From contig JAGGXZ010000049.1 of the NCBI GenBank assembly GCA_021162805.1, forward strand, positions 1 through 37,850: a stretch of DNA of 37,850 bases, in the 5' to 3' direction. The translations under genes were made by a program, and so were the position numbers. Shown one piece after another: positions 1 to 37,850 of this stretch. The notes beneath the pieces are model-generated. The model was not told the origin of the DNA and did not search any database. It saw only the letters and a list, made by a program, of their open reading frames with translations. The stretch comes from Candidatus Poribacteria bacterium. Lineage in GTDB: Bacteria > Poribacteria > WGA-4E > B28-G17. The number at the start of each line of letters is the position of its first letter. Position 1 is the first letter of the stretch.

Positions 1-213
1 GAGTGCTTCAATGATTTGTGTTCAGATGCGGAGGTGATCTCCAGCTATACCTTATCGGCAGGATACGCTGCTGTTACAAGCGTAAGGCTTGACGGCAGTT
101 GAAAAACTTTCTCGGTAACATTATCATTTGACTTGACACGGGTGGTCAAAAATATTTCTGAGGGGGTGTATAAGAATGTGGGGCGCAATGCCCTGTGCCT
201 CTACACCTCCTTA

Positions 214-253
214 TCAAGCGGGTGGGTCTCCGAAATTGATCCCACCCACTTGA
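214..253. repeat. Inverted repeat, hairpin 1
   Basis: Bases 214-228 (TCAAGCGGGTGGGTC) pair with 238-253 (GATCCCACCCACTTGA), with one G-T position, a one-base bulge and a loop of about 9 bases. No T-tract follows on either strand, so a textbook intrinsic terminator is not shown. It lies beyond the 3' end of the minus-strand operon. Confidence 0.6.
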
Positions 254-277
254 TTAGGGTAAAAGAGTAAGGGAGTG

Positions 278-330
278 GGGAACCCATTTAGGTGAAACAG
301 TATAACACTCCTCCACCCGAATGGGTTCCC
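278..330. repeat. Inverted repeat, hairpin 2
   Basis: GGGAACCCATT at 278-288 is matched exactly by its reverse complement at 320-330. The pairing can be extended outward with a bulge (AGTAAGGG on the left, CCCTTACCC on the right). The position, about 85 bases past the stop of the gene at 414, suits a 3'-end or termination element for the minus-strand operon, but there is no strong T run. Confidence 0.6.
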
Positions 331-413
331 TTACCCAGATGGGAGGTGTTAAGAAAAACGATATCTTTTGACAGGGGTATAGCAGGGTGTGTAATTCATC
401 CCCGGGTGATGAA

Positions 414-1727
414 TCAGAATGAATACCTGACCTCCAAAAACGTCAGATCACCCAGGTGTTTCGAGATCATCGAGAAAGGTGAGGCTCCTTCCCCACCTGA
501 GATTATAAGCCCCGCCTTTATCCAGAACGGATCGAGCGGTTTATAAGAGAGCTTGGGCAACAGCAGGTAATCATCAGCGGTAAAGTTGTAAACGCCTATA
601 AGCTCCGCTTTTAAACTCTCCCTCATCCCCTCCCATGCCACCCTGACTGTCCCTATATGTTCCGTTTGGTGATTTTGGAAGCTCATCTCGTTTAACTTCC
701 GAGCTATCATCTCCTCACGTCCGAACTCCTTGGGTTCCCTGAAGTTGAAGATGAACTTCTGGGCCAGCTGTAGACCCAGGGTGGTGTTCTCGAGAATCTC
801 CTTCGAGAAACCACACACATGGTAGAAGTAGGGATTTTTAACGTTCGGGAGCGATCCGTTGGTATCCTCCGTCCTATAGTAAGCTCCCTCCCAATGCACT
901 TCTACCGATCCGATCACGGTAGCCATATCCCCGCCCACCATGTAAAGCTTCTTATAACAGGGACGGATCAACGTCCTCATCGGCACCGTTTCTCCTCCCC
1001 CGTGGGGCTTATCTCCAGGAGATAAGGGCATCTCCCCCTCGTCTCCGATCGGATGGGTTTTGACGGTCAGATCCGGATCCCTATCGAACCCTCTGAACAT
1101 CGATAACGAAAGATCGATATCCGCTACGGTAAGCTGGGCCCTTAAAAGGAGCTCCGTATCGATCAGCTTCATATCGGGGAGCAGAGGGAAGGTGGGATCG
1201 AACACCACTTCCATCGAGCTTGTCCGCTCTTTCACCCCTCTCATCGGATATCTGTTAGGGGTGAAGGTGGGGGAGGCGATCAACCTGAACGATAGGTTAT
1301 CGGTAGGATAAACTCTCATATCAATGGAATCCACCCCTATCTTCATTTCCTCCATATCCGGGTAGATGTCCGAATAATCCCTAGGTGAGAGGATATCGGT
1401 GGGGTTGATCCAATCAGCTGTTCCGAACGAATAGATCTTCCTGCCGAACCCAACGTCCAGATGATCTGTGTAGATCTCGAGGTAGCACTCTATCGGTCTG
1501 ATCTTAACCCGGTCACCTAAGAAGATGAAGTTCAAAGCGGCGAAGGCCGATCCTCCCTCCCCGCGCAGATCGGTTTTCAGCTGTAAGGTTGAGGCTGTCC
1601 TTCTAGCTCTGAACTCCTTATCCACCCGGACGTACTCCTCGAACCGGGTGTATCCTCCCATCTCGGCGAAGCAGATCGAGGTAAGAAACAGGACGAGAAG
1701 AGATCCGATCGATCTCATCGCATTCAC
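414..1727 (-). CDS. Outer-membrane beta-barrel protein of an RND-export operon
   Basis: This 437-residue protein has an N-terminal signal peptide (about residues 1-21: hydrophobic LLVLFLTSICFA, then EMGG) and ends in ...EVRYSF, the terminal aromatic signature of Bam-inserted barrels. The body alternates polar and hydrophobic residues, as transmembrane strands do, and carries a DWINPTDILSPRDYSD segment (near residue 106) resembling DUF1302/porin-like barrels that accompany MMPL exporters. It is the last gene of the TetR-RND-LolA-like operon and overlaps its upstream neighbour by 4 bases. It probably provides the outer-membrane step or receptor for whatever the exporter moves. The barrel assignment is fairly firm; the substrate is unknown. 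Confidence 0.75.
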   Translation of the reverse strand: MNAMRSIGSLLVLFLTSICFAEMGGYTRFEEYVRVDKEFRARRTASTLQLKTDLRGEGGSAFAALNFIFLGDRVKIRPIECYLEIYTDHLDVGFGRKIYSFGTADWINPTDILSPRDYSDIYPDMEEMKIGVDSIDMRVYPTDNLSFRLIASPTFTPNRYPMRGVKERTSSMEVVFDPTFPLLPDMKLIDTELLLRAQLTVADIDLSLSMFRGFDRDPDLTVKTHPIGDEGEMPLSPGDKPHGGGETVPMRTLIRPCYKKLYMVGGDMATVIGSVEVHWEGAYYRTEDTNGSLPNVKNPYFYHVCGFSKEILENTTLGLQLAQKFIFNFREPKEFGREEMIARKLNEMSFQNHQTEHIGTVRVAWEGMRESLKAELIGVYNFTADDYLLLPKLSYKPLDPFWIKAGLIISGGEGASPFSMISKHLGDLTFLEVRYSF

Positions 1728-2506
1728 CTCCTCAAAAGAGCCCTTTTGATGAAAAGGGAGTCCTTCAAGCCGGTGTTCACCTCTATATCTTTAAATTGAA
1801 AGACTGATCTGTGCCCTGAGGATAGGTTTTCGGCCACCATTTCGGTCTCGAACCACACCCCTTTGATCTTTTCGACCTTTGGGACGGTTATACGTTTGAA
1901 GAACGATCCGGATTTATCGTAATGGTCGGATCTCACCACGAGGTAGTTATCCTTTCTGACCCATTTTATCACCCTGGAGTATCCCGATTTCCTGACGACC
2001 TTTCTGCTTTTGGGGGACGCCTCGATCTTCCAACAGTCCTGACCGTTCACCTTCTCCTCCCCTATAAGTTTGTAGTTCCAATCCTCGAGTTCCCCCCCGC
2101 CTATATCGTAGTTGGAGAAATCCGTCCCCATAAAGCTTCCGGCCTTGCCGCTGGCGGCTATCCTTTTGACCTTCCTCAAGGCCGGGATGTAAATCCACAT
2201 GTCGTCCTCTCTATTTTTATGCTCATGGATGAGGAGGCTGATACTGGCGGCGTCCTTGGGTTCGAGCATTCTCATAAGCATCTTCACCTCGCCGGTTTCG
2301 GGGTCCCTCTTCGAATAGCTCATAAACGCTTTGGTCCTCTCTAACCTCCCCTCTTTCCCGTAGAGCGTGACGATCACCTTGGATCTCATATCGTCCCAGC
2401 TGGGTCTGTTATGCACCTTCCACATGATCTGGTAGGCGTCCTCGGCTGTCCGGGATATAGATGTCAGGACTGAAAGGGCTGTGAGAATCACAAACATAGC
2501 TCTCAT
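1724..2506 (-). CDS. Outer membrane lipoprotein-sorting (LolA-like) periplasmic protein
   Basis: This 260-residue exported protein has a signal peptide at about residues 1-20. The segment SGKAGSFMGTDFSNYDIGGG (around residues 118-137), followed by a Trp/Tyr-rich beta-sheet region, is characteristic of the LolA-like family (PF17131-type) annotated as outer membrane lipoprotein-sorting proteins. Such proteins regularly sit between an MMPL/RND exporter and an outer-membrane protein, as here. The fold suggests a periplasmic carrier of a hydrophobic ligand between inner and outer membranes. It overlaps the exporter gene by 4 bases (2503-2506) and the barrel gene by 4 bases (1724-1727), so the three are probably translationally coupled. 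Cargo cannot be read from the sequence. Confidence 0.82.
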   Translation of the reverse strand: MRAMFVILTALSVLTSISRTAEDAYQIMWKVHNRPSWDDMRSKVIVTLYGKEGRLERTKAFMSYSKRDPETGEVKMLMRMLEPKDAASISLLIHEHKNREDDMWIYIPALRKVKRIAASGKAGSFMGTDFSNYDIGGGELEDWNYKLIGEEKVNGQDCWKIEASPKSRKVVRKSGYSRVIKWVRKDNYLVVRSDHYDKSGSFFKRITVPKVEKIKGVWFETEMVAENLSSGHRSVFQFKDIEVNTGLKDSLFIKRALLRR

Positions 2507-4764
2507 CGTTTCTCCACCCCCTTTCTTCTGATCCCCACGCTTATAACCGCCGGCAGGAAGAGCAGAGCGCCTGCCGCGCTTATCAGCATGGTCATGGCCA
2601 CCATCTCCCCTAAGACCCTTATCCCCGAAAAGCTTGAAAGGGCTAAGACCAGAAACCCCAAGGCAACGGCTGAAGCGTTGTAAATTATCGCTCTGCCTAC
2701 CGTAGCGGTGGATTTGGGGATATGGCGGATCATCCTATACCTGTTTATGTAATGCACGGCGTAGTCTATGCCGATACCTATGGCGATGGAAGCGGTTATA
2801 GCGTTTGCATGTGTCAAATGGATGCCGAAAAGGCCCATGATCCCGAAGTTCATCACCACGGTTGTAAACAGCGGTATGAGGCTCAATAGTCCCGCTCCGA
2901 TCGACCTCAACACCATCGAGGTTATGATGAACACCAACCCGAAAGCAGCCGCCACGCTTTTTATCTGACCTCGAATTATCAGATCCTCAAAGATGATGAG
3001 GATCCTCGGAAGACCGGTGAGTTCCACTTTTAACCCTTTCGTATTCAACCCCCTCTTGAACTCCTCGAACCTCCTCAACACCTCCCTTAGCACCTTCGTA
3101 TCCGAGGTGTCTAAGAAGACCGTCATATTGGCCACTTTGAAATCAGGGGTGACAAGCGCTTTGAGATCTTCCGGATCGGTGGACATCGTATAGAGGAAGA
3201 TCAACTGTCCGGTCAGCTCCCTGGAATCCGGTATCCTGTAGAACTCCTTCCTCCCCTCATGCATCGCCATGTTCAGCTTTTTGATCAACGCGCACAGGGA
3301 TCTAGCCTTTCTGATGTGAGGCAGGCTCAACATGAACCTTTCGACCTCCTCCATCACCTTCAGCGCCTCCGGATCTTTAAGCCCTCCTGCCTCTTCGGTC
3401 TCAAAGACGATGTTGAGGGGGGTGGTTCCGGCGAAGTGAGCGTTGATCCATTCATCGGCGACCCTTATCGGGTCCCTCTCCGAGAAATTCTCTATCTCGT
3501 TGACCGATGTGTTTATCCTGGGTATAAAGGCTGCGAAAACGATCGTTAGGACGGAGAATAAAGCTGTGACGATCCAACCTCTGCGGAACGTCAACCACCC
3601 CAATTTGGAAAGTACAACACCGAACCACCCCTCATCCTCCTCCGATGGGCGGAGCGATCCTTGAGGCCTTCTGAGGATCACCAGCCAGGCAGGGATGAAT
3701 ATAAGGGAGATCAGAAGGGCCAAGAACACCCCTAATCCGTTTATGAAACCGAAGGCCCTCAAGCTCTTTATCGAGGAGAGGCACAGCGAGAGGAATCCGG
3801 CTATGGTGGTCAGACCGGCTATAAGTACGGCGTTGCCTCGTCTTTGAAGCGTCCTCTCCACGGCCTCCCCCCTGTCATATCCCTCCCTGATCTCCTCATG
3901 AAACTGGTGGATAAGATGGATTCCGTAAGCGGTACCGATGGAGACCAGGAGCATGGGTATCATACTCGTCTCCACCCCCAGCGGTATTCCCAAAAGCCCC
4001 TGTATGCCCGTCACCCAAACCACGGAGAGGATAACGGTCGATATCGGTAACAGAACCCCCCTGACGTTTTTAAAGCTCACCCCAAGTACGATCATCGCTA
4101 CCCCAACGGCTATCGGGAAGAGCAATCTCATATCCCTGTTTATACGTTCCGCCACGAACGCCTCGACCACGGGTTTACCGGCAAGGTAGAACCGCTCGGG
4201 CCCCTCATACCCCCTCAACATGTCGGAGATCATCCTGTACAGCCTTCTGATCTCCCTGTTTGTCAGTTCGGGATCGAGGACGACCAGGACGGCACCGGCC
4301 TTCATATCCTGTGAGAGGAGCATACCCGTGAACATCTCATCACCTTCGACGAGCTCCCTCACCCTCTCCGCTTCCTCCTCGGTCTGAGGCGGCTCCTCCA
4401 TCACCGGGAAGATCTCTATCCCTTCCTCCGTGCCCATGATCTTGCTGATCGTGTAGAAGGATATGACATCCTTGACCCCTTTCATCGACTCTAGCTCATC
4501 GGTCAGGTCCGCTATCTTACCAAGCGTCCTCACTGAGAAGAGGTCGTTCGACTCTATCCCGATGAAGATCACCTCCGATGAAGTGAAAAGCTCCTTCATC
4601 CTGCTGTAAAACCTCACGGCGGGGATCGTCTGGGGCAACGAAGCTGAAAGCTCCGTTCTTATCCTCACCTTCGAGGTGAAATATCCCAGGCCTACCGTCA
4701 CCGACAACAGGAGTGTGATGATCAGCTTCGGATGGCCCGCTATGAACCTGCCCAGGCCCCTCAT
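2503..4764 (-). CDS. RND-superfamily exporter, MMPL type
   Basis: This 753-residue inner-membrane protein has the duplicated RND layout: one membrane segment near residues 11-29, a large periplasmic domain to about 210, a membrane block to about 365, a second single segment near 395-415, a second periplasmic domain to about 600, then a final membrane block. Family motifs include IGTAYGIHLIHQFHEEI in the first half and the matching IGIGIDYAVHYINRYR in the second. It lacks the length and partners of AcrB-type drug pumps and fits the MMPL/hopanoid-transporter-like group that moves lipids or hydrophobic compounds. Its start overlaps the TetR gene by 4 bases. Confidence 0.88.
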   Translation of the reverse strand: MRGLGRFIAGHPKLIITLLLSVTVGLGYFTSKVRIRTELSASLPQTIPAVRFYSRMKELFTSSEVIFIGIESNDLFSVRTLGKIADLTDELESMKGVKDVISFYTISKIMGTEEGIEIFPVMEEPPQTEEEAERVRELVEGDEMFTGMLLSQDMKAGAVLVVLDPELTNREIRRLYRMISDMLRGYEGPERFYLAGKPVVEAFVAERINRDMRLLFPIAVGVAMIVLGVSFKNVRGVLLPISTVILSVVWVTGIQGLLGIPLGVETSMIPMLLVSIGTAYGIHLIHQFHEEIREGYDRGEAVERTLQRRGNAVLIAGLTTIAGFLSLCLSSIKSLRAFGFINGLGVFLALLISLIFIPAWLVILRRPQGSLRPSEEDEGWFGVVLSKLGWLTFRRGWIVTALFSVLTIVFAAFIPRINTSVNEIENFSERDPIRVADEWINAHFAGTTPLNIVFETEEAGGLKDPEALKVMEEVERFMLSLPHIRKARSLCALIKKLNMAMHEGRKEFYRIPDSRELTGQLIFLYTMSTDPEDLKALVTPDFKVANMTVFLDTSDTKVLREVLRRFEEFKRGLNTKGLKVELTGLPRILIIFEDLIIRGQIKSVAAAFGLVFIITSMVLRSIGAGLLSLIPLFTTVVMNFGIMGLFGIHLTHANAITASIAIGIGIDYAVHYINRYRMIRHIPKSTATVGRAIIYNASAVALGFLVLALSSFSGIRVLGEMVAMTMLISAAGALLFLPAVISVGIRRKGVEKR

Positions 4765-5372
4765 CGCTCACCCCTTACCATCAGCTCCAGCAGCTGGATG
4801 AACGCCTCCGCCCCCCTCCTCGGATCTTCCCCCAACAGTATGTCAGATCCCAATCCTATCAGCTGGTACATCAGTACCTTCATAAACCGTTCCGGCTCCA
4901 TGTCGATCCCCCCCTTTTTAAGCGCCATCTCGATCATACCGCTCAGCCTCATCCTGTGTTCCCTATGGACGTTGTCGAACTCCTTCGAACCTCCTCCTAT
5001 CTCCAAGAGCCCCAGCTCAGCCGGTAGATATATCCTGAGGAAATCGATGTTGTCCCGGAAGAAATCGATGTAACTCTCAAACAACCTCCTCACCATCTCC
5101 ACAAGTTCCATCTCGTCCTTTAGCTCATCGTAAAGCCTCTGGAAGAACTCCCTCGAGTAGGTCTCAAGAGCCTTCCAGAATATCTGATCCTTGCTGGTGA
5201 AGTAGTAATAGATGGTGGCCTTTCCCAACTCGGCCTCATCGGCGATCTCGTCCATGCTGGCTCTGTGTCCCCTCCTGGCGAAGACCCTGATAGCGGCGTC
5301 GATTATCGCCTTCCTCCTGGCCTCTCTCTCCCTTTCCCTTCTCAGTTCAAGCCTCTTTTTCGTCGACTTCAT
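4761..5372 (-). CDS. TetR-family transcriptional regulator
   Basis: This 203-residue protein has a very basic N-terminus (residues 1-22), then a TetR helix-turn-helix with MDEIADEAELGKATIYYYF at 40-58, which includes the KATIYYYF recognition-helix signature. The C-terminal ligand-binding domain is helical and divergent. It is the first gene of the minus-strand operon and overlaps the exporter it probably controls. A perfect 6+4+6 palindrome lies 9 bases before its start codon, between the start and a sigma70-type promoter, so autorepression relieved by an exporter substrate is the simple model. The ligand is unknown. Confidence 0.9.
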   Translation of the reverse strand: MKSTKKRLELRREREREARRKAIIDAAIRVFARRGHRASMDEIADEAELGKATIYYYFTSKDQIFWKALETYSREFFQRLYDELKDEMELVEMVRRLFESYIDFFRDNIDFLRIYLPAELGLLEIGGGSKEFDNVHREHRMRLSGMIEMALKKGGIDMEPERFMKVLMYQLIGLGSDILLGEDPRRGAEAFIQLLELMVRGER

Positions 5373-5381
5373 GGTCTATTT

Positions 5382-5397
5382 TCGACTATTCAGTCGA
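5382..5397. promoter_or_regulatory. Putative TetR operator palindrome
   Basis: TCGACTATTCAGTCGA is a perfect inverted repeat (TCGACT-ATTC-AGTCGA). It sits in the leader between the -10 element of the minus-strand promoter and the ATG of the TetR gene, where bound repressor would block transcription. The GACT-N4-AGTC core has the size and symmetry usual for TetR-family sites. The assignment to this TetR is inference. Confidence 0.65.
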
Positions 5398-5411
5398 TCT
5401 ACTAGAAAAAA

Positions 5412-5440
5412 GTATAACATTAGCCCGTTCTACGTGTCAA
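5412..5440 (-). promoter_or_regulatory. Sigma70-type promoter of the TetR/RND operon
   Basis: Read on the minus strand, TTGACA (5440-5435) is followed after 17 bases by TTATAC (5417-5412), or after 18 bases by TATACT. It faces the TetR gene, with the palindrome at 5382-5397 just downstream. Confidence 0.7.
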
Positions 5441-5450
5441 GGGAATGGTG

Positions 5451-5488
5451 CATTCTTGCATTCTTGACAAGTCATGATCTCATGATCT
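5451..5488. repeat. Two tandem octamer pairs between the divergent promoters
   Basis: CATTCTTG occurs twice back to back at 5451-5466 and CATGATCT twice back to back at 5473-5488, separated by six bases. The block lies between the two divergent promoters and ends 7 bases before the plus-strand -35 element, a position suited to regulator binding. No cognate regulator can be named. Confidence 0.55.
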
Positions 5489-5495
5489 GGAAAAC

Positions 5496-5525
5496 TTGAC
5501 ATCGGCTTTCAACGGGGGGTATAAT
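5496..5525 (+). promoter_or_regulatory. Consensus sigma70-type promoter of the plus-strand gene run
   Basis: TTGACA at 5496-5501 and TATAAT at 5520-5525 both match consensus exactly, with an 18-base spacer. The start codon of the UROD-like gene is 30 bases downstream, with TGGAGG at 5543-5548. It is the clearest promoter in the window and the only one I find for the long co-directional run to its right. Confidence 0.85.
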
Positions 5526-5555
5526 TGAGGTAAAATCTCAGCTGGAGGCGAGGCT

Positions 5556-6749
5556 ATGACCTCGAGGGAGAGGGTTCTGGCCGCCCTGAGGCACAAGGAG
5601 CCGGACAGGGTTCCCGTGGATCTGGGTGGGATGTTCTCAACGGGGATCATGGGGATCGCCTATAACAGGCTGAAATCCTACCTCGGCATCAAGGGCGGTC
5701 GAACGCGGATGTATGATCTCATGCAGCAGTTGGCCGAGCCCGAACGTGAGATACTGGAGATCATCGGAGCCGACGTGCTGCCCGTTCTGATAGATGAACC
5801 CAAGGAGTGGAAGGAGAGCACCCTCCCCGACGGCTCACCCTGTGAGGTTCCGATTTTTTTCAATCCCGAAAAAGAGCCCGATGGCTCCTGGGTCCTTCGG
5901 GATGACGAGGGGCGCATCGTCTCGAGGATGCCCCCCGGAGGATATTACTTCGACTCCGTCTATCATCCGCTGGCCGATCTGAGGAGCGTCGAGGAGCTAA
6001 AGGGGATGGATTTCTTCTCACCCCTCAGCCGCGAGAGGCTGGATGATCTGCATAGGAGGGTCAAGGAGCTCTACGAGACCACGGATTATGCCCTGATGCT
6101 TAACGGCGCGGGGGGAATCTACGAGTGGGCCCAGGGCCTGCGCGGGTGGGATCAGTTTATGGTGGATCTCATCTCCGACCCCAAATTCGCCGGAGCGCTC
6201 CTGGATGAGCTGCTTGAGGCCAATATCAGACGGCTGGAGCAGATCCTGCCGGTCGTTGAGGGATACGTTCAGGTTATCCAGGTGGGGGATGACCTGGGGA
6301 TGCAGGATGGGCCTCAGCTTTCACCCAAGTTGTATCGTGAGGTGGTCAAGCCCCGCCACAGGGAGCTGTACCGATATATCAAGGATCACTCAAGCGCCTA
6401 CCTCTTCCTACACACCTGCGGCTCCGTCTATGAGTTCATACCCGATTTTATCGAGATGGGCGTTGATATCCTCAACCCCGTTCAGGTGAGCGCCAGGGAC
6501 ATGGATACGGCCAGATTGAAGAGGGAGTTCGGCAGGTATATCACCTTCTGGGGAGGAGGATGTGACACGCAGAAGGTGCTCCCCTTCGGCACCCCGGAGG
6601 AGGTGAGGGAGGAGGTCAGGCGCAGAATATCGGACCTCGCGCCCGGCGGCGGATTTGTGTTCACACAGGTTCACAACATCCAGGCGGATGTCCCGCCCGA
6701 GAACATAATGGCCATGTATGAGACCGTCAGAGAATTCGGGAGGTATTGA
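5556..6749 (+). CDS. Uroporphyrinogen decarboxylase (UROD)-family methyltransferase-like protein
   Basis: This 397-residue TIM-barrel protein opens with the family signature MTSRERVLAALRHKEPDRVP and ends in FVFTQVHNIQADVPPENIMA. His286-Thr-Cys288 (in LFLHTCGS) and Cys336 (in WGGGCDT) match the His-x-Cys...Cys zinc site of corrinoid methyltransferases of the MtaA/MtbA kind, and the segments expected of true haem-pathway UroD are absent. It is therefore more likely a zinc-dependent methyl or alkyl transferase, or another lyase-like enzyme, than a haem-synthesis enzyme. It follows a consensus promoter and ends one base before the first isomerase-like gene, so the two are probably co-translated. 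Substrate unknown. Confidence 0.85.
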   Translation: MTSRERVLAALRHKEPDRVPVDLGGMFSTGIMGIAYNRLKSYLGIKGGRTRMYDLMQQLAEPEREILEIIGADVLPVLIDEPKEWKESTLPDGSPCEVPIFFNPEKEPDGSWVLRDDEGRIVSRMPPGGYYFDSVYHPLADLRSVEELKGMDFFSPLSRERLDDLHRRVKELYETTDYALMLNGAGGIYEWAQGLRGWDQFMVDLISDPKFAGALLDELLEANIRRLEQILPVVEGYVQVIQVGDDLGMQDGPQLSPKLYREVVKPRHRELYRYIKDHSSAYLFLHTCGSVYEFIPDFIEMGVDILNPVQVSARDMDTARLKREFGRYITFWGGGCDTQKVLPFGTPEEVREEVRRRISDLAPGGGFVFTQVHNIQADVPPENIMAMYETVREFGRY

Positions 6750-6750
6750 C

Positions 6751-8070
6751 ATGAAACCCCTGAGGGTTCAACCTGTTTATTTCGGGGGTGGCGATGCCCA
6801 AAAAGCCCTCGACGGGATAGCCGCTGATCTCCGATCGGTCCTGGGAGACATGGTCTCCCTCCTGTCCGTGGCCGTCGTCTCCAATAGCGCCTCAGCCGCA
6901 AGGTTGGATGATATCATATCCCCGGAGGCCGATGCCCTTCTCGCCCTGAACCTGCCCGTTTGGGGGGAGAGGCTGGCCCGAATTGGGAAACCCATACTCC
7001 TCTGGTCCGCCGGAGGGTATTACGGGGCATGGACGAGGGACAGGGTTTCCTTCCTGAGAAGCAAAGGGGCTGAGGTCTACGACTTCGTCACGCCCCAGGA
7101 GGCGAGGGAGACTATCAGGGCGTTGAGGGCGGTCTCGTTGATGCGCGGAAGCGCCATACTCTACTTCGGCGAGCCCGCCGGGTTGACCGGAAGATACGAA
7201 ATGGCCGGGGTGATGGGATCATGCTGGGATTTCGAGGCCGTGAGGGAGAGGATCGGGCCATCCGTGAAGCTGATACCGAACTCCCATCTCCTCCAGATCG
7301 CCGACTCGATCCCGCACGGGGAGGCGAAGGAGACGATCGAAAGGTGGAGGGGTGATTTCGAGAGGATCGAGAACGATTGGGAGGGGAAGCTGATAGAGGT
7401 GGCGAGGTTATATGACGCCATGAAGGAGCTGCTCTCGATGAACGGGGCCAACGCCCTGACGATCAACTGTCTCTCCGATCTGTTCAAGCGGCGATTCGTC
7501 ACACCATGTATCGCTCTCGCAAGACTTCTGGACGAGGGGATTCCGGCCGGATGCGAGGGGGATCTGAACACGCTGTTGACCATGATGCTTTTCCATTTCA
7601 TCTCCGGGGAAACCCCCATAATGGGGAACATCTACCTCTTCAGGCCACAGCGCGGCCCCGGATTTCCGCCGCAGGATGTGATCCTGGAGGACACGAAGCT
7701 GTCGCTGAAATGCAACAGGGCGAGGTTCACGCACGACGTCATCCCCCTCAAGCCCGCCCTCACGAAATACAAATTGGCCGATTACCACAATTCCGGAAGG
7801 GGCGTCACCGCATACGCCGAACTCCCAAGGGGGGTGGCGACGTTCGGGAGGATAGATCCGAGGCTTGATAGGATCGTCTTCACCGTCGCCCGGATAGAGA
7901 GCACTGAAGATTCGGTTCACTGCAGGTTCTCAGCGTGGCTCAAGATGAGGGATACGGAGGGGTATGTGAGGAGCATCTCCAGCCATCACAGCGCCATGGT
8001 GTACGGCGACTGGAGCTCGACGCTACATAGGGCCGCGGAGATGCTCAAAATAAACGCTATCGAAATTTAA
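6751..8070 (+). CDS. L-fucose/arabinose isomerase-like paralog 1 (Asp-to-Asn variant)
   Basis: This 439-residue protein has an N-terminal Rossmann-like half and a C-terminal half with the FucI/AraA-type pattern TPCxAxxxLDEGIPAGCEGD...H-x5-GD. Against E. coli FucI ligands Glu337/Asp361/His528, the counterparts are Glu269, Asn293 (in IMGN) and His413; the 24-residue Glu-to-Asp spacing is kept but the Asp is Asn. I chose ATG 6751 over an in-frame ATG 33 bases upstream because GGGAGG at 6738-6743 is correctly spaced and it avoids overlapping the UROD-like gene. The paralog at 28071 is its closest relative by eye (shared MGN and GHH/SHH motifs). Family membership is firm, isomerase activity doubtful. 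Confidence 0.8.
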   Translation: MKPLRVQPVYFGGGDAQKALDGIAADLRSVLGDMVSLLSVAVVSNSASAARLDDIISPEADALLALNLPVWGERLARIGKPILLWSAGGYYGAWTRDRVSFLRSKGAEVYDFVTPQEARETIRALRAVSLMRGSAILYFGEPAGLTGRYEMAGVMGSCWDFEAVRERIGPSVKLIPNSHLLQIADSIPHGEAKETIERWRGDFERIENDWEGKLIEVARLYDAMKELLSMNGANALTINCLSDLFKRRFVTPCIALARLLDEGIPAGCEGDLNTLLTMMLFHFISGETPIMGNIYLFRPQRGPGFPPQDVILEDTKLSLKCNRARFTHDVIPLKPALTKYKLADYHNSGRGVTAYAELPRGVATFGRIDPRLDRIVFTVARIESTEDSVHCRFSAWLKMRDTEGYVRSISSHHSAMVYGDWSSTLHRAAEMLKINAIEI

Positions 8071-8082
8071 GGGGGTGTCGCT

Positions 8083-9366
8083 ATGGCGACTAAGGTTATC
8101 GGAGTCGTATTGAGGCAGAGACAGTACTGGATGGGCTGGCCGGGAGCCGCCTATCCGGTTGACAGATACGAGAGGGAGTATCCCCAGCGGGCCGTCGAGC
8201 TCGGCCGCGAGGTGGGGGTGGATGTGGAGTTCGCCGACACGATATACGATGCCGAGGGGACGGAGAGGTTCCTGAAGGGGATCAAATCCAACCCTCCCGA
8301 CGGACTGCTCCTCATACCGCTTTCGATGGGGATGTGGAACCTCGTGGATGAGATCACCAAGGCCGGTCTCCCCACCGTGATCTTCGCCTCCATAGGGACG
8401 GTCTTCACCGGGCACGTCTCGGCCAGATCGCGTCAAGAGGGCGTATACTTCATCTCCTCGCTCGACTTCCAGCAGGTGAGGACGGGATTGAGGATGATCG
8501 ATACGAAGGGGAAACTCGCCGAAGAGAGGGTCCTCGTTCTCAGAGGTGATGGAATGGAACCCGTGGATTCGGTCGTCGAAAACCTCGGCATCAAAGTCAG
8601 GACGGTCGGAAGGGGGAGGGTCGTCGAAACGTACGAGAAGGTCGGCGAGACGGACGAGGTGAAGGAGATAGCGCGGTGGTATACGGACAACGCTTTGAAG
8701 ATGGTTGAGCCCACCTCCGAAGATCTCATAAAAGCGGCCAGGATGTATGTGACCTGTAGGAGGCTGCTGGACGAATATGAGGCGACGGCGATAACGATGG
8801 ACTGTCTCGGGCTTGTCGGCTCAAGGCTCATCGACACGACACCGTGCATGGCCTTCTCGAAGCTCAACGACGAGGGGACTCCGGCGGCGTGTGAGGCGGA
8901 CATGGACGCCATATTGACCATGATCCTGCTGAAACATGCCTTCGGAAAACCATCCTTCATGAACGATCCCGTCCCCGAAACCGTGAGGAACATCCTCGTG
9001 GCCGCCCACTGCACCAGCCCGACGAGGCTCGACGGATATGGGACGAAACCCGAACCCTTCATCCTGAGAAGCCACTCGGAATCGAACATCGGCGTCTCGA
9101 TGCAGGTGCTCTGGAGGGTAGGAGAGGAGATAACGCTGGCCAAGTTCCAGGGACCGAAGAGGATGATCGTCGGCTCGGGAACGGTTATCGGGAACGTGGA
9201 TACGCCCCCGGCTGGCGGTTGCAGAACGTCCGTTGAGGTGAGGATGAAGGGGATCGAGGACGTCAGGGACACCAAGGGATTCCATCAGCTTCTCTTCTAC
9301 GGCGATCACGCCAGGGAGCTGAAGGACCTCTGTCAACTGCTCAAGGTGGAGGTTACGCCGATGTAG
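8083..9366 (+). CDS. L-fucose/arabinose isomerase-like paralog 2 (complete ligand set)
   Basis: This 427-residue protein keeps all three predicted metal ligands: Glu271 (in AACEAD), Asp295 (in FMNDP) and His401 (in FHQLLFYGD). The long form of the core motif, LNDEGTPAACEADMDAILTM, and the AHCTSP segment place it with the paralogs at 17741, 34640 and 36211. The N-terminal half (about 1-205) is the more variable substrate-side domain. A GGGGGTG ribosome site sits 12 bases after the stop of paralog 1, so the two are co-transcribed. A hexose or pentose ketol-isomerase role is plausible; the sugar is not predictable. Confidence 0.85.
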   Translation: MATKVIGVVLRQRQYWMGWPGAAYPVDRYEREYPQRAVELGREVGVDVEFADTIYDAEGTERFLKGIKSNPPDGLLLIPLSMGMWNLVDEITKAGLPTVIFASIGTVFTGHVSARSRQEGVYFISSLDFQQVRTGLRMIDTKGKLAEERVLVLRGDGMEPVDSVVENLGIKVRTVGRGRVVETYEKVGETDEVKEIARWYTDNALKMVEPTSEDLIKAARMYVTCRRLLDEYEATAITMDCLGLVGSRLIDTTPCMAFSKLNDEGTPAACEADMDAILTMILLKHAFGKPSFMNDPVPETVRNILVAAHCTSPTRLDGYGTKPEPFILRSHSESNIGVSMQVLWRVGEEITLAKFQGPKRMIVGSGTVIGNVDTPPAGGCRTSVEVRMKGIEDVRDTKGFHQLLFYGDHARELKDLCQLLKVEVTPM

Positions 9367-9377
9367 GTTGGCGACAA

Positions 9378-9405
9378 GGAGACGGGAGACAGGAAACAGG
9401 AGACA
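9378..9405 (+). repeat. Heptamer tandem array, GGAGACA type
   Basis: Four 7-base units in exact phase: GGAGACG, GGAGACA, GGAAACA, GGAGACA. It starts 12 bases after a stop codon and is followed by a purine-rich stretch and then a second heptamer array. Confidence 0.85.
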
Positions 9406-9420
9406 GGGAAAAAAGAGAGT

Positions 9421-9455
9421 GCGTAAAGCGTATTGCGTAAGGCATAGAGCGTATG
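9421..9455 (+). repeat. Heptamer tandem array, GCGTAAN type
   Basis: Five phased 7-base units: GCGTAAA, GCGTATT, GCGTAAG, GCATAGA, GCGTATG. The last unit directly precedes the ribosome-binding GGAGGG (9455-9460) of the methyltransferase gene, so the array forms most of its untranslated leader. Confidence 0.85.
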
Positions 9456-9467
9456 GAGGGTTAGGAT

Positions 9468-10097
9468 TTGTCCGGCATCTTCGACGAATACTACAGGGAG
9501 TATGATCTCTGGTATGAGAGGAACAGGCTCGCGTATCTGTCCGAACTGGAGGCCGTTAAAATCGCGCTGCCTGAAGAGGAGGGCAGGGGCTTGGAGGTCG
9601 GCGTGGGCACGGGTAGGTTCGCATCTCGCCTGGGAATCCCCTACGGCATAGATCCCTCGTTCAGGATGGCAAAGCTCGCCGAAGATCGAGGTGTAAGGGT
9701 AATAGTTGCAAGGGGCGAGGAGATGCCCTTCAAAGATGATGAGTTCGACTATGCGCTTATCGCCATCACCATCTGCTTCGTCAGAGATCCCGAAAGGGTG
9801 ATACGCGAGACGAGAAGGGTTTTGAGGGATGGAGGGAGGATCATCGTCGCCATAATCGATAGGGATAGCTTCCTGGGCAGGGCTTATCAGGCCAAGAAGA
9901 GCAAGTTCTACGAGGAGGCCAGGTTTTTCTCAGTCGATGAGGTGGTGAACCTGCTCGGGGAGTCCGGATTCGATGACTTCTCCCTCCTCCAGACCATCTT
10001 CCGCTTTCCCCATGAGCTGGAGGAGGTTGAAAGGGTTGAGATGGGCTACGGCAGGGGAGGGTTCGTCGTGATATCCGCCCGGAAGATAGGGAGGTGA
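9468..10097 (+). CDS. Class I SAM-dependent methyltransferase (type 11)
   Basis: This 209-residue protein carries SAM motif I EVGVGTGR at 43-50, an acidic residue ending strand 2 (GIDPS), and the post-motif RGEEMPFKDDEFDYALI typical of Methyltransf_11 enzymes. The start is TTG at 9468, 7 bases after GGAGGG; no better ATG is available. Its leader carries two heptamer arrays. It lies between the second isomerase-like gene and a metallo-beta-lactamase-fold lipoprotein gene, whose start follows within 10 bases. Small molecules, quinones and sugars are all possible acceptors. Confidence 0.82.
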   Translation: MSGIFDEYYREYDLWYERNRLAYLSELEAVKIALPEEEGRGLEVGVGTGRFASRLGIPYGIDPSFRMAKLAEDRGVRVIVARGEEMPFKDDEFDYALIAITICFVRDPERVIRETRRVLRDGGRIIVAIIDRDSFLGRAYQAKKSKFYEEARFFSVDEVVNLLGESGFDDFSLLQTIFRFPHELEEVERVEMGYGRGGFVVISARKIGR

Positions 10098-10106
10098 AAT
10101 CTCACC

Positions 10107-10931
10107 TTGTCGATATCCATCCGGCTCTGTCTTCTCCTGCTTATCCCGCTCGTCCTGGCGGGATGTATCGAGGAGGAGACCGAGGAAGAAATCCCAAAAA
10201 AGACGGAACCTGCGGAGGGTGTGAAATTGACGATACTGTATGACAACAACCCCGGCGATCCGAATCTGAGGTCCGCCTGGGGATTTAGCTGCTTGGTTCA
10301 GATGAAGGGGATGAACCTGCTCTTCGACACGGGCGGCGATTGGAGAACCCTTGAGCATAACATGCGGGAGCTGAGGGTCGATCCGAGATCGATCGGGATC
10401 GTCCTGCTCTCACACGCTCACGGCGATCACACGGGAGGGCTCGGCGGGTTCCTTGAGGTCAATCCGAACGTCGAGGTGTGGCTGCCGGGATCGTTCCCGC
10501 CCAGTTTCAAAAGATCCATATCCCAGGCGGGGGCGATAGTGAGAGAAGTCGGCCCCGATCCCGTGGAGATAAGGCCAAACCTGTTCTCGACGGGCGAGAT
10601 GGGCACGTGGATAAAGGAACAATCCCTGGTGATCCGACTGAAGGCGGGGCTCGCCGTGATAACCGGATGCGCCCATCCGGGCGTGGTGAGCATCGTTCAA
10701 CGGGCAAAGGAGAGGATCGGCGGGGAGGTCTACCTCGTGATGGGAGGATTCCACCTGGGAGGGGCAAACGACAGGGAGCTCAGATACATCATCTCCAGCT
10801 TCAGAGGACTCGGAGTGCGAAAGGTCGCGCCCTGCCATTGCTCCGGGAACAGGGCGAGGGAGCTTTTCAGACAGGAGTATAACGCCGATTACATAGATGC
10901 TCATGTCGGCTTGGTTATCGAGCTGCCCTGA
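10107..10931 (+). CDS. Metallo-beta-lactamase-fold lipoprotein
   Basis: This 274-residue protein has a lipoprotein signal peptide with lipobox LAGC (Cys20), then a Glu-rich linker and an MBL domain with the metal motif H103-A-H105-G-D107-H108 (SHAHGDHTGG). YDNNPG near residue 45, GCAHPGVV and a terminal APCHCSGN are the marks of the group annotated as dihydropterin ribofuranosyl-aminobenzene phosphate synthase-like. It starts with TTG 9 bases after the preceding stop. Membrane anchoring is unusual for a pterin enzyme, so hydrolysis of a periplasmic ester or phosphoester is at least as likely. A paralog with a cleavable signal peptide lies at 32491. Confidence 0.82.
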   Translation: MSISIRLCLLLLIPLVLAGCIEEETEEEIPKKTEPAEGVKLTILYDNNPGDPNLRSAWGFSCLVQMKGMNLLFDTGGDWRTLEHNMRELRVDPRSIGIVLLSHAHGDHTGGLGGFLEVNPNVEVWLPGSFPPSFKRSISQAGAIVREVGPDPVEIRPNLFSTGEMGTWIKEQSLVIRLKAGLAVITGCAHPGVVSIVQRAKERIGGEVYLVMGGFHLGGANDRELRYIISSFRGLGVRKVAPCHCSGNRARELFRQEYNADYIDAHVGLVIELP

Positions 10932-10992
10932 ATAACAGCCATCCTCGGTCATTAGTCCCGTGAGGAATTAACGGTAAAGGGAGGGAAACGCT

Positions 10993-11946
10993 ATGGTGTT
11001 CGGGCCGGTTCCATCGAGACGGCTGGGGCAGAGCTTAGGGATAAATAACATACCTCCGAAGATCTGCTCCTACTCCTGCGTGTATTGTCAGATCGGCAGA
11101 ACGGCGAGGATGCAGATAAGGAGGGAGCGATTCTACGATCCTGAGGGAATCGCCGAGGAGGTCGAGACGAGGGTGAAGGAGCTGCGGGAAGGCGGGGAGC
11201 GTGTGGACTATCTGACGTTTGTTCCCGACGGAGAGCCCACGTTGGACATCAACCTGGGCCGTGAGATCGATCTCCTTAAACCCATCGGCGTGAAGGTCGC
11301 CGTTATCACCAACGCCTCGCTCATATGGGATCCCGATGTGAGGGAGGATCTCTCCAAGGCTGACTGGGTTTCGCTCAAGGTGGACGCTGCAACCGAGGGG
11401 GTGTGGCGTAGGATCAATAGGCCGTACGGCGCTTTGAAGCTGGAAGCGATATCGGAGGGGATGAGGACGTTCTCGGAGGAGTTCGAAGGGGTGTTAGCGA
11501 CCGAGACGATGATGGTCCGAGGCTTGAACGACGGAGAGGATGAGATCGAAAGGATAGCCGATCGCCTCTCGTCGATATCGCCGGATATAAGCTACATATC
11601 CATCCCCATAAGGCCGCCCGCAGAGGGATGGGTCGAACCCCCGGAGGAAGAATCCATAAACATGGCCTATCAGATCTTCAGCGATAGGGGCCTGAAGGTC
11701 GAATATCTCATCGGCTATGAGGGAAACGCCTTCGCGTTTACGGGGGATATCAGGGAGGATCTCCTGAGCATCACGGCGGTTCATCCGATGAGGGAGGAGG
11801 GCGTGAACGAGCTTCTGAGAAAGGCTCACGCCGGATGGGATGTCGTGAGGGAACTGGTGGAGGGAGGAAAGCTGGTGGAGCTGGAGTATGAGGGTGGAAG
11901 GTTTTATATGAGAAAACTGTCCGGCGTCGGGCGAGGAGGAAGCTGA
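10993..11946 (+). CDS. Radical SAM protein, COG0731 (wyosine-synthase-like) type
   Basis: This 317-residue protein has the radical SAM cluster site Cys25-x3-Cys29-x2-Cys32 (in ICSYSCVYCQIG) preceded by FGPVPSRRLGQSLGINN, the signature start of this COG0731 subgroup. DGEPTLD near residue 78 is the glycine-rich SAM-binding strand. The last 60 residues (VHPMREEGVNELL onward) look like a small winged-helix tail. The family is related to tRNA wyosine enzymes but is widespread in anaerobes with unknown function. Two bases separate its stop from the CooC-like ATPase gene, pointing to joint function in a metal or cofactor maturation unit. Confidence 0.88.
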   Translation: MVFGPVPSRRLGQSLGINNIPPKICSYSCVYCQIGRTARMQIRRERFYDPEGIAEEVETRVKELREGGERVDYLTFVPDGEPTLDINLGREIDLLKPIGVKVAVITNASLIWDPDVREDLSKADWVSLKVDAATEGVWRRINRPYGALKLEAISEGMRTFSEEFEGVLATETMMVRGLNDGEDEIERIADRLSSISPDISYISIPIRPPAEGWVEPPEEESINMAYQIFSDRGLKVEYLIGYEGNAFAFTGDIREDLLSITAVHPMREEGVNELLRKAHAGWDVVRELVEGGKLVELEYEGGRFYMRKLSGVGRGGS

Positions 11947-11947
11947 G

Positions 11948-12727
11948 ATGAAGATCTCCGTCTGCGGGAAGGGAGGAAGCGGCAAAAGCACCGTCGTAGT
12001 CCTCATGGCAAGGGGGCTGCGCGAGAGAGGATATGAGGTGCTGGTCGTCGACTCGGACGAGTCGAATCCGGGGCTTTACAGGATGCTCGGCTTTGAGAGG
12101 AGGCCGAATCCGCTCCTGGAGCTCGTCGGCGGGAAGAAGAACGTGTTTAAAACCTTCTCACGGGGCTCCGATTCCCAGAGCATCCTGACCCGACAGGAGA
12201 TCCGAACGGCGGAGCTTCCGCCTCAATACGTGGAGGAGAGAGACGGGATCAGATTGGTCTGTATAGGTAAGATCCTCCAATCCCTCGAGGGCTGTGCCTG
12301 CCCGATGGGTGCCCTGAGCCGCGAATTCCTGAAGAGATTACGCCTGGAGAAGGATGAGATAGCCGTGATCGATATGGAGGCCGGCGTGGAGCACTTCGGC
12401 AGAGGCGTTGAGACGAGCGTGGATGGCGTTCTGATCGTCGTCGAACCCTCTTTCGACTCGCTGGAGCTGGCCGAGAAGATAAACGCCCTCGCCTCTGAGG
12501 TCGGACTGAAAAACGTATGGGCCGTCCTGAACAAAATCCAATCCCAGGAGCTCAAGCTGAGATTGACTGATGGGCTCAGGGCGAAAGGCGTGAACGTGAT
12601 CGGCGCTATCAGCCACGATCCGGATATCTTCCTCTCCTCGCTGGAGGGCCGACCGCCGCGCGGCGATAAGGCGGCGAGGGATATGGAGGGGATATTGGAC
12701 GTAATAATGCTGGAAGGTAACCGATGA
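11948..12727 (+). CDS. CooC-like nickel-insertion ATPase (MinD/SIMIBI family)
   Basis: This 259-residue ATPase has a deviant Walker A, CGKGGSGKST (residues 6-15), with the signature lysine of SIMIBI dimer-forming ATPases, then VDSDESNPGL and a Cys116-Ala-Cys118 motif in EGCACPMG, which corresponds to the inter-subunit metal-binding CxC of CooC. CooC proteins use ATP-driven dimerisation to load nickel into carbon monoxide dehydrogenase. No CODH or acetyl-CoA synthase subunit lies in the window, but a CooT-like protein is encoded two genes downstream. The paralogous group also includes ATPases of unknown target, so the client enzyme is open. Confidence 0.85.
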   Translation: MKISVCGKGGSGKSTVVVLMARGLRERGYEVLVVDSDESNPGLYRMLGFERRPNPLLELVGGKKNVFKTFSRGSDSQSILTRQEIRTAELPPQYVEERDGIRLVCIGKILQSLEGCACPMGALSREFLKRLRLEKDEIAVIDMEAGVEHFGRGVETSVDGVLIVVEPSFDSLELAEKINALASEVGLKNVWAVLNKIQSQELKLRLTDGLRAKGVNVIGAISHDPDIFLSSLEGRPPRGDKAARDMEGILDVIMLEGNR

Positions 12728-12737
12728 GCGCTATAGG

Positions 12738-13061
12738 ATGCCCGGTGTGATCGCTAAGCTCATCAAACATGCCTCCGAGACCGGCCGTTGGGAACCGGAG
12801 GAGGCCATCCTCAGTTGTCTCAGGGAGGGAGAGGATAAGAGAGAGGGCGACAAATTGAAGCTCTTCCAGGGCCTGAAGGATAGGGCTCGAAACGGCAAGG
12901 TGACGCCACATACCTTTCGCCGGGTAATCACCGAGCTGGGGTTGGAGGTCGATATAGATCAGGCCATAGCCGAGTTCAAGGCCCTCGGCATGATAAGCCC
13001 CTCTCTACATCGCACCCTCTCCTCCGGAATCATCGAATATGAGATCAATCCCTCGCTTTGA
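12738..13061 (+). CDS. Unknown small protein between CooC-like and CooT-like genes
   Basis: I do not recognise this 107-residue protein. It is predominantly helical and highly charged (EEAILSCLREGEDKREGDK), with one Cys near residue 27 and no signal peptide or membrane segment. The middle (DRARNGKVTPHTFRRVITEL) has a helix-turn-helix-like rhythm, but the match is not strong enough for a call. The start is ATG at 12738, 11 bases after the CooC-like stop; the ribosome site is weak. Position between two predicted nickel proteins suggests an accessory role, by context only. Confidence 0.6.
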   Translation: MPGVIAKLIKHASETGRWEPEEAILSCLREGEDKREGDKLKLFQGLKDRARNGKVTPHTFRRVITELGLEVDIDQAIAEFKALGMISPSLHRTLSSGIIEYEINPSL

Positions 13062-13084
13062 GGGAAAGGCTTTGGGAGGTTACC

Positions 13085-13324
13085 ATGTGTCTAGCCACCG
13101 TTTATCTGGAGGACGGCGATCAGAGGGAGGAGGTCCTATCCGACGTGATACAGATCGAGTTTAAAGGGGAGGGCGTGTTGATGACCACCCTCCTGGGCGA
13201 GGAAAAGCTGTTTCAGGATAGGATAAAGAGCATAGATCTGATGGAGGGCACCATTCTGATCGAGAAAGGGGTGAGACCCGATGGATATCTCCGAGTGGAG
13301 GAAGGAGATCGAGAGGGAACGTGA
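13085..13324 (+). CDS. CooT-like nickel-binding protein
   Basis: This 79-residue protein begins Met-Cys-Leu-Ala-Thr-Val, as CooT-family (PF10133) proteins do; in characterised CooT the Cys at position 2 binds nickel in a dimer. DVIQIEFKGEGVLMTTLLGE matches the small beta-fold that follows. I chose ATG 13085, which puts the Cys second and has GGGAGG upstream, over an ATG 27 bases earlier. The gene overlaps the start of the DUF1684 gene by 44 bases in another frame. With the CooC-like ATPase it forms a nickel-handling pair without a visible client enzyme. Confidence 0.8.
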   Translation: MCLATVYLEDGDQREEVLSDVIQIEFKGEGVLMTTLLGEEKLFQDRIKSIDLMEGTILIEKGVRPDGYLRVEEGDREGT

Positions 13325-13850
13325 GGGGAAGGATTGGTTCTTCGCCGAACACTGGCAATCGCCTATACCCCTTGAGGATAGAGCTAAGTTCAAAGGCCTC
13401 GACTACTTTCCACCCGATCCGAATTACAGGTTTGAGCTTGAGCTTCACGAGCATAGAGAGAAGGAGAGGATAAAGATGGCCTATACCGGCGGAGAGGAGA
13501 AGGAGTTCATCAGATGGGGCGAGTTCAGGTTCAGAGTCGAAGATAGGGAGGTAAGGCTCCAGGCCTATAAGGGGGATTCTGAGGAGGAGACTTTGTTCAT
13601 CCCCTTTAGGGACGCCACCTCCGGCAAGGAGACATACGGCGCAGGGCGATATATCGACCTCGATCCCCGAAGGGACAGGACTTCCGACGGGAAGTGGATC
13701 CTCGATTTCAACAAGGCATATAACCCCTGGTGCGCCTATAGCGAGATGTATACCTGCCCCTTCGTCCCACCCGAGAATTGGCTCGATGTGCCGATACGAG
13801 CTGGTGAGAAGGATTATCCTCTCAGAAAGGGGAGAAAAAACCATGGGTGA
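13281..13850 (+). CDS. DUF1684 family protein
   Basis: This 189-residue protein shows the conserved landmarks of DUF1684 (PF07920): FFAEHWQSPIPLEDRAKFKG near the N-terminus, FKGLDYFPPDPNYRF, GAGRYIDLD, and the hallmark LDFNKAYNPWCAYSEMYTCP followed by PPENWLDVPIRAGEK. The biochemical role of the family is not known to me. There is no signal peptide. It overlaps the CooT-like gene by 44 bases and the broken DUF1638 gene by 8 bases, so it is embedded in the same operon. A ribosome site (AAAGGGGTG) precedes ATG 13281. Confidence 0.85.
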   Translation: MDISEWRKEIEREREGKDWFFAEHWQSPIPLEDRAKFKGLDYFPPDPNYRFELELHEHREKERIKMAYTGGEEKEFIRWGEFRFRVEDREVRLQAYKGDSEEETLFIPFRDATSGKETYGAGRYIDLDPRRDRTSDGKWILDFNKAYNPWCAYSEMYTCPFVPPENWLDVPIRAGEKDYPLRKGRKNHG

Positions 13851-14449
13851 TCGGAAATCCTTCGAGGATCGGTGCATCATCTCCTGCGGTATGTTGTACC
13901 CGGAGCTGAGGTATCTGATGGGAACGGGGTTCCTGAACCCATTCAAGATCATGTTCACCCCGCCGGGTCTGCACGCCAAACCCGATGAGCTCGAAAGACA
14001 ACTCATAAGGAGATTGAAGAGGGATAAGGAGCTCTGTCCTCCCCACAAGATCATCGTGGTATACGGCAGGAAATGCTATGTCAACGTCGACGAACCGACC
14101 AAGAGGGTGGACTCGATAATCGAATCCCAGGGCGAGGGGATCAGAAGGGTGCAGGGAGATTACGGCTATGACATGCTAGCAGGTATCGAGGAGAGGGAGA
14201 GGATAAGCGGCGGCGAGGCCGATAAGATCCTCTGGTTCACCCCGGATGGCTCGAGAACTGGAAGACGGTCTATCAGAGATATTTCGGCTGGGACAAAGCC
14301 GACGCGAACGCGAACTTCCCGGGGTTTTACACAAGAAGATAATCGTCCTGGATGGCATAGGGGCGTCCGAGAGATACATCAACGAACATCCCGAGAAGAT
14401 ACTGGAGCTTTTCCTGGAATGTTTCTATCGTGCCCAGCCTCCAACCTGA
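13843..14449 (+). pseudogene. DUF1638 gene with two single-base frameshifts
   Basis: The first 134 codons read well as DUF1638 (CIISCGMLYPELRYL, then TPPGLHAKPDELE, YGRKC, YGYDMLAGIEE). At WFTPD (14233-14247) the expected P-E-W is spoiled by a missing base; the next frame continues from 14247 as WLENWKTVYQRYFGWDKADA up to a TAA at 14340. A second missing base near 14332 restores the reading as KKIIVLDGIGASERYINEHP to a TGA at 14447-14449. All three frames together give one near-complete DUF1638 protein. Members of this family commonly lie beside corrinoid methyltransferase genes. It may be a real pseudogene or two assembly indels. Confidence 0.8.
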
Positions 14450-14660
14450 TATGCTGGAGGTTGAAACGCTGGAGTCGCTCATCGCCAAGCTCGAGGGGCA
14501 GATCAGCAGGCTCGAAAGGATCGGCCTGGATACCGATCTGATCAAAAGGCAGTCCCTCATCACCCCCAGTTGTGGGGCCGGTTCGCTCACGGAGGATCTC
14601 GCCGCCAGGGCGCTGCGGTTAACCTTCGAGCTCTCCCAAGCTCTGAGGGAGGAGCTGTAA
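14430..14660 (+). pseudogene. C-terminal fragment of a UROD/MetE-like methyltransferase
   Basis: The frame reads IVPSLQPDMLEVETLESL from 14427 and then RQSLITPSCGAGSLTEDLAA, which is the closing zinc-site region of UROD/MetE-like methyltransferases (family pattern GIVPT... and SLITPSCGTGSL). Only about the last 76 of some 350 residues remain. The fragment begins inside the 3' end of the broken DUF1638 gene, so a deletion appears to have joined the two 3' ends. A GTG at 14430 could initiate it, but a product without the barrel would not be functional. Confidence 0.72.
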
Positions 14661-14661
14661 C

Positions 14662-14805
14662 CGTTTCGCCAAAGGACACGAGGGCGAGAAATTATGGGGC
14701 GAGAGGTTCTACTCGCCCGAACAGGTGAGAGAGATGCTGACCGATTCCGGCTTTGAGGAGGTCAGCGTGGAGGAGGTGCCCGACGAGCACTTCATGTTCG
14801 CATAG
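14662..14805 (+). pseudogene. C-terminal remnant of a SAM methyltransferase
   Basis: A 47-codon open frame without a start codon reads RFAKGHEGEKLWGERFYSPE, then a VREMLTDSGFEEVSVEEVPD segment, to a TAG at 14803-14805. The pattern 'F-sp-eqv-ml-dsGFeev-v' is how class I (type 11) methyltransferases end; the intact gene at 9468 has the same element (FFSVDEVVNLLGESGFDDFS). The SAM-binding part is missing. It directly follows the UROD/MetE fragment. Confidence 0.6.
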
Positions 14806-14882
14806 GCCAGAAAGCCGAGGTAGATAAAGACGAAAGGCCCTCCGGCATGGAGGGGAAAACCGATGGGAGGAGGAGTTCCATC

Positions 14883-16295
14883 ATGAACGAAAAGGCCAGG
14901 ATATACACGATATTCGCCTCCCGGGGATACGGAGGGGCGGGTGGGCCGCCTGAGAGGCTCATCTCAAACGATCAGCTCCTCCGCAGGTTGGAGGAGAGAT
15001 GCGGAGGGGTGGATTTCATATCGAGGGATCTGACCAAGGGATTTGACGTACAATCCGCCCTCAACGAGCTTGAGGATCTGAGGGGGGAGCTAGACGGTGT
15101 GCTCATCATCGGGGTCACAAGGGAATACAGGCTTATCTTCACCGGATTGCCCACCATAGTCGTTTATAATCTGTTCGAATTCATGAACATCCCCTATGAG
15201 CTCTTCATCGAGAGGGGCAGAGTCCTGACGGCCACCCTGGACAGGATAGGCACGACATCTCCCTCCATCTCCTCCGCCATGTTCGACGATCTCGTGGATA
15301 AGATAGATCTGATCAGGGTTCTCAGCAGGATGAGGAGATCTACGATGATCTCCATCTCACCCTATAAGCATTTTCACGCTGTGGATTATCAGGGCGATAT
15401 ACACGATCAGCTCCCCGAGGGATACAACGAGGCCTACACCGAGGCGCTGAGGGAGTCGCTGGGCGTGAAGCTCATAAGGGTGGAGCCGGCGGAGTTCTAC
15501 GATGCCGTGAAGGAGGTCGATGAAAGGGACGCCGAGGGAATAGCCAAAATGTGGATCGGCGAGGCGAAGGAGGTGAAGGATACCACCGAGGAGGAGGTGG
15601 TGAAGGCGGCGAAGATGTATCTGGCGTTTGAGATGTTAAGGAGGAGATACGGCGCCGTGGCAATATCAACTCACATGAGATCGCTCACAGGCAGCGGTAA
15701 GGTGGAGGATATGGCCTGGCCGGGCATAGGCATCATGGAGTTTCAGAAGAGAGGGCTGGTGGGGGTATGCCAGGATTATCCCAACATAGCGGCAACCCAT
15801 CTGCTGGGACTTTATGCCACCGGCAGGCCGAGCATGCTCGGCGACCTCATGGTGGACACCTTCAACGGGGTGGATATCATCCTCCACTGCGGCGCCCCGA
15901 TCAACCCCCATGGCAACGATAGGGTCCCCTACACCATCTGGTCACACGCTCAGAGCCCCGTGAGGGGAACGGGGAAACCGGGCTCAGGAACCGGGGTGCA
16001 GGTGGATCTGCCCGTAGGCGAGCCCGTCACGGTGTGGAAGCTGGATGTCCTCAACAGGAGGATACTCCTGCATACCGGCGTAAGCGTCGACGGACGATCC
16101 CTCTACAGGGGATTTGACGAGCTGATGTGCAGGACGAAACTGGTCGTCAAAGTCGAGGCCGAAAAGGTCCAAAGCCGCTTCTGTCCGGGAAGATACGGGA
16201 TCCACAGGGCGGCGACCTTTGGCGATCTGAGGGATAAGGTCAAAAAGATCGCCACGCTGATAGGGTTTAAGGTTATAGAGGAGGACCGATCATAA
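14883..16295 (+). CDS. L-fucose/arabinose isomerase-like paralog 3 (Glu-to-Gln variant)
   Basis: This 470-residue protein belongs to the 'RIYTIF' subgroup, which shares an N-terminal ARIYTIF-type strand, an HCGAP-N-x2-G-x-D/N-DR-VPY segment and the CRTKL motif near the C-terminus. The residue aligned with FucI Glu337 is Gln297 (in GVCQDY); Asp321 (MLGD) and His441 (IHRAATFGD) remain. The paralog at 26077 has the same Gln at the same residue number and is its nearest relative. I chose ATG 14883, 8 bases after GGGAGGAGGAG, rather than an ATG 36 bases earlier. Losing the Glu should impair proton transfer and metal binding in a classical aldose-ketose isomerase. Confidence 0.82.
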   Translation: MNEKARIYTIFASRGYGGAGGPPERLISNDQLLRRLEERCGGVDFISRDLTKGFDVQSALNELEDLRGELDGVLIIGVTREYRLIFTGLPTIVVYNLFEFMNIPYELFIERGRVLTATLDRIGTTSPSISSAMFDDLVDKIDLIRVLSRMRRSTMISISPYKHFHAVDYQGDIHDQLPEGYNEAYTEALRESLGVKLIRVEPAEFYDAVKEVDERDAEGIAKMWIGEAKEVKDTTEEEVVKAAKMYLAFEMLRRRYGAVAISTHMRSLTGSGKVEDMAWPGIGIMEFQKRGLVGVCQDYPNIAATHLLGLYATGRPSMLGDLMVDTFNGVDIILHCGAPINPHGNDRVPYTIWSHAQSPVRGTGKPGSGTGVQVDLPVGEPVTVWKLDVLNRRILLHTGVSVDGRSLYRGFDELMCRTKLVVKVEAEKVQSRFCPGRYGIHRAATFGDLRDKVKKIATLIGFKVIEEDRS

Positions 16296-16299
16296 TTAC

Positions 16300-16320
16300 A
16301 GCTTTCAGCTTTTAGCTGGG
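16300..16320 (+). repeat. Heptamer tandem array, AGCTTTN type
   Basis: Three phased 7-base units: AGCTTTC, AGCTTTT, AGCTGGG. It fills the gap between two isomerase-like genes and, like the arrays near 9400, sits just upstream of a ribosome-binding site. Confidence 0.65.
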
Positions 16321-16333
16321 GAGGGAAACGATT

Positions 16334-17728
16334 ATGGCTAGAATATATACGATCTTCACATCGTCCGGCCTTCAGGGTGAGTGTCGGATCTTCCCCCTCT
16401 ATCACCCTGAGGTGGAGATAGTCTCGAACGAGAGGATACTGGCCGGATTGAAGGCCAGATGTGAGGGCGTGGAGTTTCTCGGCGAAACCGCCCCCGTAAG
16501 GGCGGGGGATGCCATAGCGAAGGTGAGGGAGCAGAGGGAAAACCTCGACGGGGTGCTCTTCTTCGGATCTCCGCCCGATGAGCTGATATCACTCGATCTG
16601 CCCACGGTGGCCGTCTACCCCCTCTGGGGACAGTGGATGTATCCCTTCCACGCCTATAAGGGCGGGAGGGTTCTGACATCCGTCCTGTCCGTGATACCCG
16701 ATAGGGACGAATCCCTTTTCTCATCCAGGCTGGACGACATAGCTGGAAAGATCAAGCTGATCGACGCCATAGCGAGGATGAAAGGGCTGAGGGTGCTGGT
16801 GGTTACGGACAGGCCCGTCCTCGGCGAATATGAGCCCACAGGACTTCAGGTTGGGGGGGACAGAAAGGGATATGAGGAGAGATACCTGCGTAACCTGAGG
16901 GAGACGCTCGGGACGGAGCTGGTGGCGATACCGCAGCGGGAGATGGTGGATAGGATGAACAGGGCTGACGAGGAGGAGGCCGAGAAGGTCGCCGAGAGGT
17001 GGATAGATGAGGCGGCGGGGATGAGGGGAACCAACAGGGAGGAGGTGGTGAAATCCGCAAAGCTCTATCTCGCCATGAAGGAGCTGATGGAGGAGCATAA
17101 CTGCCAGGCGATAACCACCGAAGGCTACACGGTCTTCCAGTATTACAGGGAAGGCCCCATTCCGTCCCAGGGTCTGCCCGCCTCACAGTTTTACACGGAC
17201 GGCGTGGTCGCCACATCTGAGACCCTGATAGACTCGCTGATCACACAGCAGCTCGGCCTCTTTCTGACGGGGAGCACCGGCTTCAACGGCGACTACCTCT
17301 TGGACACCTTCACCGAGATAGCCATCATCGGCCACTGCGAGTGCCCCTTCAATCCCTGGGGCGACGATAGGAAGGTCCCCTACATCATAAGAAACCTGCC
17401 CCTGTGGGAGGAGAACAAGGGGGGCGCATGCGTCCAGGTGAACCTGCCCATAGGCGAGACCGTCACCGTCGCCAAGATAAGCGTGCACGATAAAAAGATG
17501 ACCCTCTTCACCGGGGAGACCGTCTCGGGCGAGGAGCTGTTCCCCTATTGGGATGACATCCTCTGCAGGACGAAGCTGGCCATCAGGACGGACACGAAGG
17601 CCCTGCTCGGGAACCTCGACTGGAAGACGTTCGGCAACCACAGGGTGGCCTTCTACGGGGATCACAGGGAAAGATTCAAGGATCTCGCCACTCTGATGGG
17701 ATATGAGGTCGTGGAGGACGACCGATAA
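16334..17728 (+). CDS. L-fucose/arabinose isomerase-like paralog 4 (complete ligand set)
   Basis: This 464-residue 'RIYTIF' protein has predicted ligands Glu296 (in VVATSETLID), Asp320 (FNGD) and His436 (NHRVAFYGD). It shares long stretches with the paralogs at 29429 and 31014, including VVTDRPVLGE, VAIPQREMV, IPSQGLP, AITTEGY and GHCECPFNPWGD; these three form a recent duplication group. Its core motif has TSETLID where the other subgroup has CEAD, so the second acidic residue of that motif is gone although the ligand Glu is kept. The ATG follows GGGGAGGGAAACG. It ends 12 bases before the next paralog. Confidence 0.84.
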   Translation: MARIYTIFTSSGLQGECRIFPLYHPEVEIVSNERILAGLKARCEGVEFLGETAPVRAGDAIAKVREQRENLDGVLFFGSPPDELISLDLPTVAVYPLWGQWMYPFHAYKGGRVLTSVLSVIPDRDESLFSSRLDDIAGKIKLIDAIARMKGLRVLVVTDRPVLGEYEPTGLQVGGDRKGYEERYLRNLRETLGTELVAIPQREMVDRMNRADEEEAEKVAERWIDEAAGMRGTNREEVVKSAKLYLAMKELMEEHNCQAITTEGYTVFQYYREGPIPSQGLPASQFYTDGVVATSETLIDSLITQQLGLFLTGSTGFNGDYLLDTFTEIAIIGHCECPFNPWGDDRKVPYIIRNLPLWEENKGGACVQVNLPIGETVTVAKISVHDKKMTLFTGETVSGEELFPYWDDILCRTKLAIRTDTKALLGNLDWKTFGNHRVAFYGDHRERFKDLATLMGYEVVEDDR

Positions 17729-17740
17729 GGAGAAAGAGAT

Positions 17741-19081
17741 ATGGACAGGATGAGGGTCGTCGGTTTAATCTTGGGATCTCATGGGACATCACCTGACTCC
17801 ATCGACAGGGGGAATCCCTCCTTTAAGCCCACACCCATACCGGAATCGGTTAAAGAGGAGATAAGGGAGGGCTTCATAGGAGCGCTGCCTAAAGATGTCG
17901 ATTTCGATCTGATGGAGGTGACGGGGGAGCATCAGCTCATCGAGCCGATCAAGGCCGATGCCTACGTCGTTTTCCCGTTCCAAAGCATACATGACAGGTG
18001 GTTGCATGCCCTCTATTCCCATAACAAGCCGCTTGTGATAGCTACGCTTCCTCTCGCGGAGGTTTTCTCCTACGGGAACGTGTATTATCCCTACTTCATC
18101 AGAGACGCCCGTGAGATAGACGAAAGGCTCGGCTTAAGATCGAAGTTCTTCCTATCGCGGAACTGGGACGATCTCTCCCTGCTCCTGCGGGCGATCGAGG
18201 TGGATTATAAGCTCAGGCACACCCGAGCGGTCTGCATCGGGGAGCCCATGTATGAACCTTTTCACTCCCCCGAGTGGGGTTACGCTATGGTCAGGTTGGC
18301 CCAGGAGAAATTCGGCCTGACATGGCTCCAAATGAGCTCGGAGAGCTTTATAAATCTGTGGAACGGATGGAGGGGTGAAATCGATATCAGCGATATAAAG
18401 GGGAGGGCGAGGAACATCTATGGGCTCGATGATGAGGCGCTGGGCGAGGCGAAGAAGATGTATCTGATCCTCAGATCCATCCTGGAGGGGGAAGAGGCGA
18501 ACGCCCTCACCATCAACTGCCTCGCCTCCATCATATTGCGCAGGCTGAATGTGACGCCATGCTATGCTCTCTCGCTGCTGAACGATGAGGGTATCCCCGC
18601 CGCCTGTGAGGCCGATACCACCACCCTAGTGGATATGCTCATAACCGTATACGCCTCGAACTCCCCCGGATTCATGGTCAACCCATATCTGTTCCCGGCC
18701 GATAACCGCCTTCTCGTCTCCCACTGTACCTCCCCCACGCTACATCGATATGGGGATATAAGGAGGGATGAATTCGATCTCCGAACTCACTTTGAGAGCA
18801 ACCTGGGGGTCGCCCCCCAGGTCTTTAAGGAGGCGGGAGAGAGGGTAACCATCACGGGGATCTCCCACGATTCATTGGACAAGATGTTGATCATATCCGG
18901 TGAGATAGAGGAGAACACGCTTTTCTCAACCTGCCGCTCTCAGGTGATCATCAGGGTGAACGATGCCAAGGAGATAGCGGAGAGCTACCAGGGGAGACAC
19001 TGGATAGTGGTCTACGGCGACCACAGGGAGATGATAGGGAAGGCGAATGAGGTTCTAGGGATTCAGAGCGTTATGCTTTAA
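17741..19081 (+). CDS. L-fucose/arabinose isomerase-like paralog 5 (Asp-to-Asn variant)
   Basis: This 446-residue protein is of the 'NDEG-CEAD' subgroup: NALTINCLASI, then LLNDEGIPAACEADTTTLVD. Ligand positions are Glu290, Asn314 (in GFMVNPYLF) and His420 (RHWIVVYGD), so it shares the Asp-to-Asn change with the paralogs at 6751 and 28071 although its surrounding sequence differs from both. The N-terminal half differs most (GLILGSHGTSPDSIDRGN). AAGGAG lies just upstream of ATG 17741. The sequence downstream of its stop continues in the same frame as a fragment of another family member. Confidence 0.83.
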   Translation: MDRMRVVGLILGSHGTSPDSIDRGNPSFKPTPIPESVKEEIREGFIGALPKDVDFDLMEVTGEHQLIEPIKADAYVVFPFQSIHDRWLHALYSHNKPLVIATLPLAEVFSYGNVYYPYFIRDAREIDERLGLRSKFFLSRNWDDLSLLLRAIEVDYKLRHTRAVCIGEPMYEPFHSPEWGYAMVRLAQEKFGLTWLQMSSESFINLWNGWRGEIDISDIKGRARNIYGLDDEALGEAKKMYLILRSILEGEEANALTINCLASIILRRLNVTPCYALSLLNDEGIPAACEADTTTLVDMLITVYASNSPGFMVNPYLFPADNRLLVSHCTSPTLHRYGDIRRDEFDLRTHFESNLGVAPQVFKEAGERVTITGISHDSLDKMLIISGEIEENTLFSTCRSQVIIRVNDAKEIAESYQGRHWIVVYGDHREMIGKANEVLGIQSVML

Positions 19082-19267
19082 CGCTTAAGGGAAGAGAGGA
19101 TAGGAAATGATGAAGAATCTCGCTCGCTGGGCGGTTTTGGTGAGTCTGAGTTCCTCCGCCGGGCATATACGGACTACGGCGCCCACTTCACGGTTGTGTC
19201 CGGCGACTACGTCCAAAAACTGAGAAACCTGGCGGAGATGCTCGGCATAGAACTAGAGCTGATATGA
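19082..19267 (+). pseudogene. C-terminal stump of a thirteenth isomerase-like paralog
   Basis: In the frame that continues past the TAA at 19079-19081, the DNA reads LGGFGESEFLRRAYTDYG (from about 19124), then AHFTVVSGDYVQKLRNLAEM and LGIELELI to a TGA at 19265-19267. The end fits the family's closing pattern G-x-H-x5-GD-x7-LA-x2-LGxE seen in all intact copies. No start codon with a ribosome site belongs to this frame and everything before the final 50 or so residues is missing. It is best read as the relic of a deleted copy. An ATG at 19107 lies out of frame. Confidence 0.65.
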
Positions 19268-19278
19268 GGTGGTCAGGA

Positions 19279-20697
19279 ATGAAGGCCAAGATATACACCA
19301 TCTTCCTCCCCGCTTACTCTCCCAAGAAAAGCGAACTTCTGAGGAGACTGGGGGAGGAGCTGAACGATGTGGATTTTATCGGCCTGGACGAGCTTTCAGG
19401 CATCATGGCCACAGAGGGAAGGGAGGAGACGTATCGGAACATAAGGAGGATGAGGGAGGAGATAGACGGAATACTGGTGTTCGGCGGCTACTTGGACCGC
19501 GAGCTCACCTCCTTCGGATTGCCCGTTATAATCGTGAGGTCGCTCTTCGGCATTGGTGATTGGGAGAAGGGAATCCTCAGCTTCTATAAGGGCGAAAAGG
19601 TGCTGACAGCCTGTCTCTCCGACTACGACATCTTCACCACCGCCTCCGCATCGAGGTTCAACGACCTCCTCGATAAGATCAGGCTGATATCCGCTCTGAG
19701 GAAGGTGAAGGGGTCAAAACTGCTGGTGGTTCAGGAGCCGGAGATACTGGGAAGCTACGACATACTGGGGATGGACTTCCACTCCCCCCTCCCCGAGGAT
19801 TACAACGACGTCTATTCGGAAAGCCTGAGGGAGATAGGCCTGGAGGTGGTTCACGCAAGCCTAACCGAGTTAAACGAGGAGATAAGCGGGATAAACGAGG
19901 ATAAGGCCGGGGAGATCGCAGATATGTGGATGGAAGAGGCCGAAGAGGTGAAGGAGACGAATAGGGAGGAGGTGCTGAAGGCGGCTAGGATGTATTTAGG
20001 GATGGAGAGGCTCATGGACAGGTATGAGGCAACTGGGATAGCCATAAGGAGCCTCGTCCCCTGGGTGAGGGGAAAGATAGAGGTTACCCCGTGCCTTGCG
20101 AACACCGAGCTGAACAAGCAGCTCAGGGTAGGGGTCTGTGAGGGCCTTGTCAATAGCGCCATCACTGAGATGTTCGGCATCTACATCACTGGCAGGCCGA
20201 GCTTCGTCGGGGATGTTATAGGGATAGATAGGGTCAACGATACTGTGACCTTCGCCCACTGTCAGTGCCCGATAAATCCCCACGGTGACGACAGGGTGCC
20301 TTACATCATAAGGAGCCACGCTCTGCAGAGGTGGAACAGGAGATTGCCCGAGGACTACCCCGAGGCCGGACCGACCCTCAGCGCTGTCGTCCAGGTGAGG
20401 CTTCCCACAGATGAAGCCGTCACGGCGGTGAAGCTCAGCCTTTATGAGAGAAAGATCGCCTTAAGCACAGGCGTAAGCGTCCCGGGTGGAGGGCTTTACA
20501 CCGATTTCGACGACATACTCTGTAGGACTAAACTCGTCATGAAGACCGACACCGAGGCGTTCGAGAGGAAATACGATACCGTCACCTTCGGGGTGCATAG
20601 GAACATCATCTACGGCGATCACAGGGAGAGGTTTAAGGATCTGGCCGTTCTCCTCGGATATGAGGTTGTGGAGGAGATGTCATCAACCTTGCTATAA
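19279..20697 (+). CDS. L-fucose/arabinose isomerase-like paralog 6 (complete ligand set)
   Basis: This 472-residue 'RIYTIF' type protein (AKIYTIFLPAY) has predicted ligands Glu288 (in GVCEGL), Asp312 (FVGD) and His440 (VHRNIIYGD). It combines features of both subgroups: the TPCLANTELN stretch and Cys-Glu of the 'CEAD' type with the CQCPINPHGDDRVPYIIRSH block of the 'RIYTIF' type, so it may be close to their branch point. I chose ATG 19279, preceded by GAGGTGG, over an ATG 15 bases earlier. The stump at 19082 ends 11 bases before it. Confidence 0.83.
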   Translation: MKAKIYTIFLPAYSPKKSELLRRLGEELNDVDFIGLDELSGIMATEGREETYRNIRRMREEIDGILVFGGYLDRELTSFGLPVIIVRSLFGIGDWEKGILSFYKGEKVLTACLSDYDIFTTASASRFNDLLDKIRLISALRKVKGSKLLVVQEPEILGSYDILGMDFHSPLPEDYNDVYSESLREIGLEVVHASLTELNEEISGINEDKAGEIADMWMEEAEEVKETNREEVLKAARMYLGMERLMDRYEATGIAIRSLVPWVRGKIEVTPCLANTELNKQLRVGVCEGLVNSAITEMFGIYITGRPSFVGDVIGIDRVNDTVTFAHCQCPINPHGDDRVPYIIRSHALQRWNRRLPEDYPEAGPTLSAVVQVRLPTDEAVTAVKLSLYERKIALSTGVSVPGGGLYTDFDDILCRTKLVMKTDTEAFERKYDTVTFGVHRNIIYGDHRERFKDLAVLLGYEVVEEMSSTLL

Positions 20698-20698
20698 G

Positions 20699-20848
20699 AT
20701 GTCGGTTGACGGCGCTGAATTTGACGACTTTAAGATGCTCGGCCCAACCGGAGTTTCCCCCGATGCCGGTGCCGAGCTGATAGCTTTGGCGGCAGAGGAG
20801 GCGTTCAGAGAACTTTACCCTCTTCCAGGCTGGCGCCAAACCCCGTGA
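20699..20848 (+). CDS. Small orphan ORF, 49 residues, possible gene relic
   Basis: The frame reads MSVDGAEFDDFKMLGPTGVS, then PDAGAELIALAAEEAFRELY and PLPGWRQTP. It has normal codon use but starts one base after the preceding stop with no good ribosome site. The SPDAGAELI...A-E-A...L element faintly recalls segments of neutral ceramidase-like proteins, which I cannot confirm. It could be a short gene or the 3' end of a deleted one. It lies within the 211-base gap before the FkbM-type gene, which otherwise holds nothing I recognise. Confidence 0.3.
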   Translation: MSVDGAEFDDFKMLGPTGVSPDAGAELIALAAEEAFRELYPLPGWRQTP

Positions 20849-20908
20849 TCTGGCTCATCAAAAACATATATATGGGGGGAGATTGAAAAAGCTAAAGGAG
20901 AAACCGAG

Positions 20909-21580
20909 ATGAGATACTTCATCTATAACTCCCCCGCCTTCAAATCCTATCTCGATAGCAGCTCGCACGTGAGAGGAGAGGTGGAGTTCCTGAGGTTGAT
21001 AACGAGGAAAGGGATGGTGGGTATGGACATCGGGGGAAACGTGGGCGTTACGACCGTAACGATGGCGAAGGAGATCGGGGAGGAAGGGAAGGTATATGCC
21101 TTCGAGCCTAACCCCGGAAATATCGAGGCACTGAAGAGAAACCTGGCCATCAACGGGTTGAAAAACGTCAAACTCATCCAGATGGCGGTGAGCGATAAGG
21201 TCGGTGAGGTGGATTTCTACGGGAGCACTATCATTCCCGAGGAGGGGGCACAAAGGAGGAGAGTTAAAACCATCTCATTGGACAGATTCGCCGATGAGGA
21301 GAGGCTCGAAAGGGTGGATCTGATAAACATGGATTGTGAGGGGAGCGAACTGCTGGTTTTAAGAGGGGCTGAGAAAACCCTCCAGAATAACGACGTTAAG
21401 ATATTCTGCGAGGTTCACCACGGTTTTCTCGAACGGTTAGGACAATCCGTTCAGGATATCGTGAGCTACCTTGAGAGTTTGGGGTTCCAGGTATACGGCG
21501 TCTCACTGGAGGACCTGAGCTTGAAGGAGGAGATAGACAAGCCGGAGTATATCTTCGCCGCTAAAAGGCTAGATCTATGA
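20909..21580 (+). CDS. FkbM-family SAM-dependent methyltransferase
   Basis: This 223-residue protein has SAM motif I MDIGGNVG (39-46), FEPNPGNIEALKRNL (the ribose-binding acidic loop FEPNP is typical of FkbM), and the family's KTISLDRF ... NMDCEGSELLVLRGA block. FkbM-type enzymes usually O-methylate hydroxyls of sugars or polyketides. ATG 20909 follows AAAGGAGAAACCGAG. The stop overlaps the next methyltransferase's ATG by 4 bases (21577-21580), so the two are coupled. With isomerase-like genes on either side, a sugar acceptor is a reasonable inference. Confidence 0.88.
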   Translation: MRYFIYNSPAFKSYLDSSSHVRGEVEFLRLITRKGMVGMDIGGNVGVTTVTMAKEIGEEGKVYAFEPNPGNIEALKRNLAINGLKNVKLIQMAVSDKVGEVDFYGSTIIPEEGAQRRRVKTISLDRFADEERLERVDLINMDCEGSELLVLRGAEKTLQNNDVKIFCEVHHGFLERLGQSVQDIVSYLESLGFQVYGVSLEDLSLKEEIDKPEYIFAAKRLDL

Positions 21581-22332
21581 AGGGGAATAACAGCGAGGCG
21601 CGATACTATCCCAAATCGAAAGTTGAACTTCACGGGTTCATGGCCTATCATTACGATCTGATGTTGGATATCGTTACCCTCGGAGGATATCCCCCGTTCA
21701 TCAGGAGGGTGATAGGGCTGATGGGGATCGAGCCGAAGGATAGGATACTCGACCTCGGCGCCGGGACGGGCAGAAACGCCTGCCTGATGATGGGATACCT
21801 CTCGTCCGAAGGCGAACTGATCGGGGTGGATATCTCCGATGAGATGATCTCGCAGTTTCTGAGAAAATGCGCTGACTTCCCGAACGCCAGGATCGTCAAG
21901 GCGAGGATCGACCGTCCTCTGCCATTCAAGGGAGGATTCGACAAGGCCTTCATCTCCTTCACGCTCCATGGATTCCCTCAGGAGGTCAGGGAGGAGATAA
22001 TAAGAAATGCCTTCGAAATGCTGAGAGATGGTGGAACGCTATTCATACTGGATTACAACGAGTTCAACCTAAGGGAGATGCCCCTTTACCTGAGGATCCC
22101 GTTCAAGCTCGTGGAATGCCCCTACGCCTTCGATTTCCTCAGGAGGGATTGGAGGGGGATTCTGGCCGATAACGGGTTCGGCGAGTTTGAGGAGCATATC
22201 TTCTTCAAATACGTGAGGCTGCTTAAGGCGAAGAAAAGGAGGGTTGACGGTGGAAAAGATCGGAAAGGCGGTCTGGTCCCATCCGACGAGGGACTTCGCC
22301 GAGGGACCTCAGTCCGTCTCAGGAATGGTTAA
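21577..22332 (+). CDS. Class I SAM-dependent methyltransferase
   Basis: This 251-residue protein has motif I LDLGAGTG at 58-65, an acidic residue in GVDISDEM, and FDKAFISFTLHG as motif IV. It resembles the UbiE/COQ5-like Methyltransf_11/25 group, but the acceptor is unknown. The natural end of the fold appears to be FFKYVRLLKAKK near residue 219. The last 30 or so residues (RRVDGGKDRKGG onward) are low-complexity and lie entirely over the start of the next gene in another frame, so they look like read-through after loss of an earlier stop. Confidence 0.85.
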   Translation: MKGNNSEARYYPKSKVELHGFMAYHYDLMLDIVTLGGYPPFIRRVIGLMGIEPKDRILDLGAGTGRNACLMMGYLSSEGELIGVDISDEMISQFLRKCADFPNARIVKARIDRPLPFKGGFDKAFISFTLHGFPQEVREEIIRNAFEMLRDGGTLFILDYNEFNLREMPLYLRIPFKLVECPYAFDFLRRDWRGILADNGFGEFEEHIFFKYVRLLKAKKRRVDGGKDRKGGLVPSDEGLRRGTSVRLRNG

Positions 22333-23227
22333 AAGGTTGAAGGACGCGGGGTTTGATCTGATCATCCCCTGTGTGAAGGACACGGATGGCGCCCTCTCCT
22401 ACCACAGCCGTATAGGGGACATACATCCCAGCTTCAAAGATTGGGACCCGCTGGACGTCCTCGCCGAGGAGGCGTCCAAGGCGGGGCTGAAGGTGCATCC
22501 CTGGATGTGTGTCTTCCCGGAGGGCGATAGGTCAAGGCTGCTGCGGGAGAACCCCGATCTGGCCGCCAGGGATAGAGAGGGAAAACCCCTGGGATGGGCG
22601 TGTCCCAGGAGGGAGGAGGTGCAGAGATATGAGCTCTCCCTCTACGAGGAGATATTGGAGGGATACGACGTGGCGGGCGTTCACCTGGATTACATCCGCC
22701 ATGCCGGCTCGCAGATGTGTTTCTGTCAGGTCTGCAGGGATGATTTCAGAAAGCTGACGGGCAAGGAGCTGACGGAGCTGACGCCCAAGGACGAGGAATG
22801 GGAGAGGTTTCTGGAATGGCGCGCCGAGCCGATCACCCGGTTCGTAAGAAGCATCCGGGAGATAACGAAAAAACGCGGCAAGGAGCTATCGGCGGCCGTC
22901 TTCTCGGAGTATCCCTCATGCCTGATAGGCGTCGGCCAGGACTGGGTGAGATGGGCTGAAGAGGGGCTGGTGGATTATCTCTTCCCCATGAATTACACCA
23001 ACAGCACCAAGGTGGCCGTATCCAAGACGAAATGCCACATCGCCCTCGTCGGGGAATCGGTTCCGGTCTGGGAGGGTCTCGGCAAATCCAGCTCAGCCTC
23101 ATATCTCCCCACGGAGGCGCTGATCGAGCAGATCGAGGGGGTTTTGGAGGCAGGGGCGCAGGGAGTTGTCCTGTTCCATTACGCCGCCGTGGAGGATTCG
23201 GATCTCGATCGAATCAAGAAGCTATAG
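22250..23227 (+). CDS. GH10-like (GHL10) glycoside-hydrolase-type protein
   Basis: This 325-residue TIM-barrel-like protein has the marks of the GHL10/PF02638 family: VHPWMCVFPEG near 82-91, ENPDLAARDREGKPLGWACP, and VAGVHLDYIRHAGS with the likely catalytic Asp147. MCFCQVC (156-162) carries a Cys-x-Cys-x2-Cys cluster often seen after the DYIR motif. It has no signal peptide, so it should act in the cytoplasm. I prefer GTG 22250, 7 bases after AGGAGG, over TTG 22244, which is too close to that site. It is the only hydrolase-like gene in the cluster and could release the sugars handled by the neighbouring enzymes; that is inference. Confidence 0.78.
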   Translation: MEKIGKAVWSHPTRDFAEGPQSVSGMVKRLKDAGFDLIIPCVKDTDGALSYHSRIGDIHPSFKDWDPLDVLAEEASKAGLKVHPWMCVFPEGDRSRLLRENPDLAARDREGKPLGWACPRREEVQRYELSLYEEILEGYDVAGVHLDYIRHAGSQMCFCQVCRDDFRKLTGKELTELTPKDEEWERFLEWRAEPITRFVRSIREITKKRGKELSAAVFSEYPSCLIGVGQDWVRWAEEGLVDYLFPMNYTNSTKVAVSKTKCHIALVGESVPVWEGLGKSSSASYLPTEALIEQIEGVLEAGAQGVVLFHYAAVEDSDLDRIKKL

Positions 23228-23307
23228 GACCGGCAGGATACATGAGACGAACTATCTCCACGTCGTGGTGACTCGAATGCCCGCGTGACACAGAGAGGTG
23301 AGCGAGG

Positions 23308-23508
23308 ATGGTGAAGATAGACAAGGGGAAATGCGATGGATGTGGCGAGTGCATAATGGCCTGCCCGAATCAGGTCCTCTGGTTCGACGAAGGGGGCAAA
23401 AGCGTGAAGGTGTTATATCCCTTCAAATGCAAGAACTGCTACAAATGCGTGAAGGCATGTAAGCGGGGAGCTATCTCCCCCACCGATAGCGCCATACGCC
23501 ATAGATAA
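23308..23508 (+). CDS. Two-cluster [4Fe-4S] ferredoxin
   Basis: This 66-residue protein has two cluster motifs: Cys9-x2-Cys12-x2-Cys15-x3-Cys19-Pro and Cys41-x2-Cys44-x2-Cys47-x3-Cys51. The second lacks the usual Pro after its last Cys and the spacing between motifs is longer than in clostridial 2[4Fe-4S] ferredoxins. The C-terminus is basic. ATG 23308 follows AGAGGTGAGCGAGG. The next frame resembles the tail of a DUF362 iron-sulfur protein, a family often found with such ferredoxin domains. Confidence 0.9.
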   Translation: MVKIDKGKCDGCGECIMACPNQVLWFDEGGKSVKVLYPFKCKNCYKCVKACKRGAISPTDSAIRHR

Positions 23509-23530
23509 ACGGAGGAGGGAAGGGAGATCA

Positions 23531-23740
23531 ATGGGGAAGGAGATGGGCTATCTTTACTACGCCAACAGCCTTGGACTCGGCATAGCCGATCTGGAAAGGA
23601 TCGATATCTTAGGCAGATCGATCGAGGAGGTCACGGTGAAATTTAAACCTCACAGGAGATATAACTTGCAGAGACAATGGAGGACGGATAAAGCTGAGGA
23701 GCTTCTCGGACGCGCTTTAGCGACTTCAGGAAAACCCTGA
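23531..23740 (+). pseudogene. Probable C-terminal fragment of a DUF362-type protein
   Basis: The 69-residue frame reads MGYLYYANSLGLGIADLERI and then DILGRSIEEV...VKFKPH. 'Y-YA-LGLG-aDLe-I-iiG' followed by 'kFkPH' is how DUF362 iron-sulfur proteins end, as I recall them. The first 200 or more residues of such a protein are missing. A ribosome site (GGAGGGAAGGGAG) precedes ATG 23531, so the piece may still be translated. A genuine small partner of the ferredoxin 22 bases upstream is the alternative. Confidence 0.5.
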
Positions 23741-23753
23741 AAAGGGGGGAATT

Positions 23754-24332
23754 TTGGAGAAGGTTTACCGGCTGCTTGCCCGACAGATCATCGAGGATTA
23801 CCGGATAGAAAGGGGCATATGCGTCGAGATCGGCTCAGGGGACGGCAAACTGGGATTGGAACTCGCCAAGCTGACGGAGCTTTACATCTACATGGTGGAT
23901 ATCGATGGGAATGCCCTGAGGAGAGCGCTACGCAACGCACATGAGGCGAATCTGTCGGGCCGGATAACCGTCATACTGGCCAGGGCGGAACAGTTGCCCT
24001 TTGCGGAAGGCTCGGCCGATCTGGTCGTCAGCCGCGGCTCCATCTTCTTCTGGGAGGATAGGCCGAGAGGGTTGAGGGAGGCATATCGTATCCTGAAGCT
24101 CGGCGGCGTGGCCTTCGTCGGCGGAGGGTTGAGCCGCTACGTCTCCGAAGGGGAGAGGAGGGAGTTCGTCAGAGCCAGAATGGCCGCGTTGAAGGACGAG
24201 GAGAGCAGGAGGGAATGGATGAGATTGCGTTCGTCCCTGTATTTTCGACGGATCCTCCGCCAGGCTGAGATCCAGGATTTCAAACTGATCGTCGATCCCC
24301 CTGGGATCTGGGTGGAGATATGGAAAAGATAA
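23754..24332 (+). CDS. Class I SAM-dependent methyltransferase
   Basis: This 192-residue protein has motif I VEIGSGDG at 24-31, VDIDGNAL as the acidic loop and a late AYRILKLGGVAFVGGG segment as expected for Methyltransf_11. It starts with TTG at 23754, shortly after AAAAGGGGGGAA, and overlaps the ABC ATPase gene by 13 bases. It carries no signal for the acceptor. Coupling with the ABC exporter suggests it modifies the exported compound. Confidence 0.82.
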   Translation: MEKVYRLLARQIIEDYRIERGICVEIGSGDGKLGLELAKLTELYIYMVDIDGNALRRALRNAHEANLSGRITVILARAEQLPFAEGSADLVVSRGSIFFWEDRPRGLREAYRILKLGGVAFVGGGLSRYVSEGERREFVRARMAALKDEESRREWMRLRSSLYFRRILRQAEIQDFKLIVDPPGIWVEIWKR

Positions 24333-25276
24333 GGAACGCCATCGAGGTCTCCCGCTTAACCAAGCGTTTCGGGGACATCCAGGCGGTCGACGGGATAAGC
24401 TTTCAGGTGAGGAAGGGCGAGCTTTTCGGGTTCCTCGGCCCGAACGGAGCTGGGAAGACCACGACGGTGAGGCTATTGACCGGCGTGCTGAGGCCTGACG
24501 CGGGCAGGATAAACATCATGGGGTTCGACATCTCAAAGGCTCCGCTCGAGGCTAAGATGATGATGGGGATCGTCCCCGAGATGTCCAACCCGTATATCGA
24601 TCTGTCCGCCTGGGATAACTTGATGCTGATGGGCGAGCTATACGGGGTGCCGAAGAGGAGGAGGAGGCAAAGGGCCATAGAGCTGCTGGAGCTGTTCGAG
24701 CTGCAGGACAGAAAGGATCAGAAGACGAAGGGGTTTTCCAAGGGGATGAAACAGCGGCTCATCCTGGCCATGGCTCTAATTCACGAGCCGAAGCTGCTCT
24801 TCCTGGATGAGCCGACATCCGGGCTGGACGTGCAGAGCGCAAGGCTGATAAGAGAGCTCATCAGGGAGTTGAACCGAAACGGGGTGACGGTGTTCCTGAC
24901 CACACATAACATCGCCGAGGCCGATCAGATGTGCGACAGGGTCGCCATCATCAATCGGGGCAAAATCGTCGCCATCGACGAGCCGGAAAACCTCAAGTCT
25001 GCCTTCAAAAGCTCCCAATCCGTGGAGGTCGCCTTCGACAGGCCGGTGGATGACTCGGAGCTGTTGCGACACATAGAGGGCGTCAGCGAGATCAGAAGGG
25101 AGGGGGGCAGGCTCAGGCTGTATACCGATGAGCCCGGCGATGTGGCATCCCGTCTCGTCGAATACGCCAAAGCGCATGGATTGAGGGTGTTGAGCCTAAA
25201 CACCCTGGGGCCGAGTTTAGAAGACGTCTTCGTCCACCTCACGTATGCCAGGAAGGAGCAAGATGAGGAGCGATAG
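24320..25276 (+). CDS. ABC transporter ATP-binding protein (DrrA/NatA-like)
   Basis: This 318-residue ATPase has Walker A GPNGAGKT (40-47), signature FSKGMKQR (139-146; Met where many have Gly-Gln), Walker B LLFLDEP (159-165) and H-loop His196 in TTHNIAE. The Q-loop position reads VPEMSN, so the usual Gln is Glu. The C-terminal 90 residues match the extra domain of DrrA-type exporter ATPases. It pairs with the ABC-2 permease whose gene overlaps its 3' end by 14 bases. Substrate unknown; lipids, polysaccharides and hydrophobic metabolites are all handled by such pairs. Confidence 0.9.
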   Translation: MEKIRNAIEVSRLTKRFGDIQAVDGISFQVRKGELFGFLGPNGAGKTTTVRLLTGVLRPDAGRINIMGFDISKAPLEAKMMMGIVPEMSNPYIDLSAWDNLMLMGELYGVPKRRRRQRAIELLELFELQDRKDQKTKGFSKGMKQRLILAMALIHEPKLLFLDEPTSGLDVQSARLIRELIRELNRNGVTVFLTTHNIAEADQMCDRVAIINRGKIVAIDEPENLKSAFKSSQSVEVAFDRPVDDSELLRHIEGVSEIRREGGRLRLYTDEPGDVASRLVEYAKAHGLRVLSLNTLGPSLEDVFVHLTYARKEQDEER

Positions 25277-26036
25277 CTGGCGGTTCAGGGCGAGGATACG
25301 GCTCATCCACGTTCTTGCGATAGCTAGGAAGGACGCCAAGATCTACTATCTCAAGGCGCCCGTCCTGATATACGGCATCCTCCTCCCGATAGCTTTGTTC
25401 TTCGCCTTCGTCATAGGCAGAGGAATACCGCCCGTGAGAGCTCTGCCGGGACTTGTGGGGATGGTGCTTTTCTTCACCTCCTCCTCGGCCACACCGGTTG
25501 TGATCCCCTGGGAAACCCGGATGCGGACGTTAGAGCGGTTGATCTCCACTCCCGCCTCCGTCTCCTCCATAATCTCCGGGGATATCCTCGCCGGATTTAC
25601 GTATGGTATAACCATCTCCCTCATTCCGCTGTCGATCGGCATATTCGCCCTCGGCGCGAAGGTTGTCAACCCGTTCATCATGGCGGTTGACCTCATCCTG
25701 GGAGCTCTCTGTTTCTCCGCCCTGGGGAGCTTGTTATCGTCGCCCCCGACGGATAACCCCTCGAACGTCATGATGCTTTCAAATCTGGTCCGATTGCCGT
25801 TGCTTTTCATAAGCGGGGTGTTCATCCCCATCGAAAGGATGCCTGGCTGGGGGAAAACCCTCGCCCTCATCTCACCCCTCACCTACGCCAGCGACCTGGC
25901 ACGACATTCGCTCTTAAACGAGGGATACTATCCGATCCCGCTCGATATAGCCATGATTCTGGCGTTCGGCACCACATTTATAGCCGTCGGCATAGCGCTC
26001 CATAAAAGGAACATACCCAAAAGGATATCTCAATGA
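25263..26036 (+). CDS. ABC-2 type membrane permease
   Basis: This 257-residue integral membrane protein has about six hydrophobic segments and a basic N-terminus (MRSDSWRFRARIRL). FISGVFIPIERMPGWGK followed by LISPLTYASDLAR is the ABC-2 exporter signature near the fifth segment. I prefer ATG 25263, five bases after AGGAAGGAG, to an ATG 18 bases earlier. It completes the exporter encoded by the preceding gene. A 5-bp stem hairpin spans its stop codon (26035-26049). Confidence 0.88.
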   Translation: MRSDSWRFRARIRLIHVLAIARKDAKIYYLKAPVLIYGILLPIALFFAFVIGRGIPPVRALPGLVGMVLFFTSSSATPVVIPWETRMRTLERLISTPASVSSIISGDILAGFTYGITISLIPLSIGIFALGAKVVNPFIMAVDLILGALCFSALGSLLSSPPTDNPSNVMMLSNLVRLPLLFISGVFIPIERMPGWGKTLALISPLTYASDLARHSLLNEGYYPIPLDIAMILAFGTTFIAVGIALHKRNIPKRISQ

Positions 26037-26076
26037 GCGAGAAACGCTCGGATTTGGGATAACGGGGAGGTAAGCA

Positions 26077-27489
26077 ATGATGGAGGAGAACACGAGGATA
26101 TATACCGTGTTCACATCATCGGGCGTCCAGCACTTTGAGGCCAAGCATATAAGGCCGTTGACGAACGATGATCTCATGACGGCGCTCCGCAGGGAATGTG
26201 AGGGCGTGGAGTTCGTCATCGGCTCAGCCGCTCATGATATAGGGCGAATAAGAGGGGAGTTCGACGGCGTGCTCATCTTCGGCGGCCTGAGGGATTACAG
26301 TATAGCGCTGACAGGGCTGCCCACGATAGCCGTATACAACTTCCCCGAGTTTCTCCACATCCCCTATGAGCTCTTTCTGAGCAGGGGAAGGATCTTAACC
26401 GCCTGTTTGGACAGGGCCGGCGCATGTTCCTCGTCCATCTCCTCCGCCATGTTTAAGGATCTGGTGGAGAAGATCAAGCTGATTCAGGTCCTGAAGAGGA
26501 TGAGGGGGTCGAGGATCCTGGCCGTGACGGACTCGCCCTATGTCAACGTGATACACGGGGATCTGAAGAACGTGTATGAGGGGGACATAAGACAGAGACC
26601 TCCGGAGGAGTACAACAGGATCTTCACGAAGGCCATTGAGGAATCGCTCGGAACCGAGATCACGAAGATAGGGACCGATGAGGTGGCTTCCGATGAGGAT
26701 ATCCGGAATATCGATGAGGATGAGGCGAAGAGGATCGCCAGGATGTGGATCGAGGAAGCCAGGGGGATGAGGGACACGCTGGAGTCGGAGGTGGTTAAAT
26801 CCGCTAAGATGTATCTGGCCATGAGGATACTGATGGAGAAGTATGACGCCACGGCCATAGCGACCCATATCAGGTCGCTCGTCAGAAACCCGAGGCCGGA
26901 GGACATGATATGGCCGAGTCTGGGCGATTCGGAGCTTCAGAAGCAGGGCATAGTGGCATGCTGTCAGGCACATATAAACGTGGTGCTCACCCATATGCTG
27001 GCGCAATATGCCTTCGGCAGACCCTCCATGATGGGCGATTTCACGATAGAGCCGTTCAACGGCGTGGGGATCGTCATGCACTGCGGCGCCCCCTGGAACC
27101 TGTGGGGGGATGATAGAAGGGTGCCTTACATCATAAGGGATCACGCCGAAAGACGGGTGAGGGAACACTCCGTCCCCGGATGCGGCGCATGCTCCGAGGT
27201 GCTGTATCCTTCGGGCGAGCCGGTCACGATATGGAGGATCAACGTGCTCGACAGGACGATATACCTCCACACAGGAACGACGGTTGACGGCTATTCCCTG
27301 TATAAGGATTTCGACTACCTGATGTGCAGGACGAAGCTGGTCGCTCGGATCGACGCGGAGAAGGTCCAGAGGCACATCTATCAGGACAAACGGGGCGTCC
27401 ATAGGACGGCGACGCTGGGCGATTTCAGAAGGAGGATCAAGGATCTGGGAACCCTGATGGGGTTCAAGGTGGTAGAGGAGGACAGATGA
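26077..27489 (+). CDS. L-fucose/arabinose isomerase-like paralog 7 (Glu-to-Gln variant)
   Basis: This 470-residue 'RIYTIF' protein (TRIYTVFTSSG) has Gln297 (in ACCQAH) where FucI has Glu337; Asp321 (MMGD) and His442 (VHRTATLGD) are kept. It parallels the paralog at 14883 throughout (PYELF, then SISSAMF, STH/ATH-IRSL, HCGAP), and both carry a His five residues before a Leu in place of the 'ALTM' helix of complete copies. The pair was therefore duplicated after the Gln substitution. ATG 26077 follows GGGGAGG with a 6-base spacer. It lies between the ABC exporter and a methyltransferase. Confidence 0.82.
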   Translation: MMEENTRIYTVFTSSGVQHFEAKHIRPLTNDDLMTALRRECEGVEFVIGSAAHDIGRIRGEFDGVLIFGGLRDYSIALTGLPTIAVYNFPEFLHIPYELFLSRGRILTACLDRAGACSSSISSAMFKDLVEKIKLIQVLKRMRGSRILAVTDSPYVNVIHGDLKNVYEGDIRQRPPEEYNRIFTKAIEESLGTEITKIGTDEVASDEDIRNIDEDEAKRIARMWIEEARGMRDTLESEVVKSAKMYLAMRILMEKYDATAIATHIRSLVRNPRPEDMIWPSLGDSELQKQGIVACCQAHINVVLTHMLAQYAFGRPSMMGDFTIEPFNGVGIVMHCGAPWNLWGDDRRVPYIIRDHAERRVREHSVPGCGACSEVLYPSGEPVTIWRINVLDRTIYLHTGTTVDGYSLYKDFDYLMCRTKLVARIDAEKVQRHIYQDKRGVHRTATLGDFRRRIKDLGTLMGFKVVEEDR

Positions 27490-27534
27490 CGGCGAAAGGA
27501 GGGTGAGACCATCGGGGCGGAAAGGTGGTCCGAG

Positions 27535-28080
27535 TTGATCGAGGACATCCTGAGGGAGATAGGGGTCAGCGAGGGCCAGACGGCCCTGGATTTCGGGTGC
27601 GGCTCGGGCAACTATACCCTCCCCTGCGCACGGATAGTCGGGGAAGAGGGGAGGGTCTATGCTATAGATAAGGATGAGAGGGTTTTGAGCGAACTGGCTC
27701 AGAGAGCTAAGGCGCTGGGGCTGGAGAACGTAAGGACGATAAAAGCGTTCGTCTCCTCGAAAATGCCCCTTGAGGCCGGCTCGGTGGACGTGGTCCTCCT
27801 ATTCGACGTCATACACTCGTATTACTTCAACTCAAACGGCAGGAGGAGGGTGCTTAGGGAGGTTCACAGGGTTTTAAAACCTAACGGCCTTCTGCTCTTC
27901 TACCCGGGCGATCCTGAGGTGTTCAACAACAGCGCCGAGCTGAAGGCCATCAAGGAGGAGATAAGGGAGGAGGGCTTTCATCTGGAGAAGAAACGATGTG
28001 GGGAGATCATCCACGAGGATCACCTCGTGAGAGGCTGTGTTTTGAGATATAGGAGGGGAGGTGTTGAAAAATGGGGGTAA
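27535..28080 (+). CDS. Class I SAM-dependent methyltransferase (UbiE/type 25-like)
   Basis: This 181-residue protein has motif I LDFGCGSG at 18-25, then IDKDERVL, and VVLLFDVIHSY as motif IV; the order and spacing match Methyltransf_25/31. The likely start is TTG 27535 after AAAGGTGG. The frame stays open upstream, and a stronger AAAGGAGGG lies 8 bases before an in-frame ATC at 27511, so a rare ATC start adding 8 residues cannot be excluded. It overlaps the next isomerase-like gene by 10 bases. Confidence 0.82.
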   Translation: MIEDILREIGVSEGQTALDFGCGSGNYTLPCARIVGEEGRVYAIDKDERVLSELAQRAKALGLENVRTIKAFVSSKMPLEAGSVDVVLLFDVIHSYYFNSNGRRRVLREVHRVLKPNGLLLFYPGDPEVFNNSAELKAIKEEIREEGFHLEKKRCGEIIHEDHLVRGCVLRYRRGGVEKWG

Positions 28081-29402
28081 AGGTTAAGATACAACCCGTC
28101 ACCCTGGAGCCGACGAGGATAGGCGTGGGAAGGGCGCCCATGGCTGAGGAGGCATGGGCACACGGCCCCGCCAAGCCGAGGGATGTTAAAAGAAGCAAAG
28201 AGGTTCCCCCAGAACCCGTTGACCTGGGCTCCCTCGCACAGAAGTATGACTTTATCGAGGTCCTGCCTTCAAGGAGGGCGGGTAAGGTGAGCGACATCGA
28301 CGAGTTGCCCAGGGACGTCTCGGCCTACCTGGTGGGAGGATCGAACTTCGGACTTTTGGGGGAGCTGTGTAAGCTCGGCAAGCCGATCCTAACCGGCTGG
28401 GATAGCTTCGGATATTCATGGGGAGGGAGGTTCATACGGGAGTTCGTCGAGGAGACCGATGTCGCCTGCTTCGTCCCGTTTGATGCCGAGGACGTCAGAA
28501 GGATACTCCGTGTCCTGAGGTCGATCGCCTTCCTGAGAGACCTCCGCTCCTTGTATATAGGGGATATCCCATCCCACAGCGTCAGGAACGCGAGCTATGA
28601 CTTCGACGACATGCAACAAAGGCTGGGGGTTAGATTCCATCAGATCAGCGTGGAGGAGTTCGAGAGGGCCGTGGAGGAGGCCGACAAAGGGAAGGCTGAG
28701 GAGGTCGCCGGAAGATGGGCTGAGGATGCCGAGCTGCTCGACGGGAGAGGGGAGAGATTGACTGAATACGCCAAGATCTACCTGGGGCTGAAAGATCTCC
28801 TCCAAAGATACGACGCCAACGGTATCACGATGGACTGCGCCTACCTCAAGAGCGTCGAGCTCGTCCCCTGTTATTCCTTCGCTCAGCTCATAGATGAGGG
28901 CATACCGTCCGGCTGCGAGGGTGATACCTCCGCTTTGATCTCCATGGCGATCCTGATGGGCCTCTCAGGCGAAGCGGCCCTGATGGGGAACCTGTTCGCC
29001 AACACCACCCATGAGGATATAGAGAACAACATCATCGTGATAAACCACGACGTCGTTCCGCCATCGATGGCCGGCAAGGGGAAAAGGATGAGGCTCAGGG
29101 ATTTCCACGCCATGGGGAAAGGGCTGACGGGGTTTGTCGAGCTCCAGGAGGGAAGGGAGGTAACGGTCGCCGGGATGGACAGAAAGGCCGGAAAGCTCTG
29201 GTGTAGCAGCGGCGAGGTGGTCTGGACGGAGGATACGGTTCACTGCCGAACGAGCATCGGCGTGAGGGTGAGGGACGCCAAACGGATAGGCAGGGAGAGC
29301 TTCGGACACCACCAGGCCCTCGCCTATGGGAACTGGACGGAGGAGCTCAAGATGCTCGGCAGAATATTGAAGATAGAGGTGCGATGTCTGAGCGAGGATT
29401 AA
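28071..29402 (+). CDS. L-fucose/arabinose isomerase-like paralog 8 (Asp-to-Asn variant)
   Basis: This 443-residue protein is of the 'DEG-CEGD' type: AQLIDEGIPSGCEGDTSALI. Its ligand positions are Glu283, Asn307 (in ALMGNLF) and His414 (HHQALAYGN, where even the usual GD is GN). It is the closest relative of the first paralog at 6751 and shares the MGN motif, the WxxGGxxxGxW-like N-terminal stretch and CEGD. ATG 28071 lies inside the end of the methyltransferase gene after AGGAGGGGAGGTG, so the two are coupled. Confidence 0.82.
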   Translation: MGVKVKIQPVTLEPTRIGVGRAPMAEEAWAHGPAKPRDVKRSKEVPPEPVDLGSLAQKYDFIEVLPSRRAGKVSDIDELPRDVSAYLVGGSNFGLLGELCKLGKPILTGWDSFGYSWGGRFIREFVEETDVACFVPFDAEDVRRILRVLRSIAFLRDLRSLYIGDIPSHSVRNASYDFDDMQQRLGVRFHQISVEEFERAVEEADKGKAEEVAGRWAEDAELLDGRGERLTEYAKIYLGLKDLLQRYDANGITMDCAYLKSVELVPCYSFAQLIDEGIPSGCEGDTSALISMAILMGLSGEAALMGNLFANTTHEDIENNIIVINHDVVPPSMAGKGKRMRLRDFHAMGKGLTGFVELQEGREVTVAGMDRKAGKLWCSSGEVVWTEDTVHCRTSIGVRVRDAKRIGRESFGHHQALAYGNWTEELKMLGRILKIEVRCLSED

Positions 29403-29428
29403 AATCGAGGTATTCAAGGAGGATCGAG

Positions 29429-30928
29429 ATGGACAGGAAGACAAGGATATACGTGATATTCCCTTCAAGCGGCCTGGATCACAGGGGGGCGTGGAAACAG
29501 GAGGAGATCAGGCGGAAGGTGATGTCGAATGAGAGAATGCTCGAGGAGATCGAGAGGAGATGCGAAGATGTGGAGTTTGTCGGCAGGATTAACTTGATAG
29601 ATGAGGATAGATTGGACCGGATAAGCAGATCCCACTATGGAATGACGGAGGAGGAGAGACTGTTCAGGGCCGAGACGCATCGGATCGCCCAGCAGAGGAG
29701 AAGGGCCGCCATCGAGGAGGTGAGAAACTCGCTCCACGAGCTGGACGGGATCCTCATCTTCGGTCCACCGTGGGGTGAACTGATCGATACGGGATTGCCC
29801 ATCATAGCCGTCTTCCCCATGTGGGGGATGTGGATGTCGGGGTTTAACCCCAGGGCATACAGAGAGAAGGGGATCCTGATAGGCTATCTGCCCGTGGTAA
29901 GGGATGCCTCCGAGTCCGTCTTCTCGGCCAGATTGGACGATTTGGCGGGGAAAATAAGGCTGATCCAGGCGCTGTCGAGGATGAAGGGGATGAAGGCCCT
30001 TGTCGTCACCGATCGCCCTGTCCTGGGAGAGTTCGAACCCACCCCTCTCCAGGTGAGGGGCGATAGAAAGCGATATGAGGAGATCTACCTCCGTAATCTG
30101 AGAGAGACGTTCGGGATGGAGCTGGTGGCGATACCGCAGCGGGAGATGGTTGAAAGGATGAAGAGGGTCGATGAGGAGAAGGCAAGGAGGGTGGCACGGA
30201 AGTGGATCGACGAGTCGGCCGGGATAAGAGGGCCGAGTGAGGAGGAAGTGGTGAAATCCGCCAGGCTGTATCTGGCGATGAAGGAGTTGATGGAGAAATA
30301 CGATTGCCAGGCGATAACCACGGAAGGATATGGCGTCTTTGCGGAATACAGCGGAGGACCTATCCCCTCCCAGGGTTTGCCCTCATCTCAGCTCTGTACC
30401 GACGGTGTTGTGGCCACCTCCGAGACACTGATAGATTCGCTCGTAACGCAGCAGATCGGCCTTCATGTCACCGGAAGCACCGGGTTTAACGGCGACTACA
30501 TAATAGATCCGTTCAACGAGGTGGCCATCATCGGCCACTGCGAATGTCCCTTTAATCCCTGGGGGGATGAGAGAAGAGTGCCCTATGTCATCAGAAGCCT
30601 GCCCCGCTGGCAGGAGGGACAGGGTGGTGCGTGTGTTCAGGTGAACCTACCGACGGGCGAGAGGGTCACCGTGGCGAGGCTGAGCGTATATGACAGGAAG
30701 ATGACGCTCTTCACCGGTGAGGCCGTGGACGGCAGGGAGCTTTTTGAGGATTGGGAGGATCTGGCGTGCAGGACGAAACTGGCGGTCAGAACCGATACGG
30801 AAAAGCTGCTCGAAAACCTTGACTGGCAGATCTTCGGCCACCACAGGGTGGCCTTCTACGGCGATCACAGGAGGATGTTCAAGGACCTCGCCACCTTGAT
30901 AGGATATGAGATCGTGGAGGGAGGATAA
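29429..30928 (+). CDS. L-fucose/arabinose isomerase-like paralog 9 (complete set, N-terminal insertion)
   Basis: This 499-residue protein is the longest copy. It carries about 35 extra charged residues at 57-95 (RLDRISRSHYGMTEEERLFR and onward) compared with its close relative at 16334. Ligands are Glu332 (VVATSETLID), Asp356 (FNGD) and His472 (HHRVAFYGD). I chose ATG 29429, 6 bases after AAGGAGG, rather than an ATG 45 bases upstream that overlaps the previous gene. The insertion is predicted helical and might extend a subunit contact; this is inference. Confidence 0.84.
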   Translation: MDRKTRIYVIFPSSGLDHRGAWKQEEIRRKVMSNERMLEEIERRCEDVEFVGRINLIDEDRLDRISRSHYGMTEEERLFRAETHRIAQQRRRAAIEEVRNSLHELDGILIFGPPWGELIDTGLPIIAVFPMWGMWMSGFNPRAYREKGILIGYLPVVRDASESVFSARLDDLAGKIRLIQALSRMKGMKALVVTDRPVLGEFEPTPLQVRGDRKRYEEIYLRNLRETFGMELVAIPQREMVERMKRVDEEKARRVARKWIDESAGIRGPSEEEVVKSARLYLAMKELMEKYDCQAITTEGYGVFAEYSGGPIPSQGLPSSQLCTDGVVATSETLIDSLVTQQIGLHVTGSTGFNGDYIIDPFNEVAIIGHCECPFNPWGDERRVPYVIRSLPRWQEGQGGACVQVNLPTGERVTVARLSVYDRKMTLFTGEAVDGRELFEDWEDLACRTKLAVRTDTEKLLENLDWQIFGHHRVAFYGDHRRMFKDLATLIGYEIVEGG

Positions 30929-31013
30929 AGATATAACCGTCGAACTTAACGGAAGGAGGTGATTGCTGCATTTTATACGATGTTGGGGGAACCACAAATT
31001 AGGAGGCTGAGCC

Positions 31014-32417
31014 ATGAGTGATCGTAAGGTGAGGATCTATACCCTGTTCCTCTCATCCGGTCGGCCTGTCGGATATGAGGCCTATCGGAGGTATCACCCC
31101 GATGTGAAGATAATGAACAACGGGGAGATACTGGATGAGATCAAGAGGGAAGCCGAAGGGGTGGAATTCATCGGCACACCCGAGCCCGTGAGGGCTGAGG
31201 ATGCCATCCCGAAGATAAAGGAGAGGGAGGACATAGACGGTCTCCTCGTCTTCGGCCCTCCTCCGGACGGGTTGATATCGATCGGGTTGCCTATGGTGGC
31301 CGTAGAACGACCCCTTGAAGGATGCACGACCGTGCCCTTCCACTCCTACAGAGGGAGCAAGGTTGTGACCTCCTTCCTTCCGGCACATCGTGATAAGAAT
31401 CCCGAAGTCTACTCCTCACGAATACGGGACATTGTGAGGAAGATAGAGCTGATATCCGCCATAGCGAGGATGAAAGGCCTGAGGATATTGGTGGTGACGG
31501 ATCTGCCCCCTCTGGGTTACTTCGAACCCATAGGCCTTCAGATTGAGAGGGGCAGAGAGGAGTATGAGGAGACATACACTAGGAACCTGAAGGAGACTCT
31601 TGGGGCTGAGCTCGTGCCGGTGCCTCAGAGGGAATTGATCGAGAAGATGAAAGCTGCAGATGAGGGAGAGGCCAAGGAGATAGCGGAGGAATGGATAAAG
31701 GGAGCGATTGCGCTTAGAGGTACGAACGAGGAGGAGGTGGTTAAATCGGCGAAGCTGTACATCGCCATGAGGGAACTGATGAGGGAACATGACTGCGGTG
31801 CCATAACCACCGAAGGATACGGCTGGCCTCCCCTCGGATATGGGGCGGGCATTCCATCTCAGGGTCTGCCCTCAACGCAGTTCTGCACAGACGGGGTGGT
31901 GGTGACCTCTGAAACCCTCACGGATTGCCTGATCACCCAGCAGCTGGGGTTGCACATAACCGGCAGCGCGGGTTTCATGGGGGATTACACGATAGATCCC
32001 GTAATCGATATGGCCATAATCGCTCACTGTGAGGGCTCGCTCAGGCCATATGGGGATGAGAGGAAGGCGCCTTATATCATAAGGAACCTACCGTTCGTTC
32101 CGGAGAATACGGGTGGGGCATGCGTGCAGATAAACTACCCGATAGGTGAGAAGGTAACGGTGGCAAAGATAAGCATCTATAAGAGGAGGCTCTCCCTCTT
32201 CACGGGAGAGAGCGTCTCCGGGGAGGAGCTCTTCCCATACTGGGATGATGTGCTGGGCAGGACGAAGGTGGCGATTAAGACGGATGGGAGGAAGCTGATA
32301 GAGAACGTCGACTGGAGAAGCTTCGGCAATCACAGGGTTGTCTTCTTCGGGGATTACAAACGGGATTTCGAGGATATGGCCAGGTTGATCGGCTTCGAGG
32401 TCGTGGAGTCCGCATAA
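31014..32417 (+). CDS. L-fucose/arabinose isomerase-like paralog 10 (complete ligand set)
   Basis: This 467-residue member of the 16334/29429 group has Glu300 (VVVTSETLTD), Asp324 (FMGD) and His440 (NHRVVFFGD). It diverges from the other two in the block after the conserved HC: HCEGSLRPYGDERKAPY replaces HCECPFNPWGD, so the second Cys and the Asn-Pro-Trp are lost, and the CRTKL motif is GRTKV. A different substrate from the other two is plausible. ATG 31014 follows TAGGAGG. A GC-rich hairpin 15 bases after the stop may end the transcript. Confidence 0.84.
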   Translation: MSDRKVRIYTLFLSSGRPVGYEAYRRYHPDVKIMNNGEILDEIKREAEGVEFIGTPEPVRAEDAIPKIKEREDIDGLLVFGPPPDGLISIGLPMVAVERPLEGCTTVPFHSYRGSKVVTSFLPAHRDKNPEVYSSRIRDIVRKIELISAIARMKGLRILVVTDLPPLGYFEPIGLQIERGREEYEETYTRNLKETLGAELVPVPQRELIEKMKAADEGEAKEIAEEWIKGAIALRGTNEEEVVKSAKLYIAMRELMREHDCGAITTEGYGWPPLGYGAGIPSQGLPSTQFCTDGVVVTSETLTDCLITQQLGLHITGSAGFMGDYTIDPVIDMAIIAHCEGSLRPYGDERKAPYIIRNLPFVPENTGGACVQINYPIGEKVTVAKISIYKRRLSLFTGESVSGEELFPYWDDVLGRTKVAIKTDGRKLIENVDWRSFGNHRVVFFGDYKRDFEDMARLIGFEVVESA

Positions 32418-32431
32418 CGCCCGATCAGAGC

Positions 32432-32461
32432 CAGGGCCGCCCTCTACGGAGAGCGGCCCTG
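32432..32461 (+). terminator. GC-rich hairpin after paralog 10
   Basis: CAGGGCCGC (32432-32440) is perfectly complementary to GCGGCCCTG (32453-32461) around a 12-base loop. Only ATTTGA follows, so the T-tract is weak; it could be a partial terminator or an mRNA stabiliser between the isomerase-like gene and the MBL gene. Confidence 0.5.
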
Positions 32462-32490
32462 ATTTGAGGTGGTGTAAGAGGTGATTGAGG

Positions 32491-33396
32491 ATGCGCAAAT
32501 CAAATCTGATGAGCTTAACTGTGACATTCGCCTTGCTTCTTGCCACATCGGCTTTCGCTAAGGATCTGAAACTCACCGTCATCTACGATAACAACCCTTT
32601 TGACAAGAGGCTGGAGACGAGATGGGGTTTCTCCTGCCTCGTGGAGGGGACGGAGAAGAGAATACTGTTCGACGTGGGGGGCGAGGGGAAAGTGCTGCTC
32701 AGAAACATGAAAAAGCTCTCCATAGACCCCAAATCGGTGGACGTGGTGGTGCTCTCCCATATACACTACGACCACATCGGCGGGCTTCCCGACTTCCTGA
32801 AGGTGAACGGCGACGTGACCGTCTACATGCCGAAATCGCTCCCACAGAGCGTCAAGGATACCGTCAGAAAGGCGGGCGCGAAACTGGTGGAGGTCGGCGA
32901 TAAGCCGGTGAAGATCTGCAAGGGCGTCTACTCCACGGGAGAGCTGGGAAGCTGGATTAAGGAGGAGTCCCTCGTGATAAAGACCGCCAAGGGGGCCGTG
33001 GTGATAACCGGCTGCGCTCACCCGGGCGTCGTGAACATCGTCAGAAAGGCGAAGGAGATAGCGGGAGGCGACATCTACCTGGTTTTGGGCGGCTTCCACC
33101 TGTGCTGGATGAACGCCTGGAAGATAAGAGGAATCATCAAGGACGTGGAGAAGGAGAAGGTCACGAAGATCGCCCCCTGTCACTGCTCAGGGGATCTGGC
33201 CAGAAAGATGTTTGAGGACGCATATAAGGATAACTTCATCCTGGTGGGCGTGGGCAGGAGGATCAAGGTGGAGGACGCCTTCCCCGATCCTGAAGGCCGA
33301 GATGTGAAGGCGGATGTCAGATGTAACGGGAAGGAGCCGGTGGTTTTGGCCGATGTCAAGAAGGGGGTGGAGGAGCAAAAGGCCGATCTCAGATGA
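32491..33396 (+). CDS. Exported metallo-beta-lactamase-fold protein
   Basis: This 301-residue protein has a cleavable signal peptide (hydrophobic to about residue 22, cleavage after SAFA), then an MBL domain with His90-x-His92-x-Asp94-His95 (SHIHYDHIGG), GCAHPGVVNIVRKAKE and APCHCSGD. It is a clear paralog of the lipoprotein at 10107 (shared YDNNP, WGFSCLV, GELGSWIKEESLV) with a free rather than lipid-anchored N-terminus and about 40 extra charged C-terminal residues. I chose ATG 32491, 7 bases after AAGAGGTG, over TTG 32485. It heads a short gene group with the DsbD-like and ICMT-like proteins. The substrate should be periplasmic. Confidence 0.84.
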   Translation: MRKSNLMSLTVTFALLLATSAFAKDLKLTVIYDNNPFDKRLETRWGFSCLVEGTEKRILFDVGGEGKVLLRNMKKLSIDPKSVDVVVLSHIHYDHIGGLPDFLKVNGDVTVYMPKSLPQSVKDTVRKAGAKLVEVGDKPVKICKGVYSTGELGSWIKEESLVIKTAKGAVVITGCAHPGVVNIVRKAKEIAGGDIYLVLGGFHLCWMNAWKIRGIIKDVEKEKVTKIAPCHCSGDLARKMFEDAYKDNFILVGVGRRIKVEDAFPDPEGRDVKADVRCNGKEPVVLADVKKGVEEQKADLR

Positions 33397-33415
33397 CAGG
33401 GCAGAAGGTGGAGGG

Positions 33416-34075
33416 ATGATCTCCGATCTATTGAAGCTGCTGACGGGCGGTTTCACCATGGGCTGGGGGCCGTGTCTCGCCTATACCGCTCCCCTGCTGC
33501 TGCCCTACATCGGCGGCACGAAGGCGAGCTGGCGAGCGGGGCTGAGGGTCGGCTTGATGTTCTCCCTCGGCAGGCTCATATCCCTCGTCATCTTGGGCGC
33601 CCTCGCCACGGTCGCCTTCAAAACGATCAACCGCTTCTTCCCGCCCACCAGATCGGGCTACTTACATCTCGTCACTGCGCTCTTCATGGTGACGTTGGGC
33701 GTTCTCATCCTGTTGGATAAGGGGTTTAGGACCCCCATCGGCGGGGCCTGGAGGAAGAGGGTGCTGGATAGGGGCGATGAGAGCATGCTGTTTTTGGGCT
33801 TCCTGGTGGGCCTCTCGCCGTGCGCACCGCTTGTGGCGGTGCTTACATACATCGCCTGCACGGCGGGAAACCTCGCCTCGGGGGCGTTATATGCCCTCTC
33901 CTTCGGCATAGGCACGGCCTTCTCGGCGATAGCTGTGTCGGCCCTGACCGGCCTTTTCCCCGAGAGGATATTCAGGGGAAAGAGGCCGCGCAGGGTCTTT
34001 CAGATCGTCTGCGGCGCCATTTTGATCCTCTTCGGGGCACAGCTCATCTATTACGTGCAAGATGTTATGTTTTGA
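33416..34075 (+). CDS. DsbD/CcdA-like (SulfiteExporter/DsbD_2) membrane protein
   Basis: This 219-residue protein has about six membrane segments arranged as two inverted halves, each opening with a Gly-x-Pro-Cys motif: MGWGPCLAYTAPLLLP (Cys20) and VGLSPCAPLVAVLTY (Cys136). Paired membrane cysteines of this kind carry electrons across the membrane in CcdA/DsbD proteins; the family also appears near metal-handling genes. The long upstream extension of the frame (to 33314) is excluded because ATG 33416 follows GGTGGAGGG and avoids overlap. It probably reduces periplasmic thiols or helps the neighbouring exported MBL protein; the partner is uncertain. Confidence 0.75.
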   Translation: MISDLLKLLTGGFTMGWGPCLAYTAPLLLPYIGGTKASWRAGLRVGLMFSLGRLISLVILGALATVAFKTINRFFPPTRSGYLHLVTALFMVTLGVLILLDKGFRTPIGGAWRKRVLDRGDESMLFLGFLVGLSPCAPLVAVLTYIACTAGNLASGALYALSFGIGTAFSAIAVSALTGLFPERIFRGKRPRRVFQIVCGAILILFGAQLIYYVQDVMF

Positions 34076-34088
34076 AGATGGGATAGGG

Positions 34089-34604
34089 ATGTCGGTATGC
34101 TGTAAACGCCTCATATACTGGCTTCTGCTGACGACCACGACTGTCGGCGGGGGAATAACCGCCGATCTGATCCTGAAGACGGGGTCCTTTCCCATCTTCG
34201 TTCGGGCCCTGGGCCTCATCGGCATGATATCGGCCCACTTCCCCCTTAAGAGATCGGGGAGGGTGCTCCGCTCCCTGGGAGAGCCCAAGGGGTGGGGATG
34301 CACAAGCCGGCTGGTCACCACGGATATCTACCGATGCGTCAGACACCCCCATCACCTGGGGATAGGCATCTTCATGACATCCCTCGGCTTAGCTATCGGG
34401 CATCCCTGCTCCTTTCTCATCATCACTCTCTCCCAATGGGCCTGGGTCATCTGGTTTCTGTTCACGATCGAGGAGAGAGAACTGAGGGAGAAGTTCGGGG
34501 AGAAGTATGAGGCGTATAGCCGGGAGGTGCCCATGCTTCTCCCGAAACTGTCCTGTGTTTTCAAGCTTCTGTTCGGCAAACGGCTTTCAGTCGGCGATGA
34601 CTGA
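34089..34604 (+). CDS. Isoprenylcysteine carboxyl methyltransferase (ICMT/PEMT)-like membrane protein
   Basis: This 171-residue membrane protein shows the ICMT/PEMT C-terminal signature: RCVRHPHHLGIGIFMTSLGL (82-101, the SAM-binding RHPxYxG motif with His in place of Tyr) followed by EERELREKFGEKYEAYSREV. Bacterial members methylate varied membrane-associated acceptors and are not limited to prenylated cysteines. An ATG at 34062 is possible but overlaps the previous gene; ATG 34089 follows GGGATAGGG. The N-terminal 50 residues hold two or more membrane helices. Confidence 0.78.
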   Translation: MSVCCKRLIYWLLLTTTTVGGGITADLILKTGSFPIFVRALGLIGMISAHFPLKRSGRVLRSLGEPKGWGCTSRLVTTDIYRCVRHPHHLGIGIFMTSLGLAIGHPCSFLIITLSQWAWVIWFLFTIEERELREKFGEKYEAYSREVPMLLPKLSCVFKLLFGKRLSVGDD

Positions 34605-34628
34605 TCGCCCCTCAATTTCAACGATCAG
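34601..34628 (+). terminator. Small hairpin after the ICMT-like gene
   Basis: CTGATCG (34601-34607, including the stop codon) pairs exactly with CGATCAG (34622-34628), with a 14-base loop. The right arm runs into the AGGAGGG ribosome site of the next gene, so it may affect initiation rather than termination. Confidence 0.35.
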
Positions 34629-34639
34629 GAGGGTTAAAA

Positions 34640-36004
34640 ATGGAGCTTAAGGTGAAACCCGTTCTGACATACGGGGTCTATCAAAGAAGGGAGGCGACGA
34701 GCTGGCGGCCATGGGGAGGGATACAGACCGAGGAGGACGCCCAAGAGGAGGTTCGAAGGATAGAGGGCGAATTGGGCGATCTGGCCTCGAAGGCTTCCCT
34801 CCCGCTGAAGATGTTCCCCGTTTCACCTCTGAAATCGGCGGAAGATCTATCAGGAGTGAAGGAGGAGCTGAGCTCCTCAGACCTCACCCTGATCTACGCC
34901 GCCGGAGGGGGAGGGAACATCCTCGAGGAACTCGTCTCCTCCAGCAGATGGAGCATCATCTTCGTAAGGCACAGATCGGGTCCCCTTTACCTCTGGTATG
35001 AGATCGTTCACCCCACCTTTCTCCGCAAGCGGTCGGACGAGTTCCGCCAGCCCGGCGTGGATGTGGACGATGTGGTAGTGGATAGCTATGATGAAGTGCT
35101 GTGGAGGCTCCGTGCGCTTTACGGCCTGAAGAAGGCCCTCGGAAGCAGGATAATCTCGATAGGAAACCCGGGGGGCTGGGGGATAGGAGGCAGAGCCGTC
35201 ACCCTTGCTCAGGAGAGGTGGAGCCTGGACATAAGGACGGTCCCATACCCCGATCTGGCGAAAAGGCTCGAGAAGGCCAAAGGCGATGAGGACATCGTAA
35301 GACAGGCCCATCAACAGGCTGATGAGTATCTATCCCAAGAGGGCATCACCTTGCAAACTGACAGGAAATTCGTGGACAACGCCTTCATCCTCTATAGGGT
35401 CTTCAAGGATCTGATGGAGGAGCTTAGCTCTGAGGCCATCACCGTCGGCGGATGTATGGGGACCATACTTCCCGTGGCCCAGACCACCGCCTGTCTAACG
35501 CTCAGCCTGATAAACGACGAGGGCCAGCTCGCCTTCTGTGAGTCCGATTTCGTCGTGATCCCATCGGGGATTCTGCTGCACCACATCTCCGGGAAACCCG
35601 TCTTCCTCAACGATCCGACCTATCCTCATGACGGCGTGGTGACCCTCGCCCACTGCACGGCGCCGAGGAAGATGGACGGCAAGACTTACGAGGATGCGAA
35701 GATAATGACCCATTTCGAATCCGATTACGGCGCCACCCCTAAGGTGGAGTTCAGGAAGGGACAGGAGGTGACGGTGATCGTCCCCGATTTCGAGGAGAAG
35801 GTATGGGTCGGGTTTAAGGGGAAGATCCTGGACGCACCCCTTCTCCCGATATGCCGCTCTCAGGCGGACGTGGAGATAGAGGGGGATTGGAGGAAGCTAC
35901 TGAGGGAGATGAGGGGATTCCATTGGATGATGTGTTACGGCGATTACCTGAGGGAAACCGGATATGCCCTGAAGAAGGTGGGTATAGAGTGGGTGACCCT
36001 CTGA
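34640..36004 (+). CDS. L-fucose/arabinose isomerase-like paralog 11 (complete ligand set, divergent)
   Basis: This 454-residue protein keeps Glu301 (in AFCESD), Asp325 (FLNDP) and His428 (FHWMMCYGD). It is the most divergent of the 'NDEG' type: the TIN/TMD-Cys motif reads AITVGGCMGTILPVAQTT, the N-terminal half holds a Gly-run AAGGGGNIL instead of the usual D-G-x-L-x-x-G strand, and a GNPGGWGIGGRA loop is private to it. A distinct sugar or role is likely. AGGAGGG precedes ATG 34640. Confidence 0.82.
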   Translation: MELKVKPVLTYGVYQRREATSWRPWGGIQTEEDAQEEVRRIEGELGDLASKASLPLKMFPVSPLKSAEDLSGVKEELSSSDLTLIYAAGGGGNILEELVSSSRWSIIFVRHRSGPLYLWYEIVHPTFLRKRSDEFRQPGVDVDDVVVDSYDEVLWRLRALYGLKKALGSRIISIGNPGGWGIGGRAVTLAQERWSLDIRTVPYPDLAKRLEKAKGDEDIVRQAHQQADEYLSQEGITLQTDRKFVDNAFILYRVFKDLMEELSSEAITVGGCMGTILPVAQTTACLTLSLINDEGQLAFCESDFVVIPSGILLHHISGKPVFLNDPTYPHDGVVTLAHCTAPRKMDGKTYEDAKIMTHFESDYGATPKVEFRKGQEVTVIVPDFEEKVWVGFKGKILDAPLLPICRSQADVEIEGDWRKLLREMRGFHWMMCYGDYLRETGYALKKVGIEWVTL

Positions 36005-36039
36005 GATCGAGCTCTTCGTAAGCCGTCCACAGTTCAATT

Positions 36040-36117
36040 GTCATTTGTAGTCATTAGGTCATTCGGCTTCGCCGTCATTTAAATGACGATAAATGACGAC
36101 AGATGACAATAAATGAC
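36040..36117. repeat. Palindromic array of AATGAC units
   Basis: Four copies of GTCATT (36040, 36050, 36058, 36074) are followed by four copies of its complement, AATGAC or GATGAC (36082, 36092, 36102, 36112). The last four are spaced exactly 10 bases apart. A small CGGCTTCGCCG hairpin sits in the left half, and TAGGTCATT/AATGACCTA at 36055-36063 and 36112-36120 is a perfect outer pair. It lies in the 206-base gap between paralogs 11 and 12, where I find no gene. Confidence 0.85.
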
Positions 36118-36210
36118 CTATAAGCGGCGGACTGCCGAGAGGCAGGCGGTAACTTTAGAAATCTCTACTACACTAAGCATATGAGCGAACCCATATGAGG
36201 AGGTGATCGG

Positions 36211-37524
36211 ATGAGCACGAAGCTGAGGACGATCTTCGCCGCCCCGGGCGGTAGTTGGGGAGGGCTCTTCACAGAAGAGGAAAGGGAGAGGGAGATAGAG
36301 AGGTTCAAGGGCAAATTGAACGGGATCAAACCGCTACTCCCCAACGTCGAGTTCATAGAAGAGGAGTTGAAAGGCAGGGAGGACTTCCCAAAGCTGGATG
36401 AGGATAAAGGAGAGGACGGGATACTCTTCTTCAGCCTGAGCGGTGGAGTGGATGAGCCGATCTTCAGGGCGATGGATAAAGGGCTGCCCATGATCCTCTT
36501 CGTCGAGCCATATAGCTGGCATGTCTGGTGTAGGGAAGCCCTAAAGACACACAAGAACGCCGATAAACTCATGTTGCTCTCCACCACCGATTTCGGAGAG
36601 GTGGTGGGGAAGATCAAAGTCATAGACGCGTACAAAAGGCTGAGGGAGACGAAGATACTGCTGTTCGAGGAGAGAAAGGGCGATGCGGTGAAACTGATAT
36701 ACGGCGCCGATACCATCCAGAGATACAGTATAGGCGACATGGAGGCTAAATTCGGCGTCAGGATAGAGAAAACGGATAAGCAGGTTATCCTGGATGCCTA
36801 TGAGAACGTGAACGACGAGGATGCTCGGACGGTAGCCGATTCCCTGATCGAGGAGGCCGAATGGGTGGTGGAACCGAGCAGAGAGGATATATTCAGGGCC
36901 TCCAAGCTATATCTCGCCATGAAAGGGGTGATAGAGGAGAGAGAGGCAAACGCCATAACCATAGACTGTCTGGCGATGCTCCACGTTCTGCCCACGACGC
37001 CGTGCCTCGGATTCTCACTGCTCAACGACGAGGGGATATGCGCCGCTTGTGAGGCCGATCTGAACTCTCTGATGACGATGCTGGTCTTCAGATACCTGGC
37101 AGATGTCCCCTCCTTCATCACCGATCCCGTGATAGATACGGCTGATAACAGCGTGATCCACGCACACTGCGTCGCCCCAACAAAGATGGACGGCAGAAAT
37201 CGGGAAAGGTTCATCATAAGGAATCACTCCGAATCTAGAACCGGCGTATCCCTTCAGGTCAAGATGAGCGTGAGACAGAGGGTGACTGTGGCGAAGTTCG
37301 CCGATCTGAACAGAATGCTCATCTCCACGGGCACGATAATCGGAAACCCGGATTTGGATAGGGCGTGTAGGACGAAGGTGAAGGTTCGCGTCCGAAACGC
37401 TAAGAGGATGCTCAGAACCTTCTCCGGAGGACTGCATCGGGTGCTGGCCTACGGGGATCACGTCGAGGCCATCTCAGACCTCTGCAGGCTACTCGGTATC
37501 GAAGTGGCAGAGGAGGATGAATAG
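36211..37524 (+). CDS. L-fucose/arabinose isomerase-like paralog 12 (complete ligand set)
   Basis: This 437-residue protein is of the 'NDEG-CEAD' subgroup: NAITIDCLAML, then LLNDEGICAACEADLNSLMT. Ligands are Glu281, Asp305 (FITDP) and His409 (LHRVLAYGD). The N-terminal half (KLRTIFAAPGGSWGG) resembles the 'RIYTIF' type more than its subgroup mates, so the two halves may have different histories. A strong GAGGAGGTGA precedes ATG 36211. It abuts the DUF169 gene with no gap. By motif integrity it is one of the better candidates for a working isomerase. Confidence 0.85.
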   Translation: MSTKLRTIFAAPGGSWGGLFTEEEREREIERFKGKLNGIKPLLPNVEFIEEELKGREDFPKLDEDKGEDGILFFSLSGGVDEPIFRAMDKGLPMILFVEPYSWHVWCREALKTHKNADKLMLLSTTDFGEVVGKIKVIDAYKRLRETKILLFEERKGDAVKLIYGADTIQRYSIGDMEAKFGVRIEKTDKQVILDAYENVNDEDARTVADSLIEEAEWVVEPSREDIFRASKLYLAMKGVIEEREANAITIDCLAMLHVLPTTPCLGFSLLNDEGICAACEADLNSLMTMLVFRYLADVPSFITDPVIDTADNSVIHAHCVAPTKMDGRNRERFIIRNHSESRTGVSLQVKMSVRQRVTVAKFADLNRMLISTGTIIGNPDLDRACRTKVKVRVRNAKRMLRTFSGGLHRVLAYGDHVEAISDLCRLLGIEVAEEDE

Positions 37525-37850
37525 ATGAAATTGATCAACGAGATCGGAATCGCCATCTCTCCGACCAAGCCGCAGGGCCTTGCGAGGGTCACCAGATCGG
37601 ATTCCCACTGCGCCCTTGTGGGGCTTGCCAGGGAGGGTCGCTCCTTCTACGCCCGAAACGAGGATATCTCCTGCCCTCTGGCCCGGTTTAACCTCGGATT
37701 GGAGGAGATGAAGGGGGAAAGACTGAGGGAACTGGCTGGAATCCTGGTCAGTTGGGGCGATGCCGAGAGCGAGGAGATCGCCATAGAGTATCTGAAATCC
37801 GCCATCACGCTCGACGTCGGGGAGAAATACATCTGTTATTTCCCGATGAA
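37525..37850 (+). CDS. DUF169 family protein, 5' part only
   Basis: The first 108 codons are present; the gene runs off the right edge. CALVGLAREGRSFYARNEDI followed by SCPLARFNLGLEE is the N-terminal hallmark of DUF169 (PF02596), a family with conserved cysteines, common in anaerobes and often near corrinoid or methanogenesis-type genes; its function is not known to me. Cys29 and Cys50 are the conserved Cys positions visible. The ATG directly follows the TAG of paralog 12, with AGGAGG inside that gene's end as ribosome site. Confidence 0.8.
   Translation, partial: MKLINEIGIAISPTKPQGLARVTRSDSHCALVGLAREGRSFYARNEDISCPLARFNLGLEEMKGERLRELAGILVSWGDAESEEIAIEYLKSAITLDVGEKYICYFPM

Follow-up and report, generated by a model that had tools for sequence, protein, structure and literature searches.

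A gene-less palindromic array in a Poribacteria genome, probably a MITE-carried relative of hairpin elements built like rRNA intervening sequences

How did a large palindromic array come to lie between two protein genes of Candidatus Poribacteria bacterium, and does it do anything there? The window considered here is the whole 37,850-nucleotide stretch of contig JAGGXZ010000049.1 (assembly GCA_021162805.1), of which the array occupies positions 36040..36117, no strand being assigned. A first-pass annotation, made from the letters alone, had described four GTCATT units followed by four AATGAC units, the right arm repeating every 10 bases. Unit search, TRF and folding bear out nearly all of this. 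The left arm does carry four exact GTCATT units (starting at 36040, 36050, 36058, and 36074), and the right arm three exact AATGAC units (36082, 36092, and 36112); the remaining unit of this arm, at 36102-36107, reads GATGAC and has one mismatch, so that seven of the eight units are exact. The 10-base period of the right arm was recovered by TRF over 36080-36117 (3.8 copies, 82% match), unlike the left arm, whose units are spaced by 10, 8, and 16. Exact matches to the hexamer number 10 over both strands of the whole window, where shuffling gives 15.1 on average, and seven of these 10 fall within the 78 bases of the array.

The suspicion that the two arms could form a large hairpin is supported as a fold potential. 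As RNA, the stretch 36020-36140 folds at -41.0 kcal/mol, compared to a shuffled mean of -25.1 (z -4.9), and as DNA the stretch 36030-36125 reaches a z of -5.1; neither was equalled by any of 200 shuffles. Between the arms lies a cap, CGGCTTCGCCG (36064..36074, no strand), recognized from the fold and from comparison of copies. Its GGCTTCGCCG part is found again in most other copies of the array, and its GGCTTCGCCGTCATT part also occurs at one Bacteroidota and one Calditrichaceae locus (L169 and L182).

The array sits between a stop codon at 36002-36004 and an ATG at 36211, with both neighboring genes on the + strand. According to the ORF list and a Pfam search, the upstream ORF (34640..36004, +, 454 aa) has no Pfam match at E 0.001, and the downstream one (36211..37524, +, 437 aa) has a weak match to AraA_central (PF24856; 21.2 bits, cut-off 24 bits). 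By eye the two ORFs resemble tandem paralogues with similar motifs, the arabinose-isomerase-like match being confined to the second. Within 35900-36300, Rfam gave a chance-level match alone (mir-4529, E 0.3, 19.7 bits versus a gathering score of 88) and no rRNA match, this copy lying between two protein ORFs. A defense system was also considered as context, and PADLOC returned no match.

The first-pass annotation had proposed searching the genome for the same arrangement, reasoning that an element unique in the genome and lacking conservation would hardly have a functional or mobile role. The element turns out to be neither unique in this genome (4.35 Mb in 232 contigs) nor confined to it. Searching it for the palindrome pattern gives 58 matches in the forward and 57 in the reverse direction, versus none for the reversed-pattern control, and BLAST with window positions 36000-36140 finds 42 places, the best of which share 36022-36132 (BLAST query 23-133, no strand), a stretch running from GCCGTCC through the array to AAGCGGCGGACTG. 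Examination of 66 stretches leaves at least 63 distinct array places with at least four exact units each. Conservation is another matter: many copies exist in this genome and in other bacteria, but the array was found in none of 57 relatives (one of the same family, the others of the same class), either by BLAST or by the 10-base-period pattern. Some copies of this genome are themselves composite. At L064, L066, L067, L076, L082, L084, L085, and L092 an AACGTT-type array is nested inside the GTCATT hairpin, and in copies that retain the left part, two copies of TCGGCTTCGCCGTCATTA enclose the nested array, making hairpins within hairpins.

How were so many copies spread? Much of the array copy number in this genome is explained by a MITE, a short carrier with terminal inverted repeats (TIRs) roughly 26 bases long, which duplicates 8 bp of its target and has no transposase inside. 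Its TIR, CGCTCWTATTNNCNNTGAGTGTAGYA, has 96 + 82 matches in the genome and none in the control. In 12 of 23 TIR pairs the flanking octamers are alike in at least six of eight positions, seven of them exactly, compared to 2.8% for mispaired octamers, so the family displays both the terminal inverted repeats and the target-site duplication of a MITE. A TIR lies near the array on one or both sides in at least 37 of the 63 places; by the same test none is seen in the other 26, which include some decayed MITEs, the window copy among them. The suggestion that the array is a mobile intergenic repeat has thus been borne out for a multi-copy family, mostly MITE-carried and with target duplications. A search for a full-length partner with a transposase showed no longer TIR pair, either in 101 of the 178 TIR places (by eye) or within 420 bases, in contigs that are fragmented.

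The window copy itself is a decayed MITE, because it has a right-end remnant, a truncated left end, and no duplication. At its left end (36011..36025, +), comparison with other copies shows that GCTCTT is kept and that most of the sequence before GCCGTCC is missing. At the right (36164..36187, - strand), a TIR remnant is recognizable against the TIR family (CTACTACACTAAGCATATGAGCG vs. GCTACACTCAGCGATAATATGAGCG). Neither an intact left TIR nor a target duplication was seen, and this copy failed the TIR test. The carrier also varies in what it holds. Several TIR-bearing copies contain no GTCATT unit, and in L267, L268, L269, and L270 the hairpin enclosed by the same terminal repeats is of GTCCGC or AACGTT type, the GTCATT array being absent. 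At L042-L044, L046, L049, L051, and L061 a GGCGAAAGATTTTTCGCC palindrome splits the left end of the MITE, and several copies share this variant.

The carrier is not the array, however, and a probable relative of the array is found at a single locus elsewhere in the same genome. A profile search finds one match to PF05635, at C15:28466-28780, outside the window. PF05635 is the four-helix bundle (4HB) family named “23S rRNA-intervening sequence protein,” and for PF05635/TIGR02436 proteins neither a function nor a catalytic site is known. The gene is preceded by GTCATT/GTCATC units and followed by AATGAC units; it lies between GTCATTTGTAGTCATTTGTGGTCATTTATAGTCATC and AATGACTACAAATGACGATCAATGACTACAAATGACCATAAATGAC, the latter overlapping the end of the ORF. 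This fuller form of the element consists of a GTCATT arm, a 4HB gene, and an AATGAC arm, and it occurs once in the genome (contig C15, locus L259, about 8410-8859). A PF05635/TIGR02436 ORF between inverted repeats, as in an intervening sequence (IVS), is what is found at this locus, and the window copy corresponds to the arms without the gene. The protein matches PF05635 at E 4.8e-29, TIGR02436 at E 9e-29, and PDB 2gsc at E 6.8e-7, and it has a weak match to the PHROG of Avd at E 1.3e-4; judged by these scores, it is homologous to the S23 protein of rRNA IVSs and weakly to Avd. PF05635 was present in all 15 genomes searched, which is no evidence by itself because 14 of them had been chosen for their arrays.

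The same arrangement recurs in other phyla. A scan of named genomes with AATGACNANNAATGACNANNAATGAC, a single spelling of the unit, gave at least 118 stretches, whose titles include Bacteroidota (many Dyadobacter, Spirosoma, Prolixibacteraceae), Melioribacteraceae, Calditrichaceae, cyanobacteria, and others. Many of the listed arrays have an opposed GTCATT arm, and some have a GCTTCGC cap. Among the 118 listed arrays with full flanks, 58 have two or more GTCATT units at a distance of up to 200 nt on the palindromic side, and two have them on the wrong side; a few, such as one in Streptomyces, resemble plain tandem repeats. Most of these arrays are gene-less, with 110 of the 118 having no 4HB gene within 300 nt, while in all seven of the listed stretches that hold any 4HB gene, one lies at most 215 nt from the array. 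Unbiased clustering of ORFs up to 1.5 kb from arrays also brought up 4HB genes, in five loci, alongside common large families. In Bacteroidota the array pattern is present in 5 of 296 genomes, four of which have a GTCATT-type 4HB, one of the four (G060) being the search center, picked for its arrays, and two (G187 and G365) owing some or all of their array matches to the arms of the 4HB gene itself; the exception, G287, has arrays and only distant 4HBs. No clean empty site emerged among the loci compared. The syntenic pairs L187/L222, L175/L220, and L199/L226 each have one array-less partner, and they are too diverged to fix exact ends and a duplication; for the array itself neither a target duplication nor a clean empty site was found. 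A truncated 4HB reading frame at L165:13-288 continues into the array, as if a former element had been broken.

Are such arms peculiar to GTCATT? Across many genomes, 4HB genes are flanked by inverted arms of short repeats whose spelling varies from locus to locus (e.g., GGTGAAC, GGTTGAT, GTTCCAGT, GGGGCAG). When arms are called wherever the two flanks share inverted 9-mers covering 18 nt or more, 47 of 88 4HB loci have them. Among 173 mock genes placed 750 nt away, 7 reach this mark, as do 6.1% of 7656 pairs of flanks taken from different loci; related sequences in this survey are not independent (88 of 89 loci entered it, one not being placeable). The remaining 41 loci fall below the threshold, and the three sources contribute similarly (18/30, 17/30, and 12/28). 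A clear repeat period is seen in 42 of 174 flanks, mainly 7, 8, or their multiples, and periods of 10 and 20 belong to GTCATT-type arms. In open-access PMC literature we found no statement linking 4HB genes to flanking repeats; such a link may have been published elsewhere.

The spelling of the arms follows the protein. With the 4HB protein of this genome as query, 142 of 296 Bacteroidota genomes have a match, and among 30 Bacteroidota loci chosen for their likeness to it, all 12 homologues with 53% identity or more have both arms (GTCATT left and AATGAC right), versus 1 of the 18 with 51% or less. Left and right were counted on the contig, a palindromic arrangement reading the same on both strands. 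Many of the other Bacteroidota loci carry other inverted arms, such as GTTCATT at L284 and L285, CTTGGTTAC at L287, and GGGTTCA at L291. The overlap of arm 6-mers goes from 0.006 at 20-30% protein identity to 0.017 at 40-50% and 0.12-0.13 at 50-70%, dips to 0.05 at 70-80%, and reaches 0.32 at 90-100%. When the GTCATT label is mapped onto a tree of 86 proteins, 5 changes are required, compared to 13.3 for shuffled labels, with none of 500 shuffles as low. The arm repeat, then, matches the 4HB subfamily. On the same tree, the protein of this genome falls in a group with 100/100 support and 30 rows, separate from the other 4HBs of the class to which its genome belongs; the other 29 rows come from other genomes, reached via Bacteroidota or array-bearing loci. 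This position points to transfer between phyla, in which the gene and its arms would have traveled together. Two further observations concern the sites that these genes occupy. At L229 and L235, the 4HB genes of two genomes lie, by eye, at a similar place, between subunit genes of the respiratory complex I operon. At L273, L292, L295, L296, and L297 the flanking genes can be aligned, the 4HBs are 67% vs. 33-40% identical to the protein of this genome, and the arms differ, as if one site had received or swapped elements.

One site in Dyadobacter allows arms to be compared at a fixed place. The 4HB stretch that precedes prfB in Dyadobacter sp. CY323 (L143) served as query, and its flanks were found in all 41 congeners. 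In the best 30 of these 41 genomes by BLAST, a choice that favors 4HB carriers, the gene is present at the prfB site in 16 and absent in 14; among the 16 copies, one is frame-shifted and others are shortened. This single site hosts several arm types, GTCATT (L330-L334), GTTCGG (L340, L347), and mainly GTCAGG-type (e.g., L335, L343, L351, L355), and in each type the right arm matches the left, both arms differing in step between species. Own arm pairs have a mean RNA duplex energy of -76.8 kcal/mol, versus -67.4 for permuted pairs (permutation p 0.0016); such energies are confounded by arm length, and the permutation of pairings alone was used. The own right arm is the best RNA partner in none of 15 loci, because arm lengths differ. 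The 4HB-less loci hold other sequence in place of the gene, some of it other palindromes, hence no clean junction at this site. At L336, L338, L339, L345, L346, and L356 the gene-less site often has another palindrome, of GAGCGGAGCCGAAG or GAGCGGAGTCGAAG type.

In our judgment the window array probably belongs, without the gene, to a kind of IVS-like hairpin element whose 4HB protein would recognize its own arm repeat, and it was spread here by the MITE. By this mechanism the 4HB protein would bind its own arm repeat, most likely as RNA or as a single-strand hairpin, and the hairpin would be the end or the recognition signal of the element. If transcribed, the hairpin might serve as an RNase III-type processing stem, by analogy with rRNA IVSs, to which these intergenic elements as a whole would be similar in build. 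Gene-less hairpins would then be by-products or passengers. For its flanking genes the window array probably does nothing specific, a passenger being the simplest reading.

A broader reading is attractive and is offered tentatively, its chances being somewhat short of even. Stand-alone 4HB genes (S23/IVP, TIGR02436), which are widespread, may supply the protein component of many intergenic hairpin elements that together form one large class, each subfamily recognizing its own arm repeat and the arms changing along with the protein as it diverges. Gene-less hairpins of the same spelling would spread through the genome as dependants, and the window array would be one of these, introduced by way of a Bacteroidota-type element before a MITE took it up. 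PF05635/TIGR02436 genes are common in environmental bacteria, the 142 of 296 Bacteroidota genomes coming from one query alone. If the rule linking subfamily to repeat is true, it would become possible to predict cognate sites, to group rRNA intervening sequences with intergenic elements in a broader class, and to account for part of the dispersed short palindromes of such genomes. Several observations weigh against our preferred reading: the 110 of 118 arrays with no 4HB gene within 300 nt, the TIR-bearing MITE copies that contain no GTCATT unit, the 41 of 88 4HB loci below the arm threshold, the 15 Dyadobacter loci in none of which the own right arm is the best partner, the arrays of G287 with their distant 4HBs, and the failure to find a target duplication or clean empty site for the array itself. 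The match between arm spelling and gene could also stem from plain co-inheritance rather than from recognition, and the movement of the MITE explains most copies in this genome and needs no 4HB protein.

The last of these points leads to the strongest competitor, which we hold to be unlikely while giving it real weight. The array might be no more than the inner part of a TIR element moved by an unseen transposase, its likeness to 4HB arms being historical and functionless. The TIR matches with their empty control, the target duplications, and the TIRs near 37 of the 63 arrays all agree with this. Against it stand the 26 places where no TIR is detectable, even if some are decayed MITEs like the window copy, the MITEs that bear other hairpins and no GTCATT unit, and the recurrence of the same arm, cap, and orientation in other phyla and around 4HB genes.

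Retro-mobility, in which a reverse transcriptase acting in trans would make the copies with the 4HB protein as an Avd-like helper, strikes us as improbable. The weak PHROG match to Avd speaks for it, and so does the single RVT_1 match in this genome, which lies within a 962-aa open frame (C224:66181-66792). Yet among 14 genomes, all with arrays or GTCATT-type 4HBs, nine have an RVT_1 match and five do not, including G060 with its 40 array matches, so the copies do not in general require such an enzyme. It is quite improbable, too, that the array acts as a terminator, as the first-pass annotation had ventured, or as an mRNA-stabilizing hairpin for the upstream gene. It lies 36 bases past the stop codon and folds strongly, which would suit such a role, but no terminator- or promoter-like site was found in 35950-36260, the array lacks the G+C-rich stem followed by a T run of an intrinsic terminator, and it was found in none of the 57 relatives. 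Very little speaks for a helically phased protein-binding array beyond the right-arm period of 10, which had been equated with one turn of the helix. That equation is not general, given the 10, 8, and 16 steps of the left arm and the units of related arms, mostly 7 or 8 bases long, 10 being a property of this array family. Movement by a RAYT (Y1 transposase), as for REP elements, can practically be dismissed: the principle, a gene between inverted repeats amid many gene-less ones, is the same in PMC3733652, but the one Y1_Tnp match in this genome (62 profile positions) lies in a 1869-base locus without GTCATT or AATGAC.

Where does our preferred reading, a gene-less IVS-like relative carried by a MITE, place the array among known systems? 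Short size, TIRs, 8-bp target duplications, and the absence of an internal transposase are those of a MITE, but they belong to the carrier and not to the array. The short tandemly repeated repetitive sequences (STRR) of cyanobacteria, which are intergenic short tandem repeats, bear a likeness to the arrays. In REP/RAYT systems (PMC3733652), a gene is flanked by inverted palindromic repeats and gene-less copies are dispersed, much as here; the arrays differ in having no Y1 transposase, no such gene flanked by the repeat being found, and in that the protein is a four-helix bundle. PF05635 proteins turn up in other settings as well, with 18 genes reported in cas loci (PMC3936711) and the family termed Avd-like in PMC10053308, Avd being the accessory protein of diversity-generating retroelements. 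The relation of the 4HB protein to Avd is weak at the sequence level, and 5 of 14 genomes here have no reverse transcriptase, unlike those retroelements.

The closest parallel is with rRNA intervening sequences, which have been known for decades. For Coxiella burnetii, PMC4990558 describes a stem of terminal inverted repeats whose loop holds an S23p/PF05635 ORF, immediately preceded by tandem heptamers (GACAGAT), and places such IVSs within rRNA genes, from which they are excised by RNase III; for CPR bacteria, PMC11270868 reports PF05635 ORFs in insertions of 16S and 23S rRNA genes, along with ORF-less insertions. The likeness lies in an S23-family ORF framed by inverted repeats, tandem repeats near the ORF, and ORF-less forms. 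The elements described here differ in being intergenic, between protein genes, in having arms of short tandem repeats that vary by subfamily, and in the dispersal of gene-less hairpins through the genome. Being built like an IVS but lying outside rRNA, they are therefore not members of the rRNA IVS family.
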